Positions 1-49,494 of a stretch of 49,494 nucleotides of DNA are shown piece after piece. The stretch's first letter is position 1; every line of letters begins with the position of its first letter. Made by a program: the position numbers and the translations under genes. Location of the stretch: assembly GCA_903913285.1 (NCBI GenBank), contig CAIWKO010000046.1:1-49494 (forward strand), in the 5' to 3' direction. The notes beneath the pieces were generated by a model. The model saw only the letters and a list, made by a program, of their open reading frames with translations, was not told the origin of the DNA and did no database searches. This DNA is from an uncultured Bacteroidales bacterium (GTDB lineage: Bacteria > Bacteroidota > Bacteroidia > Bacteroidales > CAIWKO01).

Positions 1-486
1 TGTACCAACACGGCGTCAAAGTCCATTACTGTAAATGCATTGCCAACAGTTAACCTTGCAAGTTTCAGCAGCGTTTGTGTCAGCGCAGCACCCTTCACAT
101 TAACAGGCGGAACCCCGACAGGAGGAACATACAGCGGGACAGGCGTAAGTGCAGGTACCTTTAACCCTGCAACTGCCGGTGTGGGAACTTTTACAATAAC
201 CTATTCTTATACCGATGGTAATTCGTGTACAAACACGGCTTCAAAATCAATTACGGTAAATGCATTGCCTACAGTTAACCTTACAAGTTTCAGCAGCGTT
301 TGTGTCAGCGCAGCACCCTTCACTTTAACAGGCGGAACCCCGACAGGAGGAACATACAGCGGAACAGGCGTAAGTGCAGGTACCTTTAACCCTGCAACTG
401 CCGGTGTGGGAACTTTTACAATAACCTATTCTTATACCGATGGTAATTCGTGTACCAACACAGCGTCAAAGTCCATTACGGTAAAT
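1..486 (+). repeat. 225-bp in-frame tandem repeat in surface protein
   Basis: Two complete 225-bp units begin at about 37 and 262, and the array continues beyond the left edge (bases 1-36 match the end of a unit). The units differ at only a few positions, mostly silent, so the array was recently expanded or homogenised. A third unit from about 487 keeps the plan but is strongly diverged. Confidence 0.9.
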
Positions 487-978
487 GCATTGCCAACAGT
501 TAATATTACAGGTTTGGATAATCTTTATTGTATTGATGCAATATCTGTTGTGGTTACGGGAACGCCAAGCGGGGGAACCTTAAGCGGGGCAGGTATAACA
601 GGTAATACATTTAATCCTAATAATGCAGGAACAGGAACATATCCGATCGTCTATGCATTTACGGATGGGAATAACTGCTCAAATACTGATACAGTTTATG
701 TAACAGTAAGTCCATGCACAGGAATAAATTACAATAGTCAGGCTGATTTAATCAAGATATATCCGAATCCTGCAAATGATCTGCTTACGGTTGAAATTGC
801 TGAATTGAATGGAGAACCAATGATCAGGATTTATGATATGCAGGGACAGCTATTGATCAAACAAGCAATGCTTCAGTTGAAAATAGACATGGATATTAGT
901 GGTTTGGCTGATGGAGTTTATTTACTAAAAGTGAGCGACGGCAAGGGATTAATAGTGATGAGATTTGTGAAAGAATGA
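1..978 (+). CDS. T9SS-secreted repeat protein, 3' part (5' end outside window)
   Basis: The frame is open from base 1, so this is the C-terminal part of a larger secreted protein. It holds 75-residue repeats rich in Gly, Thr and Ser: two nearly identical full units, a fragment of an earlier one at the left edge, and a diverged final unit. Each unit has two cysteines and a GTFTITYSYTD-type strand, as in Ig-like or adhesin repeats of Bacteroidota surface proteins. The last 75 or so residues, from IKIYPNPAND through GVYLLKV to the basic end, form a type A sorting domain for the type IX secretion system. The protein should therefore be exported by Sec, then moved across the outer membrane by T9SS and attached to the surface or released. 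Its ligand or role cannot be read from this part. The repeat identity makes assembly collapse possible. Confidence 0.9.
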   Translation, partial: CTNTASKSITVNALPTVNLASFSSVCVSAAPFTLTGGTPTGGTYSGTGVSAGTFNPATAGVGTFTITYSYTDGNSCTNTASKSITVNALPTVNLTSFSSVCVSAAPFTLTGGTPTGGTYSGTGVSAGTFNPATAGVGTFTITYSYTDGNSCTNTASKSITVNALPTVNITGLDNLYCIDAISVVVTGTPSGGTLSGAGITGNTFNPNNAGTGTYPIVYAFTDGNNCSNTDTVYVTVSPCTGINYNSQADLIKIYPNPANDLLTVEIAELNGEPMIRIYDMQGQLLIKQAMLQLKIDMDISGLADGVYLLKVSDGKGLIVMRFVKE

Positions 979-1002
979 ATTTAATTTGAAATTTAACATG
1001 AG

Positions 1003-1042
1003 AAAACTCTCTTGGCTGGTTGGCTGCGGGAGTTTTTTTTTT
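1003..1042 (+). terminator. Rho-independent terminator after the T9SS gene
   Basis: AAAACTC (1003-1009) pairs with GAGTTTT (1030-1036) around a loop of about 20 bases, and the 3' arm continues into a run of T. It lies 25 bases past the stop codon at 978. Confidence 0.6.
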
Positions 1043-1074
1043 GAGAAAAGAGAAGCCAGAAGTCAGAAGTGTGA

Positions 1075-1317
1075 TCAGCCCTGGTTTTTGATGGGTATTT
1101 CGATATAATCGTGGTAGGTGATATGAATTTGTGAGGCCAGATCGGCGATGATATCGGCATCCCAATTATCTGGATAGATGCAGGAGGTATGTGCCGCATG
1201 ATCGAAGGTGCTGATAAACCCTACTTCGCAATTTAACACCGTATCGAAAAATGTGATGACGGTTGCCACTTTATTCTGTTGCTTGTCTCGTAAAAGATAT
1301 CTTTTTCGCGCTTTCAT
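1075..1317 (-). CDS. Small hypothetical protein (80 aa)
   Basis: This is an 80-residue open frame on the minus strand, converging on the T9SS gene. I do not recognise the family. The N-terminus is basic (MKARKRYLLRDKQQNK), followed by a mixed hydrophobic/acidic stretch with two cysteines (NCEVGFIS and HTSCIYPDNWDAD). There is no signal peptide or membrane segment, so a cytoplasmic protein is expected. An overlapping plus-strand frame (1208-1423) looks less protein-like. A second short minus-strand ATG frame begins at 1336 and stops after about 20 codons; either the gene starts at 1317 as given or this is an eroded fragment. Nothing nearby indicates a function. Confidence 0.45.
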   Translation of the reverse strand: MKARKRYLLRDKQQNKVATVITFFDTVLNCEVGFISTFDHAAHTSCIYPDNWDADIIADLASQIHITYHDYIEIPIKNQG

Positions 1318-1392
1318 CGGGTTTTTGGTTTGCCATAATATAAAACGCAGAATTTTAATTATTATTTGTTTTTATGATAAAAAAATAATGAA

Positions 1393-1428
1393 TACTTTTA
1401 CACATGCAAAGTGGTGGAAATGAATGCT
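1393..1428 (+). promoter_or_regulatory. Leader element copy 1 (promoter-like, repeated three times)
   Basis: TACTTTTACACATGCAAAG runs on through GTGGTGGAAATGAATGCT. The start resembles a -7 box (TANNTTT with A for the final G). The GTGGAAATGAAT part recurs at 3187-3220 and 5875-5905. It lies about 90 bases before the gene at 1521. Confidence 0.5.
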
Positions 1429-1520
1429 ACGTTATAAGCCAGCGTCGGGAGATGCAATCAAACAAAGATATAAACGGAACTTTATAATTTTATTTACAAA
1501 TCAAAACAACAACAGAAATT

Positions 1521-2441
1521 ATGAAACATAAAACTCTTACATCAACTTTTATTGCACTTTTATTTATTTCTCTTTCAACAAATCTTAGTTACGGACAAGA
1601 CTATTATGAAGTTTCAACGCCTCTTAATCCGGGGATGGCAAGAATAATTTTTCACAGAGGTGCGAATCTTTTGGGGGTTGCGGGTTCACACATCGTAATC
1701 GATAAGGGAGACAGTTTAAACTTTAACGGCTGCGTGTATGAAAATAAAACGTACACGACCAATCAATATAATTTTGGCAAGGCAGGAAATGTGAGGTTAT
1801 TATATCTTAAGATTAATTACAGAGAAGGTATAAAGTTGATCGGAAAAACACCTAAAGGCGACACCTATGTTGAAACCCCTTTTAATATAGCTGATTTTCC
1901 GACTATAAGTACAATACCGGGTCCCATTAAGAAAATTATTATTGATAATATTCCAATATCCGGGCTCGGAATTGTTGGGCATGCAGTAGCTGAAGAACTG
2001 GGATATTACAAAAATATTGATTCGAAAACACCTAATTGCAGAATAGTCGGCGCTGTTGAATCGGGAGATTCTTTTTTTTGGGACCGACCTGCCGGAACTA
2101 TGATCATTCAAAACATTACATCGGGTGGCGATCAGGCGTTTGCTCAACCCATAAAAGTTGAAGCAGGAAAAACCTATTCCGTAGAATATCACTATGCAAG
2201 TTCTAAATTTGATATTTCGGAAAGTAAGGGATTCAATGGGTCGAATAAAGACACTATTACAAATGAGAATATTATAAAAATGACAAAAGAAGGTTATACT
2301 GCTGACTTTATCATTGCTCTGATACATAAGGGAATTTGCAAATTTGCTTTAAGTTCGGGTGAAATTGCCCGACTAAACAGACAACTAGTATTTCCGGAGG
2401 TAATAGAAGAAATGAAGAAATGTGCAAATACAAGAAAATAG
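1521..2441 (+). CDS. Exported DUF2846-like protein with C-terminal helical motif
   Basis: The first 25 or so residues are a Sec signal peptide ending near SYGQ. Two parts resemble DUF2846-type lipoprotein domains: GMARIIFHRG near residue 38, and around residue 185 WDRPAGTM, followed further on by a strand with GKTYSVEY. Residues about 248-300 (NENIIKMTKEGYTADFII, then a Phe-rich helix and VIEEM) match a small helical motif often found at the end of bacterial envelope proteins, of the general form ii-x-M-x3-G-x3-x-iI. The substrate or partner is unknown. No lipobox cysteine is present, so a soluble periplasmic protein is likely. It is followed after 21 bases by another exported protein, so the two are probably co-transcribed. 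A repeated leader element lies about 90 bases upstream. Confidence 0.65.
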   Translation: MKHKTLTSTFIALLFISLSTNLSYGQDYYEVSTPLNPGMARIIFHRGANLLGVAGSHIVIDKGDSLNFNGCVYENKTYTTNQYNFGKAGNVRLLYLKINYREGIKLIGKTPKGDTYVETPFNIADFPTISTIPGPIKKIIIDNIPISGLGIVGHAVAEELGYYKNIDSKTPNCRIVGAVESGDSFFWDRPAGTMIIQNITSGGDQAFAQPIKVEAGKTYSVEYHYASSKFDISESKGFNGSNKDTITNENIIKMTKEGYTADFIIALIHKGICKFALSSGEIARLNRQLVFPEVIEEMKKCANTRK

Positions 2442-2462
2442 GAAACAAATACATTTAAAAAA

Positions 2463-3155
2463 ATGAGACGAATAATTATCATCATACTTTTACTGATTTC
2501 TTTTAATGTTTCATCGCAGGAAAAAAGTGTGGAATACAATAATGATTACCACCACAGGAATACAAAAATTGCTATTATTTCTGGGAAAATTGCAACTCTT
2601 GGTAACATAAAATCATTTAATGTGATTTTAAAAAATAAGGATTTGATTTTGGGAGGAACGGAAGTTGGTGCTAATGATGTTGTTTTCGCTGGTTCAATTT
2701 TAAAAAGTGAGAAACTGACTGATAAAATAAATGGAGAACCTGATTCTTTGTATATAAAAAGGAAGGTCGAAGAATTAAATATAAAGAAAGCAGGAAAGGG
2801 TGATAAATGGAAAAAGGATTGGGAAACCACTGCTTCATATTTTTTGCCTGCTCTTATCGGAGGATATTTGGAGGACGCTGTGGACTCAAAAATACCTACA
2901 ATTGTTAAAGGAAAAAATACAGATTATACAATGATTATACGCCCGGTTTTTATTAAATACGATGAATTTAACGGTCATTCTATTGGGACATATATTGATA
3001 TTGTCAAATCTGACAATCATAATGAGATAATTGTAAGACTCCTAATAAATTCACAACGTTATTATTCAAGTAAAGAATATCCAGGAATGGAACCATCAAT
3101 ATTTTATACTATTGGTAAAGAACTGGCAGCTTTCTTTAAAAAGGATGTATTTTAG
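2463..3155 (+). CDS. Exported protein of unknown function (230 aa)
   Basis: The start is a typical signal peptide (MRRIIIIILLLISFNVSSQ) and the rest is a soluble domain rich in Lys, Asn and Ile with no membrane segment. I do not recognise the family. The middle has a charged stretch (KAGKGDKWKKDWETTASYF) followed by a hydrophobic GG-containing turn. The last 90 residues look like alternating beta strands, including IVRLLINSQRYYSS. The gene begins 21 bases after the DUF2846-like gene, so a shared transcript and perhaps a shared envelope process are likely. No catalytic motif is visible. Confidence 0.65.
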   Translation: MRRIIIIILLLISFNVSSQEKSVEYNNDYHHRNTKIAIISGKIATLGNIKSFNVILKNKDLILGGTEVGANDVVFAGSILKSEKLTDKINGEPDSLYIKRKVEELNIKKAGKGDKWKKDWETTASYFLPALIGGYLEDAVDSKIPTIVKGKNTDYTMIIRPVFIKYDEFNGHSIGTYIDIVKSDNHNEIIVRLLINSQRYYSSKEYPGMEPSIFYTIGKELAAFFKKDVF

Positions 3156-3186
3156 ACCAAATTAAATTAAGGTGCATAAATATGTA

Positions 3187-3220
3187 TTTTTACATTGCAA
3201 AGAAGTGGAAATTAATGCTG
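3187..3220 (+). promoter_or_regulatory. Leader element copy 2
   Basis: TTTTACATTGCAAAGAAGTG followed by GAAATTAATGCTG matches the elements at 1393 and 5875 apart from a one-base deletion and a few changes. It lies about 183 bases before the outer membrane protein at 3404. The 248-bp gap between 3155 and 3404 holds no convincing gene. Confidence 0.5.
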
Positions 3221-3403
3221 GGATATGCGAAGGTAGCAAGGTTCGACATATTTTCTTTCCATTATTCTTAATGGTTGTTAATTTGCCTTATTACAACGCT
3301 GCTAAACTTATCATAAAAATATCATCTCATTTTTATACTTCAAAACTTGTAACTTTCTGACCACATCAGAGTCTTATAGGAGATCAAAAAACACTTAATC
3401 TCT

Positions 3404-5767
3404 ATGAAGAAAATTGCGCTTGCATTTTTTACTGTTACCCTCCTACTGTCAAAAGTATCGTTTTCGCAGGAAAGCATTCAAATAACCGGTCAGATAAAGA
3501 ACAATGAAACTAAAGAAAAAATAGAATTCTGTAACGTTTTAGTAATAAACACTAAAGACAGTCTTATTACTATGGGAGCGAGCAATCAGAATGGCTTTTT
3601 TTCGCTTACGGTAGCTGCAGGTTATTATAAACTTATTTTTAGCATGATAGGTTATAAAACCGATACAACAGGCATTATTGCAGTTGGCGAGAATAAGTTT
3701 CTGGGCGTTATACAGTTGAAACCTTCGGTGGTGAATCTGAAGGAGGTGTCGGTAACAGAAAGTTCGAGAGAAACCCAAACCGACCGCGATGTGCAGATCG
3801 TTACCGAAAAAATGAAATACGGAGCGGCAACCACTCAGGATGTGCTGACCCGGGTTTCGGGAGTTGGTGTAGACCGATACAGCAACACCATAAAGGTTGA
3901 TAACGACGCGAAAGTTATTATTCTGGTTGATGGCATTGAAAAAGACCAGCAATACATAAAAAACCTGTCGCCCGACCGCCTGAAGAAGATAGAAGTGATA
4001 CGCGATCCGGGAGGAAGATATGCCCTTGAGGGTTATTCGGCTGTGATAAATATTATCCTGAAAAAAGACTATCAGGGCACAGAGATATTTGCAGATGACA
4101 GCTTTATTGCCGACCCCGATGCCCTGAAAACCGATTACATTCCCGTTTCGAACAACTTTTCGGCCACCGTGAATTATGTTTACAACAAGGTGAATTTGTA
4201 TGCCAAATATGATAACAACATTGCCAAATTCAACTTCAATACCTTCGATAAAAAAGAGTATTATAACGGATTGCTTATTGAACACAATCCTGTTTCGAAC
4301 TCTGATCTGAACACTAAAATTAATCAGCTAAGTCATAACTTCACATTGGGATCGGATTATTACATCAACCCGAAACACACCCTGAGTTTTGAAGCCAATT
4401 TGTCGATGCAGCCAAAGAGCTATAATGGCAATAGCGAGTATGATCATGTGGTTGGCAGTTTGAACGGAAGTTTACTGAGCAGCGATACGAGTATGACCAA
4501 AAGCACTTCATCGACCAGAAGTATGTATGCCTCTCTGTTTTATGAAGGCAATATAGATGAAAAGAACGTTATCAATTCAAATTTCACGTTTTTGAACTAT
4601 AACAATAACTATACAAACCTGTTCTCGCAAAAAGATATGAATATAAACGAAGCGGGAACCGATAACGAAAACTCCACCAAGTTTTATCTGGAATATACTC
4701 ATACGTTTAAAAACCGATCGTCGCTGCAGGTAGGTTACGGCAATACCTGGGAAGGACTTAACAGCAATTTTATATCGGATACCAGCAGCAAATTCAAGTA
4801 TACGGATATGCGCCACAAATTGTATTCGTATTATTCGTGGCAAATAGCAAAACGATTCAGTATCAAGATCGGAGCAGCGGGCGAAACCAGCAACCCGAAT
4901 TCGGATGGAATGAAAAGGTCGTATGTAATTTTTCAGCCCTATCTCGATATTAAAATAGATGCGTCGAAGAATTTGATTTTCAAGGCAAAATATCGTTCGG
5001 GTAGCACCTACCCCGAAATCAGCCAAACCAACCCCTACTCGGTTTTTATTGATATGCAAAGTGTGAGAACCGGTAATCCGAATCTGAGGCCCGAGGTGGT
5101 GAATAAAATATCGTTGCAAACCACCATTTTACAAGGCCTGATAAACATAGAACCCTATTATCATTTCTCGAACAATTATATTACCGAGACAGGCATCTTC
5201 AGGCCTGACGGTATTTTTGAATACACTACAAGCAATGCGGGTAAATATAAAAGCTTTGGTGTTGAGGCCAGTGTAACCATACCTTTTGGGAAGAACGTCT
5301 TTTTGGAATCGAGTGCAAATGTGTTTTTCAACAGTATAAAATATGCAGACAGAACAAACAAAGTGAACGATTTTTCGATGAGCGGACAATTGATATACCA
5401 AAACCATAAAGCAAAAACACTGCTCGGTATGCAATATCAGAAAGCCAATCAAAAGAACATCACAGCTCAGGGATATAACACCGGGAATAATGATTACTGG
5501 ATATTGTTTGTGAGACAGCCATTTTTAAAAGAAAGGCTTACCTTACAATTTGTATATATTACGCCTATTTCTCTGGGCGTTAATTACAAACAAGGCAATT
5601 TTATCAATACAGATTATTATAAAGAAAGCAAATATAACAACATCGAACTGCTAAAAAACATCATGATACTTCAGGTTACCTATCGTTTTAACAAAGGAAA
5701 ATCGGTTAACAAGAAAGAAAAAGAGATCGAAAAAATTGATGAAAAGAAGAGCAAGGGGATATTTTAA
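3404..5767 (+). CDS. Outer membrane beta-barrel protein, TonB-receptor-like
   Basis: The 787-residue protein has a signal peptide (about 1-21, ending FSQE), a carboxypeptidase-regulatory-like beta sandwich (about 24-105, with GQIKNNETKEKIEFCNV and GFFSLTVAAGYY), and a plug domain (about 120-220, with ILVDGIEKDQQ and KKIEVIRDPGGRYALEG). A long beta-barrel region rich in Tyr, Asn and Phe follows, with GNPNLRPE near residue 560. This is the layout of the outer membrane beta-barrel family (OMP_b-brl_3) related to TonB-dependent receptors. There is no SusD-like partner, so glycan import is not indicated. The end is unusual: after the last strand (VTYRFNKG) a Lys/Glu-rich tail of about 25 residues follows instead of ending in an aromatic residue. 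Cargo is unknown. Confidence 0.88.
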   Translation: MKKIALAFFTVTLLLSKVSFSQESIQITGQIKNNETKEKIEFCNVLVINTKDSLITMGASNQNGFFSLTVAAGYYKLIFSMIGYKTDTTGIIAVGENKFLGVIQLKPSVVNLKEVSVTESSRETQTDRDVQIVTEKMKYGAATTQDVLTRVSGVGVDRYSNTIKVDNDAKVIILVDGIEKDQQYIKNLSPDRLKKIEVIRDPGGRYALEGYSAVINIILKKDYQGTEIFADDSFIADPDALKTDYIPVSNNFSATVNYVYNKVNLYAKYDNNIAKFNFNTFDKKEYYNGLLIEHNPVSNSDLNTKINQLSHNFTLGSDYYINPKHTLSFEANLSMQPKSYNGNSEYDHVVGSLNGSLLSSDTSMTKSTSSTRSMYASLFYEGNIDEKNVINSNFTFLNYNNNYTNLFSQKDMNINEAGTDNENSTKFYLEYTHTFKNRSSLQVGYGNTWEGLNSNFISDTSSKFKYTDMRHKLYSYYSWQIAKRFSIKIGAAGETSNPNSDGMKRSYVIFQPYLDIKIDASKNLIFKAKYRSGSTYPEISQTNPYSVFIDMQSVRTGNPNLRPEVVNKISLQTTILQGLINIEPYYHFSNNYITETGIFRPDGIFEYTTSNAGKYKSFGVEASVTIPFGKNVFLESSANVFFNSIKYADRTNKVNDFSMSGQLIYQNHKAKTLLGMQYQKANQKNITAQGYNTGNNDYWILFVRQPFLKERLTLQFVYITPISLGVNYKQGNFINTDYYKESKYNNIELLKNIMILQVTYRFNKGKSVNKKEKEIEKIDEKKSKGIF

Positions 5768-5874
5768 TAGCGGCTTGATATATCTTCGTTTATAATAGAA
5801 ATATCCGGCAAAAACCAAGCAGGCAGATGTTGTGTCTTTATTTTAATTTTTCTATTAAGCGACTAATTAAACTG

Positions 5875-5905
5875 TATCTTTACAAATGCATAATGGTGGA
5901 AATGA
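5875..5905 (+). promoter_or_regulatory. Leader element copy 3
   Basis: TATCTTTACAAATGCATAAT followed by GGTGGAAATGAAT matches the elements at 1393 and 3187. The start fits the -7 form TANNTTTG except for the last base. It ends about 42 bases before the ATG at 5948, a position that suits promoter plus leader. Confidence 0.55.
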
Positions 5906-5947
5906 ATATAGCACCATTAAAAAGAAATCTTAAAAAACATAAATAAT

Positions 5948-6553
5948 ATGGGAACTGCAAACGTTGAATTAATGAAACAAGCCCGCGAAGCTTTGGCAGG
6001 CAGATGGGGTTTGGCAATTGGCAATTATCTGTTGTATGGTGTAATCATTGCAGGTGCCTCGTCTTTACCTAATCATACGGGCAATGTTGCTTCACTAATT
6101 TTGGGTGGCCCCATGATGCTGGGTATGGTTATATTTTCGTTGGCCTTATCGCGCAAACAGGAAGCAAGATCAGAACAGTTGTTCAGAGGGTTCAGGCGCT
6201 TTGGTATTGCCTTGGGAACTTACTTGTTGATGATGCTTTTTATTTTTTTATGGATGCTTTTACTTATAGTACCCGGCATTATTGCTGCCATTTCGTATTC
6301 CATGACCTTTTATATTCTTGCAGAGGACGAATCAATAGGCGCTACGGCTGCGCTTGAAAAAAGCAATAAAATGATGTATGGTTATAAATGGAAATATTTT
6401 TGTCTGTATTGGAGGTTTTTCGGATGGTTTTTGCTGAGTATCTTAACGCTGGGAGTTGGTCTTTTATGGCTTGTGCCTTATGTGGAGGTTAGCAGAGCCA
6501 AATTCTATGATGATATAAAAGGAGCAGCCGAAATAGCTGCATTAAGTATTTAA
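5948..6553 (+). CDS. DUF975-type integral membrane protein
   Basis: The 201 residues carry a short amphipathic N-terminus (MKQAREALAGRWGLAIGNY) and about five membrane segments: near 22-40, 48-66, 90-122 (long, with LLMMLFIFLWMLLLIVPG) and 150-180. The VPGIIAAISYSMTFYILAED motif followed by LEKSNKMMYGYKWKYF is characteristic of the DUF975 family, which is related to the membrane domain of some glycerophosphodiesterases. The exact function is unknown. The gene stops 9 bases before the VOC protein, so the two share a transcript, most likely from the leader element at 5875. Confidence 0.8.
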   Translation: MGTANVELMKQAREALAGRWGLAIGNYLLYGVIIAGASSLPNHTGNVASLILGGPMMLGMVIFSLALSRKQEARSEQLFRGFRRFGIALGTYLLMMLFIFLWMLLLIVPGIIAAISYSMTFYILAEDESIGATAALEKSNKMMYGYKWKYFCLYWRFFGWFLLSILTLGVGLLWLVPYVEVSRAKFYDDIKGAAEIAALSI

Positions 6554-6562
6554 AAAAAAATA

Positions 6563-7012
6563 ATGACCCAAAATAAAATCATTCCCTGTCTTTGGTTTTG
6601 CACCAATGGCGGTAACATTTCGAAAGTTGTTGACTATTACAAAACTGTTTTTGGCAACGATCTTGAAGAAGGAAATATTATTCCTCTCGGCGAAACACCC
6701 AGCGGAAACACCGAAATCTGTGAAGTAACGATCTTTGGGCAGAAGTATTCGTTGATGAGTACTGAAAAAGAACATCATCCGTTAAACGATGCATTCTCGT
6801 TTACCATCAATTGTGAAGATCAAAAAGAGATCGATAAGTTCTGGGACTATTTTACCAGAGAGGGCGAAGAATCGCAATGCGGCTGGTGTATAGATAAATA
6901 TGGACTACGCTGGCAGGTTTTGCCTGAGAATTTTGGTGAATTGATGAGTAAGCCAAATTCCATGGAAGTGATGATGTCGCAAAGGAAGATCGTGATAGGG
7001 GAATATTTATAA
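6563..7012 (+). CDS. VOC-superfamily protein, PhnB / 3-dmu-9_3-mt type
   Basis: The 149 residues follow the PhnB-like branch of the vicinal oxygen chelate fold. IIPCLWF begins the first beta-alpha-beta unit, YYKTVFGND follows, and ICEVTIFGQKYSLMS gives the central strands. The end of the domain has FWDYFTREGEESQCGWCIDKYGLRWQVLP. The C-W-x-D-x-x-G-x-x-W-Q pattern is typical of the 3-demethylubiquinone methyltransferase-like domain, whose name is historic; these are not methyltransferases. A metal-dependent role is possible but the substrate is unknown. The gene is co-transcribed with DUF975. Confidence 0.85.
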   Translation: MTQNKIIPCLWFCTNGGNISKVVDYYKTVFGNDLEEGNIIPLGETPSGNTEICEVTIFGQKYSLMSTEKEHHPLNDAFSFTINCEDQKEIDKFWDYFTREGEESQCGWCIDKYGLRWQVLPENFGELMSKPNSMEVMMSQRKIVIGEYL

Positions 7013-7114
7013 TAAACAACATCTCTCCAACAGTAGCTTATATACCCTTTTGCTTAGCCCGAGAGTAATACTAAAATGTCCAAACTTTAGACACTTCAGG
7101 CACTCAAAAAAAAG

Positions 7115-7122
7115 TTATCTTT
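7115..7122 (+). promoter_or_regulatory. -7 promoter box for ppa
   Basis: TATCTTTG matches TANNTTTG exactly and lies 13 bases before the ATG at 7136, so the transcript should have a very short leader. No clear TTG is seen at the -33 position. Confidence 0.6.
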
Positions 7123-7135
7123 GCAAAAAAATACC

Positions 7136-7792
7136 ATGAATAAATCAATCGACCCCATCGGAAAACTCATGGGATTGCGCTACAAATCGCATCCCTGGCA
7201 TGGCATCGACCTGGGGCCTCAGGCTCCCGAAGTTCTCACCTGCTTCATCGAAGTAGTTCCTTACGATACGGTTAAATACGAGATCGACAAATCGAGTGGT
7301 TATCTAAAAATTGACCGTCCTCAAAAATATTCGAACATCATTCCTGCACTTTATGGTTTCATTCCGCAAACTCATTGTGGTAACATCCATGCAGCTATCA
7401 CCAACAAAGCTTTAGACCGCACCGATATCATCGGCGACAACGACCCCTTGGACATTTGTGTGCTTACCGAAAAAGAGATCACTCATGGCAACTTGCTGGT
7501 TAAAGCCCGCCCGATTGGCGGTTTTCGCATGGTGGACCGCAACGAAGCCGACGATAAAATTATCGCCGTATTGATAGATGATGCCGTGTATGGCGATTAT
7601 CAGGATATTTCCGATTGTCCTCCAGCCGTTATCAACCGTTTGAAACATTATTTCCTTTCTTATAAAGATATGCCGGGTGAAAAACGCGGTGTGGAGATCC
7701 CCGAAATTTATGCTAAAGAAGAAGCCCTGAAAGTGATACGTTCTACTATGGAAGACTATCGCATATATGTGGAAAAACTTCTTTTCAGTTAG
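7136..7792 (+). CDS. ppa: Inorganic pyrophosphatase (family I)
   Basis: This enzyme hydrolyses pyrophosphate to two phosphates and so pulls biosynthetic reactions forward in the cytoplasm. The 218-residue protein has the family I metal-binding signature GDNDPLDICVL (Asp101, Asp103 and Asp106), an upstream YGFIPQT strand and later DDKIIAV and KHYFLSYKDMPG, in the usual order. The start is the ATG at 7136: an upstream TTG at 7121 overlaps the -7 box and cannot be translated from that promoter. The length is slightly greater than the E. coli enzyme because of an N-terminal extension (MGLRYKSHPWHGIDLGP) usual in Bacteroidota. It appears to be transcribed alone. Confidence 0.95.
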   Translation: MNKSIDPIGKLMGLRYKSHPWHGIDLGPQAPEVLTCFIEVVPYDTVKYEIDKSSGYLKIDRPQKYSNIIPALYGFIPQTHCGNIHAAITNKALDRTDIIGDNDPLDICVLTEKEITHGNLLVKARPIGGFRMVDRNEADDKIIAVLIDDAVYGDYQDISDCPPAVINRLKHYFLSYKDMPGEKRGVEIPEIYAKEEALKVIRSTMEDYRIYVEKLLFS

Positions 7793-7880
7793 TTCAAAGT
7801 TCTGAGTAATATACTAATCTTGACTCATGGCTATTGGCTTATTGGCAAACTATTAACTTGCTACTATTTTCTTTGGTTTT

Positions 7881-7912
7881 TTTGCCTGATTCAAAAATAA
7901 TTTGTAGGTTTG
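7881..7912 (+). promoter_or_regulatory. Promoter of the metB-like/hom operon
   Basis: TTTG (7881-7884), a 20-base spacer and TAGGTTTG (7905-7912) closely match the Bacteroidota housekeeping promoter (TTTG, about 19-20 bases, TANNTTTG). The ATG follows 26 bases later. I looked for a SAM riboswitch in this 146-base gap and did not see one. Confidence 0.7.
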
Positions 7913-7938
7913 ACAACTTTTAAAAAACTAAAAAAAAC

Positions 7939-9408
7939 ATGGAACCCAAAGGAGTTAATTTTTATGTAGAAGCCGGAAAGCGCGCAGCTAAATGGCACAA
8001 AGAATATATCAGCGGCATGAAAAAATGCCGCTTCGACACTATAGCAGTTCACGGCATTTATTCCATGCAGGAAGCTCTCGATTTCAATCAGGGCTCCATT
8101 ATTGAACCCATTTACATGTCATCCTCTCAAGCGTATCGCGATTCTGACGAAATGGAAGCTGCCCTGAGCTATCAAATACCAACATGGTGTTATTCACGCA
8201 TCGCCAACCCCAGCATGTATTATTTTGAAGGAGCGATGGCTTTGTTGGAAGGCTATGGAGCCGACATCGAAACATCGTGTTGTGCAACCTCATCGGGTAT
8301 GGCAGCCATTGCCAGTGCCGTAGATCCTTTTCTCTGTGTCGATCCGAAAAAACCCAACCAAAAGATGAACTTTGTTGCCACCTGTCAGGTTTATGGCGGA
8401 ACATTTCAGCAATTTGGCGTTCGCAAAGAACAGGAAAAGAACATCGAATGGCGCAAAGTAATCAACTCGAACGATATCAACGAATGGGCTTCGAAAATTG
8501 ATGAAAACACCCGTTTTATTTATGGCGAGATGCCCAGCAACCCTTCGCAGGCTTTTTTCGATCTGAAAAAAGTTATTGAGCTTGCACATTCGCATGGCAT
8601 TCCTGTTATCGTCGATTCAACCGTGGCTACCCCTGCCCTGCTTCGTCCGCTGGCTTTAGGCGCCGACATCGTTATACAGTCAGTAACAAAAACTCTTACT
8701 TCGAGCGGAATGGGTATAAGCGGAGCAGTCATTTCCCGCAAAAATCTTACTTCACGTTTTGGTCCCGACGAAATGAAAGCCGACTTTGCAACTTACATAA
8801 AACTTCTGCCAAACCGCGACAACGGGCCCAATATTTCGCCTATGAACGCTATGTTGAGCCTGAGCGATATGCGGACACTGCGTTCGAAAGTGGATATGAT
8901 GAGCTGCAGCACAATGAAAATAGCAAAATATCTGGAACAACATAAGCATATAAGTCAGGTTGATTATCTTGGTCTCGAATCGCATCCTTTGCATGAACTT
9001 GCTTCGAAATATCTTTGGCTTGTGGATGCAGAATACGACGAAATGTATGGTAAGCCTGTAAACCGTTATGGACATCTGATGTCGTTCCATGTTAAAGGCG
9101 ATGCCATGCAAACCCGCAAAGTATTCGATGGCCTGCAACGCATCTGGCGCGCAACCGACCTGGGTCGAATCAAATCGGTAGCAACCATACCAGCTATATC
9201 GACCCATTCGCAACAAGGCGAAGAAGGCCGCAAACTTGCCGGAATACCTTCGAACCTCATTCGCTTATGCGTTGGCGGCGAACATCCCGACGACATTATT
9301 GCCGATCTCGATCAGGCATTATCTACCCTCGATGGGAAACAAATAAACAGCACATCACCTGAATATTCAGCCGGCGGAGCATCCTCTGCTTCTTTAAGAA
9401 ATAAATAA
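7939..9408 (+). CDS. Cys/Met metabolism PLP enzyme (homoserine sulfhydrylase / cystathionine synthase type)
   Basis: This is a fold-type I PLP enzyme of the trans-sulfuration family. The PLP lysine is Lys251 in QSVTKTLTSSG. The cofactor-binding Asp lies in VIVDSTVATPALLRPL, the SGMAAI strand contacts the phosphate, and YSRIANPSMYYFEGAMALLE is the usual N-terminal signature. At 489 residues it is longer than MetB or MetY (about 390-430), with an N-terminal extension of some 30 residues and a Gly/Ser-rich tail. Adjacency to homoserine dehydrogenase (29-base gap) supports a role in making homocysteine or cystathionine from activated homoserine. MetY, MetZ, MetB or a gamma-lyase cannot be told apart by eye. 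Confidence 0.85.
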   Translation: MEPKGVNFYVEAGKRAAKWHKEYISGMKKCRFDTIAVHGIYSMQEALDFNQGSIIEPIYMSSSQAYRDSDEMEAALSYQIPTWCYSRIANPSMYYFEGAMALLEGYGADIETSCCATSSGMAAIASAVDPFLCVDPKKPNQKMNFVATCQVYGGTFQQFGVRKEQEKNIEWRKVINSNDINEWASKIDENTRFIYGEMPSNPSQAFFDLKKVIELAHSHGIPVIVDSTVATPALLRPLALGADIVIQSVTKTLTSSGMGISGAVISRKNLTSRFGPDEMKADFATYIKLLPNRDNGPNISPMNAMLSLSDMRTLRSKVDMMSCSTMKIAKYLEQHKHISQVDYLGLESHPLHELASKYLWLVDAEYDEMYGKPVNRYGHLMSFHVKGDAMQTRKVFDGLQRIWRATDLGRIKSVATIPAISTHSQQGEEGRKLAGIPSNLIRLCVGGEHPDDIIADLDQALSTLDGKQINSTSPEYSAGGASSASLRNK

Positions 9409-9437
9409 ACTAATATTAATAGTAAAAAAAATAATTT

Positions 9438-10454
9438 ATGAAACACAACATTGCATTAATTGGTTTTGGCACAGTTGGCCAGGGTATCAGCGAGATACTT
9501 TTGAATAAAAAGAAATATCTGAAAGACAAATACAAATTTGAGTTCGAAATTGTTGCTGTGGCAGATTTTGCTTACGGAAATTGCTATAACCCAAAAGGAC
9601 TTAATGTTCCGCAAATGCTTAAAGAAGCAAAAGCCAAGAAAAAATTCACAAAAGATCTTTACAAAAAAGACACCATCACATTAATAAAAACATCGAATGC
9701 CGACATTGTTTGCGAATTGACGTACACCGACCTGAAAACCGGCGGCCCGGCAATCGACCATGTTAAAGCTGCATTGAGTTCAAAAAAACATGTGGTAACC
9801 AGCAATAAAGGACCTGCCGCGTTAAAATATCTTGAATTTAAAAAGTTGGCCGATAAAAATGGTGTAAAATTCATGATTGAAGGAACAGTTGTGGCCGGAA
9901 CACCTATCATCAACCTGACTCGAGGTCCGTTGGCCGGATGCGAGATCACCAAGATCAAAGGTATTTTGAACGGCACTACAAACTACATGCTCACCGAAAT
10001 GGAAAAAGGTATGGACTATGCTTCCGTACTAAAAGTAGCTCAGGAACTGGGTTATGCCGAAGCTGACCCAACGGGAGATGTTGAAGGTTATGATGCCAGA
10101 GGAAAAGTTTGTATTTTGGCGAATGTGGTAATGGGCACTCCGTTAAAAATTGCTGACATCGCTTGTAAAGGTATCACGAAGATCACTCCGAAAGACATAG
10201 AAAAAGCTGCAAAAGCCGGGAAACGCTGGAAACTTATCGGCTGTGTTGAAAAGAAAGACGGTGTTGTTACCGGTTCAGTAAGCCCCGAAATGGTTGAACT
10301 AACTCATCCCCTAGCTGGTGTTATGGGTGCTAAAAATGCACTTACATTTACTACCGATATGCTGGGTGATGTAACCATAGTCGGACCCGGTGCAGGAAGA
10401 ATCGAAACAGGATATTCGATATTGACGGATATGCTCGAGATTAACAGAGGGTAA
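9438..10454 (+). CDS. hom: Homoserine dehydrogenase
   Basis: This enzyme reduces aspartate semialdehyde to homoserine, the branch point to methionine and threonine. The nucleotide-binding loop is GFGTVGQG at residues 9-16. The catalytic-domain signature is ELGYAEADPTGDVEGYDARG, with KVCILAN following and the substrate-binding NKGPAA upstream. At 338 residues it is a short form lacking the C-terminal ACT regulatory domain of 430-residue enzymes and not fused to aspartate kinase, so threonine feedback is not expected through this protein. It follows the PLP enzyme closely and ends 67 bases before the AOR gene. Confidence 0.95.
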   Translation: MKHNIALIGFGTVGQGISEILLNKKKYLKDKYKFEFEIVAVADFAYGNCYNPKGLNVPQMLKEAKAKKKFTKDLYKKDTITLIKTSNADIVCELTYTDLKTGGPAIDHVKAALSSKKHVVTSNKGPAALKYLEFKKLADKNGVKFMIEGTVVAGTPIINLTRGPLAGCEITKIKGILNGTTNYMLTEMEKGMDYASVLKVAQELGYAEADPTGDVEGYDARGKVCILANVVMGTPLKIADIACKGITKITPKDIEKAAKAGKRWKLIGCVEKKDGVVTGSVSPEMVELTHPLAGVMGAKNALTFTTDMLGDVTIVGPGAGRIETGYSILTDMLEINRG

Positions 10455-10521
10455 AGGTTATAAGTTACAAGTTACGATAATCTTTTTTTCGAAAAGAGAA
10501 TATTAACATAAGCTGAAATTT

Positions 10522-12291
10522 ATGAGTTATACAGGAAAATTCCTAAAAATAGACCTGACTACCCGAACCTTCGAGTTTGGTCAAACAGAAAAAAAACTGA
10601 TCGATCAATATATTGGTGCGAAAGGGATGGGCTTTGCATTATTGAATCGTCTGAACCCATCTCCTGAACCTTTAAGTCCTGATAATCCATTAATTTTTAT
10701 CAATGGTCCTTTCACCGGTACTAAAATGCAAACCAGTGCGCGAACTACGCTTGTAACCCGTTCACCACTTACCGGATGTGCTCAGGATTCTCATTGTGGA
10801 GGCAGCTTTGGACCACGATTAAAATTTGCCGGTTATGATTATTTGTATGTCACCGGAAAATCGGAAAAGCCGGTTTACATTTATATCAACGAAGATAAAA
10901 TACAATTTCTGGACGCTACGGAGCTTTGGGGTAAAGGAATTTTCTATATCAATGATGAGCTAATAAAACGTCATCCCGGAGTAGACCCTCGTATTGCAGC
11001 TATAGGCCCGGCAGGCGAAAATCTGTCTAAAATATCATGTGTCGGGGTAGATAAACATCGTCAGTTCGGTCGTGGTGGTGTTGGTGCTGTTATGGGCTCA
11101 AAAAACCTCAAAGCAATTGTAGTTGACGGTAATATTCCTATCAAATATTTCGATGAAGAAAAGTTCAAGACATTGAATCTTGAAGCTACAAAAAATGTAC
11201 TGAACAATCCGAATGTAAAATTCCGTCGTCTGAAAGGAACAATGAAATGCATTCGCAGCTGTCAGAACAACGAAATACTTCCTGTTAAAAACTGGCAAAA
11301 AGTTCAGTACGATGAATTTGAAAAAATAAGTTCGGAAACCACCCGTCAGGAACTCAACTGGGAAGATACAGGATGCTACAATTGCTCTATCCGTTGTTCA
11401 AAATGGGCACGTTGGGATGGTCATGAAATTGAAGGTCCTGAGTATGAAACTGCTGCATTTCTTGGGTCTTCATGCGAAATCGCCGACATCAAAGCCATTG
11501 CTTTTGGCAATGAGATCTGCAACGATTTGGGTCTAGATACCATTAGTGCCGGCGGAACGGTTGGTTTCGCGATGGAATGTTTTGAAAAAGGTTTGATAGG
11601 TGATACTATTGGCAAACCACTAACTTGGGGAAATGCTGAAGCACAGCGTGAACTTTTGAAACAAATGTCGTATCGTACAGGGTTAGGTGAGATCTTTGCC
11701 GATGGTACCCGCGAAGCAGCACTAAAGATCGGAAAAGGAAGCATGGATTTTGCAATTCAGATATGCGGCATGGAACTATCAGGAATCAATCCCAAAGGCT
11801 CTTTAACAATGGGTGTGGCTATGGCTGTAGCTGATTTCGCAAGCCACACACGTTTGTGGATAGCTGAAACTGAAATGGGGCCCGACTTTAAAATTGAAGA
11901 TATACTTCCTGCCGTTTACGAAGGCATCGACACAACCAACGTAAGAAATAGTATGGTTGTCTGCGATTTTTTACCGCTTGGTCTACCTGTCCTTGCTGAT
12001 CTGTTAAATGCAGTTACAGGAAGCAATCACACAACAGAAAACCTATTAAAGATCGGCGCAAGAATTACAAATCTGGCACGATTATATAACACCCGCAATG
12101 GCCGTACAAGCGACGATGATAGTTTACCAGCACGTTTTTTCAATGAAGAAAGTCTGGCCGGATTTATGAAAGGAAAGAAACTTGAAAAAGACTACTTCAA
12201 GACAATCATCAGCGACTATTATGTTATGCGAGATTGGGACAACGAAGGAAAGTTAAAAGAAAAAGCTATTAAAGAGCTCGAACTTGTTTAA
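10522..12291 (+). CDS. aor: Tungsten-type aldehyde:ferredoxin oxidoreductase
   Basis: The enzyme oxidises aldehydes to carboxylic acids, or reduces acids in reverse, with ferredoxin as electron partner, using a tungsto-bispterin and one 4Fe-4S cluster. The 589-residue protein starts with the family strand YTGKFLKIDLTTR. It has the pterin-binding stretches FTGTKMQTSARTTL and KHRQFGRGGVGAVMGSKNLK. The cluster ligands are Cys285-X2-Cys288-X3-Cys292 (CYNCSIRC) plus Cys481 in VVCDFLP, the same spacing as in the Pyrococcus enzyme. The gene converges on aldehyde dehydrogenase and shares a terminator with it. It indicates anaerobic, ferredoxin-based metabolism. The substrate range is not readable. 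Confidence 0.93.
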   Translation: MSYTGKFLKIDLTTRTFEFGQTEKKLIDQYIGAKGMGFALLNRLNPSPEPLSPDNPLIFINGPFTGTKMQTSARTTLVTRSPLTGCAQDSHCGGSFGPRLKFAGYDYLYVTGKSEKPVYIYINEDKIQFLDATELWGKGIFYINDELIKRHPGVDPRIAAIGPAGENLSKISCVGVDKHRQFGRGGVGAVMGSKNLKAIVVDGNIPIKYFDEEKFKTLNLEATKNVLNNPNVKFRRLKGTMKCIRSCQNNEILPVKNWQKVQYDEFEKISSETTRQELNWEDTGCYNCSIRCSKWARWDGHEIEGPEYETAAFLGSSCEIADIKAIAFGNEICNDLGLDTISAGGTVGFAMECFEKGLIGDTIGKPLTWGNAEAQRELLKQMSYRTGLGEIFADGTREAALKIGKGSMDFAIQICGMELSGINPKGSLTMGVAMAVADFASHTRLWIAETEMGPDFKIEDILPAVYEGIDTTNVRNSMVVCDFLPLGLPVLADLLNAVTGSNHTTENLLKIGARITNLARLYNTRNGRTSDDDSLPARFFNEESLAGFMKGKKLEKDYFKTIISDYYVMRDWDNEGKLKEKAIKELELV

Positions 12292-12304
12292 AACAATCCT
12301 CCAA

Positions 12305-12342
12305 AAAAGAAAAAGCCATTCAAATGAATGGCTTTTTCTTTT
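12305..12342. terminator. Bidirectional terminator between aor and aldehyde dehydrogenase
   Basis: A perfect 17-bp stem (12305-12321 with 12326-12342) around an AAAT loop, with A-rich and T-rich outer arms, can stop transcription from both sides. It sits between the convergent stops at 12291 and 12346. Confidence 0.88.
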
Positions 12343-12345
12343 ATG

Positions 12346-13761
12346 CTATATTTGGGTAATACAAATTACTTTGGGCTCTGTCATTTCTTGCAAAGCAAAC
12401 TTAATACCTTCTCTTCCCAGTCCTGAGTTTTTTATTCCACCAAATGGCATCGAATCCAAACGATAATCTGTGGATTCGTTAATCATTACTCCACCACAAT
12501 CCAGCTCATATGCCGCCTTAAAGGCAATATTTATATCCGCTGTAAAAACTCCTGCCAATAATCCATAATTGAGACTGTTCGATTTTTCAATACCTTCCTC
12601 AAGAGTGCTTATTCTGTATAGATTTACAGCCGGTCCGAAGACTTCTTCATAATGTATAGTAGCAGTTTCAGGAACATTTTCCAAAACTGTTGGCTCCATC
12701 AAAGCTCCTGTTCTTTTTCCACCACATAAACATTTTGCACCCATTTCAACAGCTTCCTTAACCCAACGTTCAACCCTGATAGCTTCCTTCTCTGTGATCA
12801 TGGGTCCCATGTCAGTGTCATCCTGCAGTTTGTTACCAATTTTATACTTCAATGTTCTCTCAACAAATTTATCCCTAAAAACATCATAAATTTCGTCATG
12901 AATATAAATTCTTTGAACTCCGATACAATTTTGTCCCGCAGCCCAAAATGCACCCGAAACACATGAATCAACAGCATAATCGATATTGGTATCTTTCCAA
13001 ACAATAACAGGTGAATTGGATCCTAACTCCATTCCAATTTTCTTAATTCCTGCCATAGAAGCAACTTCTTTCCCAGCTTCAACTCCTCCGGTGAACGAAA
13101 CCATCCTTACTCTATCATCTTTTACCAATATCGGCCCAATTTCACTGCCATTTCCTGTAATCACCTGAAGACATTCCGCAGGCAAGCCTGACTCCAGAAA
13201 TGCTTGGGCAAGTTTAATTGCCGATAAAGGAGTTACCGTTGCCGGTTTCAGTATCACACTATTGCCTCCTGCAAAAGCAGGTCCTAATTTATGAGCCACC
13301 AAATTCAACGGATCGTTGAAGGGTGTTATTGCAAGAATAATTCCGATTGGAAAACGGTAATAATATCCGAATTTGTTTTCACCACCTGGAAAAGAATCAA
13401 ACGGAATGGTTTCTCCTTGTATCCTTTTCGATTCTTCAGCCGAAACCCGAAGTGTATTAACGCATCTTCTGGCTTCTTTTCTGGCTTCCTTAATTGTTTT
13501 TGAACCTTCTCTTGCAATAGTAATTGCAAAATCTTCAAGATTCCTTTCAACATACTCAGCAGTTTTAAATAGGATATTTGCCCTTTCGTGCACTTTAAGG
13601 CTTTTTGAAATCTTAAAACCTTTTTCGGCTGATTTTAAAGCTACCAAAGCATCCTCTTTGTCTGCTTTTGGAACAGTGTCAATAACAGAGTTGTCAAATG
13701 GATCATAAACATTGATCTTTTCTTTTTTGTCAATCCATTTTCCATCAATAAACATTTGCAT
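12346..13761 (-). CDS. NAD(P)-dependent aldehyde dehydrogenase (lactaldehyde/GapN-like)
   Basis: The 471-residue protein has the complete ALDH architecture: N149 in AITPFNDPLNLVAHK, the cofactor region LKPATVTPLSAIKLA, general base Glu245 in GMELGSNSP, nucleophile Cys279 in GQNCIG, and the late EEVFGPAV and MPFGGIKNSGLGREG motifs. The FNDPLNLVAHK form is usual in the lactaldehyde / non-phosphorylating glyceraldehyde-3-phosphate dehydrogenase branch. The substrate cannot be fixed by eye. The gene starts 26 bases after pruA, so the two are probably one transcript. It faces the AOR gene, suggesting overlapping aldehyde substrates with different electron acceptors. Confidence 0.9.
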   Translation of the reverse strand: MQMFIDGKWIDKKEKINVYDPFDNSVIDTVPKADKEDALVALKSAEKGFKISKSLKVHERANILFKTAEYVERNLEDFAITIAREGSKTIKEARKEARRCVNTLRVSAEESKRIQGETIPFDSFPGGENKFGYYYRFPIGIILAITPFNDPLNLVAHKLGPAFAGGNSVILKPATVTPLSAIKLAQAFLESGLPAECLQVITGNGSEIGPILVKDDRVRMVSFTGGVEAGKEVASMAGIKKIGMELGSNSPVIVWKDTNIDYAVDSCVSGAFWAAGQNCIGVQRIYIHDEIYDVFRDKFVERTLKYKIGNKLQDDTDMGPMITEKEAIRVERWVKEAVEMGAKCLCGGKRTGALMEPTVLENVPETATIHYEEVFGPAVNLYRISTLEEGIEKSNSLNYGLLAGVFTADINIAFKAAYELDCGGVMINESTDYRLDSMPFGGIKNSGLGREGIKFALQEMTEPKVICITQI

Positions 13762-13787
13762 AAATAAAAGTTTTTTCGGTTAGTAAT

Positions 13788-15416
13788 TTATTTTTCCATA
13801 TAAGGATATTTATAATCAGTTGCAGGCAATAACGTTTCTTTTATAGTACGGGGACTAATCCATCTCAGTAAATTTAAATGACTTCCTGCTTTATCGTTGG
13901 TTCCCGAACAACGTGCACCTCCAAAAGGTTGCTGACCCACCATAGCTCCCGAAGGTTTATCGTTGATATAAAAATTACCGGCCGAATACCTGAGTTTACG
14001 ACATGCAATGCCCATAGCATATTTATCGTTACTAAAAATCGAACCTGTTAATGCATATCGTGATGTTTGATCACAAATCTCGAGTGTTTTTTCAAAGTTT
14101 TTATCCTCGTAAACATAAATGGTCATCACAGGTCCGAATATCTCTTCTTCCATCGTCAAGAAATGTGGATTTTCTGTTTGAATAACCGTTGGTTTTACAA
14201 AGTATCCTTCTCTCTTGTCGCCTGTTCCGCCTGCCAGTATTTTTGCTTCGCTCGAATTTTTCGCTTTTCCGATGTACGACATAATATTGTCGAACGAATT
14301 TTCATCAATTACAGCATTCACAAAATTGTTCAGATCTCTAACATCACCCATTTTTATATCCGAGATCATATCCAGCATTATGTTTTTCGTCTCATTCCAA
14401 ATTGATTTTGGAATATAGGCTCTCGAGGCTGCCGAACATTTTTGTCCCTGATATTCAAATGCACCTCTAACAATGGCTGTTGCCAATTCAAGAGGATTAG
14501 CCGAACTATGAGCAAATATAAAATCTTTACCTCCCGTTTCTCCAACCAGTTTTGGATACGATTTATAATTATGTAGTTTTTCTGTCACTTCATTCCACAA
14601 ATGATCAAAAGTTTGATTCGATCCTGTAAAATGGATTCCTGCCATATCTTTATGATTCAATACAACGTCGCTGATTAACGAACCACTGCCAGGTACAAAA
14701 TTTATGACTCCATCAGGCAATCCTGCTTCCTTAAATACTTTCATCAGATAATAATTTGAAAGCAGCGAGGTTGTGGCTGGCTTCCATACTGTGGTATTTC
14801 CCATCAAGGCAACACAAGTGTTAAGATTTGATGCTATTGCTGTAAAATTAAACGGAGTGATCGTATATATAAAACCTTCCAGCGGTCTATATTCCAATCT
14901 GTTTATTGAATAATTATCCGAATGGGGTTGCTCTTTATAGATCAGCGAAGCAAAATGAACATTGAACCTCAAATAATCTATCACTTCACAAGCAGCATCT
15001 ATTTCAGCCTGAAATACATTCTTACCTTGGCCTAACATGGTAGCGGCGTTAATTACATACCTATATTTTGTTGAAAGCAGATCCGCTGCTTTCAACAAAA
15101 TAGATGATCGGTCTATCCACGATAAGTTCATCCAACATTCCTTTGCCTCCAACGCACTTTTTATTGCCAGTTGCACTTCCTTATCAGTAGCCATATGATA
15201 TTCTGCTAAAACATGTCCATGAGCATGTGGCATCACGACCTTTCCTGTTTTACCGGTTCTAATCTCTTTGCCACCAATAATCAAGGGTATTTCTATTTTT
15301 TCAGAAGCCTGTTTTTTAAGTTCTTTTTCTAGCTCAACTCGTTCCTTACTTCCTTTCATATAAGGCAATATTGCCTCATTTTGTGGGTTCTCAAATACAA
15401 AGACTGCGTTATTCAT
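13788..15416 (-). CDS. pruA: 1-pyrroline-5-carboxylate dehydrogenase
   Basis: This enzyme oxidises glutamate semialdehyde / pyrroline-5-carboxylate to glutamate with NAD, the second step of proline catabolism, and also links ornithine to glutamate. The 542 residues fit the single-domain (eukaryote-like) P5CDH group. Key motifs are TPFNFTAIASNL, WKPATTSLLSNY, the base in VGETGGKDF, the nucleophile in YQGQKCSAASR, EEEIFGPVMTIYVY, and QPFGGARCSGTNDKAG near the end. No proline dehydrogenase is adjacent. It is first in a probable two-gene operon with an aldehyde dehydrogenase, and a TACTTTTG box lies 62 bases upstream. Confidence 0.94.
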   Translation of the reverse strand: MNNAVFVFENPQNEAILPYMKGSKERVELEKELKKQASEKIEIPLIIGGKEIRTGKTGKVVMPHAHGHVLAEYHMATDKEVQLAIKSALEAKECWMNLSWIDRSSILLKAADLLSTKYRYVINAATMLGQGKNVFQAEIDAACEVIDYLRFNVHFASLIYKEQPHSDNYSINRLEYRPLEGFIYTITPFNFTAIASNLNTCVALMGNTTVWKPATTSLLSNYYLMKVFKEAGLPDGVINFVPGSGSLISDVVLNHKDMAGIHFTGSNQTFDHLWNEVTEKLHNYKSYPKLVGETGGKDFIFAHSSANPLELATAIVRGAFEYQGQKCSAASRAYIPKSIWNETKNIMLDMISDIKMGDVRDLNNFVNAVIDENSFDNIMSYIGKAKNSSEAKILAGGTGDKREGYFVKPTVIQTENPHFLTMEEEIFGPVMTIYVYEDKNFEKTLEICDQTSRYALTGSIFSNDKYAMGIACRKLRYSAGNFYINDKPSGAMVGQQPFGGARCSGTNDKAGSHLNLLRWISPRTIKETLLPATDYKYPYMEK

Positions 15417-15477
15417 TTTAGTATGGTTTTTATAAGTGGTTACTATTTTCGTTATGCATAATTATACATATCGAGCG

Positions 15478-15485
15478 CAAAAGTA
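15478..15485 (-). promoter_or_regulatory. -7 promoter box for pruA
   Basis: Read on the minus strand this is TACTTTTG, an exact TANNTTTG box, 62 bases before the pruA ATG. A T-rich stretch ending in C, rather than TTG, occupies the -33 position. Confidence 0.5.
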
Positions 15486-15608
15486 ATTATTTTTTCAAAA
15501 TTCTTTGAAAAAATCCTTTTTATAAAATTACGATATTTTTAGTGGGAAAACAAGTTTATTTATAAATATTCCAAATAAACTTGTTACTTTTTGGATTTTG
15601 CAGAGTAA

Positions 15609-16706
15609 TTATTTCGTATTTTTATCGGGCACCAATTCCTTATATTTTTTCCAGAAAGTCCACATGGCTTCCGAACGGGCATCCGATTGCAACGATGTGA
15701 TAATGTTTTTTTCCGTTTGTTTAATATTTAATATCAATACATCAAGATATGCCAAGTCATTAATAAGCATGGTATGAGAAAATAAAGACATTTCCCATTT
15801 AACTTTTTCTCCGGTCTTTATGTTCTTGGTATCAGCAAAATTCATCGGTATAAATAGCTGAGAAGCTGCTTCTGGATTAATTATTGCTTTTATCGAATCG
15901 TTCATGGCTAACATTCGTTTTTTTATCTCAAATGCTTTGGCTTTGGTAACATCCTCTGTTTTTCCAACAAAATAAGCAGTGGGTTCCTTAAAATTATCCC
16001 TCTCAGAAAGTTCGTCCAAATTCAGTTTCTTCCAGTCGTCTTCTTTTTTTGTAAGTTGCGTAACTTCGGTTTTACAATTATTCAGGAAATCGATCAGGCT
16101 ATCGCTCAAATGTTTTATTTTTACGGCTTTCGAGTATTTGGTTGAAAATTGAGCAGGAAACTGGCTTTTATTCAGATCGAAGTCGGTCATCAAACGAAGC
16201 ATAGAACTATCTGCTGATGCCGTCATGGTTCGCACCTGAATATCCGAATTTGAAATAGCTTCAAATATCTTATTGCTCATATTACGGTTCCCGTATGCAA
16301 AAACAAGAGCCAAAATAATCACGGGAGTAACAACCTTCCCAATTGCACTTTTTTCAGGATATTTTTTCCTTACAATGCTGTATTTTATCGGTAAATACCC
16401 CAACACAAAAAGAATAAGCCCGATTGCCTGCAAAATAATTGCTAAGGGATAATGCAATACTCCGAACATAATTCCAAATGCCAACCAAAAATAGGCAACA
16501 TTTTTAATAATATGCATCACCTTTTCCAATCCTTGAGAATCTTTTGCTTTCAAGATAGTGGAAAAAACCAAAAAGAGGGTGAGCATAACGCTTATACCAA
16601 ATATCAGCATGATATTTGCTCCCGGAAAATGCCAGGTTTTACAAATAACTCCTGCTACTATTATTAATGCAGTCAGGATTCCGATTGTTTCAGTTGTTTT
16701 TTTCAT
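15609..16706 (-). CDS. GldL-like membrane hairpins joined to a GldM-like periplasmic domain
   Basis: The first 150 residues are membrane segments. The first pair (about 8-50) carries CKTWHFPGANIML, which resembles the GldL signature FK-x-x-H-x-PGA with Lys23 and His26 kept. A second similar hairpin (GVLHYPLAIILQAIGL) follows near residue 82. After a last membrane segment (about 128-144) comes an extracytoplasmic helical domain to the end. Its pattern, including KWEMSLFSHTMLINDLAYLD followed by a helix with a Lys-Thr-Glu, resembles the N-terminal domain of GldM. In T9SS, GldL and GldM are separate proteins forming a proton-driven motor; here similar parts seem to be in one chain. The membrane Glu of GldL has no equivalent. 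The gene starts 18 bases after a cupin gene. Function is inferred only. Confidence 0.6.
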   Translation of the reverse strand: MKKTTETIGILTALIIVAGVICKTWHFPGANIMLIFGISVMLTLFLVFSTILKAKDSQGLEKVMHIIKNVAYFWLAFGIMFGVLHYPLAIILQAIGLILFVLGYLPIKYSIVRKKYPEKSAIGKVVTPVIILALVFAYGNRNMSNKIFEAISNSDIQVRTMTASADSSMLRLMTDFDLNKSQFPAQFSTKYSKAVKIKHLSDSLIDFLNNCKTEVTQLTKKEDDWKKLNLDELSERDNFKEPTAYFVGKTEDVTKAKAFEIKKRMLAMNDSIKAIINPEAASQLFIPMNFADTKNIKTGEKVKWEMSLFSHTMLINDLAYLDVLILNIKQTEKNIITSLQSDARSEAMWTFWKKYKELVPDKNTK

Positions 16707-16724
16707 GGATTTGAATTTTATGAT

Positions 16725-17054
16725 TTAACTTTTGATCATGGTTAGTACCATTTTGAATTTTTCGGAAGCTTGCAATGCATGAGGGATATTGGCAGGCATG
16801 ATAATACTTTGCCCGGCATGCAAAAGGTGCGGAATTTTGTTGATAAAAATTTCAGCACTTCCATCCACTATCATCACCATGGCATCGAAAGGGGCTGTAT
16901 GTTCGCTCAGACCTTCACCTTTATCGAATGCAAAAACCGTTACAGTGCCGGTTTGTTTTTTTATAATAGTGCGGCTCACCACGGCTCCGGGAGCATAATC
17001 TACAATTTCTGAAAACTGAAAAGTTTGTGCGCGTTCAAATTCGTTCGTTTCCAT
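16725..17054 (-). CDS. Small cupin-domain protein
   Basis: The 109 residues form a single cupin_2 barrel. The first motif, EHTAPFDAMVMIVDGSAEIF, keeps only part of the usual G-x5-H-x-H-x3,4-E-x6-G: one His (EHTAPF), Asp in place of the Glu, and the closing G. The second motif is GQSIIMPANIPHALQA, with the usual Pro and His. Metal binding is therefore uncertain. Such proteins are stand-alone cytoplasmic cupins, often in stress or anaerobic gene settings, with no assigned reaction. The gene ends 18 bases before the GldL/GldM-like gene, suggesting a shared transcript. A TATTTTTG box (plus-strand 17082-17089) lies upstream. Confidence 0.85.
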   Translation of the reverse strand: METNEFERAQTFQFSEIVDYAPGAVVSRTIIKKQTGTVTVFAFDKGEGLSEHTAPFDAMVMIVDGSAEIFINKIPHLLHAGQSIIMPANIPHALQASEKFKMVLTMIKS

Positions 17055-17081
17055 GGTTTATCCTTTTTTATTTACAGCACT

Positions 17082-17089
17082 CAAAAATA
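17082..17089 (-). promoter_or_regulatory. -7 promoter box for the cupin gene
   Basis: On the minus strand this reads TATTTTTG, matching TANNTTTG, 27 bases before the cupin ATG. The -33 part is not clear. Confidence 0.45.
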
Positions 17090-17123
17090 ACAATTAAACA
17101 GAATCAAATCGAAAAATAAACGA

Positions 17124-17738
17124 TTAAAATGTTTCGAGAAACTTCAGATTCACGTTTTTTAAACTTGCAAACATATCGGAAACACGGGCAGAGTTTAGTT
17201 TGCGAACCGAAAACCGAATGCTGCAATGCGTGTCGAAGGTGTGAGAGTGCTGGGTTAATTGTTCTTCTTTCAAAAGATGCATCACATCGTTCATCTGAGC
17301 ATAATCGAAATCTACTTCATAGAGGTCGTTGACGGTTTTTTCAACAATGGTATTGGCTTCAAGCGCATCTTTGGCTGCAGTTCGGTAGGCATTAATAAGG
17401 CCGCTTACGCCAAGCTTGGTGCCGCCATAATAGCGCACAACCACCAACAAAACATTCGTCAGGTCTTTCGATTGAATTTGCCCGAATATTGGCCGACCGG
17501 CCGTGCCCGATGGTTCGCCGTCGTCGCTGAAGCGGAAGGCACTTTTGTCGAACCCCAGCCTGAACGCATAGCAATGATGGGTTGCATCGAAATATTTTTT
17601 GCGCACCCGTTCCAGTTCCTGTTTCATTTCGGCTTCGGTTGTAACCGGAATGGCCAAACCAATAAATCTGCTTGCCCTGTCGCGGAAGGTGCTTTCGGAA
17701 GTTTTTCGGATGGTGAGATATGTGTCGGTGAAGAGCAA
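17124..17738 (-). CDS. yigZ: YigZ / IMPACT family protein
   Basis: The 204-residue protein has the UPF0029 N-terminal domain with SRFIGLAIPV, DATHHCYAFRLG, the signature DDGEPSGTAGRPI and VVRYYGGTKLGVSGLI, followed by the shorter C-terminal ferredoxin-like domain. The family is related to eukaryotic IMPACT, which regulates translation; the bacterial role is not settled. The start appears to be TTG at 17738: an in-frame stop (TAA) lies four codons upstream and no ATG precedes the conserved part. A TATCTTTG box 14 bases upstream makes the leader very short. It is transcribed away from the repeat region at 17.8-18.7 kb. Confidence 0.92.
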   Translation of the reverse strand: MLFTDTYLTIRKTSESTFRDRASRFIGLAIPVTTEAEMKQELERVRKKYFDATHHCYAFRLGFDKSAFRFSDDGEPSGTAGRPIFGQIQSKDLTNVLLVVVRYYGGTKLGVSGLINAYRTAAKDALEANTIVEKTVNDLYEVDFDYAQMNDVMHLLKEEQLTQHSHTFDTHCSIRFSVRKLNSARVSDMFASLKNVNLKFLETF

Positions 17739-17752
17739 AGCTTGTTTTTATG

Positions 17753-17760
17753 CAAAGATA
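17753..17760 (-). promoter_or_regulatory. -7 promoter box for yigZ
   Basis: On the minus strand this reads TATCTTTG, an exact match to TANNTTTG, with only about 14 bases between it and the TTG start at 17738. Confidence 0.6.
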
Positions 17761-17781
17761 ATTTTATTCTGGCGATTAGTG

Positions 17782-17800
17782 CCCTTCGACTTCGCTCAGG
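17782..17800. repeat. Short dispersed repeat motif
   Basis: CCCTTCGACTTCGCTCAGG (minus strand CCTGAGCGAAGTCGAAGGG) is, from general knowledge, a short motif seen many times in intergenic DNA of Bacteroidota and other bacteria. Only one copy is in this window. Confidence 0.5.
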
Positions 17801-17934
17801 ATAAAATTAGCGATTAGCGATTGGATTGCCAACAGCCATGAGCCATGAGCCATGATTTGCTGGTCTGACAAAAATACTAATCTTAAGGCGAAATGCAAAA
17901 TTTTCATGTGGAAGATGGGGTTTGTTTGTTTGGT

Positions 17935-18525
17935 GGGTTTGTTGTTTTGGGTTTTGGGAGGTTTTTTGTTTTTGATTGCGAGGTTTGTTTTTTGACTGTG
18001 TAAGTTGTTTTTGCTTGCGCGAAACTTGTTTTTGCTTCTGCGTTGTTTGTTTTTGCATTTGCGTTGTTTGTTTGAGCATTTGCGTTGAATATTTGTTGAT
18101 TTTTCGAAGTTATTTATTGGAATGTTTTGTTTGTTTTTGGGCCTGCGAAGCTTGTTTTTGGAGGTGCGAAACATATTTTTTGAATTGCGTAGTTTTTTTT
18201 GGGTTTTGCGAGGCTTGTTTTTTGAATTGCGAAGCTTGTTTTTGGAGATGTTAAGGTGCCAAAATGGTGATGTGTTGTTTGTTTTTGGTCATGTTTTGTT
18301 TGTTTGAGCTAAAGTGCCGCTTGTTTTTGGCATGTTTTGGTTGTTTTTTGGGGATGTTAGGTTGTTTTTGAGCCGTGTGACGTTGTTTTTTGGGTATGTT
18401 GTTTGTTTTTTGACTGTTGTTTTGAATTATAACCATGTTGTTTTGATTTTTGAATGTTATTTTATGTTTTTTTGGTGTGTTGTATATTTTTTGGCTGTGT
18501 AACTTGTTTTTTGAGTGAGAAGATT
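17935..18525. repeat. G/T-rich 21-nt minisatellite
   Basis: The plus strand is almost free of C and A and repeats the unit GCGAAGCTTGTTTTTGGATTT, loosely conserved, about 28 times. The GCG anchors fall at 18019, 18040, 18061 and 18082, then at 18145, 18166, 18187, 18208 and 18229, exactly 21 bases apart. The right half is more eroded (for example GTGTAACTTGTTTTTTGAG). Because 21 is a multiple of three, several frames stay open and give heptad-like peptides (Lys/Gln/Asn-rich on the minus strand, Cys/Phe-rich on the plus), but none has a convincing start or composition. There are no unique spacers, so it is not CRISPR. It fills most of a 1.08-kb gene-free gap. Confidence 0.85.
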
Positions 18526-18591
18526 TTTGGGTTATTATCTATCAAAAAATGGAAAGATGGATGGGTGATGTGCACTTAATGAGATGAAGGC

Positions 18592-18688
18592 TGTTAGCCC
18601 CCGCGGCAGGGATAGAAACGAAAAGCCCACAGCGGAGCGCAGCGACGCGAGGACTTGAAGTGTATAGCCCGTCCCGAAGGGGCCGCCC
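18592..18688 (+). repeat. Dispersed palindromic repeat, family A copy 1
   Basis: This block is GC-richer than its surroundings and is built from two related half-units: GGGATAGAAACGAAAAGCCC (18610-18629) and GGACTTGAAGTGTATAGCCC (18651-18670). CACAGCG and GCGAGG lie between them, and GTCCCGAAGGGGCCGCCC follows. The same plan occurs in inverted orientation at 44281-44372. No protein is encoded. A TAATTTTG box for parE follows about 110 bases later. Confidence 0.75.
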
Positions 18689-18795
18689 AAATTAGTGAAT
18701 TGATACTAGTGAATAGTTAAAAGTTGGTTGGGGGTTTGTTTACTTTTTTGTTGATAAATTTTCGGAGAAGTGTGATGGGTAAAAGAAAGTAAGCG

Positions 18796-18803
18796 TAATT
18801 TTG
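18796..18803 (+). promoter_or_regulatory. -7 promoter box for parE
   Basis: TAATTTTG matches TANNTTTG and lies 17 bases before the ATG at 18821. No TTG is found at the expected -33 distance. Confidence 0.5.
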
Positions 18804-18820
18804 CCGAAACAATTTACACT

Positions 18821-20659
18821 ATGGATGCAGATGTATATGGCGATGATTCGGTAAGGTCGCTGGCCTGGAACGAGCATATCCGTTTGCGCCCGGGGATGTA
18901 TATAGGCAAACTGGGGGACGGGAATTCGCCCGACGACGGAATTTATTTGCTGCTGAAAGAGACGATAGACAACGCGATTGACGAGTTTACGATGGGCAAC
19001 GGCCGCGCCATAGAGATTTCGATAAAGGAACAAACGGTTACGGTGCGCGACTACGGAAGGGGAATTCCGCTGAACAAGGTGGTGGACTGCGTTTCGAAAA
19101 TCAACACGGGAGCCAAGTATGATTCGAAGGTTTTTACGCACGCGGTGGGTTTGAACGGCGTGGGTTCGAAGGCGGTGAACGCGCTTTCGTCGTTCTACAG
19201 GGTGCAATCTATCCGCGACAATCAGGTGAAAACGGTTGAGTTCAGCCAGGGCAACCTGATAGTGGACGAACCGATTACGGCTACCGACCAGTTTAACGGC
19301 ACCAGCGTTAAGTTTGTGCCCGACGAAAAGATATTCGGGAGCTATCATTTTATTTTCGAGTATGTGGAGAAGATGCTGTGGAACTACGCATTTTTGAATA
19401 ACGGACTGACGATACATTTTAACGGGCAGAAATTTGTGGCGAAAAACGGCCTGCTCGACCTGCTGAACAATTATATTGACGGGGAAACGATCTACCCTAT
19501 TATTCATATCAAGGAAAACGGTTTTGAATGCGCCATTACCCACAGCGCCTCGAAATATGCCGAAGAGTATTACTCTTTTGTGAACGGGCAGCACACCACG
19601 CAGGGCGGCACCCATCAGCAGGCTTTCAGGGAAGCGGTGGTGAAAACAATACGCGAATTTTATAAAAAAGATTTTGAGCCGAGCGACATCAGGGAATCCA
19701 TCACGGCGGCTATCAGCATCAAGGTGCAGGAGCCTGTTTTTGAATCGCAAACTAAAACAAAGTTGGGGTCGGTTCATATTGAACAGAACGGCGTGACGGT
19801 GAGAAACTATGTGCACGATATTATCAAAAAGCACCTCGACAATTATCTGCATATGAACCCCGAAACCAGCGACGCGCTGTTGCGGAAAATCATGCAATCG
19901 GAAAAAGACCGCAAGGAACTGGCAAATATTAAAAAACAGTCGAAAGAAAGCATCAAAAAGATTAGCCTGCACAATAAAAAACTCCGCGACTGTAGAGTGC
20001 ATTATAACAGCAACGAGGAAAAAAGATACGACACCACGATCTTTATCACTGAAGGTGATTCGGCAAGCGGTTCTATCACAAAATCAAGGGATGTAAACAC
20101 TCAGGCAGTATTCAGTTTGAAAGGCAAACCACTGAACTGCTACGGCAAAACAAAAAAAGTGTGTTACGAAAACGAGGAGTTCAATTTGCTGCAATCGTCG
20201 CTTAACATTGAAGACGACATCGAAAACCTTAGGTATAATAAAATTGTGGTTGCCACGGATGCCGATGCAGATGGAATGCATATCAGGTTGTTACTGCTAT
20301 CGTTTTTTCTGCAGTTCTATCCCGAGGTGATACGCAGCGGCCACCTGTTCATATTGCACACTCCGCTGTTTCGCGTGCGAAACAAGAAAAAAACATCTTA
20401 CTGTTACACCGACGAAGAACGCGTGAATGCCATCAGCGAACTGGGACCCAACCCCGAAATTACCCGCTTCAAAGGACTGGGCGAAATATCGCCCGACGAG
20501 TTCCGTCAGTTCATAGGCGCCAACATGAGACTCGAACCCGTGATGCTCACTAAAGATTCGCCCATCAGCGATCTGCTATCGTTCTACATGGGAAAAAACA
20601 CACCCGACCGACAGGAATTTATTATTGCAAATTTGAAGGTGGAACTGGACGTTGTTTAG
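18821..20659 (+). CDS. parE: DNA topoisomerase IV subunit B
   Basis: This is the ATPase and TOPRIM subunit of a type IIA topoisomerase, which with ParC unlinks daughter chromosomes. The GHKL ATPase domain has [12 protein letters not shown] near residue 47, RDYGRGIP near 78 and [14 protein letters not shown] near 110. The transducer domain follows. TOPRIM has [16 protein letters not shown] near 408 and [14 protein letters not shown] near 476; the C-terminal [13 protein letters not shown] is conserved. The EGDSASGS form (instead of EGDSAGG) and the short 612-residue length fit Bacteroidota ParE better than GyrB. No parC lies in the window. A large open frame on the opposite strand is a shadow of this gene. 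Confidence 0.9.
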
Positions 20660-20750
20660 TTATTAGTTACGAGTTATTAGTTACGAGTTGAAGTTTTGTT
20701 CCAGATACTATAGACCAAATACCTTTTACCTAAATTAAGCATAGGTTTTG

Positions 20751-20758
20751 TACCTTTG
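20751..20758 (+). promoter_or_regulatory. -7 promoter box for the DEAD-box gene
   Basis: TACCTTTG matches TANNTTTG, 18 bases before the ATG at 20777. It overlaps the TTG at 20756, which therefore cannot be the start. Confidence 0.55.
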
Positions 20759-20776
20759 TCATCTATTATAATAAAA

Positions 20777-22000
20777 ATGAAATTTGAGAATTACAATTTC
20801 GGGCGGGAGATTAAGCTGAACATAAGCAAACTCGGATATAAGAAACCGACGGATATACAATTTAAGGCTATCCCTCCTATTTTGAAAGGCGAAGATGTGA
20901 TGGCAATTGCGCAGACCGGCACGGGAAAGACGGCAGCTTTTGCCATACCGGTTTTGCACCTGCTGCAGAAATCGAGGAGAGCCGCAGAAAAAGGCATCCG
21001 CTGCATAGTGATGGTGCCAACTCACGAATTGGCCCTGCAGATCACGGATGTTTTTGAGACGATAGGAAATCAAACCGGCATCCGCATTTTGTGCATACAC
21101 GGAGGTGTGGAACAAGCACCGCAGATAGCAGAGCTGGAAAACGGAGTTGATGTTTTGGTGGCCACGCCGGGCAGGGTGTTCGATTTGGTGAGTCAGGGAT
21201 TTTTGAAACTCGACTCGATAGAAATTCTGATATTGGACGAAGCCGACCATATGCTTGATTTGGGATTCATAAAAGATATACGCGATTTGATAAAGTTTTT
21301 GCCACATAAACGTCAGACCTTGTTTTTTTCGGCTACACTGAACGATACAATTAAAAAGCTGGCGTATTCGCTGGTTCATAATCCCATCCGCATACAAATT
21401 TCGCCTAAAGACCCCGTTGCCAAAAATATTGAGCATTTTGTAGCATACATAGATATGGACGATAAGCGTTTTTTTCTGGAACGCCTGGTGTTGGAAAATC
21501 CGGAAAGCAAGATACTGGTTTTTGTAAGGACAAAAGTTCGGGCAGAACGGGTGTATAAAACTTTGGAACGCGCGACGATAAAATCGTTGACACTTCACAG
21601 CGACAAGGTGCAAACGGAGCGGGCAAAAATTATGACTGATTTCAGAAGCGGCGAAGCAAAGGTTATGATAGCCACGGATATCAGCGCACGAGGCATCGAC
21701 ATACCCGATGTGGATTTTGTGGTGAATTATGATTTGCCGGAGCAGGTTGAAAATTATGTGCACCGGGTTGGACGCACCGGCAGAGGAACAAAAAAAGGGT
21801 TGGCCTATTCGTTTTGCAGCCCGGAAGAAAAGATAATACTGGCGGAAATAGAAGAATTTTTGGGAAAGCATATCAGCGTTTTAGAAATCAGCAAAAAAAA
21901 CTACACGGCAACCATTGAACTGGCCGAAGACAACGAAGACGACTGGAAAACGCTTATGAAAACGGCGGAAACCCAAGATAGACCAAGAAAAAAGAAGTAA
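20777..22000 (+). CDS. DEAD-box RNA helicase
   Basis: The 407-residue ATP-dependent RNA helicase carries the full motif set: Q motif (PTDIQ at 24-28), Walker A AQTGTGKT (45-52), PTHELALQ, TPGR, DEAD in ILDEADHML near 154, SAT in FFSATL, then ARGIDIPDVDFVVNYD and HRVGRTGRG near 330. The last 40 residues are a short charged tail ending in basic PRKKK, so it belongs to the compact RhlE/RhlB-like group without an added RNA-binding domain. It probably remodels RNA in ribosome assembly or decay. The ATG at 20777 is chosen because the earlier TTG lies inside the promoter box. Confidence 0.94.
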   Translation: MKFENYNFGREIKLNISKLGYKKPTDIQFKAIPPILKGEDVMAIAQTGTGKTAAFAIPVLHLLQKSRRAAEKGIRCIVMVPTHELALQITDVFETIGNQTGIRILCIHGGVEQAPQIAELENGVDVLVATPGRVFDLVSQGFLKLDSIEILILDEADHMLDLGFIKDIRDLIKFLPHKRQTLFFSATLNDTIKKLAYSLVHNPIRIQISPKDPVAKNIEHFVAYIDMDDKRFFLERLVLENPESKILVFVRTKVRAERVYKTLERATIKSLTLHSDKVQTERAKIMTDFRSGEAKVMIATDISARGIDIPDVDFVVNYDLPEQVENYVHRVGRTGRGTKKGLAYSFCSPEEKIILAEIEEFLGKHISVLEISKKNYTATIELAEDNEDDWKTLMKTAETQDRPRKKK

Positions 22001-22062
22001 ATCAAAATACAAACCGCGATAATCCGTTATAATATCAAGGCACAGAGATTCGGAATCAACCT

Positions 22063-23220
22063 ATGCACCACAAAAAAACCATCTCGAAACGTGAATTCAT
22101 AAAAATCTGCGCTATTTGTTCGGGAGCCATTGCCATAGGCTTATCTGATTTTGAACTTTTTGCCGAAGAACCTAAAAAAGCCGCTATGAAACCACCTGTG
22201 GATATCTGGAAATGGAACACCAAAGCACATTATTTTGAAACAACGGATAAAGGCGTGAAATGCACCCTGTGTCCGAATGCATGCATAATAAAACCCAACG
22301 CCACGGGCATTTGCAAAACCCGTGTGACGTATAAAGACGAACTTTATGCCATCAATTACGGCAACCCCTGTTCGATCAATACCGACCCGATAGAGAAGAA
22401 ACCTTTATATCATTTTTTGCCGCAAACCACTGCTTTGTCGCTGGCCACGGCGGGATGCAATTTCACCTGCATGAATTGCCAGAACTGGCAAATTTCGCAG
22501 GTATCGCCTTTCGATACGGAGAATTTTGATTTGATGCCCAAGGATATTATTGCCTACGCCAAGAAAAACAACTGTCAAAGCATTGCATTCACCTACACCG
22601 AGCCGATTACGTTTTACGAGTACGTTTACGACACATCGGTTCTGGCTCACGAAAACGGACTAAAAACGGTGTTTATCTCCAACGGCTCCATAAACGAAAC
22701 GCCGTTGCGGGCATTGTGCAAACACATCGACGCGGCCAATATCAACCTGAAAAGTTTTACCGAAGATATCTACCGCAAGTTGAATGGCGGGATGCTGAAA
22801 ACCGTTATGAATTCGCTGAAAGTGTTTAAAGAAGAAGGCGTTTGGCTCGAAATCACCAATCTAGTGATCCCGAACTGGACCGACGATATGGATATGATCA
22901 AACGGATGTGCGACTGGCTTTATAGCTCTGGCCTGCAGGATTGCCCGCTGCATTTCAGCCGTTTCTTCCCGATGTATAAACTTACGCAAACTCCTTCAAC
23001 ACCCGTTGAAACGCTGAATAAGGCCCGAGAAATAGCTTTAAATGCGGGAATCAAATATGTTTATATCGGCAACGTGCCGGGAACCAGTTATGACGACACC
23101 TATTGTCCGAAATGCAAAAAGGTATTGGTTCAGCGCAAAGGTTACACCCAGCTTTCGAACCATATCAGCAACGGGAAATGCGGCTATTGCGGCGAAACCA
23201 TACACGGAGTCTGGAAATAA
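22063..23220 (+). CDS. amrS: AmmeMemoRadiSam-type radical SAM enzyme
   Basis: The 385-residue protein matches the AmmeMemoRadiSam radical SAM group, relatives of pyruvate-formate-lyase-activating enzyme. An N-terminal Cys motif (CTLCPNACIIKPNATGICKT) is followed by the radical SAM cluster motif AGCNFTCMNCQNW (CX3CX2C, near residue 131), TYTEPITFYEY, and a late zinc-ribbon-like CPKCKKVL with GKCGYCG. The substrate of the group is unknown. Oddly, it begins SKREFIKICAICSGAIAIG, resembling a twin-arginine signal with Lys-Arg instead of Arg-Arg. The AMMECR1 and Memo partners are not in the window. A one-haem-motif exported protein follows after 24 bases. Confidence 0.9.
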   Translation: MHHKKTISKREFIKICAICSGAIAIGLSDFELFAEEPKKAAMKPPVDIWKWNTKAHYFETTDKGVKCTLCPNACIIKPNATGICKTRVTYKDELYAINYGNPCSINTDPIEKKPLYHFLPQTTALSLATAGCNFTCMNCQNWQISQVSPFDTENFDLMPKDIIAYAKKNNCQSIAFTYTEPITFYEYVYDTSVLAHENGLKTVFISNGSINETPLRALCKHIDAANINLKSFTEDIYRKLNGGMLKTVMNSLKVFKEEGVWLEITNLVIPNWTDDMDMIKRMCDWLYSSGLQDCPLHFSRFFPMYKLTQTPSTPVETLNKAREIALNAGIKYVYIGNVPGTSYDDTYCPKCKKVLVQRKGYTQLSNHISNGKCGYCGETIHGVWK

Positions 23221-23244
23221 TTCATCCATTTATAAAAAAACCGA

Positions 23245-24336
23245 ATGAGAAAACCACTTGTATTAATCCTGATTCTGACAGTTGCAATTCTTGCTTCGTT
23301 TACAAACACATTAAATCATCAGCAAAAAAAAGTCTTTCGCCAGCCGGCCGATACCTGGGAAGAACAGCTGAACAGCATGAATTACCTGGTGATGCGCACC
23401 TCTTCCATCAACCTGATAAAAGGACTTTATTTGACAAAAGAGCAAATCACTCATTTGCAAAAATTGTCGCTGCAGATCGATGCACTCCATTTGCAGATGC
23501 CCGATTGTAAGGTGTATTTTAATGGTTTTCAAAAAATCAGCGATACTTACGCCAAACTTATTCAAAAACTTTTAATATCGAAACAACTGGGCGACTCGCT
23601 GAAACTTGAAGTGGACCGGAATCGCGAAAGCGAAGTTGACCTGATAAAACGCAGTTTGCTGGCTTCAAAACAAGCAGGATATTCGGGCGAAGGCTGCCGC
23701 GACTGCCATGCACCTCCGACCCTGTTTCCCAAGGGAAGCATTTCCGACAAGGACACCCCTGCAATTTCGGCCAACGACCGCAAAGATATCGATTTGGCTC
23801 ACATCAAAGGTCTTTTCGGCGACGAGGGCACCCTGCTTTTGTGGGAACTGAAATCGGAGGTCGACAGCCTGCTGACGGAACAACAGCGATATGTTTTCGG
23901 CAACTTCAGATGTTGCCTGATTCCGCCCGAAGATGTGGCCGACCCGGGAATTATTGGCCAATCATTTGTTACCAACGAATGGATAGAATATTTTAAAGAC
24001 ATCCGGAAACTCAGCGAAAGCGACTGGCTGAAATATGCAGAGCTTTACATTATTCCCCTCAGCGACCTTGTGGAGGACAAACTGCCCGGCATCAAGAAAA
24101 AAGATAAGGAAGCCATGATAGTGAAGGCAAAAGTTATAATAAACAAGGCGCGCGCTATGGATAAGGTGGATTTTCAGTTGCAGAAAGAAAAGCTGTGTAC
24201 CGAGCTGGGCACCGCACTGAATATCGACCTGCTGAACGGCGAAAGTTCGCGCTCGGCCGATGAGCGAAAGTTTATGGCAGCCATATTCTTGCTTTTCCCC
24301 GGAAGTAACGAAATTTATGTGGAAATGTTGAAATGA
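23245..24336 (+). CDS. Exported protein with one CXXCH haem motif
   Basis: The 363-residue protein begins with a signal sequence (about 1-22) and is otherwise soluble and mostly helical. Residues 151-155 (CRDCH, in EGCRDCHAPP) form a single c-type haem attachment motif. Near residue 221 is FRCCLIPPEDVADPG, with two adjacent cysteines and a Pro-Pro, in a strand that looks conserved by design rather than chance. I do not recognise a named family. The gene starts 24 bases after the radical SAM gene and is almost certainly in the same transcript, so the two products may act together, for example in electron transfer or as enzyme and substrate. No other cytochrome gene is nearby. Confidence 0.75.
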   Translation: MRKPLVLILILTVAILASFTNTLNHQQKKVFRQPADTWEEQLNSMNYLVMRTSSINLIKGLYLTKEQITHLQKLSLQIDALHLQMPDCKVYFNGFQKISDTYAKLIQKLLISKQLGDSLKLEVDRNRESEVDLIKRSLLASKQAGYSGEGCRDCHAPPTLFPKGSISDKDTPAISANDRKDIDLAHIKGLFGDEGTLLLWELKSEVDSLLTEQQRYVFGNFRCCLIPPEDVADPGIIGQSFVTNEWIEYFKDIRKLSESDWLKYAELYIIPLSDLVEDKLPGIKKKDKEAMIVKAKVIINKARAMDKVDFQLQKEKLCTELGTALNIDLLNGESSRSADERKFMAAIFLLFPGSNEIYVEMLK

Positions 24337-24435
24337 TGAAAAGGTCAATAGCTAATAATCCATACTCCCAGAATAACTAATTTTAATAAGCGAAGTTTGG
24401 TGTTCATTAGACCTATACTTAGCATTGTATTAATA

Positions 24436-26040
24436 TTATTTGCTAACTTGTAATTTGTATAAACTTACAAAATCATCAGCCGACTTATAAAAAAGCGTAT
24501 AGTGATTGCTTAAAGAATTACTTATCAATGAATCGCACTTAATATCAATAGAATTGTTTCCAATAATCATCACATAATCTGCCTGGCATTTTTTTTTACT
24601 TTCAGATTGCATTAGGTAAATGCACGGATTACCAGGGGTTATATCACTAAAATATAATTCCGGTTTTGTTTTTAAATTCCAAACCAATGGGAAATATTTT
24701 TTAGAGGCTTCATAATTTTGGTGCAAATAAACCAATTTTCCAGCCCCGGCATAATCGATTAAATGTCCCTGCATCCAGTTTTGTGTTCTGTCTATAGAAA
24801 TCATTGTTTTTCCTTCGTCAATATATTCGGAAATTCCAGCTATCGCTTCTGCATTTTTGTTCAATGGTTTCATATTTTCATTGTAATAAAATAATTGAAG
24901 ATTAAATGCAATTACTATGATGATGACAACCGTAATGTTCACTATCTTAAATTGCTTCAATTGAGCAATCCCTAATACAAAAAAAATAAAAAATAAGAAG
25001 TTTAGTCTTGACGAAATGAACTCTCCCCCATTCGATTGATCGGGTAGCCAAAAATACAAAACTAATATCACTCCGCTCAAAACAAACCAAATGCTTTTTC
25101 TGCCTGCGGCCCATATTGTTCTATATATTTCCGTTCGAAAACGATAAATCGAATATAAAATTCCTAAAAAAAACATTGCAACAATAGTGCAAAAAAGAAG
25201 ATGAGTATAGTTATACTCTTTTTCAAAATTAAAAACCACTAATGATCTTAAATTTTTAAGCCAAGTTCCAAGTTGAGTTGTTGTCACAATAATGTTTTTT
25301 GCATCTTTGGGTTGATACAAAACATAAAGCACAGCTATAATTAATGAGGGTAAAATTGCTGCTGTCAAAAATACTATACGCTTTAATAAATCTCTCAAAC
25401 GTGATTTTCCGGATATTAATAAAATCCCAAACAAAAAATTTAATAACAAAAACACACACCAAATGGCAAATATAATGGGATGGCTTAAATAAATTAAAAC
25501 TGAAAATAGAGTTAAAACAGCAAAAAATTTAAATTTTACCAAATTTAAATTTTCAATCCAGTACCCCATTGCAAAAAACATGATGGGCAAACCGATTAGA
25601 AAATTGAAAAAGCCAAGAAAAAAGAAAAACGAAAAAGCAAACGGAAAAGCAAAATACGAAATTGCAATATTCCCTTTTGTAGAACTAATTAAATAGCGAA
25701 ATGAAAAAGGAAAAATCAACAAATAGAGCAAAATGAATATTTTTTGTGCCCAAAGCGCATTAAAAAAAATCAAAAGAAATACCAACAACGCGTGACCGGT
25801 CCAGTTGGGTACAATTAAATTATTGAATGAATACCATTGTCCGATGGCAATATTGTGTTTGAAAAGCATTTCATATAGCAGTTTGGCATTATATAAATGC
25901 GCGGGAGCATCGAGCATAGCAAAAACCCGCGTAGCCATAATTGGCCATGAAGAAACAATAACAACAAGTAAAAAAAGAATCTTTTCTGCTTGTTTCCACT
26001 TAAATACTTTAAAATAATTATTGGTAAAAGGTAATTTCAA
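24436..26040 (-). CDS. Polytopic membrane protein, GT-C glycosyltransferase-like
   Basis: The 534 residues hold about 11 membrane segments in the first 410, then a soluble C-terminal domain of some 125 residues. The first extracytoplasmic loop has MLDAPAHLYNAKLLYEML, with an Asp placed like the catalytic Asp of GT-C glycosyltransferases that use lipid-linked sugars. The overall plan fits that fold, but no family signature is secure. A sugar-transfer role on lipids or surface polymers is possible. The gene is AT-rich, lies 65 bases downstream of sanA on the same strand, and converges on the haem-motif gene with a 99-base gap lacking a clear terminator. Confidence 0.6.
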   Translation of the reverse strand: MKLPFTNNYFKVFKWKQAEKILFLLVVIVSSWPIMATRVFAMLDAPAHLYNAKLLYEMLFKHNIAIGQWYSFNNLIVPNWTGHALLVFLLIFFNALWAQKIFILLYLLIFPFSFRYLISSTKGNIAISYFAFPFAFSFFFFLGFFNFLIGLPIMFFAMGYWIENLNLVKFKFFAVLTLFSVLIYLSHPIIFAIWCVFLLLNFLFGILLISGKSRLRDLLKRIVFLTAAILPSLIIAVLYVLYQPKDAKNIIVTTTQLGTWLKNLRSLVVFNFEKEYNYTHLLFCTIVAMFFLGILYSIYRFRTEIYRTIWAAGRKSIWFVLSGVILVLYFWLPDQSNGGEFISSRLNFLFFIFFVLGIAQLKQFKIVNITVVIIIVIAFNLQLFYYNENMKPLNKNAEAIAGISEYIDEGKTMISIDRTQNWMQGHLIDYAGAGKLVYLHQNYEASKKYFPLVWNLKTKPELYFSDITPGNPCIYLMQSESKKKCQADYVMIIGNNSIDIKCDSLISNSLSNHYTLFYKSADDFVSLYKLQVSK

Positions 26041-26105
26041 ATTAATAAACTTACAATTTTAACTTAAATAAATTATTAATTACAGTTCGCTGCAGAGACA
26101 ATTTA

Positions 26106-26846
26106 TTAATCATAGCTCAACCTGCTGCTCCCCTTTATCGGTATTTTTTCGCCTCCAAACACGGGATTAAAATTAAAGAACACATCGATAAAAGCCTTGA
26201 GGTTGGCAAAACTTTCGCGAAAAAGCAAATATGGCATCGAAGGATAGGTATGGGAATCGGCAGCAAAACCGTTTACCACCATACCTTTTTGGCGGGCAAT
26301 ATAAACAGCACGTTTCAAATGAAAATTTTGAGTAACGATGATCAGACTGTCTGCTTCGAACACATTTTTGGCCCGCACTATAGAATTATAGGTGTCGAAA
26401 CCGGCATGATCGGTAAAAATTACAGAATCGGGTATGCCTCTATTTTTGAGGTAGGTCTTCATATTATTCACCTCGTCATAATAAGGTTTCCCATGATCGC
26501 CGCTAAGCAAAAAACGTTTAATTTTATGATGTTCGAACAGTTCGATGGCTTTATCGAGGCGGTCGGCCAAAACCGTCGACGGACGCCCGCTCGAATAAAC
26601 ACTTGCACCCAATACCAGCGCGGTATAACTGCCCGGTATCAGATCAATATCTGAATAAATAAAGTTTCGTGATTCGGTGTAAACGCATATATTAACCAAG
26701 AAATAAAACAAAAGAAACAATAAAATAAAAAGAGCAGTTGCCCGCTTTAATCTGCGAAACAAACTGCTCTTAATAAAAATAGTGTACCATTTTTTGAAAT
26801 AAAATAGTTTTTTGAATTTAGATGCAATATGCGATTTCTTTTTCAT
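26106..26846 (-). CDS. sanA: SanA-like DUF218 membrane protein
   Basis: One membrane segment (about 35-55) after a very basic N-terminus anchors an extracytoplasmic DUF218 domain. ALVLGASVYSSGRPSTVLAD, the RLDKAIELF helix, FLLSGDHG, the YDEVNNMKTYL helix and AGFDTYNSIVRAKNVF, followed by VTQNFHLKRAVYIA, are all standard SanA motifs. SanA proteins affect envelope barrier function and vancomycin sensitivity in enterobacteria; the biochemical activity is not established. The ATG directly follows the T-run of an intrinsic terminator, so expression needs read-through from argF or a promoter inside it. Confidence 0.9.
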   Translation of the reverse strand: MKKKSHIASKFKKLFYFKKWYTIFIKSSLFRRLKRATALFILLFLLFYFLVNICVYTESRNFIYSDIDLIPGSYTALVLGASVYSSGRPSTVLADRLDKAIELFEHHKIKRFLLSGDHGKPYYDEVNNMKTYLKNRGIPDSVIFTDHAGFDTYNSIVRAKNVFEADSLIIVTQNFHLKRAVYIARQKGMVVNGFAADSHTYPSMPYLLFRESFANLKAFIDVFFNFNPVFGGEKIPIKGSSRLSYD

Positions 26847-26877
26847 AAAAAAGGCTGATTTCTAAAAACCAGCCTTT
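26847..26877 (-). terminator. Intrinsic terminator between argF and sanA
   Basis: On the minus strand AAAGGCTG pairs with CAGCCTTT around a 12-base loop and ends in TTTTTT, immediately followed by the sanA ATG. It begins 6 bases past the argF stop. Confidence 0.85.
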
Positions 26878-26883
26878 GTTTTT

Positions 26884-27882
26884 TTATCCAAGTGTTGCAA
26901 CCATCACGGCCTTTATCGTGTGAAGACGATTTTCGGCTTCATCAAATACAACAGAAGCTTTTGATTCAAAAACATCTTCGGTAACTTCCATGCCATCGAG
27001 ACCATATTTCTGAAAAATTTCTTCACCAACTGTAGTCTCACGATTATGAAATGCCGGTAAACAATGCAAGAATTTTGTTTTAGGATTTCCGGTTGCTTTC
27101 ATTAATTTAGCATTAACCTGATACGGTTTCAATAATTTTATTCGTTCAATCCATACTTTATCAGGTTCTCCCATCGATACCCAAACATCAGTATAAATAA
27201 AATCAACACCTTTTACAGCAGCTTTCGGATCATCAGTGATAGTAATTTTAGCAGCGGTTTCTTTTGCAATTTTTTCACATTCGGCAACTAATTTTTTATC
27301 GGGTTGACATGATTTTGGAGCACCTGCTCTGAAATCCATACCCATTTTCGCCGCACCAACCATCAGTGAATTGCCAACATTATTTTTAGCATCACCAACA
27401 AATGCAAAAGAAATCTGGTTCAAAGGTTTATCGCAATGTTCAATCATCGTCAAAAAGTCAGCCAAAATCTGCGTAGGATGAAATTCGTTGGTTAGCCCGT
27501 TCCAAACCGGCACACCGGCATATTTCCCGAGTTCTTCTACGTTATATTGACCGTAGCCGCGATATTCAATACCATCATACATTCTGCCCAACACGCGTGC
27601 AGTATCTCTCATCGATTCTTTTTTGCCCATTTGCGAGCCCGAAGGTCCCAAATAAGTAACATGAGCACCCTGATCGAGAGCAGCAACTTCAAAAGCACAG
27701 CGTGTGCGGGTTGAATCTTTTTCGAAAAGCAACACTATGTTTTTGCCTTTTAACATCTGTTGTTCTGTTCCGGTATATTTAGCCCGTTTCAGATCGGCCG
27801 AAAGATTCAATAAAAATTTCATCTCTTCGGGTGTAAAATCAAGTTCTTTTAAAAAATTTCTGTTTTTCAAATTAAAAGCCAT
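26884..27882 (-). CDS. argF: Ornithine carbamoyltransferase
   Basis: The enzyme joins carbamoyl phosphate and ornithine to citrulline, or runs in reverse in the catabolic form. The 332-residue protein has the carbamoyl-phosphate loop STRTR (57-61), HPTQ in [11 protein letters not shown], the ornithine loop SMG in [13 protein letters not shown], and HCLPAF. The SMG loop marks a true ornithine enzyme rather than the YgeW or N-acetylornithine types. Sequence and length are close to the ArcB/ArgF of enterobacteria. With carbamate kinase 1.3 kb upstream on the same strand, a catabolic role (citrulline to carbamoyl phosphate to ATP) is plausible, but arginine deiminase is not in the window, so biosynthesis is not excluded. 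Confidence 0.94.
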
Positions 27883-27932
27883 AAATCCTCCATTTAGTTT
27901 GTTTATTAATCATTTTAACTTTATACACTTTT

Positions 27933-28697
27933 TTAATTCAGTTCAATAATTCTAAAATCGAATTTGTTTTGCATAAATTTTTTTCTAGTAGTTTCTCGGG
28001 CATTAAATGCATCCACAAAAGTATTGCTTTTTATAACTGTCGGGCATGTAAATTTATTAAAATCTTTAGGATACAATTTCAAAAGTTTTTCTTTAAAATC
28101 GGTTATAACAAATACTATCCTGTTTTTCGAATCCGTTTTTTTTATCACATTAGAAATTGCAATTTCTTTACTATTACCGTTAAGATAGGTTGAATAAACC
28201 ACATAATAATTCTTACTAATAATAACCGACAATGTTTTAGGTTGGTCAACAGAAATTAAAAAATTCAATAATTTGATTTGGATAATTCCTTTTTTCTGCA
28301 TAATCGCCGATGCAAAACAAATGATTGCCAACAAAACAATTAAAATAATAATACTTGGTATCAACTTACGTTTCTTCTTTATCGGATTACCCAAATCAGG
28401 TATAATTTCCGTTGATATTTCAGGATGAACATTATTTTCTTTTGACTGCTGGCGTTCAGTATTTATGGTTACAGAATCCGATGAATCATCTAAAGTTTGA
28501 ATATCTTCATCAAACAAATTAATTCCCGAGGCAGTTTCAACATTGTTTTCTGCTACTATTGGTTTTTCCTGAACTTTTTTTTCAACACCATTATTCTCCA
28601 AAATCAATCTGTAACCACAATGATGACAAAGGCTTTCATCACCTTGAACATTTGTACCACAACTTGGACAAGAAGACATATTAAAAGTTTCTTCCAT
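27933..28697 (-). CDS. Zinc-ribbon single-pass membrane protein
   Basis: The N-terminus has a zinc ribbon (SCPSCGTNVQGDESLCHHCG: two Cys-X2-Cys pairs 14 residues apart). An acidic, Ser/Asn-rich linker follows, then a membrane segment near residue 130 (IPSIIILIVLLAIICFA) and an extracytoplasmic domain of some 100 residues. The domain is Lys-rich, with VIKSNTFVDAFNARETTRKK, and is not recognised. The start overlaps nothing but lies only 3 bases after the stop of the four-helix membrane protein, so they are translated as a pair. Both sit between arcC and argF although neither looks metabolic. Confidence 0.75.
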   Translation of the reverse strand: MEETFNMSSCPSCGTNVQGDESLCHHCGYRLILENNGVEKKVQEKPIVAENNVETASGINLFDEDIQTLDDSSDSVTINTERQQSKENNVHPEISTEIIPDLGNPIKKKRKLIPSIIILIVLLAIICFASAIMQKKGIIQIKLLNFLISVDQPKTLSVIISKNYYVVYSTYLNGNSKEIAISNVIKKTDSKNRIVFVITDFKEKLLKLYPKDFNKFTCPTVIKSNTFVDAFNARETTRKKFMQNKFDFRIIELN

Positions 28698-28700
28698 AAA

Positions 28701-29150
28701 CTATTTTTGATAACGTTTGAAATAAAAGAAAATTATTACAATAAAAAGCGCTGAAACAAAAGTCAGATAAACGCCAAAATGCACATGAAACAAATGCCAA
28801 ATTGTGAATGCAAGCGATAATAGTATTGAAATAATTGAGGCAATAAGAGGTACTAATTCAATATATTTTTCATGAATTTTTAAATATCTATTAAATAATA
28901 AAAGAGAAATTATTGAAGAAAATGATAAAAAGCATAACCATCCCAGAAAAAAATGAAGTCCTACTGCCATCGCATCACTATAAAAACCTATCGTAACATC
29001 AGCCCAGGGCATGCATATTGAAACAATACCAATAAAAGCAATTATGGATATCAGATAATTGCTGAAAGGTAATCCTCTATAATATTTGATCTCTTCTGAT
29101 TGCCAGTCCTTCAATTTATTACCAACGCCATTAAATTCAGATAGAGCCAT
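28701..29150 (-). CDS. Four-helix membrane protein of unknown function
   Basis: The 149 residues have a charged 30-residue N-terminus and four membrane segments (about 32-48, 60-82, 96-116 and 122-142), with a WADVTIGF loop and FNRYLKIHEKY between segments two and three. No family was recognised. It is translated just before the zinc-ribbon protein, with a 3-base gap, and follows carbamate kinase by 29 bases. The tight spacing says these membrane proteins belong to the arcC transcript. Confidence 0.7.
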   Translation of the reverse strand: MALSEFNGVGNKLKDWQSEEIKYYRGLPFSNYLISIIAFIGIVSICMPWADVTIGFYSDAMAVGLHFFLGWLCFLSFSSIISLLLFNRYLKIHEKYIELVPLIASIISILLSLAFTIWHLFHVHFGVYLTFVSALFIVIIFFYFKRYQK

Positions 29151-29179
29151 AACTTATTATATGCGAAACAATGATTGAT

Positions 29180-30127
29180 TTATTTTTGCTTAACTATTTT
29201 AGTTCCGCAATTTGGATTTGATAATCGTGATGCTTCTGTAATTATCGTTTCACCTTTTCCATTTTCAGTAAAATTGATAGCTGCACGGATTTTTGGGGCC
29301 ATACTTCCTTCGGTGAAATGACCTTCTGCCAGATATTTTTTAGCTTCTTCGACAGTAATCAAATCAAGTTGTTCTTCGTTAGGTTTATGGAAATTAATGC
29401 AAACTTTAGGAACATCTGTAAGTATATAAAATTCGTCTGCATGAATTTGAATAGCCAATAATGAGGATGCCAAATCTTTATCAATAACGGCATCTATACC
29501 TTCTAAAAAGTTAGGCCGTTTGTAAAAAACTGGTATCCCGCCGCCGCCAACAGAGATAACAATTTGTCCATTTCTTGCGATACTTTCAATTGTTTGTCTA
29601 TTAGCAATTCTCAAAGGTACAGGAGAAGCAACTACTTTTCTCCAACCACGACCACGAGGATCTTCAGCAAAAACAGCTTTTGTTTCTAAAATAATTTTAT
29701 CCGCTTCTTCTTTTGAATAAAAAGGACCAACCGGTTTAGTAGGGTTTTGAAAAGCAGGATCATTTTCATCAACTAATACCTGAGTTACGATTGTAATAAC
29801 ATCTTTTTCAAGATTTTGTTCTTCAAGAATATTACGAAATTGTTGTTCAATAACATACCCAATAAAACCTTGCGAATATGCCCCACAAATATCTAAAGGC
29901 ATTTCAGGAATTCCATATAATTTTGAACCTGCATTATTCTGTAGGAGTATATTCCCTACTTGAGGACCATTTCCATGCGTTATTACAATATCATAATCAT
30001 TTTTTACCAACCCAAGCAGGTTCAAACAAGTTTCACGTGCATTAGATTCCTGCTCTGAAATTGTACCTTTTTGATCTCCTCTAAGCAATGCATTTCCACC
30101 AAATGCTACTACCGCTAATTTTTTCAT
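29180..30127 (-). CDS. arcC: Carbamate kinase
   Basis: The enzyme makes ATP from carbamoyl phosphate and ADP, leaving carbamate that breaks down to ammonia and CO2. The 315-residue amino-acid-kinase-fold protein has AFGGNALLRGDQKGT, the substrate loop THGNGPQVGNILLQN, the late VSVGGGGIP strand, ILTDVPKV, and FTEGSMAPKIRAA. Length and motifs are typical. It leads a minus-strand set ending with argF and is preceded by a very good promoter. Together with ArgF it suggests energy gain from citrulline or, in light of YgfK nearby, from ureide or purine breakdown; the source of carbamoyl phosphate is not in the window. Confidence 0.95.
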   Translation of the reverse strand: MKKLAVVAFGGNALLRGDQKGTISEQESNARETCLNLLGLVKNDYDIVITHGNGPQVGNILLQNNAGSKLYGIPEMPLDICGAYSQGFIGYVIEQQFRNILEEQNLEKDVITIVTQVLVDENDPAFQNPTKPVGPFYSKEEADKIILETKAVFAEDPRGRGWRKVVASPVPLRIANRQTIESIARNGQIVISVGGGGIPVFYKRPNFLEGIDAVIDKDLASSLLAIQIHADEFYILTDVPKVCINFHKPNEEQLDLITVEEAKKYLAEGHFTEGSMAPKIRAAINFTENGKGETIITEASRLSNPNCGTKIVKQK

Positions 30128-30148
30128 AGAACTATCTTATAATTTTTG

Positions 30149-30178
30149 CAAAATTAGAAATAATCCATAATAATTCAA
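30149..30178 (-). promoter_or_regulatory. Promoter of arcC
   Basis: On the minus strand TTG (30178-30176), a 19-base spacer and TAATTTTG (30156-30149) match the Bacteroidota consensus TTG-N19-TANNTTTG exactly. The box is 21 bases from the arcC ATG. Confidence 0.75.
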
Positions 30179-30251
30179 GTAATTATGTCAAATTTTACAT
30201 ATTAAGAGAACTATAAGACAACTTTATTAATTTAAATTCAACAAACTAACT

Positions 30252-31097
30252 TTAGGTAATACCACCACCAACAAAGAGATCTCGTTGATTGACACAAAGT
30301 ATTGGAATTTTAGAAGGATTAAAAATCAATTTAAAATCAACAGGATTTATCGGTTTCATAATTTTTTTCGGAACAATCATAATAATAAATAAATCTGCAT
30401 TAACTTTATCTGCATATCTCATTGTGTCTTCGGCATAATCTTTATAACCTCCCTGAGAAGTTTCTGTGTGAAAGTTAACGTGGTTTTTTGTAAAAAAACG
30501 TTCGACAGTATCTATTACTTTATATTGTCTGTGCTCTTTTTCCTTATTTTTTAATGCAGCCGGGCTAATAGAAAAAATATGTATCGTTGCATTGCTTTTT
30601 TTTGCAATTTTTAGAGCCCAACCCGCTTTCTGCCGACTATCAATCGCTTCATCCAATGGAAATACAATATTTCTGTAGGGTTTAAAAGAAACACCTTCCT
30701 GAACAACAAAGATTGGAACTGGAGAGGTAGTGACAACCTTCATAATTTTAGTTGAATATTTTTTTGGCTCGGCTATTCCAAGCATGGTAAAAGTTACATC
30801 TTCTTTTATAGAAATCTTTCTTATTTTCTTAATTGGTGCATTTTTTATAAGAGAAGAAGAATAAACATCATTTTTTGTTTGAAAATCATTAGCCATCTCA
30901 CTAATTTTCTGTGAAAGTGATGATTTATTCATATGGTTCTCAGACATAAATTTTTTCGTTCCAGGATCAAGAATATTTAAAAATTTAACTGAAAATTCAT
31001 ACATTTTAGAAAATTGTGAAAGATATTCCATAACAGAATCCGATTCTTTTGAAAAATCGTAAGGAAATAAAATAGTGTTTTTCGATTTTGGTTCCAT
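30252..31097 (-). CDS. Tandem universal stress protein
   Basis: Two UspA-like halves fill the 281 residues. The first begins TILFPYDFSKESDSVMEYL with the usual Asp after the first strand. The second begins YRNIVFPLDEAIDSRQKAGW near residue 140, followed by KKSNATIHIFSIS. The second half continues to NADLFIIMIVPKK but lacks the G-x2-G-x9-G-S/T ATP loop, so nucleotide binding is doubtful. The chosen ATG at 31097 begins MEPKSKN; an upstream in-frame start adds 15 poorly conserved residues. It lies 154 bases downstream of... the mocA-like gene's coding end at 31188 is 90 bases away, and 124 bases separate it from arcC. Its role is probably stress or energy-status related. Confidence 0.82.
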   Translation of the reverse strand: MEPKSKNTILFPYDFSKESDSVMEYLSQFSKMYEFSVKFLNILDPGTKKFMSENHMNKSSLSQKISEMANDFQTKNDVYSSSLIKNAPIKKIRKISIKEDVTFTMLGIAEPKKYSTKIMKVVTTSPVPIFVVQEGVSFKPYRNIVFPLDEAIDSRQKAGWALKIAKKSNATIHIFSISPAALKNKEKEHRQYKVIDTVERFFTKNHVNFHTETSQGGYKDYAEDTMRYADKVNADLFIIMIVPKKIMKPINPVDFKLIFNPSKIPILCVNQRDLFVGGGIT

Positions 31098-31187
31098 GTT
31101 ATTTTTTTTTATAAAAATATAAATAAATCTTTTAATACACAAGAAATAATTTGTTTTTTTTAGAATAACTTCAATATTATTCTTTAA

Positions 31188-31769
31188 TTATTTAGAAAAC
31201 AATTTCTCATATTCTTCTATAGTATTAATATTAAGCAAAATAGAACCATCTGCTACCTGAACAATTTTAGACTTATAACCATTTGAAATTTTATTCAATT
31301 TTAAATTAATATTTTCCATTTGAATAAGTCTCTTTATAATATTCTGACATAACAAAATCGGATGACCTTTCAAACCATTATATTCAGGAATAACAACATG
31401 ATCTCTTTGAAAATTCTGTATTAATTGTAAAATTAATTCTTCACTTACAAAAGGGTTATCACAATTTTGAATAAAACAAAAAGAATAATCTTTTATTTTC
31501 TCAAGACCTTTTTTTAATGAATAAAACCGTTCCCATTCCGGATGTTGATTTTCGATAATTATAAGAGTCTCGTTAATATATTCTGAAACCGAAGCTGATA
31601 TTTCTGAAATATTCTGAGAATTAGCTACAATAATTATCTTTTCACATCCAGCATTTTTGTATTCTTCTACAATTTTTTGAATAAAATTATATTTATCATC
31701 AAATTTCAGTAAAGCTTTATGAGTTCCCATGCGTGATGAGTTTCCAGCAGCTAAAATTACTACTGCCAT
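31188..31769 (-). CDS. MocA/YgfJ-like nucleotidyltransferase
   Basis: The 193 residues form a MobA-like NTP transferase: AVVILAAGNSSRMGTHKALL is the nucleotide loop, with IIIVANSQN, FCFIQNCDNPFVSEEL (metal-binding Asp) and GLKGHPILL in order. The family attaches CMP or GMP to molybdopterin (MocA for xanthine-dehydrogenase-type enzymes). The start at 31769 places the glycine-rich loop at the N-terminus as usual; an earlier ATG at 31817 would add 16 residues. It is divergent from ygfK with about 95 bases between starts. In enterobacteria YgfJ (MocA) is encoded in the same locus as YgfK, which supports the call. Confidence 0.82.
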   Translation of the reverse strand: MAVVILAAGNSSRMGTHKALLKFDDKYNFIQKIVEEYKNAGCEKIIIVANSQNISEISASVSEYINETLIIIENQHPEWERFYSLKKGLEKIKDYSFCFIQNCDNPFVSEELILQLIQNFQRDHVVIPEYNGLKGHPILLCQNIIKRLIQMENINLKLNKISNGYKSKIVQVADGSILLNINTIEEYEKLFSK

Positions 31770-31835
31770 TTGTTTTTTTATTTCATTTTTAGCAAATTTC
31801 AATTTTAGCAACATCAAAGGTTCTACAATTATACG

Positions 31836-31843
31836 TAAATTTG
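31836..31843 (+). promoter_or_regulatory. -7 promoter box for ygfK
   Basis: TAAATTTG matches TANNTTTG, 21 bases before the ATG at 31865, in the divergent gap between mocA-like and ygfK. The overlapping TTG at 31841 is therefore not the start. Confidence 0.5.
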
Positions 31844-31864
31844 CTTAATCTGAATACTATTTTT

Positions 31865-34800
31865 ATGAATGATTCTTTTGCTCCATTATCTATTACAAAG
31901 CTATATAACTTTATTTTCTCAGATTCAAATAACAATACAATACTTGGAATCTCTAAGCAGCTTCTTTTCGAACCTTCAAAATCAAGTATATTAAGCACGG
32001 ATATCTTTCTAAGGAAGATTGATTCCCCAATTGGAGTTGCTGCTGGCCCTCATTCTCAATTGGCTCAGAATATTATTGCAGCCTGGCTTTGCGGGGCAAG
32101 ATATATTGAATTAAAAACAGTTCAAACCTTAGATGAACTCAAAATTTCAAAACCATGCATTGATATGCAGAATGAAGGTTATAATTGCGAATGGTCGCAA
32201 GAATTAAAAATCGAGCAATCTTTCAATGAATACCTGAAAGCATGGATATTCATTCATCTTATATCGTATAAGCTAGGTTATGGTGCAAGCCCCAATACTC
32301 TATTTAATATGAGTGTTGGTTACAATTATGAGGGAATACGTAAAGAAAATGTGCAATGGTTTTTCGGCAAAATGAAAGACTGTCATTTGGAAAAAGATGC
32401 AATGATTAAAGAAGTAGCTTTATTTTATCCGAACATCCTCGATATTAGTATCCCTAACACTATTTCAAATAATATCACTCTATCGACAATGCACGGTTGT
32501 CCTCCGGAAGAGATCGAGAAAATTGGTAAATACCTGATTGAAGAAAAAAAGCTACATACGTTTATCAAACTTAATCCTACTTTACTGGGAAAAGAAGAAC
32601 TCCACAAAATATTAAATGATAATTTAGACTTTAAAACGCTAGTTCCTGATGAAGCATTTGTTCATGATCTAAAATTCGATGATGCAATCGATATCATTAA
32701 ATCATTGTCTGAATCTGCTGCTAAAAATCAGGTATTTTTTGGAGTAAAGCTTACAAATACGCTTGAAAGTATTAATAATCGTAAAATTTTTAGCAGTGAT
32801 GAAAAATTGATGTACATGAGTGGCAGAGCATTGCATCCATTATCAGTAAATTTAGCAAACAAACTTCAATCTCATTTTGGAGGGAACCTGAATATTTCAT
32901 TTTCAGGAGGAGTAGATTGTTTTAATGTTAGTGAAGTACTTCGATGTGGCATTTATCCGGCAACAATTTGCTCAGATATTTTAAAGCCTGGTGGTTACGG
33001 AAGATTAAAACAATACTTAGACAATATTTCAATGATGCTTAACAATGAAAATCAGGTTAATTTTTCTTCTTTGCTTCTAAAAATGACTAATGAGAAAAAG
33101 CTTACAAACCTGGAGAATTATGCATCAAAGGTATTGACAGATAATTATTACAAAAAAGATAAGTTCACCGAACCTAATATCAAATCAGGAAAAAAACTGA
33201 ATCTCTTTGATTGTATTTCCGCTCCATGCGTAAATAATTGTCCCACTAATCAAGATATACCCGAGTATTTGTTTCATACGGCCAACAACCAATTTGATAA
33301 AGCAATGGCAGTGATTTTAAAAACCAATCCATTGCCGGCAATTTGCGGGATGGTATGCGATCACGAATGTCAGACAAAATGCACACGCATCAATTATGAC
33401 GATGCTTTAATGATACGCGAAGTTAAACGATTCATCTCAGAACAGAATACAAAGGTTATATTAAAACACGCAACAACAAAGACTCTGAAAGCTGCGATAA
33501 TAGGTGGCGGACCATCGGGTTTATCTTGCGGCTTTTTTCTTGCTCTTTCAGGTTTTGAAGTAAATATATACGAAACCAAAGCATTTGCAGGGGGAATGGT
33601 GAGCGATGCAATTCCACAGTTTCGTTTAACGCGAGAGGCGATCAATGCCGACATTGAACGAATTAAGGCTCTCGGCGTTCAGATACACTATGAATCTAAA
33701 ATTGATAGTAATACATTTAAACAATTGCAACAGCATAATGATTTTGTATACGTAGCTGTTGGTGCTCAAATGTCCAAACCACTGGATATCGCTGATTATT
33801 CTATTTCCGGCATATTAGATCCATTAAAATTCCTTTCGGAGATTAAAAAAGACAATAACATACTGAACGGAAATAAAATTGCTGTTATCGGTGGTGGAAA
33901 TACGGCCATGGATGTTGCCCGAACCGCAAAACGTTTGATAGGCAACAAGGGAAAGGTATGTATTTTATATCGTCGTTCTATCATTGACATGCCGGCAGCC
34001 AAAGAAGAAATTAAAGAAGCATTGGATGAAAATATCGAAATTATTGAATACGTTTTGCCTGTTGCAATCGAAACAAAAAATAATAAATTAAGCAGCCTGA
34101 CATGTGTTAGAATGAAAGCCGGAATTCCCGATTCAGATGGAAGGGCAAAACCGGAAAAAATAAAAGGTTCGGAATTTATTATGGAATTCGATACCTTGAT
34201 TCCTGCTTTAGGCCAGGATATAGTTGTTGATTTCTTAAATAAAAAATTAGTTCTGATAAGCCCTGATAGCCATTTGTCACAAATTCCGAATGTTTATTTT
34301 GGTGGTGATGCTTTAAGAGGTGCTTCCAATGTTATTAAAGCAGTTGCCGACGGACGAAAAACCGCAGCTGAAATTATTTCGCGATCAGTAATAGAGGACA
34401 AAGTCACCAAATCGTTTGCAAAAAAACATGACTTTAACGAACTTATGATAAAGCGTTCGCAACGGGAATTCAGACAAAGTAAAACCAATTCAACCAAAAA
34501 CCCAACAACATCATTAAGTACTTTGCCTGCAGAAGGTTTAACAAAAGAGCAAGCAATTAAAGAATCGCTACGATGCTTGCATTGCGATGAACTTTGCAAT
34601 ATTTGTATTACAGTTTGCCCGAATCGCGCTAACGTTTCATACAAAATTGATCCGGTACAGTTAATTTTGCAGAAAGCTGTATTAAAATCAAATAATGAAA
34701 TCAATTTCTATGATAGTGGAAAAATTATTATTGAACAAGATTATCAGGTGTTAAATATTGCTGATTTATGCAATGAATGCGGAAATTGCACTACCTTCTG

Positions 34801-35122
34801 CCCTACTTCAGGAAAGCCATTCAAAGATAAACCGCGTTTTTTTATTAATGGTTCTAAATTCAGACAATCTGAATCGGGATATTTGCTTAGCAGGTTCCCA
34901 AACAAAATGGTTTTCATTAAGAAATCTTATGAAGAGATCAAAACATTAACTTTTGAAAATAATCTCTTTACTTTTGAAACTGATAAAGTAACAGCTAGTT
35001 TTATGGGTTCGGGATTTGAATTGATACATGCCAAATTCACCGAAAATGATCTTCATGAATTTGAGTTTTCTGAAGCAGCAGAAATGTATATTTTAATGGA
35101 CATAGCAAAAAAACTTATTTAA
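31865..35122 (+). CDS. ygfK: YgfK-type flavin/Fe-S oxidoreductase
   Basis: The 1085-residue protein matches YgfK, called a putative selenate reductase subunit. Residues 1-420 are a dihydroorotate-dehydrogenase-like barrel (GVAAGPHSQLAQNI, STMHGCPPEEIE, FSGGVDCFNV). About 450-520 is a GltD-like cysteine region (APCVNNCPTNQDIPEY, ICGMVCDHECQTKC). Two dinucleotide folds follow: IIGGGPSGLSCGFFLA near 541 and VIGGGNTAMDVARTAKR near 672. Two cysteine clusters come late: CLHCDELCNICITVCPN near 902 and CNECGNCTTFCP near 968. It should move electrons from NAD(P)H through FAD and Fe-S to a partner. In E. coli ygfK lies with xdhD, ssnA, ygeW and yqeA; here the carbamate kinase and MocA-like genes are adjacent but no xdh. 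Confidence 0.9.
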   Translation: MNDSFAPLSITKLYNFIFSDSNNNTILGISKQLLFEPSKSSILSTDIFLRKIDSPIGVAAGPHSQLAQNIIAAWLCGARYIELKTVQTLDELKISKPCIDMQNEGYNCEWSQELKIEQSFNEYLKAWIFIHLISYKLGYGASPNTLFNMSVGYNYEGIRKENVQWFFGKMKDCHLEKDAMIKEVALFYPNILDISIPNTISNNITLSTMHGCPPEEIEKIGKYLIEEKKLHTFIKLNPTLLGKEELHKILNDNLDFKTLVPDEAFVHDLKFDDAIDIIKSLSESAAKNQVFFGVKLTNTLESINNRKIFSSDEKLMYMSGRALHPLSVNLANKLQSHFGGNLNISFSGGVDCFNVSEVLRCGIYPATICSDILKPGGYGRLKQYLDNISMMLNNENQVNFSSLLLKMTNEKKLTNLENYASKVLTDNYYKKDKFTEPNIKSGKKLNLFDCISAPCVNNCPTNQDIPEYLFHTANNQFDKAMAVILKTNPLPAICGMVCDHECQTKCTRINYDDALMIREVKRFISEQNTKVILKHATTKTLKAAIIGGGPSGLSCGFFLALSGFEVNIYETKAFAGGMVSDAIPQFRLTREAINADIERIKALGVQIHYESKIDSNTFKQLQQHNDFVYVAVGAQMSKPLDIADYSISGILDPLKFLSEIKKDNNILNGNKIAVIGGGNTAMDVARTAKRLIGNKGKVCILYRRSIIDMPAAKEEIKEALDENIEIIEYVLPVAIETKNNKLSSLTCVRMKAGIPDSDGRAKPEKIKGSEFIMEFDTLIPALGQDIVVDFLNKKLVLISPDSHLSQIPNVYFGGDALRGASNVIKAVADGRKTAAEIISRSVIEDKVTKSFAKKHDFNELMIKRSQREFRQSKTNSTKNPTTSLSTLPAEGLTKEQAIKESLRCLHCDELCNICITVCPNRANVSYKIDPVQLILQKAVLKSNNEINFYDSGKIIIEQDYQVLNIADLCNECGNCTTFCPTSGKPFKDKPRFFINGSKFRQSESGYLLSRFPNKMVFIKKSYEEIKTLTFENNLFTFETDKVTASFMGSGFELIHAKFTENDLHEFEFSEAAEMYILMDIAKKLI

Positions 35123-35125
35123 AAA

Positions 35126-35150
35126 AAACGCCCTGCTTAGCAGGGCGTTT
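35126..35150. terminator. Bidirectional terminator after ygfK
   Basis: AAACGCCCTGC pairs with the matching arm GCAGGGCGTTT-type sequence across a TTAG loop, with A-rich and T-rich flanks. It separates the convergent stops of ygfK (35122) and the T9SS gene (35173). Confidence 0.9.
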
Positions 35151-35172
35151 TGCGAATCTATTTATTAACCAA

Positions 35173-37002
35173 TTATTGAATGATCATTTTGGTGTTTGCT
35201 TTCGAACTTCCTGCATCAATCTCAACCATATAAATGCCTTTCTGTATATTACTCAGATCTATATCCTGCGAAACCTTTCCGCTGATAGAAACAAAAGTTT
35301 GGTTATAAACTTCTTTCCCGATCATGTCATTTATGCGAACCTGCACTGCGTTTTGAATATCTGTATTGAAGTTTAAATGAAATACACCGTTATTAGGGTT
35401 CGGCATAAGTTGTATTCCGTTAATTGCAGAGTTTTCGGCAATACCAGAACCATAGGTTACATAAATGGTATCGGATGAAGTTGAGCACCCAAAAGAATTA
35501 GTAGCTATCAGAAAATAATTACCGGTTTGTGTAACATTATAAGTCATTCCGGTAGCAACAGAACCCAAAGAAGATCCTTCATAATACCATTGCAGATTAT
35601 AACCTGTTAAATTCGTATTAAGAGTATTACCAATAATCCAAACTCCCGGTTTCGGCGGGTTATCAATAAAAGTTATTTTCTTGGCATTGGAGTTTGTCCG
35701 GCATCCGAATGAATTGGATACTTCAACATAATAGTTACCGGTTGTTTTAGCATAATAAATCGAGGTATCAGCATTGTTAATTGCATTGGTATCGCTATAC
35801 CATTGATAGATATCACCGTTGGTTGCCGTTACAGAAAGCATAACGGAATCCAATTTACAGACCGAATCATTGGGTGATATTGCTAAGGCGCTAACTACAG
35901 GCGATTGATATACTCTAATAGTATCCACATCATCAAAATTCAAAACAGGATGTGTAACTGTATAGGTAACTACAACATTTCCTGAAGTCAGTGTATAGGT
36001 TCCAATAGTATATCCCGGAAAGGTAAAATCTCCGCAATGATCGTCACTTCCAGCTAAACCACCGTCGCTGTCCCATGTTTGGATAGAATAAGTTGCATTC
36101 GTCAATTGTATCGCAGTAAACGAAAATGTTACAGGCGCTGAAGTATTACTAATATAGGGAGCTGTATAAAGCGTAGTTCCACCCAATAATAAAACAAAAT
36201 AATAATCCGGATCGCTAAAAGGATAATCATTGCAATCGGGTGCCGCATTAATAGTGAAACCTGAGAAATAATAAGGTAAGGTATCAATTTGTGTATGCAG
36301 AGTAACAACATAATCGCCCGGGTTGGTGTAGGTTTGAGCAGTAGGTGTTTCTAAATTACTCATATTTCCGTTTCCAAAATTCCAGGTATAATGATAATTT
36401 GGATTACCGTTACTGTGCCTGTTTGCTGTAAAAGTTGTAGTCAGTGGAGCGCATCCATATGCATTTGCGATTGTAAAGCCACTGTTTGAAGCTACAGCCG
36501 GATGAATAGTGATAGGTAATTGAAACGATGAGTTTGATGTTTGAGATAATCCACCTAAACTGGTGACATTAACATGCGCCAGAACAAATACTGTTATGGT
36601 GTATGTTCCCGACATAATAGGTGTACCGCATATCTTGGCACAACCATGTTCTGTTGTAGGAGGATTGCTGGTAGGATAATAGCTGTTCGACGGTGCAGCA
36701 CTGGTTTGAAAACTCAACCCATAAGGCAAACCCGAAACACTCAACACATCAAGTTGAGTCAGGTCAACATTATATCCGCTTCCGGCATCGTTAAAATTGC
36801 TTGGCAAATAAAAAGAAATATCCTGATCATAAGGCTGCATGGCAACGCCATCGGGCATCACAGAAGGACAAATGGTTGGTTGTGCCGGAGTTGATGTACA
36901 TCCCACATTGATTGTACATCCCGGACATTGTGCGTTAACATTGCCCGAATAAGTTAGAAACAAAAATGTTACAATAAATAACGCTGAATAGATTTTTTTC
37001 AT
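35173..37002 (-). CDS. Secreted PKD-domain protein with T9SS sorting domain
   Basis: The 609 residues begin with a signal peptide (about 1-24, ending GNVNAQ) and a Cys-rich start (CPGCTINVGC). A putative-Ig-like section follows, then a PKD domain near residues 175-250 (GCAPLTTTFTA, YTWNFGNGN, YTNPGDYVVTL). Two Ig-like repeats with SNSFGC and NSFGCST motifs come next. The last 75 residues (IQLMPNPNNGVFHLNF to KANTKMIIQ) are a type A T9SS sorting domain. The protein is secreted or surface-attached. No catalytic domain is visible, so an adhesive or structural role is likely. It is transcribed alone and is bounded by a terminator and by a 21-nt repeat block. Confidence 0.92.
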   Translation of the reverse strand: MKKIYSALFIVTFLFLTYSGNVNAQCPGCTINVGCTSTPAQPTICPSVMPDGVAMQPYDQDISFYLPSNFNDAGSGYNVDLTQLDVLSVSGLPYGLSFQTSAAPSNSYYPTSNPPTTEHGCAKICGTPIMSGTYTITVFVLAHVNVTSLGGLSQTSNSSFQLPITIHPAVASNSGFTIANAYGCAPLTTTFTANRHSNGNPNYHYTWNFGNGNMSNLETPTAQTYTNPGDYVVTLHTQIDTLPYYFSGFTINAAPDCNDYPFSDPDYYFVLLLGGTTLYTAPYISNTSAPVTFSFTAIQLTNATYSIQTWDSDGGLAGSDDHCGDFTFPGYTIGTYTLTSGNVVVTYTVTHPVLNFDDVDTIRVYQSPVVSALAISPNDSVCKLDSVMLSVTATNGDIYQWYSDTNAINNADTSIYYAKTTGNYYVEVSNSFGCRTNSNAKKITFIDNPPKPGVWIIGNTLNTNLTGYNLQWYYEGSSLGSVATGMTYNVTQTGNYFLIATNSFGCSTSSDTIYVTYGSGIAENSAINGIQLMPNPNNGVFHLNFNTDIQNAVQVRINDMIGKEVYNQTFVSISGKVSQDIDLSNIQKGIYMVEIDAGSSKANTKMIIQ

Positions 37003-37150
37003 TTTAGAAGATTTAATTTGATTGTAAAAATAGAAAAAAACACCATGAACCCGGTAATGTATTTGTTAAGAAAAGTTAATTATGTTTCTTTTAGGTTTGT
37101 AAAATATTATTAATAAATCTATTGAATGTTTTCACTGTCGACTTTAATCT

Positions 37151-37241
37151 AATAGTTTTGGACAAATGTGGTTCAATTTTGTAATTCGGAAGTGCAATTC
37201 TGTAATTCGGAAGTGCAATTTTGGACTTCGGAGGTTCAATT
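37151..37241. repeat. Short 21-nt tandem array
   Basis: Four units of exactly 21 bases, two of which read TTCAATTTTGTAATTCGGAA-G and TGCAATTCTGTAATTCGGAA-G, followed by TGCAATTTTGGACTTCGGAG-G and a partial fifth. The first unit (37151) is diverged. It fills most of the gap between uvrB and the T9SS gene and has the same period as the long array at 17.9-18.5 kb, with a different sequence. Confidence 0.8.
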
Positions 37242-37255
37242 ATAAGCTATTATTT

Positions 37256-39280
37256 TTAGTTCTTTTCTTTCAGCAATTTATCCAACTCATACATTTCATC
37301 GCGCAGGCGGGCAGCTTCCATAAAATCGAGTGCTTTCACGGCTTTTTCCATTTGCGATTTCACCTGCGATATGTTCTTTTGAAGCTGTGCCTTGTTCATA
37401 TACTGCACCACAGGGTCGGCGGCAACATTAATGCGATCGCTTTCAACATAAGGTTTCTGCTCGCTATGTCGCGAAGCTGCACCTGCCGATTGTCCCAAAA
37501 CAGAATCGGTAGATTTTATGATCTGCGTGGGTGTGATATTATTGGCGAGATTGTATTTTATCTGCTTATCGCGACGGCGGTCGGTTACGTCGATGGTGCG
37601 CTGCATCGATTCGGTCATTTTATCGGCATACATAATAACCTTGCTGTTGATGTTGCGGGCAGCGCGGCCTGCAGTTTGGGTGAGTGCGCGTTCGGAACGC
37701 AAAAAACCTTCCTTATCGGCATCCAGTATTGCCACCAGCGAAACTTCAGGCAAATCCAATCCTTCGCGTAACAAATTTACTCCTACCACCACATCAATAT
37801 CGCCCATGCGCAATTCGCGCAATATATCCACACGTTCCAAGGTATCAACCTCCGAATGGATATACTTGCATTTGATTCCGAGTTTCATCATGTATTTGGT
37901 GAGTTCCTCAGCCATTTTCTTAGTAAGAGTAGTAACCAAAACCCGTTCTTTTTGCTTGGTCCGCAAATCAATTTCATTCAACAAATCATCAATCTGATTC
38001 AGGCTGGGTTTCACTTCAATCTCCGGCTCAAGCAATCCCGTGGGGCGCAGCAACTGTTCTACCACCACCCCTTCACATTGTTGCAATTCATAATCGGCAG
38101 GTGTGGCGCTTACATAAATCACTTTGTTCAGCATGCCTTCAAACTCGTCGAACTTCAACGGACGGTTATCCATGGCCGAAGGCAAACGAAAACCATATTC
38201 AACAAGAGTTTGCTTGCGCGAACGGTCGCCGCCGTACATGGCCCGTATTTGAGGCACGGTGGCATGGCTTTCGTCGATAACCATCAAATAATCATCCGGA
38301 AAACAATCGAGCAAACAAAACGGTCGCCCGCCCGGTTTGCGTCCGTCAAAATAGCGCGAATAATTTTCAATTCCCGAGCAATACCCTAACTCGCGCATCA
38401 TCTCCAAATCGTACGAAACACGGTCTTCGATGCGTTTTGCTTCCAGATTCTTGCCCATTTCTTTATAATAGGCCACGTGTTGTATCATATCGGAATGGAT
38501 ATCGGCTATGGCTTTTTTCATTTTATCCTGCGATGTGATGAACAAATTGGCAGGATAGATAGAAATGGAATCGAGTTTTTCGAGAAATCTGCCGTTCACC
38601 GGTTCAAAGGTTTCAATACTTTCAATTTCCTCGCCAAAAAAGCAAACACGTATGCAGATATCAGCATAAGCGGGAAAAATATCAATAGTATCGCCACGCA
38701 CGCGGAAATTTCCTCTGGCGAAAGTTACATCATTACGCGAATACAATATATTGACCAATGCCTGCAAAAACATCTTTATCACCACAGCGTTGCCAACACT
38801 TATATGGATCACGCTGTTGGCAAAATCTTCGGGATTGCCGATACCATAAATACACGAAACCGACGAAACCACAATAACATCCCTCCTGCCCGACAACAAC
38901 GACGAAGTGGCACTCAGTCGCAGCTTTTCAATTTCCTCATTTATCGACAGGTCTTTCTCAATATAAGTATTGGTAACAGGCAAATAAGCTTCGGGCTGAT
39001 AATAATCGTAGTATGAAATAAAATATTCGACAGCATTTTTCGGAAAGAACTGCTTGAACTCTCCATACAACTGTGCAGCCAATGTTTTGTTATGGCTCAG
39101 CACCAGAGTTGGCAATTGAAGCCTTTGAATAACATTGGCTATGGTAAACGTCTTTCCCGAACCTGTAACACCCAGCAATATCTGCGATTGATCGCCCCGT
39201 TCAATCCCCTCGCAAAGCTGGGTAATAGCTTCGGGTTGGTCGCCGGTTGGGAAATATTCCGATGTAAGTTCAAGTTTCAT
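37256..39280 (-). CDS. uvrB: UvrABC excinuclease subunit B
   Basis: UvrB verifies DNA damage and loads UvrC in nucleotide excision repair. The 674 residues have Walker A GVTGSGKT (37-44), the beta-hairpin region YYDYYQPEAYLP, the SSVSCIYGIGNPEDF motif, DESH in MVIDESHATVPQIR, YVSATP, and DADKEGFLRSERALTQTAGR. The C-terminal UVR domain (QMEKAVKALDFMEAARLRDE) binds UvrC. All are intact. The start lies 3 bases after the EEP gene's stop, and the gene closes the mutL operon, so mismatch and excision repair genes share a transcript here. Several long plus-strand frames inside it are shadows. Confidence 0.97.
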   Translation of the reverse strand: MKLELTSEYFPTGDQPEAITQLCEGIERGDQSQILLGVTGSGKTFTIANVIQRLQLPTLVLSHNKTLAAQLYGEFKQFFPKNAVEYFISYYDYYQPEAYLPVTNTYIEKDLSINEEIEKLRLSATSSLLSGRRDVIVVSSVSCIYGIGNPEDFANSVIHISVGNAVVIKMFLQALVNILYSRNDVTFARGNFRVRGDTIDIFPAYADICIRVCFFGEEIESIETFEPVNGRFLEKLDSISIYPANLFITSQDKMKKAIADIHSDMIQHVAYYKEMGKNLEAKRIEDRVSYDLEMMRELGYCSGIENYSRYFDGRKPGGRPFCLLDCFPDDYLMVIDESHATVPQIRAMYGGDRSRKQTLVEYGFRLPSAMDNRPLKFDEFEGMLNKVIYVSATPADYELQQCEGVVVEQLLRPTGLLEPEIEVKPSLNQIDDLLNEIDLRTKQKERVLVTTLTKKMAEELTKYMMKLGIKCKYIHSEVDTLERVDILRELRMGDIDVVVGVNLLREGLDLPEVSLVAILDADKEGFLRSERALTQTAGRAARNINSKVIMYADKMTESMQRTIDVTDRRRDKQIKYNLANNITPTQIIKSTDSVLGQSAGAASRHSEQKPYVESDRINVAADPVVQYMNKAQLQKNISQVKSQMEKAVKALDFMEAARLRDEMYELDKLLKEKN

Positions 39281-39283
39281 GCG

Positions 39284-40417
39284 CTATTTACTTTTCTTTT
39301 TCACAAGACATTCGATGGGATAATGATCAGAATTATCAGAAGGAATGCATACGAAATTGGCAGAAGTTAATGCATTCGACAGAAAAATATAATCGATCCG
39401 GAACGAAGGAAAAATCTCTGTATAAGTGTTCCCCATCCCACTACCCGATTCGGTGAAAGCATCTTTCAAAATATCCGTTAAGCTATGGTATGCATACGAA
39501 ACAGGCGTGTCGTTTAAATCTGAACAAAATATAACAGAATAAGGCGACTTTTCAACATGTTTTGCCACAATGTCAGCCTGAATAGCGCGTTTCTCGTAAC
39601 CAATTTTCATCAGACGCAATATCCTCATCGACTTATTTTTTAGATCTTCTTCATTTTTTGGTTGAGTAGATGCAATATTCTCGGCAAATTCGTAATCTGC
39701 ATAATTGAAATGTATGGATTCGAAATGGGCATTATAAATCCGAATCGTATCTTTTCCAACCAGAATATCAGTATAAATACACAGGTTGGTGGTTGCATTG
39801 GGAAAATTGATTCGTCCTTTATGTACAATCGGAAACGAAGTAAATGTGGCGATCCCGAATTGATTAATGCCGCGCGAAACCACCGTGTATTCGGCATGTA
39901 CATTTTTAGCTTTCTGAAAGGTTACGATTGTATCAAGTGTTTTAAATTTTCCGCTCAGATCATTCACAAACTCTTGAAAACAGATGATATCAGCCGATTC
40001 CTTCTGGATAAATTTATAGATTTTATTTCTCTTTTCGTAATTCGGTTCCCAATTCTTTTTGTAATTATACAAGTCGAAATTCCTGACGTTATATGACAAA
40101 ACTTTAAAATAGGCATCCTTTGGGTCAAGATTTTTTGGTGAATGAAACTGCATGAAAGTCATCAGATGAGTATAGCCTAAAAGCAATGTCAGTATGGAAA
40201 ACAGCGTGAACTTTACGCGAACAAACAGCCAGAAAACAATAAATAAAATGTTAGCCGCAAGCAAATAGGGATAAGCCAAACCTGCAAAAGCAGGCAACCA
40301 CAAATGTGCAGGGCTAATATAACAGCAAACATAGGCAAATAAAAGTGCCAGGATCATAAGAAAATTGATCCCCAGAATAAACTTCAACCAAAAACTTGTT
40401 TTCTTTGTACTCTTCAA
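39284..40417 (-). CDS. Membrane-anchored EEP-family hydrolase
   Basis: Three membrane segments occupy the first 95 residues (about 12-32, 40-60 and 66-88), followed by an endonuclease/exonuclease/phosphatase domain with the active site probably outside the membrane. Catalytic motifs are in place: VLSYNVRNFD, ICFQEFVND (metal-binding Glu), YNAHFESIHF, FCSDLNDTPVSYAY and SDHYPIECLV at the end. Such membrane-bound EEP proteins could be nucleases or phospholipid phosphodiesterases; the substrate is not known. It follows the first rhomboid gene by 37 bases and precedes uvrB by 3, so translational coupling to uvrB is likely. Confidence 0.88.
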   Translation of the reverse strand: MKSTKKTSFWLKFILGINFLMILALLFAYVCCYISPAHLWLPAFAGLAYPYLLAANILFIVFWLFVRVKFTLFSILTLLLGYTHLMTFMQFHSPKNLDPKDAYFKVLSYNVRNFDLYNYKKNWEPNYEKRNKIYKFIQKESADIICFQEFVNDLSGKFKTLDTIVTFQKAKNVHAEYTVVSRGINQFGIATFTSFPIVHKGRINFPNATTNLCIYTDILVGKDTIRIYNAHFESIHFNYADYEFAENIASTQPKNEEDLKNKSMRILRLMKIGYEKRAIQADIVAKHVEKSPYSVIFCSDLNDTPVSYAYHSLTDILKDAFTESGSGMGNTYTEIFPSFRIDYIFLSNALTSANFVCIPSDNSDHYPIECLVKKKSK

Positions 40418-40454
40418 CTTGTTACTTGTTACCTATTACTTATTACCTGTTACC

Positions 40455-41417
40455 TCACTTCTTGCTTTCCTTAAACAACAACTCCTTATCCTCCTTGCTC
40501 AAACTCTCATAGCCCGATTTTTTAATTTTGTCGAGTATGCTGTCGATTTTCTGCTGATGCAGTTTCTTATTGTAATAATACTGGTCGTCTGTTACGGGTT
40601 TTTTTGGTGAATAAGTTGCTTTCATTTTAGGTTTGCGTTTAAACAATTTTTTTAAGGGATTAAAAAGTTGCTTGGTAACTAAACCTTTTTTCAATGCCAA
40701 AATGTAAACCAGTCCAAAAAAAGCCCCGCCCAAATGGGATAAATGTCCGCCTGAATTATCTTGTTCTTTAATACTCAATAAATCCATGATAACAAATGCA
40801 ACAGCTATCCACTTAAATTTTATTTGACCAATTAAAAACAGCCGAACTTTATAATCAGGTATGTAAGCTGCTATTGCAACAACTATTGCCAATACCGAAG
40901 CCGAAGCTCCCATAGCAGTTGATACAGGAACAACCGTTTCAAAAGCTGGAAAATAATTATATGCAGCAATATAAAAAGCTGCTCCTGTCAAACCACCAAA
41001 GATGTATGTGATCAACAACTTCTTACTTCCCAAATATTCATTAAAGATCACACCACCAAAATACAGCATCAGCATATTAAAGAATAGATGCCAAAGGTTT
41101 TCGTGCAAAAACATATAGGTAAAAACGGACCACGGTCGTTGCAGTAAAAGCTCAATATTAGATGGAACTGCAAGCCAATAACCTAAAATTGTAGGTCCTG
41201 AATCACCAAAATGATGTTGGTTTATTTTAAATAAAACACAATATAAACTGAATAAACTGATTATAAGAAATACCGCAATATTGATGATTATCAATATTGA
41301 CAACATCGATTTACCTGTAAAAAAACGTTTTATCCCATCCAATGGCGAAGGAGGCCGCTGTCCGTAATTTGAATTAGGATTATTAAAGTTGAAATTTCTG
41401 AAGTTATTGTTGTCCAT
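40455..41417 (-). CDS. Rhomboid intramembrane serine protease (1)
   Basis: The 320-residue protein is a six-helix rhomboid with Ser172 in MGASASVLA, His228 in SHLGGAFFG, and the TM2 motif RPWSVFTYMFLHENLWHLFF. It should cleave membrane proteins within the bilayer. A cytoplasmic C-terminal tail of about 80 residues (KPVTDDQYYYNKK, then KIKKSGYESLSKEDKELLF) is typical of Bacteroidota forms and resembles a small helical DUF. Its start overlaps the end of the second rhomboid gene by 14 bases, so the two are translationally coupled. The substrates are unknown. Confidence 0.92.
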   Translation of the reverse strand: MDNNNFRNFNFNNPNSNYGQRPPSPLDGIKRFFTGKSMLSILIIINIAVFLIISLFSLYCVLFKINQHHFGDSGPTILGYWLAVPSNIELLLQRPWSVFTYMFLHENLWHLFFNMLMLYFGGVIFNEYLGSKKLLITYIFGGLTGAAFYIAAYNYFPAFETVVPVSTAMGASASVLAIVVAIAAYIPDYKVRLFLIGQIKFKWIAVAFVIMDLLSIKEQDNSGGHLSHLGGAFFGLVYILALKKGLVTKQLFNPLKKLFKRKPKMKATYSPKKPVTDDQYYYNKKLHQQKIDSILDKIKKSGYESLSKEDKELLFKESKK

Positions 41418-42258
41418 AAAAATTGTTCCTTTTGGCTTTTTGCTGCCATATTTTTATCAAAACAAAACCAAACAACATTCCGCCCAAATGTGCAAAATGT
41501 GCCACATTGTCACCCTCACTACCTGCAATTCCAGAGCCCAGTTCCAACAAACCATATCCCAATACCACCCATTTTGCTTTCACAGGTATGGCAAAATAAA
41601 GATATATCAGCGAATTGGGGAACATCATACCAAATGCCAACAAAATTCCAAACACTGCACCCGAAGCTCCAATAACAACCGGGGCATTCAACAGATCAAC
41701 CTGATATTGGGCGACAAAATTATTAGCAAGGCTTAATGCTTTCGGCATATCAGTGTTTACAACCGAGTTATACTGTGCAATAAAATGTTTCAATGGTTCG
41801 TACGAACCATCTATTTTGCCCGAATTCAACAAAGCGCTCAATTGTTCATGACTCGGATGACTCATGTATAAATTTATAGCTTCCATGGCCGGGCGCAACT
41901 CAAAATAAATAACAACGTACTGAATTATTGCTGCTCCTATACCGGTTACTAAAAAGTAAATAATGAACCGTTTCGGCCCCCAAACGTTTTCCAACACATA
42001 GCCAAACATCCACAATGCAAACATATTGAATAAAATGTGAGTGAAGTTTGCATGCATGAACATATATGTGATGATCTGGTAAAATCTGAATTTTTCAGCC
42101 CCGAAATAATGTAAGCCCAGCACATCCGTCAGATCAATATGAAAAGCCTGCCCTATGCCATAAGTTGCAAGAAAAAAAAGTCCGTTGATTATCAAAAGGT
42201 TTTTAACTACCGGAGGTAGAAGTCTGAATCCGCTTGGTCGGTATTGTTCGTAAGCCAT
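41404..42258 (-). CDS. Rhomboid intramembrane serine protease (2)
   Basis: This second rhomboid (284 residues) has Ser199 in VIGASGAVFG and His257 in AHFAHLGGMLFG, with the TM2 stretch ITYMFMHANFTHILFNMF. It differs from the neighbour in lacking a cytoplasmic tail and in carrying an insertion of some 70 residues (about 121-190) between membrane segments, which faces one side of the membrane and may select substrates. The gene starts 71 bases after mutL and overlaps the next rhomboid by 14 bases. The pair looks like an old duplication with divergence in the loops. Confidence 0.92.
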   Translation of the reverse strand: MAYEQYRPSGFRLLPPVVKNLLIINGLFFLATYGIGQAFHIDLTDVLGLHYFGAEKFRFYQIITYMFMHANFTHILFNMFALWMFGYVLENVWGPKRFIIYFLVTGIGAAIIQYVVIYFELRPAMEAINLYMSHPSHEQLSALLNSGKIDGSYEPLKHFIAQYNSVVNTDMPKALSLANNFVAQYQVDLLNAPVVIGASGAVFGILLAFGMMFPNSLIYLYFAIPVKAKWVVLGYGLLELGSGIAGSEGDNVAHFAHLGGMLFGFVLIKIWQQKAKRNNFYGQQ

Positions 42259-42329
42259 TATTTGTTTTTTGATTATTGATTTAATTTCAACAAGAGGCCA
42301 AAAGCCACAAGCTGTTACTCATTATTATC

Positions 42330-44159
42330 TTATTTAAATCTCTTTTCAATCTCATCCATTGCCATCACAAACATCACTTTGCGTCCCGATGGCGAGGTTT
42401 CAGGCATTGCACACGAAAATAATTCGCCTGCCAACGATTGCATTTCTTCGGCCGATAAAGCTCTCGAAAATTTCTGTGCCATATTTTTTGCCAGCGAGCG
42501 TGCCAGATTCATTTTCTTATCAAGCCTTGTATCCAGTTGATTCTTCTTAAAACTTTCCAGCAAATGTTCTATCAGGTCTTTGGCATCCTGATTCTCGGCA
42601 TCCGTGGGCAAGCCGTTCACCACAAAGGTATTCTGTCCGAAAGGTTCAACTTCTATACCAAGCAACCTGATATCTTTCAATATATCATTGATAAGTTCGG
42701 CATCCGAAGGGTTTAACACGATGGTTTGCGGAAACAACAAACGCTGACTCAAGGGATGATTGTTTTCTATGCTTTTCATCAACTTTTCGTAGCCTATCCG
42801 TTCGCGGGCATTGGCAATATCTATAAACATCAATCCCGATTTAACGGGTGTGATCATATATTTTTTACTGAACATAAAGAACGAAGCACACAATGTTTCC
42901 TCAGGCAATTCCGGTACAAGCTTTTCAATGCGGTTCGCACTGATATCCGCTTCGGGCAATTCTGCTTCCAGATTATAAAGCTTTTCCCAGTTCTGCAGGT
43001 TCTTGTCTTTTGGCGGTGTGTAGGCTCCGCTTCCCTGATTGCCCGTAGAACTATTAAAAGGATTGTAATCGGGATTGATCTTAACCGTTGGTATTTTTAT
43101 CTGACGGTTTTCATCCATATTGGTAAAATCAAAGGCCCCGTCGACATCAAAATCAATACTGGGTGTGATGCTGAACGAACCGAATGATTTGCGAATGGCA
43201 GCTTTCATGATGCCATATAAGGTCTTTTCGTCCTGAAACTTTACTTCGGTCTTGGTAGGATGTATATTCACATCGAGCTTCGCCGGATCGACCGTCATAT
43301 AAATAAAATACGAGGGAAAGGTATGCTCAGGAATCAACTCCGCATAAGCTTTGTCAATGGCATGATGCAAATACGGATGTTTGATAAAGCGGTTGTTCAC
43401 AAAAAAATACTGCTCGCCCCGTGTTTTGCGCGCGAATTCAGGTTTGCCGATAAATCCCGCTATATTCACCACAGTGGTTTTTTCATCTACCGGAATAAGT
43501 CTTTCGCCGTAGCTGGCGCCGAAAATGCTGTTGATACGCTGACGCAAAGTGGATCTATCCAAACGGGTAACCAGTTTGTTGTTGTTATAGAACGAAAAAC
43601 TGATGTCGGGATACACCAACGCAACGCGATTAAATTCTTCAATAATATAGCTGGTTTCGGTAGCTTCGGCTTTCAAAAAATTGCGTCGGGCGGGTACATT
43701 AAAAAACAAGTTCTTTACGGATATCGAAGTGCCTTTCTGCGCGCTGCATGAAGTTTGTTGTTTCACATCCGAACCTTCTATCACGATGAGTGTGGCCAGT
43801 TCGTCTTCTTCGCGCCGGGTTTTCATTTCAAGTTGTGCTATAGCGGCAATAGATGCAAGTGCTTCGCCGCGAAAACCAAACGTAGAAATGCTAAACAGAT
43901 CGTGCGCATCTTTTATTTTAGAAGTGGCGTGGCGTTCAAAACATAAGCGTGCATCGGTTTCCGACATTCCCGCACCGTCGTCAACCACTTGTATGAGGGT
44001 TTTGCCAGCATCCTTTATGATAAGTTGGATGTCGGCGGCTCCCGCGTCAATTGCATTTTCCAATAACTCCTTAACAGCCGAAGCGGGCCTTTGAATCACT
44101 TCGCCGGCAGCTATCTGGTTGGCAACATTATCGGGCAACAATTTTATGATATCGGGCAT
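42330..44159 (-). CDS. mutL: DNA mismatch repair protein MutL
   Basis: The 609-residue protein has an intact GHKL ATPase half: VIQRPASAVKELLENAIDAG, VDDGAGM, RHATSKI and STFGFRGEALASI. The C-terminal half begins after a Pro/Asn-rich linker near residue 390. At the place where endonuclease MutLs have DQHA-X2-E, this one reads FIDIANARERIGYE, so the His is missing. The C-terminal Cys/His tail motif is also replaced, by CAMPETSPSGRK, as I recall for other Bacteroidota. The start at 44159 (MPDIIKLLPD) matches the family; an earlier ATG at 44228 adds 23 residues overlapping the promoter. It leads an operon with rhomboid, EEP and uvrB genes. Confidence 0.95.
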   Translation of the reverse strand: MPDIIKLLPDNVANQIAAGEVIQRPASAVKELLENAIDAGAADIQLIIKDAGKTLIQVVDDGAGMSETDARLCFERHATSKIKDAHDLFSISTFGFRGEALASIAAIAQLEMKTRREEDELATLIVIEGSDVKQQTSCSAQKGTSISVKNLFFNVPARRNFLKAEATETSYIIEEFNRVALVYPDISFSFYNNNKLVTRLDRSTLRQRINSIFGASYGERLIPVDEKTTVVNIAGFIGKPEFARKTRGEQYFFVNNRFIKHPYLHHAIDKAYAELIPEHTFPSYFIYMTVDPAKLDVNIHPTKTEVKFQDEKTLYGIMKAAIRKSFGSFSITPSIDFDVDGAFDFTNMDENRQIKIPTVKINPDYNPFNSSTGNQGSGAYTPPKDKNLQNWEKLYNLEAELPEADISANRIEKLVPELPEETLCASFFMFSKKYMITPVKSGLMFIDIANARERIGYEKLMKSIENNHPLSQRLLFPQTIVLNPSDAELINDILKDIRLLGIEVEPFGQNTFVVNGLPTDAENQDAKDLIEHLLESFKKNQLDTRLDKKMNLARSLAKNMAQKFSRALSAEEMQSLAGELFSCAMPETSPSGRKVMFVMAMDEIEKRFK

Positions 44160-44177
44160 AGAGAATGAAATAACTTG

Positions 44178-44185
44178 CAAAGTTA
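44178..44185 (-). promoter_or_regulatory. -7 promoter box for mutL
   Basis: On the minus strand this reads TAACTTTG, matching TANNTTTG, 18 bases before the mutL ATG at 44159. It supports the shorter start. The -33 region shows only CTTAG at a 20-base distance. Confidence 0.6.
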
Positions 44186-44280
44186 GGGATTTATTTTGTT
44201 TTGGGCTAAGTTTCTTACGCCCCAACACAGCTTTGCTTTGCTATAATTGCTTAACAACAATTATCTATTAATTATTTTGG

Positions 44281-44372
44281 GCGCGTCCCGCCTCATCGGC
44301 GGGTCGGGCTGTCCGCTCATAGTCCTCGCTTCGCTGTGGGCTATCCACTTCCATCCCTCGCGCTTTGGCAAA
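44281..44372 (-). repeat. Dispersed palindromic repeat, family A copy 2
   Basis: On the minus strand this reads GGGATGGAAGTGGATAGCCC, then CACAGCGAAGCGAGGACT, then ATGAGCGGACAGCCCG, the same order as at 18592-18688 on the plus strand. A CCCGCC/GGCGGG hairpin (44287-44303) lies at one end. It sits just upstream of mutL and encodes nothing. Confidence 0.75.
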
Positions 44373-44522
44373 CAGCCTTCTATAGTCACACAGAGCAGTC
44401 GTTCCAAACGAAATTCAAATTATACAACAAAATATTTGAACGGCTTGTCGAAGTGGGACACAGCCATTATCTTTTTCTAGAATATCATCGAACGGCATGT
44501 TGTCTATCCCGCACCGCAGGTC

Positions 44523-44583
44523 GGGAGGTTGAACAAAATCATTCAAATCATTTCACTCAGCTTAATCAACAGTTCAGACAATT
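44523..44583 (+). repeat. Direct repeat family B, copy 1
   Basis: GGGAGGTTGAACAAAATCA followed by a similar 40-base stretch ending TTCAGACAATTT recurs at 44665-44727 with few changes. The two copies flank a 76-base block of GC-rich hairpins. Confidence 0.8.
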
Positions 44584-44587
44584 TCTC

Positions 44588-44683
44588 CCAGCCCCATCGG
44601 GGCGACATATTGGTAGCCAGGGGCAACGCCCCTGGTAATATATCACACCACCTCCCAACCCCGTTAGGAGGTTGAACAAAATC
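44588..44683. repeat. Hairpin block between family B repeats
   Basis: Three inverted repeats follow each other: GCCCC-AT-CGGGGC (44591-44603), CCAGGGGC with GCCCCTGG (44617-44635, an 8-bp perfect stem), and CCTCC with GGAGG (about 44651-44672, overlapping the second B copy). This combination is, from general knowledge, common in intergenic DNA of Bacteroidota. The whole 44229-44708 gap holds only repeat families A and B and a stretch (44376-44515) in which I see no gene. Confidence 0.75.
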
Positions 44684-44727
44684 ACCTCAATCATAAAAAT
44701 CAGTTTAATCAAAGGTTCAGACATTTT
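44665..44727 (+). repeat. Direct repeat family B, copy 2 (enters a coding end)
   Basis: TAGGAGGTTGAACAAAATCA and the following bases to CAGACATTTTT match copy 1. The stop codon and last few codons of the minus-strand gene at 44709 lie inside this copy. Confidence 0.8.
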
Positions 44728-45425
44728 TTAGTTAATACTTTTTTTAATTTGTAACCAATATCTGTATAATAAATCTCAGTGTTTCCACCTTCAACGACAT
44801 ACTTTTCACTTTGGTCCCAATCATCTTGATCTCTCACGGAAACATCATTTGTGATCATGCCACATATTCCTGCATTTATCAAGTTAATTTGAAGTTCAGA
44901 AATAGTATCATACTTTGTGACTATTTTTTCAATATTTTTTGAATCAGTTTTTATAAACTCTTCAAAATCCTCAATGAAAATTTTTTCAATTACTAATGAA
45001 CCTCTTAAAAAATCTTTATAACTTACCTCCTCTTTTAAAAATGCACTAAAAAGTTTTGCAACAAATATCGCTGATATATGGTCTTCACATTTATCAATTA
45101 TGTAAAGCAATTTTTCTCCAACCTTTATTTTACATTTTTCCGAATTTTCAATATCCGAAATTAGTTTTTCGCGTTTATGCGGTTCTATGCTTTTAATTTC
45201 TGTTAAAAAGTAAAGAATTTTTTTAAGAAAAAGTCTGTCTACAAGGTTTATTGTAGATTTTGTCAAACCAATAATAGTTCCGATGATTGGAATTTCTTTC
45301 AGAAGTCCATCATTTATTAAATTATCCGCAAAAGCTTCAGCAAGTTCAATGGTAACATTCTGTAATTCTGAATCCTTTAATGTTTCATTGAAAGATTTTG
45401 ATATTATTTTTAAATCAGACATCAA
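44709..45425 (-). CDS. Hypothetical helical protein (238 aa)
   Basis: No family is named with confidence. Residues about 40-75 contain a Gly/Ile-rich stretch (LLKEIPIIGTIIGLTKSTIN followed by LVDRLFLKKILYFL) that looks like an amphipathic or membrane-associated hairpin. The rest is helical and acidic, with VGEKLLYIIDKCEDH, FLRGSLVIEKIFIEDFEEFI and a C-terminal winged-helix-like end (TDIGYKLKKVLTKK). Similar-looking proteins occur in accessory and defence islands, but I cannot show that this is one. The start overlaps nothing; the DUF4760-like gene ends 51 bases upstream. The terminal residues are encoded within repeat B. Confidence 0.65.
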   Translation of the reverse strand: MMSDLKIISKSFNETLKDSELQNVTIELAEAFADNLINDGLLKEIPIIGTIIGLTKSTINLVDRLFLKKILYFLTEIKSIEPHKREKLISDIENSEKCKIKVGEKLLYIIDKCEDHISAIFVAKLFSAFLKEEVSYKDFLRGSLVIEKIFIEDFEEFIKTDSKNIEKIVTKYDTISELQINLINAGICGMITNDVSVRDQDDWDQSEKYVVEGGNTEIYYTDIGYKLKKVLTKKCLNL

Positions 45426-45476
45426 TCATTTTTTTAGTTTATTAGCATTCAAATGTTACTGTAAACAGTTTAATTT

Positions 45477-46058
45477 TTATTTCTTATATTTTTTGTCTCT
45501 ATAATTGTCACATTCTTTTGCTACAAAGTCAAACTTGTCATAAATATCTTTAGTGTCTTCAAACTTGCGAACCCATTGAATATATTTTTGGATTTCGCTA
45601 TTATTATGCGATCCGCTTATATAATAGTCGAATAGTTCATAAATATATGCCATAGCGATTACTTTTTTCTTACGATACAATCCAATCTTTTCGAATTGTC
45701 CCAATAAATAGTCATCAAGTTCTGAACTACTAATTTCATAGCCTCGCTTATCGCAAAATTCTTTAATGGAAAAATATCCCTTTGATAATTTATCAATTTT
45801 TGTTTTGTCAATTTTAAAGAAAGGTAATTCTTCTTTAGTTTTAGGTTCAATAAATTCAATGAATTCAATTATTTCAAAACAATTTCTTGTTTCGTCTGTG
45901 AAAAATTCAACGTCAAGTCTATGTGCAAAATCTGCACGACGTGTCTTATTGTTTTTTTCTATTTGAATAAGTGCCAAGATTATACCAATTAGAGCAATGG
46001 CTGGTGTCAAAAGTTGACTACAATCGAATCCTTGTTGTATGCATAATAAAGTTTCCAT
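45477..46058 (-). CDS. DUF4760-like protein with one membrane segment
   Basis: The 193 residues start with a Cys-containing stretch (LLCIQQGFDCSQLL) and one membrane segment (about 17-33, TPAIALIGIILALIQI). A cytoplasmic helical domain follows, with FAHRLDVEFFTDETRNCFEI, then LLGQFEKIGLYRKKKVIAMA and YELFDYYISG. This order resembles proteins annotated as DUF4760, whose function is unknown. It is AT-rich and sits between two orphan genes on the same strand. A family C hairpin repeat lies about 50 bases upstream of its start. Confidence 0.65.
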   Translation of the reverse strand: METLLCIQQGFDCSQLLTPAIALIGIILALIQIEKNNKTRRADFAHRLDVEFFTDETRNCFEIIEFIEFIEPKTKEELPFFKIDKTKIDKLSKGYFSIKEFCDKRGYEISSSELDDYLLGQFEKIGLYRKKKVIAMAYIYELFDYYISGSHNNSEIQKYIQWVRKFEDTKDIYDKFDFVAKECDNYRDKKYKK

Positions 46059-46106
46059 ATGTCTGTGTTTTTGTTTTTTATTATAACTGCTAACTTTTGT
46101 TTTACT

Positions 46107-46168
46107 GCTCGTTCGCCTGAGGTTTCCACCTCAATCGATTTTATTCTTTCAAGCTTTCACCTCTGTTC
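46107..46168 (-). repeat. Twin-hairpin repeat family C, copy 1 (diverged)
   Basis: On the minus strand this reads GAGGTGAAAGCTTGAAAGAA, then TTGAGGTGGAAACCTCAGGC and GAACGAG. The main TGAGGT/ACCTCA stem is kept; the smaller CAGGT/ACCTG hairpin is broken here. It lies between the genes at 46058 and 46219. Confidence 0.6.
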
Positions 46169-46218
46169 TTGTATATTTTTGAACAAACCATTTAAGATAA
46201 TACAGCCTTCAATATTAA

Positions 46219-47370
46219 TTAATTATAAATCCAATTATTTATGAATGAAATTACAACATTATTCATTAGATTGGGAAAAATACAGAATATTGTAAAGGAT
46301 AATATACAGACAACAAAATAAACATCTGGCCAAAAAACGATTGCTTTAAACTTTTCAAAAACTGTTAGATTATAACTTGGTTTTTTATATTTAGCTTCTA
46401 AATTAAATAATAATAACAATAGGCCTATAATTCCTGCAACATAATATAGCCATACATGAGTAACAGTTGGGGAATTAATGTAATATCTAATTGTAATTAC
46501 ACAAAATGATGACCATAAAATCCATAAGTAGATTTCAATTAACAATGCAAATATTATTGCAAAAAATATAAATAGTGTAATTCTAGTTTTGTCCTTGGTA
46601 ATTAATTTAAAAATAAGTCTAAGTATTCCCGAAACGAATAGATAAGCCAAACCAAGTCCAACATTTCCATATATTAATCTCCAAATCATTCTCCAAAATG
46701 ATTTTTCGGAATAATCTTTTTCCTGTTGTTCAATTGGCACATTATATTTCCGCATTGCGTCTTTAAAATCTTGATTAAAATCAGAATTTATATTTTTAGT
46801 ACTTGTATCCTTTGGCAAAACCTGTTCAATAATAGAAGAATCTTCAGTTTTAATTATTGTTCCATCAATATAATCTAATTCAATTCCTGTTATTCTCATT
46901 TTTCTAATGGTACGGTTATGCCATACATTACTCCAATTAGCATCTTTTTGTTTAGTTAAATATGAATAAATCGGGCCTCTTTCAAATAGATAGCGTCCAG
47001 CACCCCATACTTTTTCACCTTTAACTATAACATCAAAAGCATTATATGGATAAACTTCAAATGCTGCAAATGCTACAACTTTACCACTTGTGTTTTTCCA
47101 AACAATATTTGCATCAACTCCACCATTACTATGTGGTATACTGGTGCTATATTTAATAATCTGAATACTTTTCTTTAATTGGTCTGGATTTTTTTCATCA
47201 GCTTTTTCAATACTGTCGCAATATTTTTTAAATTCTGACATAGAATGATTCCAGTTAACTTTTTCTATAGAATCATCAAAAGCTTTATTTTTCTTTACTC
47301 TATTTTCGAACCTTTCACACGCAGAAAGTATTATAATTGCAGGTAATACTAATAATAATATTTTTTTCAT
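46219..47370 (-). CDS. Lipoprotein with C-terminal membrane segments
   Basis: The start at 47370 gives MKKILLLVLPAIIILSAC, a signal peptide with lipobox LSAC; an upstream in-frame ATG adds three residues. An extracytoplasmic domain of about 200 residues follows, including VVAFAAFEVYPYNAFDVIV and TIRKMRITGIELDYIDGT, the latter resembling a beta-rich domain that evaluates phrase-like strands. About five membrane segments then fill residues 225-384. A lipid-anchored N-terminus plus a polytopic C-terminus is unusual. I do not recognise the family. It is AT-rich and flanked on both sides by family C repeats. Confidence 0.65.
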   Translation of the reverse strand: MKKILLLVLPAIIILSACERFENRVKKNKAFDDSIEKVNWNHSMSEFKKYCDSIEKADEKNPDQLKKSIQIIKYSTSIPHSNGGVDANIVWKNTSGKVVAFAAFEVYPYNAFDVIVKGEKVWGAGRYLFERGPIYSYLTKQKDANWSNVWHNRTIRKMRITGIELDYIDGTIIKTEDSSIIEQVLPKDTSTKNINSDFNQDFKDAMRKYNVPIEQQEKDYSEKSFWRMIWRLIYGNVGLGLAYLFVSGILRLIFKLITKDKTRITLFIFFAIIFALLIEIYLWILWSSFCVITIRYYINSPTVTHVWLYYVAGIIGLLLLLFNLEAKYKKPSYNLTVFEKFKAIVFWPDVYFVVCILSFTIFCIFPNLMNNVVISFINNWIYN

Positions 47371-47415
47371 TAATGTCAATTTACAATTATTGGTTGTGGA
47401 TGAATGTTATATTAT

Positions 47416-47479
47416 TTATTCCCCGTTCGGCCGAGGTTCCCACCTCGGTCGTTTTTATGTTTTCAGGTTCTACCTGCAT
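47416..47479 (-). repeat. Twin-hairpin repeat family C, copy 2
   Basis: On the minus strand: hairpin CAGGT-AGA-ACCTG, an A-rich linker, hairpin CCGAGGT-GGGA-ACCTCGG, then CCGAACGGGGAATAAA. Compared with copy 3 the second stem has C-G where copy 3 has T-A, a compensated change. Confidence 0.8.
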
Positions 47480-47505
47480 TAATCTATTTTGATTCATGTT
47501 ACCCA

Positions 47506-47988
47506 TCACATCCTTGTCCTTATATATTTTGCAATCTCATCAGCCATTTCCTTTACTAAAAACACTTTTTCGTTAGTGGTGCAAGGATTGTCTGTGTAAA
47601 TGTCATATTTATTTTCTTTAGGGGAAATTTTTAATAAAAAACTATTCGAATCTTTAAATTTTAAATTTGGTATGAAATAATAGTCCGTTTTACTAATAAA
47701 AGAAATAGAAAGAAAGTATAAAGTTTCATTTATACATTTATAGGCCTTAATTTTATAATTCCCAAACGTAATGTAGTCGTTATCGAACATTGCGTTTAGA
47801 TGTCTAATCTGATAATCTGTAATATCATAACTTTTCACTATCATTGAAATTCTATCTAATATTTTTTCAACATCTATTCTTGAGTTTAAGACTTTATTTA
47901 TAAAACTTTGTTTTTTGTACAAATATCCCCACAAAATAAAAAAAGCAATTAGTGTGATATATAAAAGGTACATTCCTTGTGCTTCCAT
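47506..47988 (-). CDS. Small membrane-anchored hypothetical protein (160 aa)
   Basis: One N-terminal membrane segment (about 7-23, LLYITLIAFFILWGYLY) is followed by a soluble domain of some 130 residues with mixed beta and alpha character: DISMIVKSYDITDYQIRH-like helix, then strands with FGNYKIKAYKCIN and TLYFLSISFISKTDYYF. It ends in a helix (EKVFLVKEMADEIAKYI). No family was recognised. Its start follows the gene at 48027 by 38 bases with no repeat between them, so these two are probably one transcript. Confidence 0.6.
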   Translation of the reverse strand: MEAQGMYLLYITLIAFFILWGYLYKKQSFINKVLNSRIDVEKILDRISMIVKSYDITDYQIRHLNAMFDNDYITFGNYKIKAYKCINETLYFLSISFISKTDYYFIPNLKFKDSNSFLLKISPKENKYDIYTDNPCTTNEKVFLVKEMADEIAKYIRTRM

Positions 47989-48026
47989 TTTTTTTATTTT
48001 AAATTTCGTACAACAGTTCTTCTATT

Positions 48027-48437
48027 CTAATATTTCTCTTCCTCAAATAAAGCAATAGTTCCGTATACAAAAGCCAAAGCTAATTGGATGACAAGTATTG
48101 AATAAAAAACTGCACAGAAAATAATTCCACCAGTATAATTTATATCTTGCGACCAAGCTAAGTATATTGCTCTTATAGCAGCTAATATACTTAAAATCAA
48201 AATCACATAAAAACTATAATATTTATTTGGTGAAATTCTTGCTACAAGATTCATCAAGGCTCCTGATAAATTTTTAAACAATCCCCATATTGTGCCACTA
48301 AAGACTAGAAAAAGAAAAATTATCCAGAACATACTTAAACTAAAATACCATTCCATTAATAGGCCAAAAACCCAAAATAATAATCCAATTGCTATTAAGC
48401 ATGCTGGAATAAGTAAAAGATAGCGTATAACTTTCAT
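48027..48437 (-). CDS. Four-helix membrane protein (136 aa)
   Basis: Four membrane segments fill most of the 136 residues: about 5-26, 31-50, 72-92 and 104-128. Small residues and Trp occur in the first pair (LIAIGLLFWVFGLLMEW), and a Lys-containing loop (ISPNKYYSF) precedes the third. There is no recognisable family. It is probably co-transcribed with the following membrane-anchored protein. A family C repeat lies about 50 bases upstream. Confidence 0.6.
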   Translation of the reverse strand: MKVIRYLLLIPACLIAIGLLFWVFGLLMEWYFSLSMFWIIFLFLVFSGTIWGLFKNLSGALMNLVARISPNKYYSFYVILILSILAAIRAIYLAWSQDINYTGGIIFCAVFYSILVIQLALAFVYGTIALFEEEKY

Positions 48438-48482
48438 AAAAAATATTTTATTGATTGCATATTATTCTAATTATCATTTTAT

Positions 48483-48545
48483 TTATTCCCCGTTCGGCTG
48501 AGGTTCCAACCTCAGTCGTTTTTATCTTTTCAGGTTCCACCTGTG
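48483..48545 (-). repeat. Twin-hairpin repeat family C, copy 3
   Basis: On the minus strand: CAGGT-GGA-ACCTG, A-rich linker, CTGAGGT-TGGA-ACCTCAG, then CCGAACGGGGAATAAA. It is nearly identical to copy 2 except for compensated stem changes. The 48438-48692 gap holds this repeat and a terminator, no gene. Confidence 0.8.
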
Positions 48546-48633
48546 TTGTTTTATTAAAATTCATTTTCACCCAATTACTCCCGTAAAAATACTACTTTAT
48601 TTAATTCTTCCATAAAAAAAACAATATAAAAAT

Positions 48634-48662
48634 AAAGGCTAACTCTTTCAAGCTAGCCCTTC
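48634..48662 (-). terminator. Probable terminator of the right-edge gene
   Basis: On the minus strand GGCTA pairs with TAGCC across about 12 bases, followed by TTTATTTTTAT. It lies 31 bases past the stop of the gene at 48693. Confidence 0.55.
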
Positions 48663-48692
48663 CTAAACTATTAACTATTATCTATTCACTTC

Positions 48693-49494
48693 CTAAACCG
48701 TAACTCTTTGCATCATCACTTCAACCTGTTCGGTTTTTCCGCGTTTAAAAACTATAATCATTTGTTTTGTAACAAAACCATCCTTCGAAAACTCAACATG
48801 GTAAGTTCCCGGTTTCACTTTCGAAACTCCAAGCAAACCGTTTATATCGCTTGTAGCTATCAAATTCAGTTCCAAAATTCTCATCAGCACACCTTCCAGC
48901 AAAGCTGTCAAAGTTCCGGCGGGCGGATTGGCATCCACACACATTCCTATCAGCGAAGTATGTCTCACGCCTTCAATTTCAAGCCCCATACAATCCGCTA
49001 ATTCTTTCACCAAACCGGGTTTAGTATCCTGATATTCACCATAAAAATAATCGTAAATATTTTCCGCTGCGGCATCGGCTTTTTTAGTCGCTTCATCCAG
49101 CGCTGCCGTTCCTTCCACTTTTTTAGTTTCTCTCGCCGTAATAGGGTTAACCTGTGCTGCATCATAAGCTGTTATGCTATCAGCCATCGCGGTCTTGTTG
49201 GCTGGTTTTATGTTCGGAAAAAGTGTAGCGTTACTCAATATTTTCATAATCTCGCGCGAACGGTTCAATGCTTCTGCCTTTGGGGCTTTCATAATATAAG
49301 TAACTTCATGGTTCAGTTTCTTCAGCACATCCAATGCTTTGGCATCTCTTGCTTTCGGCACTCCTTTATGCGCAAACTGTATAATGGTTTCCGCCATTTG
49401 TTTTTTCGCAGCTTTCGTCTCATCTGTAACTCCTGTATTATTGCTTTCCTGTATAGCTTCTGCTGCTTGAATTTTAACTACACTATCTTGCAAA
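48693..49494 (-). CDS. Hypothetical protein with C-terminal carboxypeptidase-regulatory-like domain (5' end outside window)
   Basis: The frame is open to the right edge, so the start is missing. The visible 266 residues are mainly Ala/Lys-rich helices (for example ETIIQFAHKGVPKARDAKAL and AALDEATKKADAAAENIYDY), suggesting a helical bundle. The last 65 or so residues are a small beta domain: TSDINGLLGVSKVKPGTYHVEF followed by FSKDGFVTKQMIIVFKRGKT, a carboxypeptidase-regulatory or PEGA-like fold ending in VEVMMQRVTV. No signal or function can be judged without the N-terminus. GC is higher than in the orphan genes beside it, so it may belong to the core chromosome. Confidence 0.65.
   Translation of the reverse strand, partial: LQDSVVKIQAAEAIQESNNTGVTDETKAAKKQMAETIIQFAHKGVPKARDAKALDVLKKLNHEVTYIMKAPKAEALNRSREIMKILSNATLFPNIKPANKTAMADSITAYDAAQVNPITARETKKVEGTAALDEATKKADAAAENIYDYFYGEYQDTKPGLVKELADCMGLEIEGVRHTSLIGMCVDANPPAGTLTALLEGVLMRILELNLIATSDINGLLGVSKVKPGTYHVEFSKDGFVTKQMIIVFKRGKTEQVEVMMQRVTV

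Follow-up and report, generated by a model that had tools for sequence, protein, structure and literature searches.

A single reading frame in the DNA analysed here, a stretch of 49,494 nucleotides from an uncultured Bacteroidales bacterium (the window), raises the question of whether parts of the T9SS motor proteins GldL and GldM have been joined in one chain and, if so, what such a chain would do. A preliminary description had proposed this combination from the letters alone. The frame lies on the minus strand (16706..15609), opens with ATG, encodes 365 amino acids and contains the following features.

15609..16706, minus strand: GldL/GldM fusion protein (the target), 365 amino acids, without a cytoplasmic output domain; identified by open reading frame, Pfam, PDB profile and full-length orthologues at loci L005 and L006
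16539..16700, minus strand: GldL-like hairpin 1 (residues 3-56), bearing K23-x-x-H26-x-P28-G-A; GldL_N match and GldL-only hairpin model
16584..16586, minus strand: codon of Met41, at the site of the proton-carrying Glu of GldL (Lys+18), assigned by sequence position
16362..16529, minus strand: GldL-like hairpin 2 (residues 60-115), with HYP and the motif Lys lost; alignment, family hairpin model and GldL-only model
16284..16352, minus strand: fifth membrane helix (residues 119-141), GldM-like, with K124 at the GldM Arg position; hydropathy and offset to Asn142
15684..16235, minus strand: GldM first periplasmic domain (residues 158-341); PF12081

The motifs that had first drawn attention to the frame were found where they had been placed: K23 and H26 within CKTWHFPGA, H85-Y86-P87, W304-E305 and T331-E-K-N-I335. 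Hydropathy predicts membrane segments at residues 3-28, 29-55, 66-84, 85-109 and 119-140 and none past the GldM domain; an alternative setting gives four segments, not five. In a low-quality AlphaFold2 model the helices of hairpin 1 span residues 2-24 and 30-56. Downstream of residue 56 there follows a second hairpin and then the GldM domain, not a long cytoplasmic region of the GldL type, and the chain stops at residue 365 without GldM domains 2-4 and without the GldL cytoplasmic tail. The chain is inferred to comprise two hairpins and a fifth helix, and its C-terminal end would be periplasmic if the topology of GldM applies.

For the GldM half, the Pfam model GldM_1st (PF12081) covers residues 158-341 and scores 49.4 bits (E 7.4e-13), its cut-off being 25. 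GldL_N matches residues 12-55 with E 6.4e-4, its 20.3 bits falling just under the cut-off of 24, and the target does not meet the full-length NCBIfam models (TIGR03517, 34.8 of 180 bits; TIGR03513, 6.2 of 68.3 bits). By phmmer against the PDB, GldM (7sau_A) is reached with E 1.4e-10 and GldL (7sau_C) with E 0.22. On the single sequence the GldL half is weak or sub-threshold; further comparisons at the level of sequence support its homology to GldL. A profile of 13 family members, searched against all PDB chains, finds GldM best (E 5.4e-30) and eight GldM/PorM sequences in all, and the same profile finds GldL more weakly (E 2.6e-4, 2.2e-3 and 0.014), the top unrelated chain standing at 0.013. 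A hairpin model made from 31 canonical GldL only matches hairpin 1 of the target with an i-E of 1.2e-4 and hairpin 2 with 0.11, and gives an i-E below 0.01 in 73 of the 80 collected family members. These 80 proteins contain 150 occurrences of the K..H.P motif, compared with 0.95 in shuffles. When the family's own hairpins were made into a model and this was applied to the non-family genes of the loci, 31 of 1230 distinct genes matched; read by eye, these are 28 canonical GldL and three apparently partial or short family members. With GldM_1st over its cut-off, GldL_N just below and the family profile matching both, the resemblance of the target to GldL and GldM exceeds chance, and the original observation of GldL-like hairpins and a GldM-like domain in one protein is confirmed as far as sequence goes.

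Structure comparison carries no weight in these conclusions, the quality of the model being too low. AlphaFold2, run with only three sequences (the target and its orthologues at L005 and L006), gave a poor model with a mean pLDDT of 50 and a pTM of 0.32, and a Foldseek search with it returned nothing at E <= 0.001. The non-significant Foldseek list includes GldM 6ys8_B (probability 0.57, E 0.96) and GldL 7sau_E (probability 0.91, 1.3 A over 48 columns, E 4.9). VIA-align with the same model gave Z 7.3 for GldL 7sau_E and 6.5 for GldM 7sb2_B and 7sax_A, with several unrelated helical chains scoring higher.

Whether the fused chain could still act as a motor turns on its membrane residues. As far as the accessible parts of the two papers go, Glu49 of GldL is reported as strictly conserved and required for secretion, that of SprB being abolished in E49A (PMC8986121), and E49Q and E49D are dead while Y13A and K27A are weakened (PMC9127263). 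All 32 canonical GldL of related genomes carry an acid after the motif Lys, at +18 in 27, +22 in four and +20 in one. In the target, Lys+18 is Met41, at the TM2 Glu site of those 27; the earlier reading of a Met at the Glu position, with Lys23 and His26 kept, was thus accurate. None of the 150 K..H.P-bearing hairpins in 80 family proteins has an Asp or Glu at Lys+18. A motor with a relocated acid was sought as an Asp or Glu anywhere from Lys+14 to Lys+24 and was rejected: only three of the 150 hairpins have one (L066, L060 and L055), and none is in the trio formed by the target and its two orthologues. Hairpins in which the motif is incomplete, among them the second hairpin of the target, are outside this count; residues 62 to 117 of the target contain no Asp or Glu, and in its first 141 residues the acids are limited to E6, D56, E61 and E118, each close to or at the end of a helix. 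The basic residues of the motif are retained across the family, Lys at the Lys23 site in 76 of 80 proteins and His at the His26 site in 73 of 80. In the motor, an Arg of GldM pairs with the GldL Glu. This Arg stands 18 residues ahead of a helix-ending Asn in 32 of 32 canonical GldM, and in the target the position is occupied by Lys124. The site was counted by a text pattern that included wrong places in the relatives, and only its values in the target and in the canonical proteins are used.

The target had been taken for a stand-alone protein; it is instead a member of a widespread Bacteroidota family, whose defining features it has: two K/H hairpins near residues 23 and 83, a fifth helix, the GldM first domain and no motor Glu. 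A search of genome contigs with the single sequence found the two orthologues, full length, at 50% (L005) and 47% (L006) identity, and across 295 genomes of the order it found canonical GldM and some full-length matches at about 25% identity. Phylum-wide, the single sequence gave matches in only 10 of 395 genomes, and a profile was needed. With the 13-member profile, a fused member was found in at least 39 of 393 genomes of the order (five candidates were scored per genome, so the count is a lower bound), and the same kind of search was extended to an additional 395 genomes from the class. In all, 118 distinct sequences were collected by a profile match from the membrane part, of which 91 have a complete GldM domain by profile. 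They fall into five architectures.

Architecture A: free-standing proteins of about 330-400 amino acids, such as the target
Architecture B: tandem genes
Architecture C: single proteins of about 390-460 amino acids with an 80-residue cytoplasmic N-terminal domain
Architecture D: hairpin-only proteins
Architecture E: long proteins with an enzyme behind a further membrane helix, such as L068 and L058

No published description of a GldL-GldM fusion family was found in the literature searched, which did not cover most subscription journals, and the word 'fused' does not occur in a review of 5:2 motors (PMC9389320).

The long proteins link the module to signalling enzymes directly. L068 combines GldM_1st (E 3.4e-20) with SpoIIE (E 1.6e-17). 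The search of the class yielded eight new reading frames of more than 600 amino acids; the seven scanned with Pfam (L171-L177; the eighth, L178, was outside the scan) all have GldM_1st and SpoIIE over their cut-offs, with GldL_N over its cut-off in three, bringing the scanned SpoIIE-fused members to eight. One member, L058, is fused to a histidine kinase (HisKA/HATPase). GldM_1st and GldL_N are not among its listed Pfam matches, and its module was recognised by the family profile, in which the front part of L058 is itself one row. Compared with membrane-bound SpoIIE (PP2C) phosphatases and sensor histidine kinases, these relatives carry the module ahead of a further membrane helix and the SpoIIE or kinase domain, whereas the target ends after the periplasmic domain.

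Other relatives are linked to regulators through their neighbours. The gene directly upstream is a PadR gene in 55 of the 59 members that carry the 80-residue cytoplasmic N-terminal (DHxC-type) domain, and a PadR gene lies two genes upstream of the second gene in all 23 tandem pairs; within two genes, it is found beside none of 32 members without the domain (those not second of a pair and with the upstream gene in view). The domain-bearing set was defined by a first hairpin starting at residue 95 or later, which gave 61 proteins, and was reduced to 59 by removal of L115 and of the 300-residue L123 protein, which by eye lack the domain. Sorting by the DHxCC text motif instead gives a PadR gene directly upstream in 45 of 47, with 10 further PadR neighbours of proteins without the exact motif. 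The four exceptions to adjacency are L050, where the next upstream gene is in the PadR cluster but, as read, more than 200 bp distant, L190, where PadR is one gene further away, L143, where the upstream gene is out of view, and L161, where none was seen. PadR identity rests on Pfam in two scanned neighbours, the others having been called by similarity to one of these. Two free-standing members also have a suggestive neighbour: at L046 a SpoIIE protein with a membrane anchor (E 7.1e-19) is encoded 3 nt downstream, and at L126 an AraC/GyrI regulator 10 nt downstream. No signalling partner was found among the neighbours of four other free-standing members, at L187 (outer-membrane receptor), L180 (DUF349), L186 (thymidylate synthase) and L039 (without a Pfam match); at L039:2686-5170 the fusion gene overlaps a 461-residue gene, itself without any Pfam match, by 8 nt. 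Beside a further free-standing member, an opposite-strand gene (L131:6253-7479) carries GAF and a sub-cut-off HAMP match.

The PadR linkage recalls HAAS-PadR, described in PMC11237479 as a two-component alternative in which HAAS is always beside PadR and is fused to various membrane domains, some of them uncharacterised; neither 'Gld' nor 'gliding' occurs in that paper. The likeness consists of a cytoplasmic N-terminal domain ahead of the membrane part of the relatives and an upstream PadR gene, and the target differs in having neither a HAAS domain nor a neighbouring PadR. Identification of the N-terminal domain as HAAS itself was rejected: when 26 members were scanned with Pfam, none of the best 25 of 31 weak families matched more than two of them, and neither HAAS nor DUF1700 was among these 25. 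A PDB profile search with the domain found nothing under 0.7. It is HAAS-like by context alone, that is, by the adjoining PadR gene.

The tandem pairs invite comparison with the architecture of the GldLM motor. In 23 of 23 distinct pairs, drawn from 16 family-level groups as read from genome tables, the family hairpin model finds three hairpins in the first gene and two in the second; by hydropathy, 17 of the 23 have seven and five membrane helices and the other six deviate by one or two. The pairs share ancestry and hence are not 23 independent events. Among 72 unpaired members the same model finds two hairpins in 59, one in five, three in five and none in three. At L072 and L073 (340+147 and 337+147 amino acids) the GldM domain is lost and the three and two hairpins are retained. 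In the parts available of PMC8986121 and PMC9389320, GldLM is described as five GldL hairpins ringing two GldM helices. The pairs total five hairpins per two chains, equal to the 5:2 ratio of the motor, while the target has two hairpins per chain. The sequences themselves give only the five-fold total; assembly of the pairs into a 5:2 ring is hypothetical. The family is like the GldLM/PorLM motor in its K..H.P hairpins, GldM helix ending (N..S), GldM first domain and, in the pairs, five hairpins per two chains; it differs in being fused in one chain, in lacking the motor Glu, GldM domains 2-4 and the GldL tail, and in having its gene apart from gldL and gldM.

Given these links, it is suggested that the target is probably a motor-dead derivative of GldLM which serves as a membrane sensor or regulator, its sensing, assembly and contact with a partner being inferred. 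Comparison of genes and proteins establishes the fusion of parts, the loss of the motor acid, the absence of the lever domains and tail, and the repeated linkage of the module to signalling proteins. The relatives, with SpoIIE, histidine kinase and PadR partners, point to the non-motor sensor role that had been raised in the preliminary description. In such a protein the N-terminus would be cytoplasmic and be followed by four helices and a fifth leading into the periplasm, and the chain would dimerise via the GldM domain. The module may sense the state of the membrane or of the membrane-near periplasm, upon which its helices would shift, and in the relatives this shift would be relayed to a partner that is fused (SpoIIE phosphatase, histidine kinase) or encoded by a neighbour (PadR, a separate SpoIIE, AraC/GyrI). 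The target would act in trans, its likeliest partner being either the cupin probably transcribed with it or an output protein from another locus. According to the part of PMC8986121 available, the proton gradient and GldL alter the periplasmic shape of GldM; a sensor could use such coupling in either direction. Several points stand against the sensor reading: the target lacks both an output domain and a PadR neighbour; its sole linked gene is a cupin mostly found without the fusion; four free-standing members have no signalling neighbour; K124 is still basic; one hydropathy setting gives only four helices; the GldM-domain tree is unsettled; and there is neither a structure of useful quality nor an experiment. 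A more specific version is put forward only tentatively, and it may well be wrong: Bacteroidota would have converted their secretion motor into a sensor family, the fused units without Glu would feed SpoIIE, kinases and PadR, the tandem pairs would form a covalent, non-turning wheel of five hairpins and two axles that retains the 5:2 plan of the motor, and the target would be the minimal free-standing form, acting on the cupin. If the sensor reading is true, the family would show how a motor turns into a sensor, GldLM being among the few known proton-driven rotary machines; its members would be natural controls without the Glu for studying the motor mechanism, and the division into three and two hairpins would allow the 5:2 ratio to be tested where it is genetically fixed.

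It is possible that the target acts on the T9SS motor of its own cell, joining or blocking GldL and GldM as a scaffold or modulator and so tuning their number or activity. The genome (4.0 Mb) does contain canonical gldL and gldM, preceded by a gene taken by eye as gldK, and at E <= 0.001 the GldL_N and GldM_1st models each match two of its genes, one being the target and the other the canonical gene. Furthermore, the GldM domain of the target is about as near to canonical GldM as to the signalling relatives. In the GldM-domain tree the trio is firmly one group; an AU test rejected neither its placement with the fused signalling relatives nor that with canonical GldM (p 0.73 and 0.85), and a FastTree run placed it with canonical GldM (0.918). 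The AU test was rough, using a quick search and a subset of 64, and the tested clades scored a better likelihood than the free tree; the FastTree set comprised 91 family members and 32 canonical sequences, the other 27 of the 118 collected sequences, which have no complete GldM domain, being left out. The tree thus does not settle whether the trio arose by the same fusion as its relatives or by a separate one, and a single origin is inferred because the layout, with hairpin Lys sites at residues 23 and 82-83, is common to the target and the relatives. However, modulation of the motor is considered unlikely: the target has neither the GldL tail nor the GldM domains extending to the ring in the outer membrane, its gene and gldL/gldM are on different contigs (C46 and C68), and many family members are linked to regulators.

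The sensor reading leaves the target in need of a partner, for which the adjoining cupin is the local candidate.

16725..17054, minus strand: cupin protein, 109 amino acids, 18 bp upstream of the fusion gene; Pfam Cupin_2, E 3.9e-8
15549..15585, no strand assigned: perfect 13-nt inverted repeat with an 11-nt loop, in the gap that separates the fusion gene from the downstream aldehyde dehydrogenase gene; a possible terminator

The cupin is a probable operon partner of the fusion. The orthologue search that had been proposed found the same pair at L005 and L006, both with a gap of 14 bp, while five other window neighbours that were compared have no match in these loci. These are two independent orthologues, genomes G152 and G295 being apparently the same records as L005 and L006, respectively. 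The partnership envisaged for the cupin stands for one genus, in which three of the four genomes of the target's taxonomic family have the pair, but it does not extend further: of 295 genomes from the order, 114 have the cupin, many of them without an adjoining fusion. As a general partner it was rejected, a fusion-family gene adjoining it in three of 32 cupin loci, all of the target's genus (three genomes are counted twice, and most loci show 1.5 kb per side). Elsewhere in the order the same cupin was seen with a Prismane (hybrid-cluster type) protein (L088:2-1399), an MFS transporter (L098:1840-3222) and, at L084, an NTPase_1 protein.

The same loci bear on whether the gene is merely a leftover fusion without a present role. 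In the fourth genome of the genus, G246 (93% complete), the cupin is present without a fusion beside it and the fusion was not found, and within the pair the fusion has diverged fast, to 47-50% identity against 86-87% for the adjoining cupin. Nevertheless, a leftover is very unlikely. Between L005 and L006 the fusion has a dN of 0.106 and a dS of 0.379, a ratio of about 0.28, and the cupin a dN of 0.022 and a dS of 0.446, so that both appear to evolve as under purifying selection; the full-length frame is intact in three of four genomes, and the 14-18 bp spacing from the cupin is kept although the other compared neighbours differ. Least credible is an ion-driven motor that uses other residues, such as Lys23, His26 or Lys124, to drive inner-membrane-proximal movement: the near-constant Lys23 and His26 sites and the helix charge retained by K124 are in its favour, but the acid is missing from the motor position in every motif-bearing hairpin, 5:2 motors are said, in the portion of PMC8986121 available, to depend on a conserved acidic membrane-helix residue, and the lever domains are absent.

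Around the locus, two consecutive aldehyde dehydrogenase genes lie on the same strand downstream of the fusion (window 12346-15416), and degenerate tandem repeats of about 21 bp occupy 17918-18514, with UPF0029 and gyrB/parE-like genes on either side.
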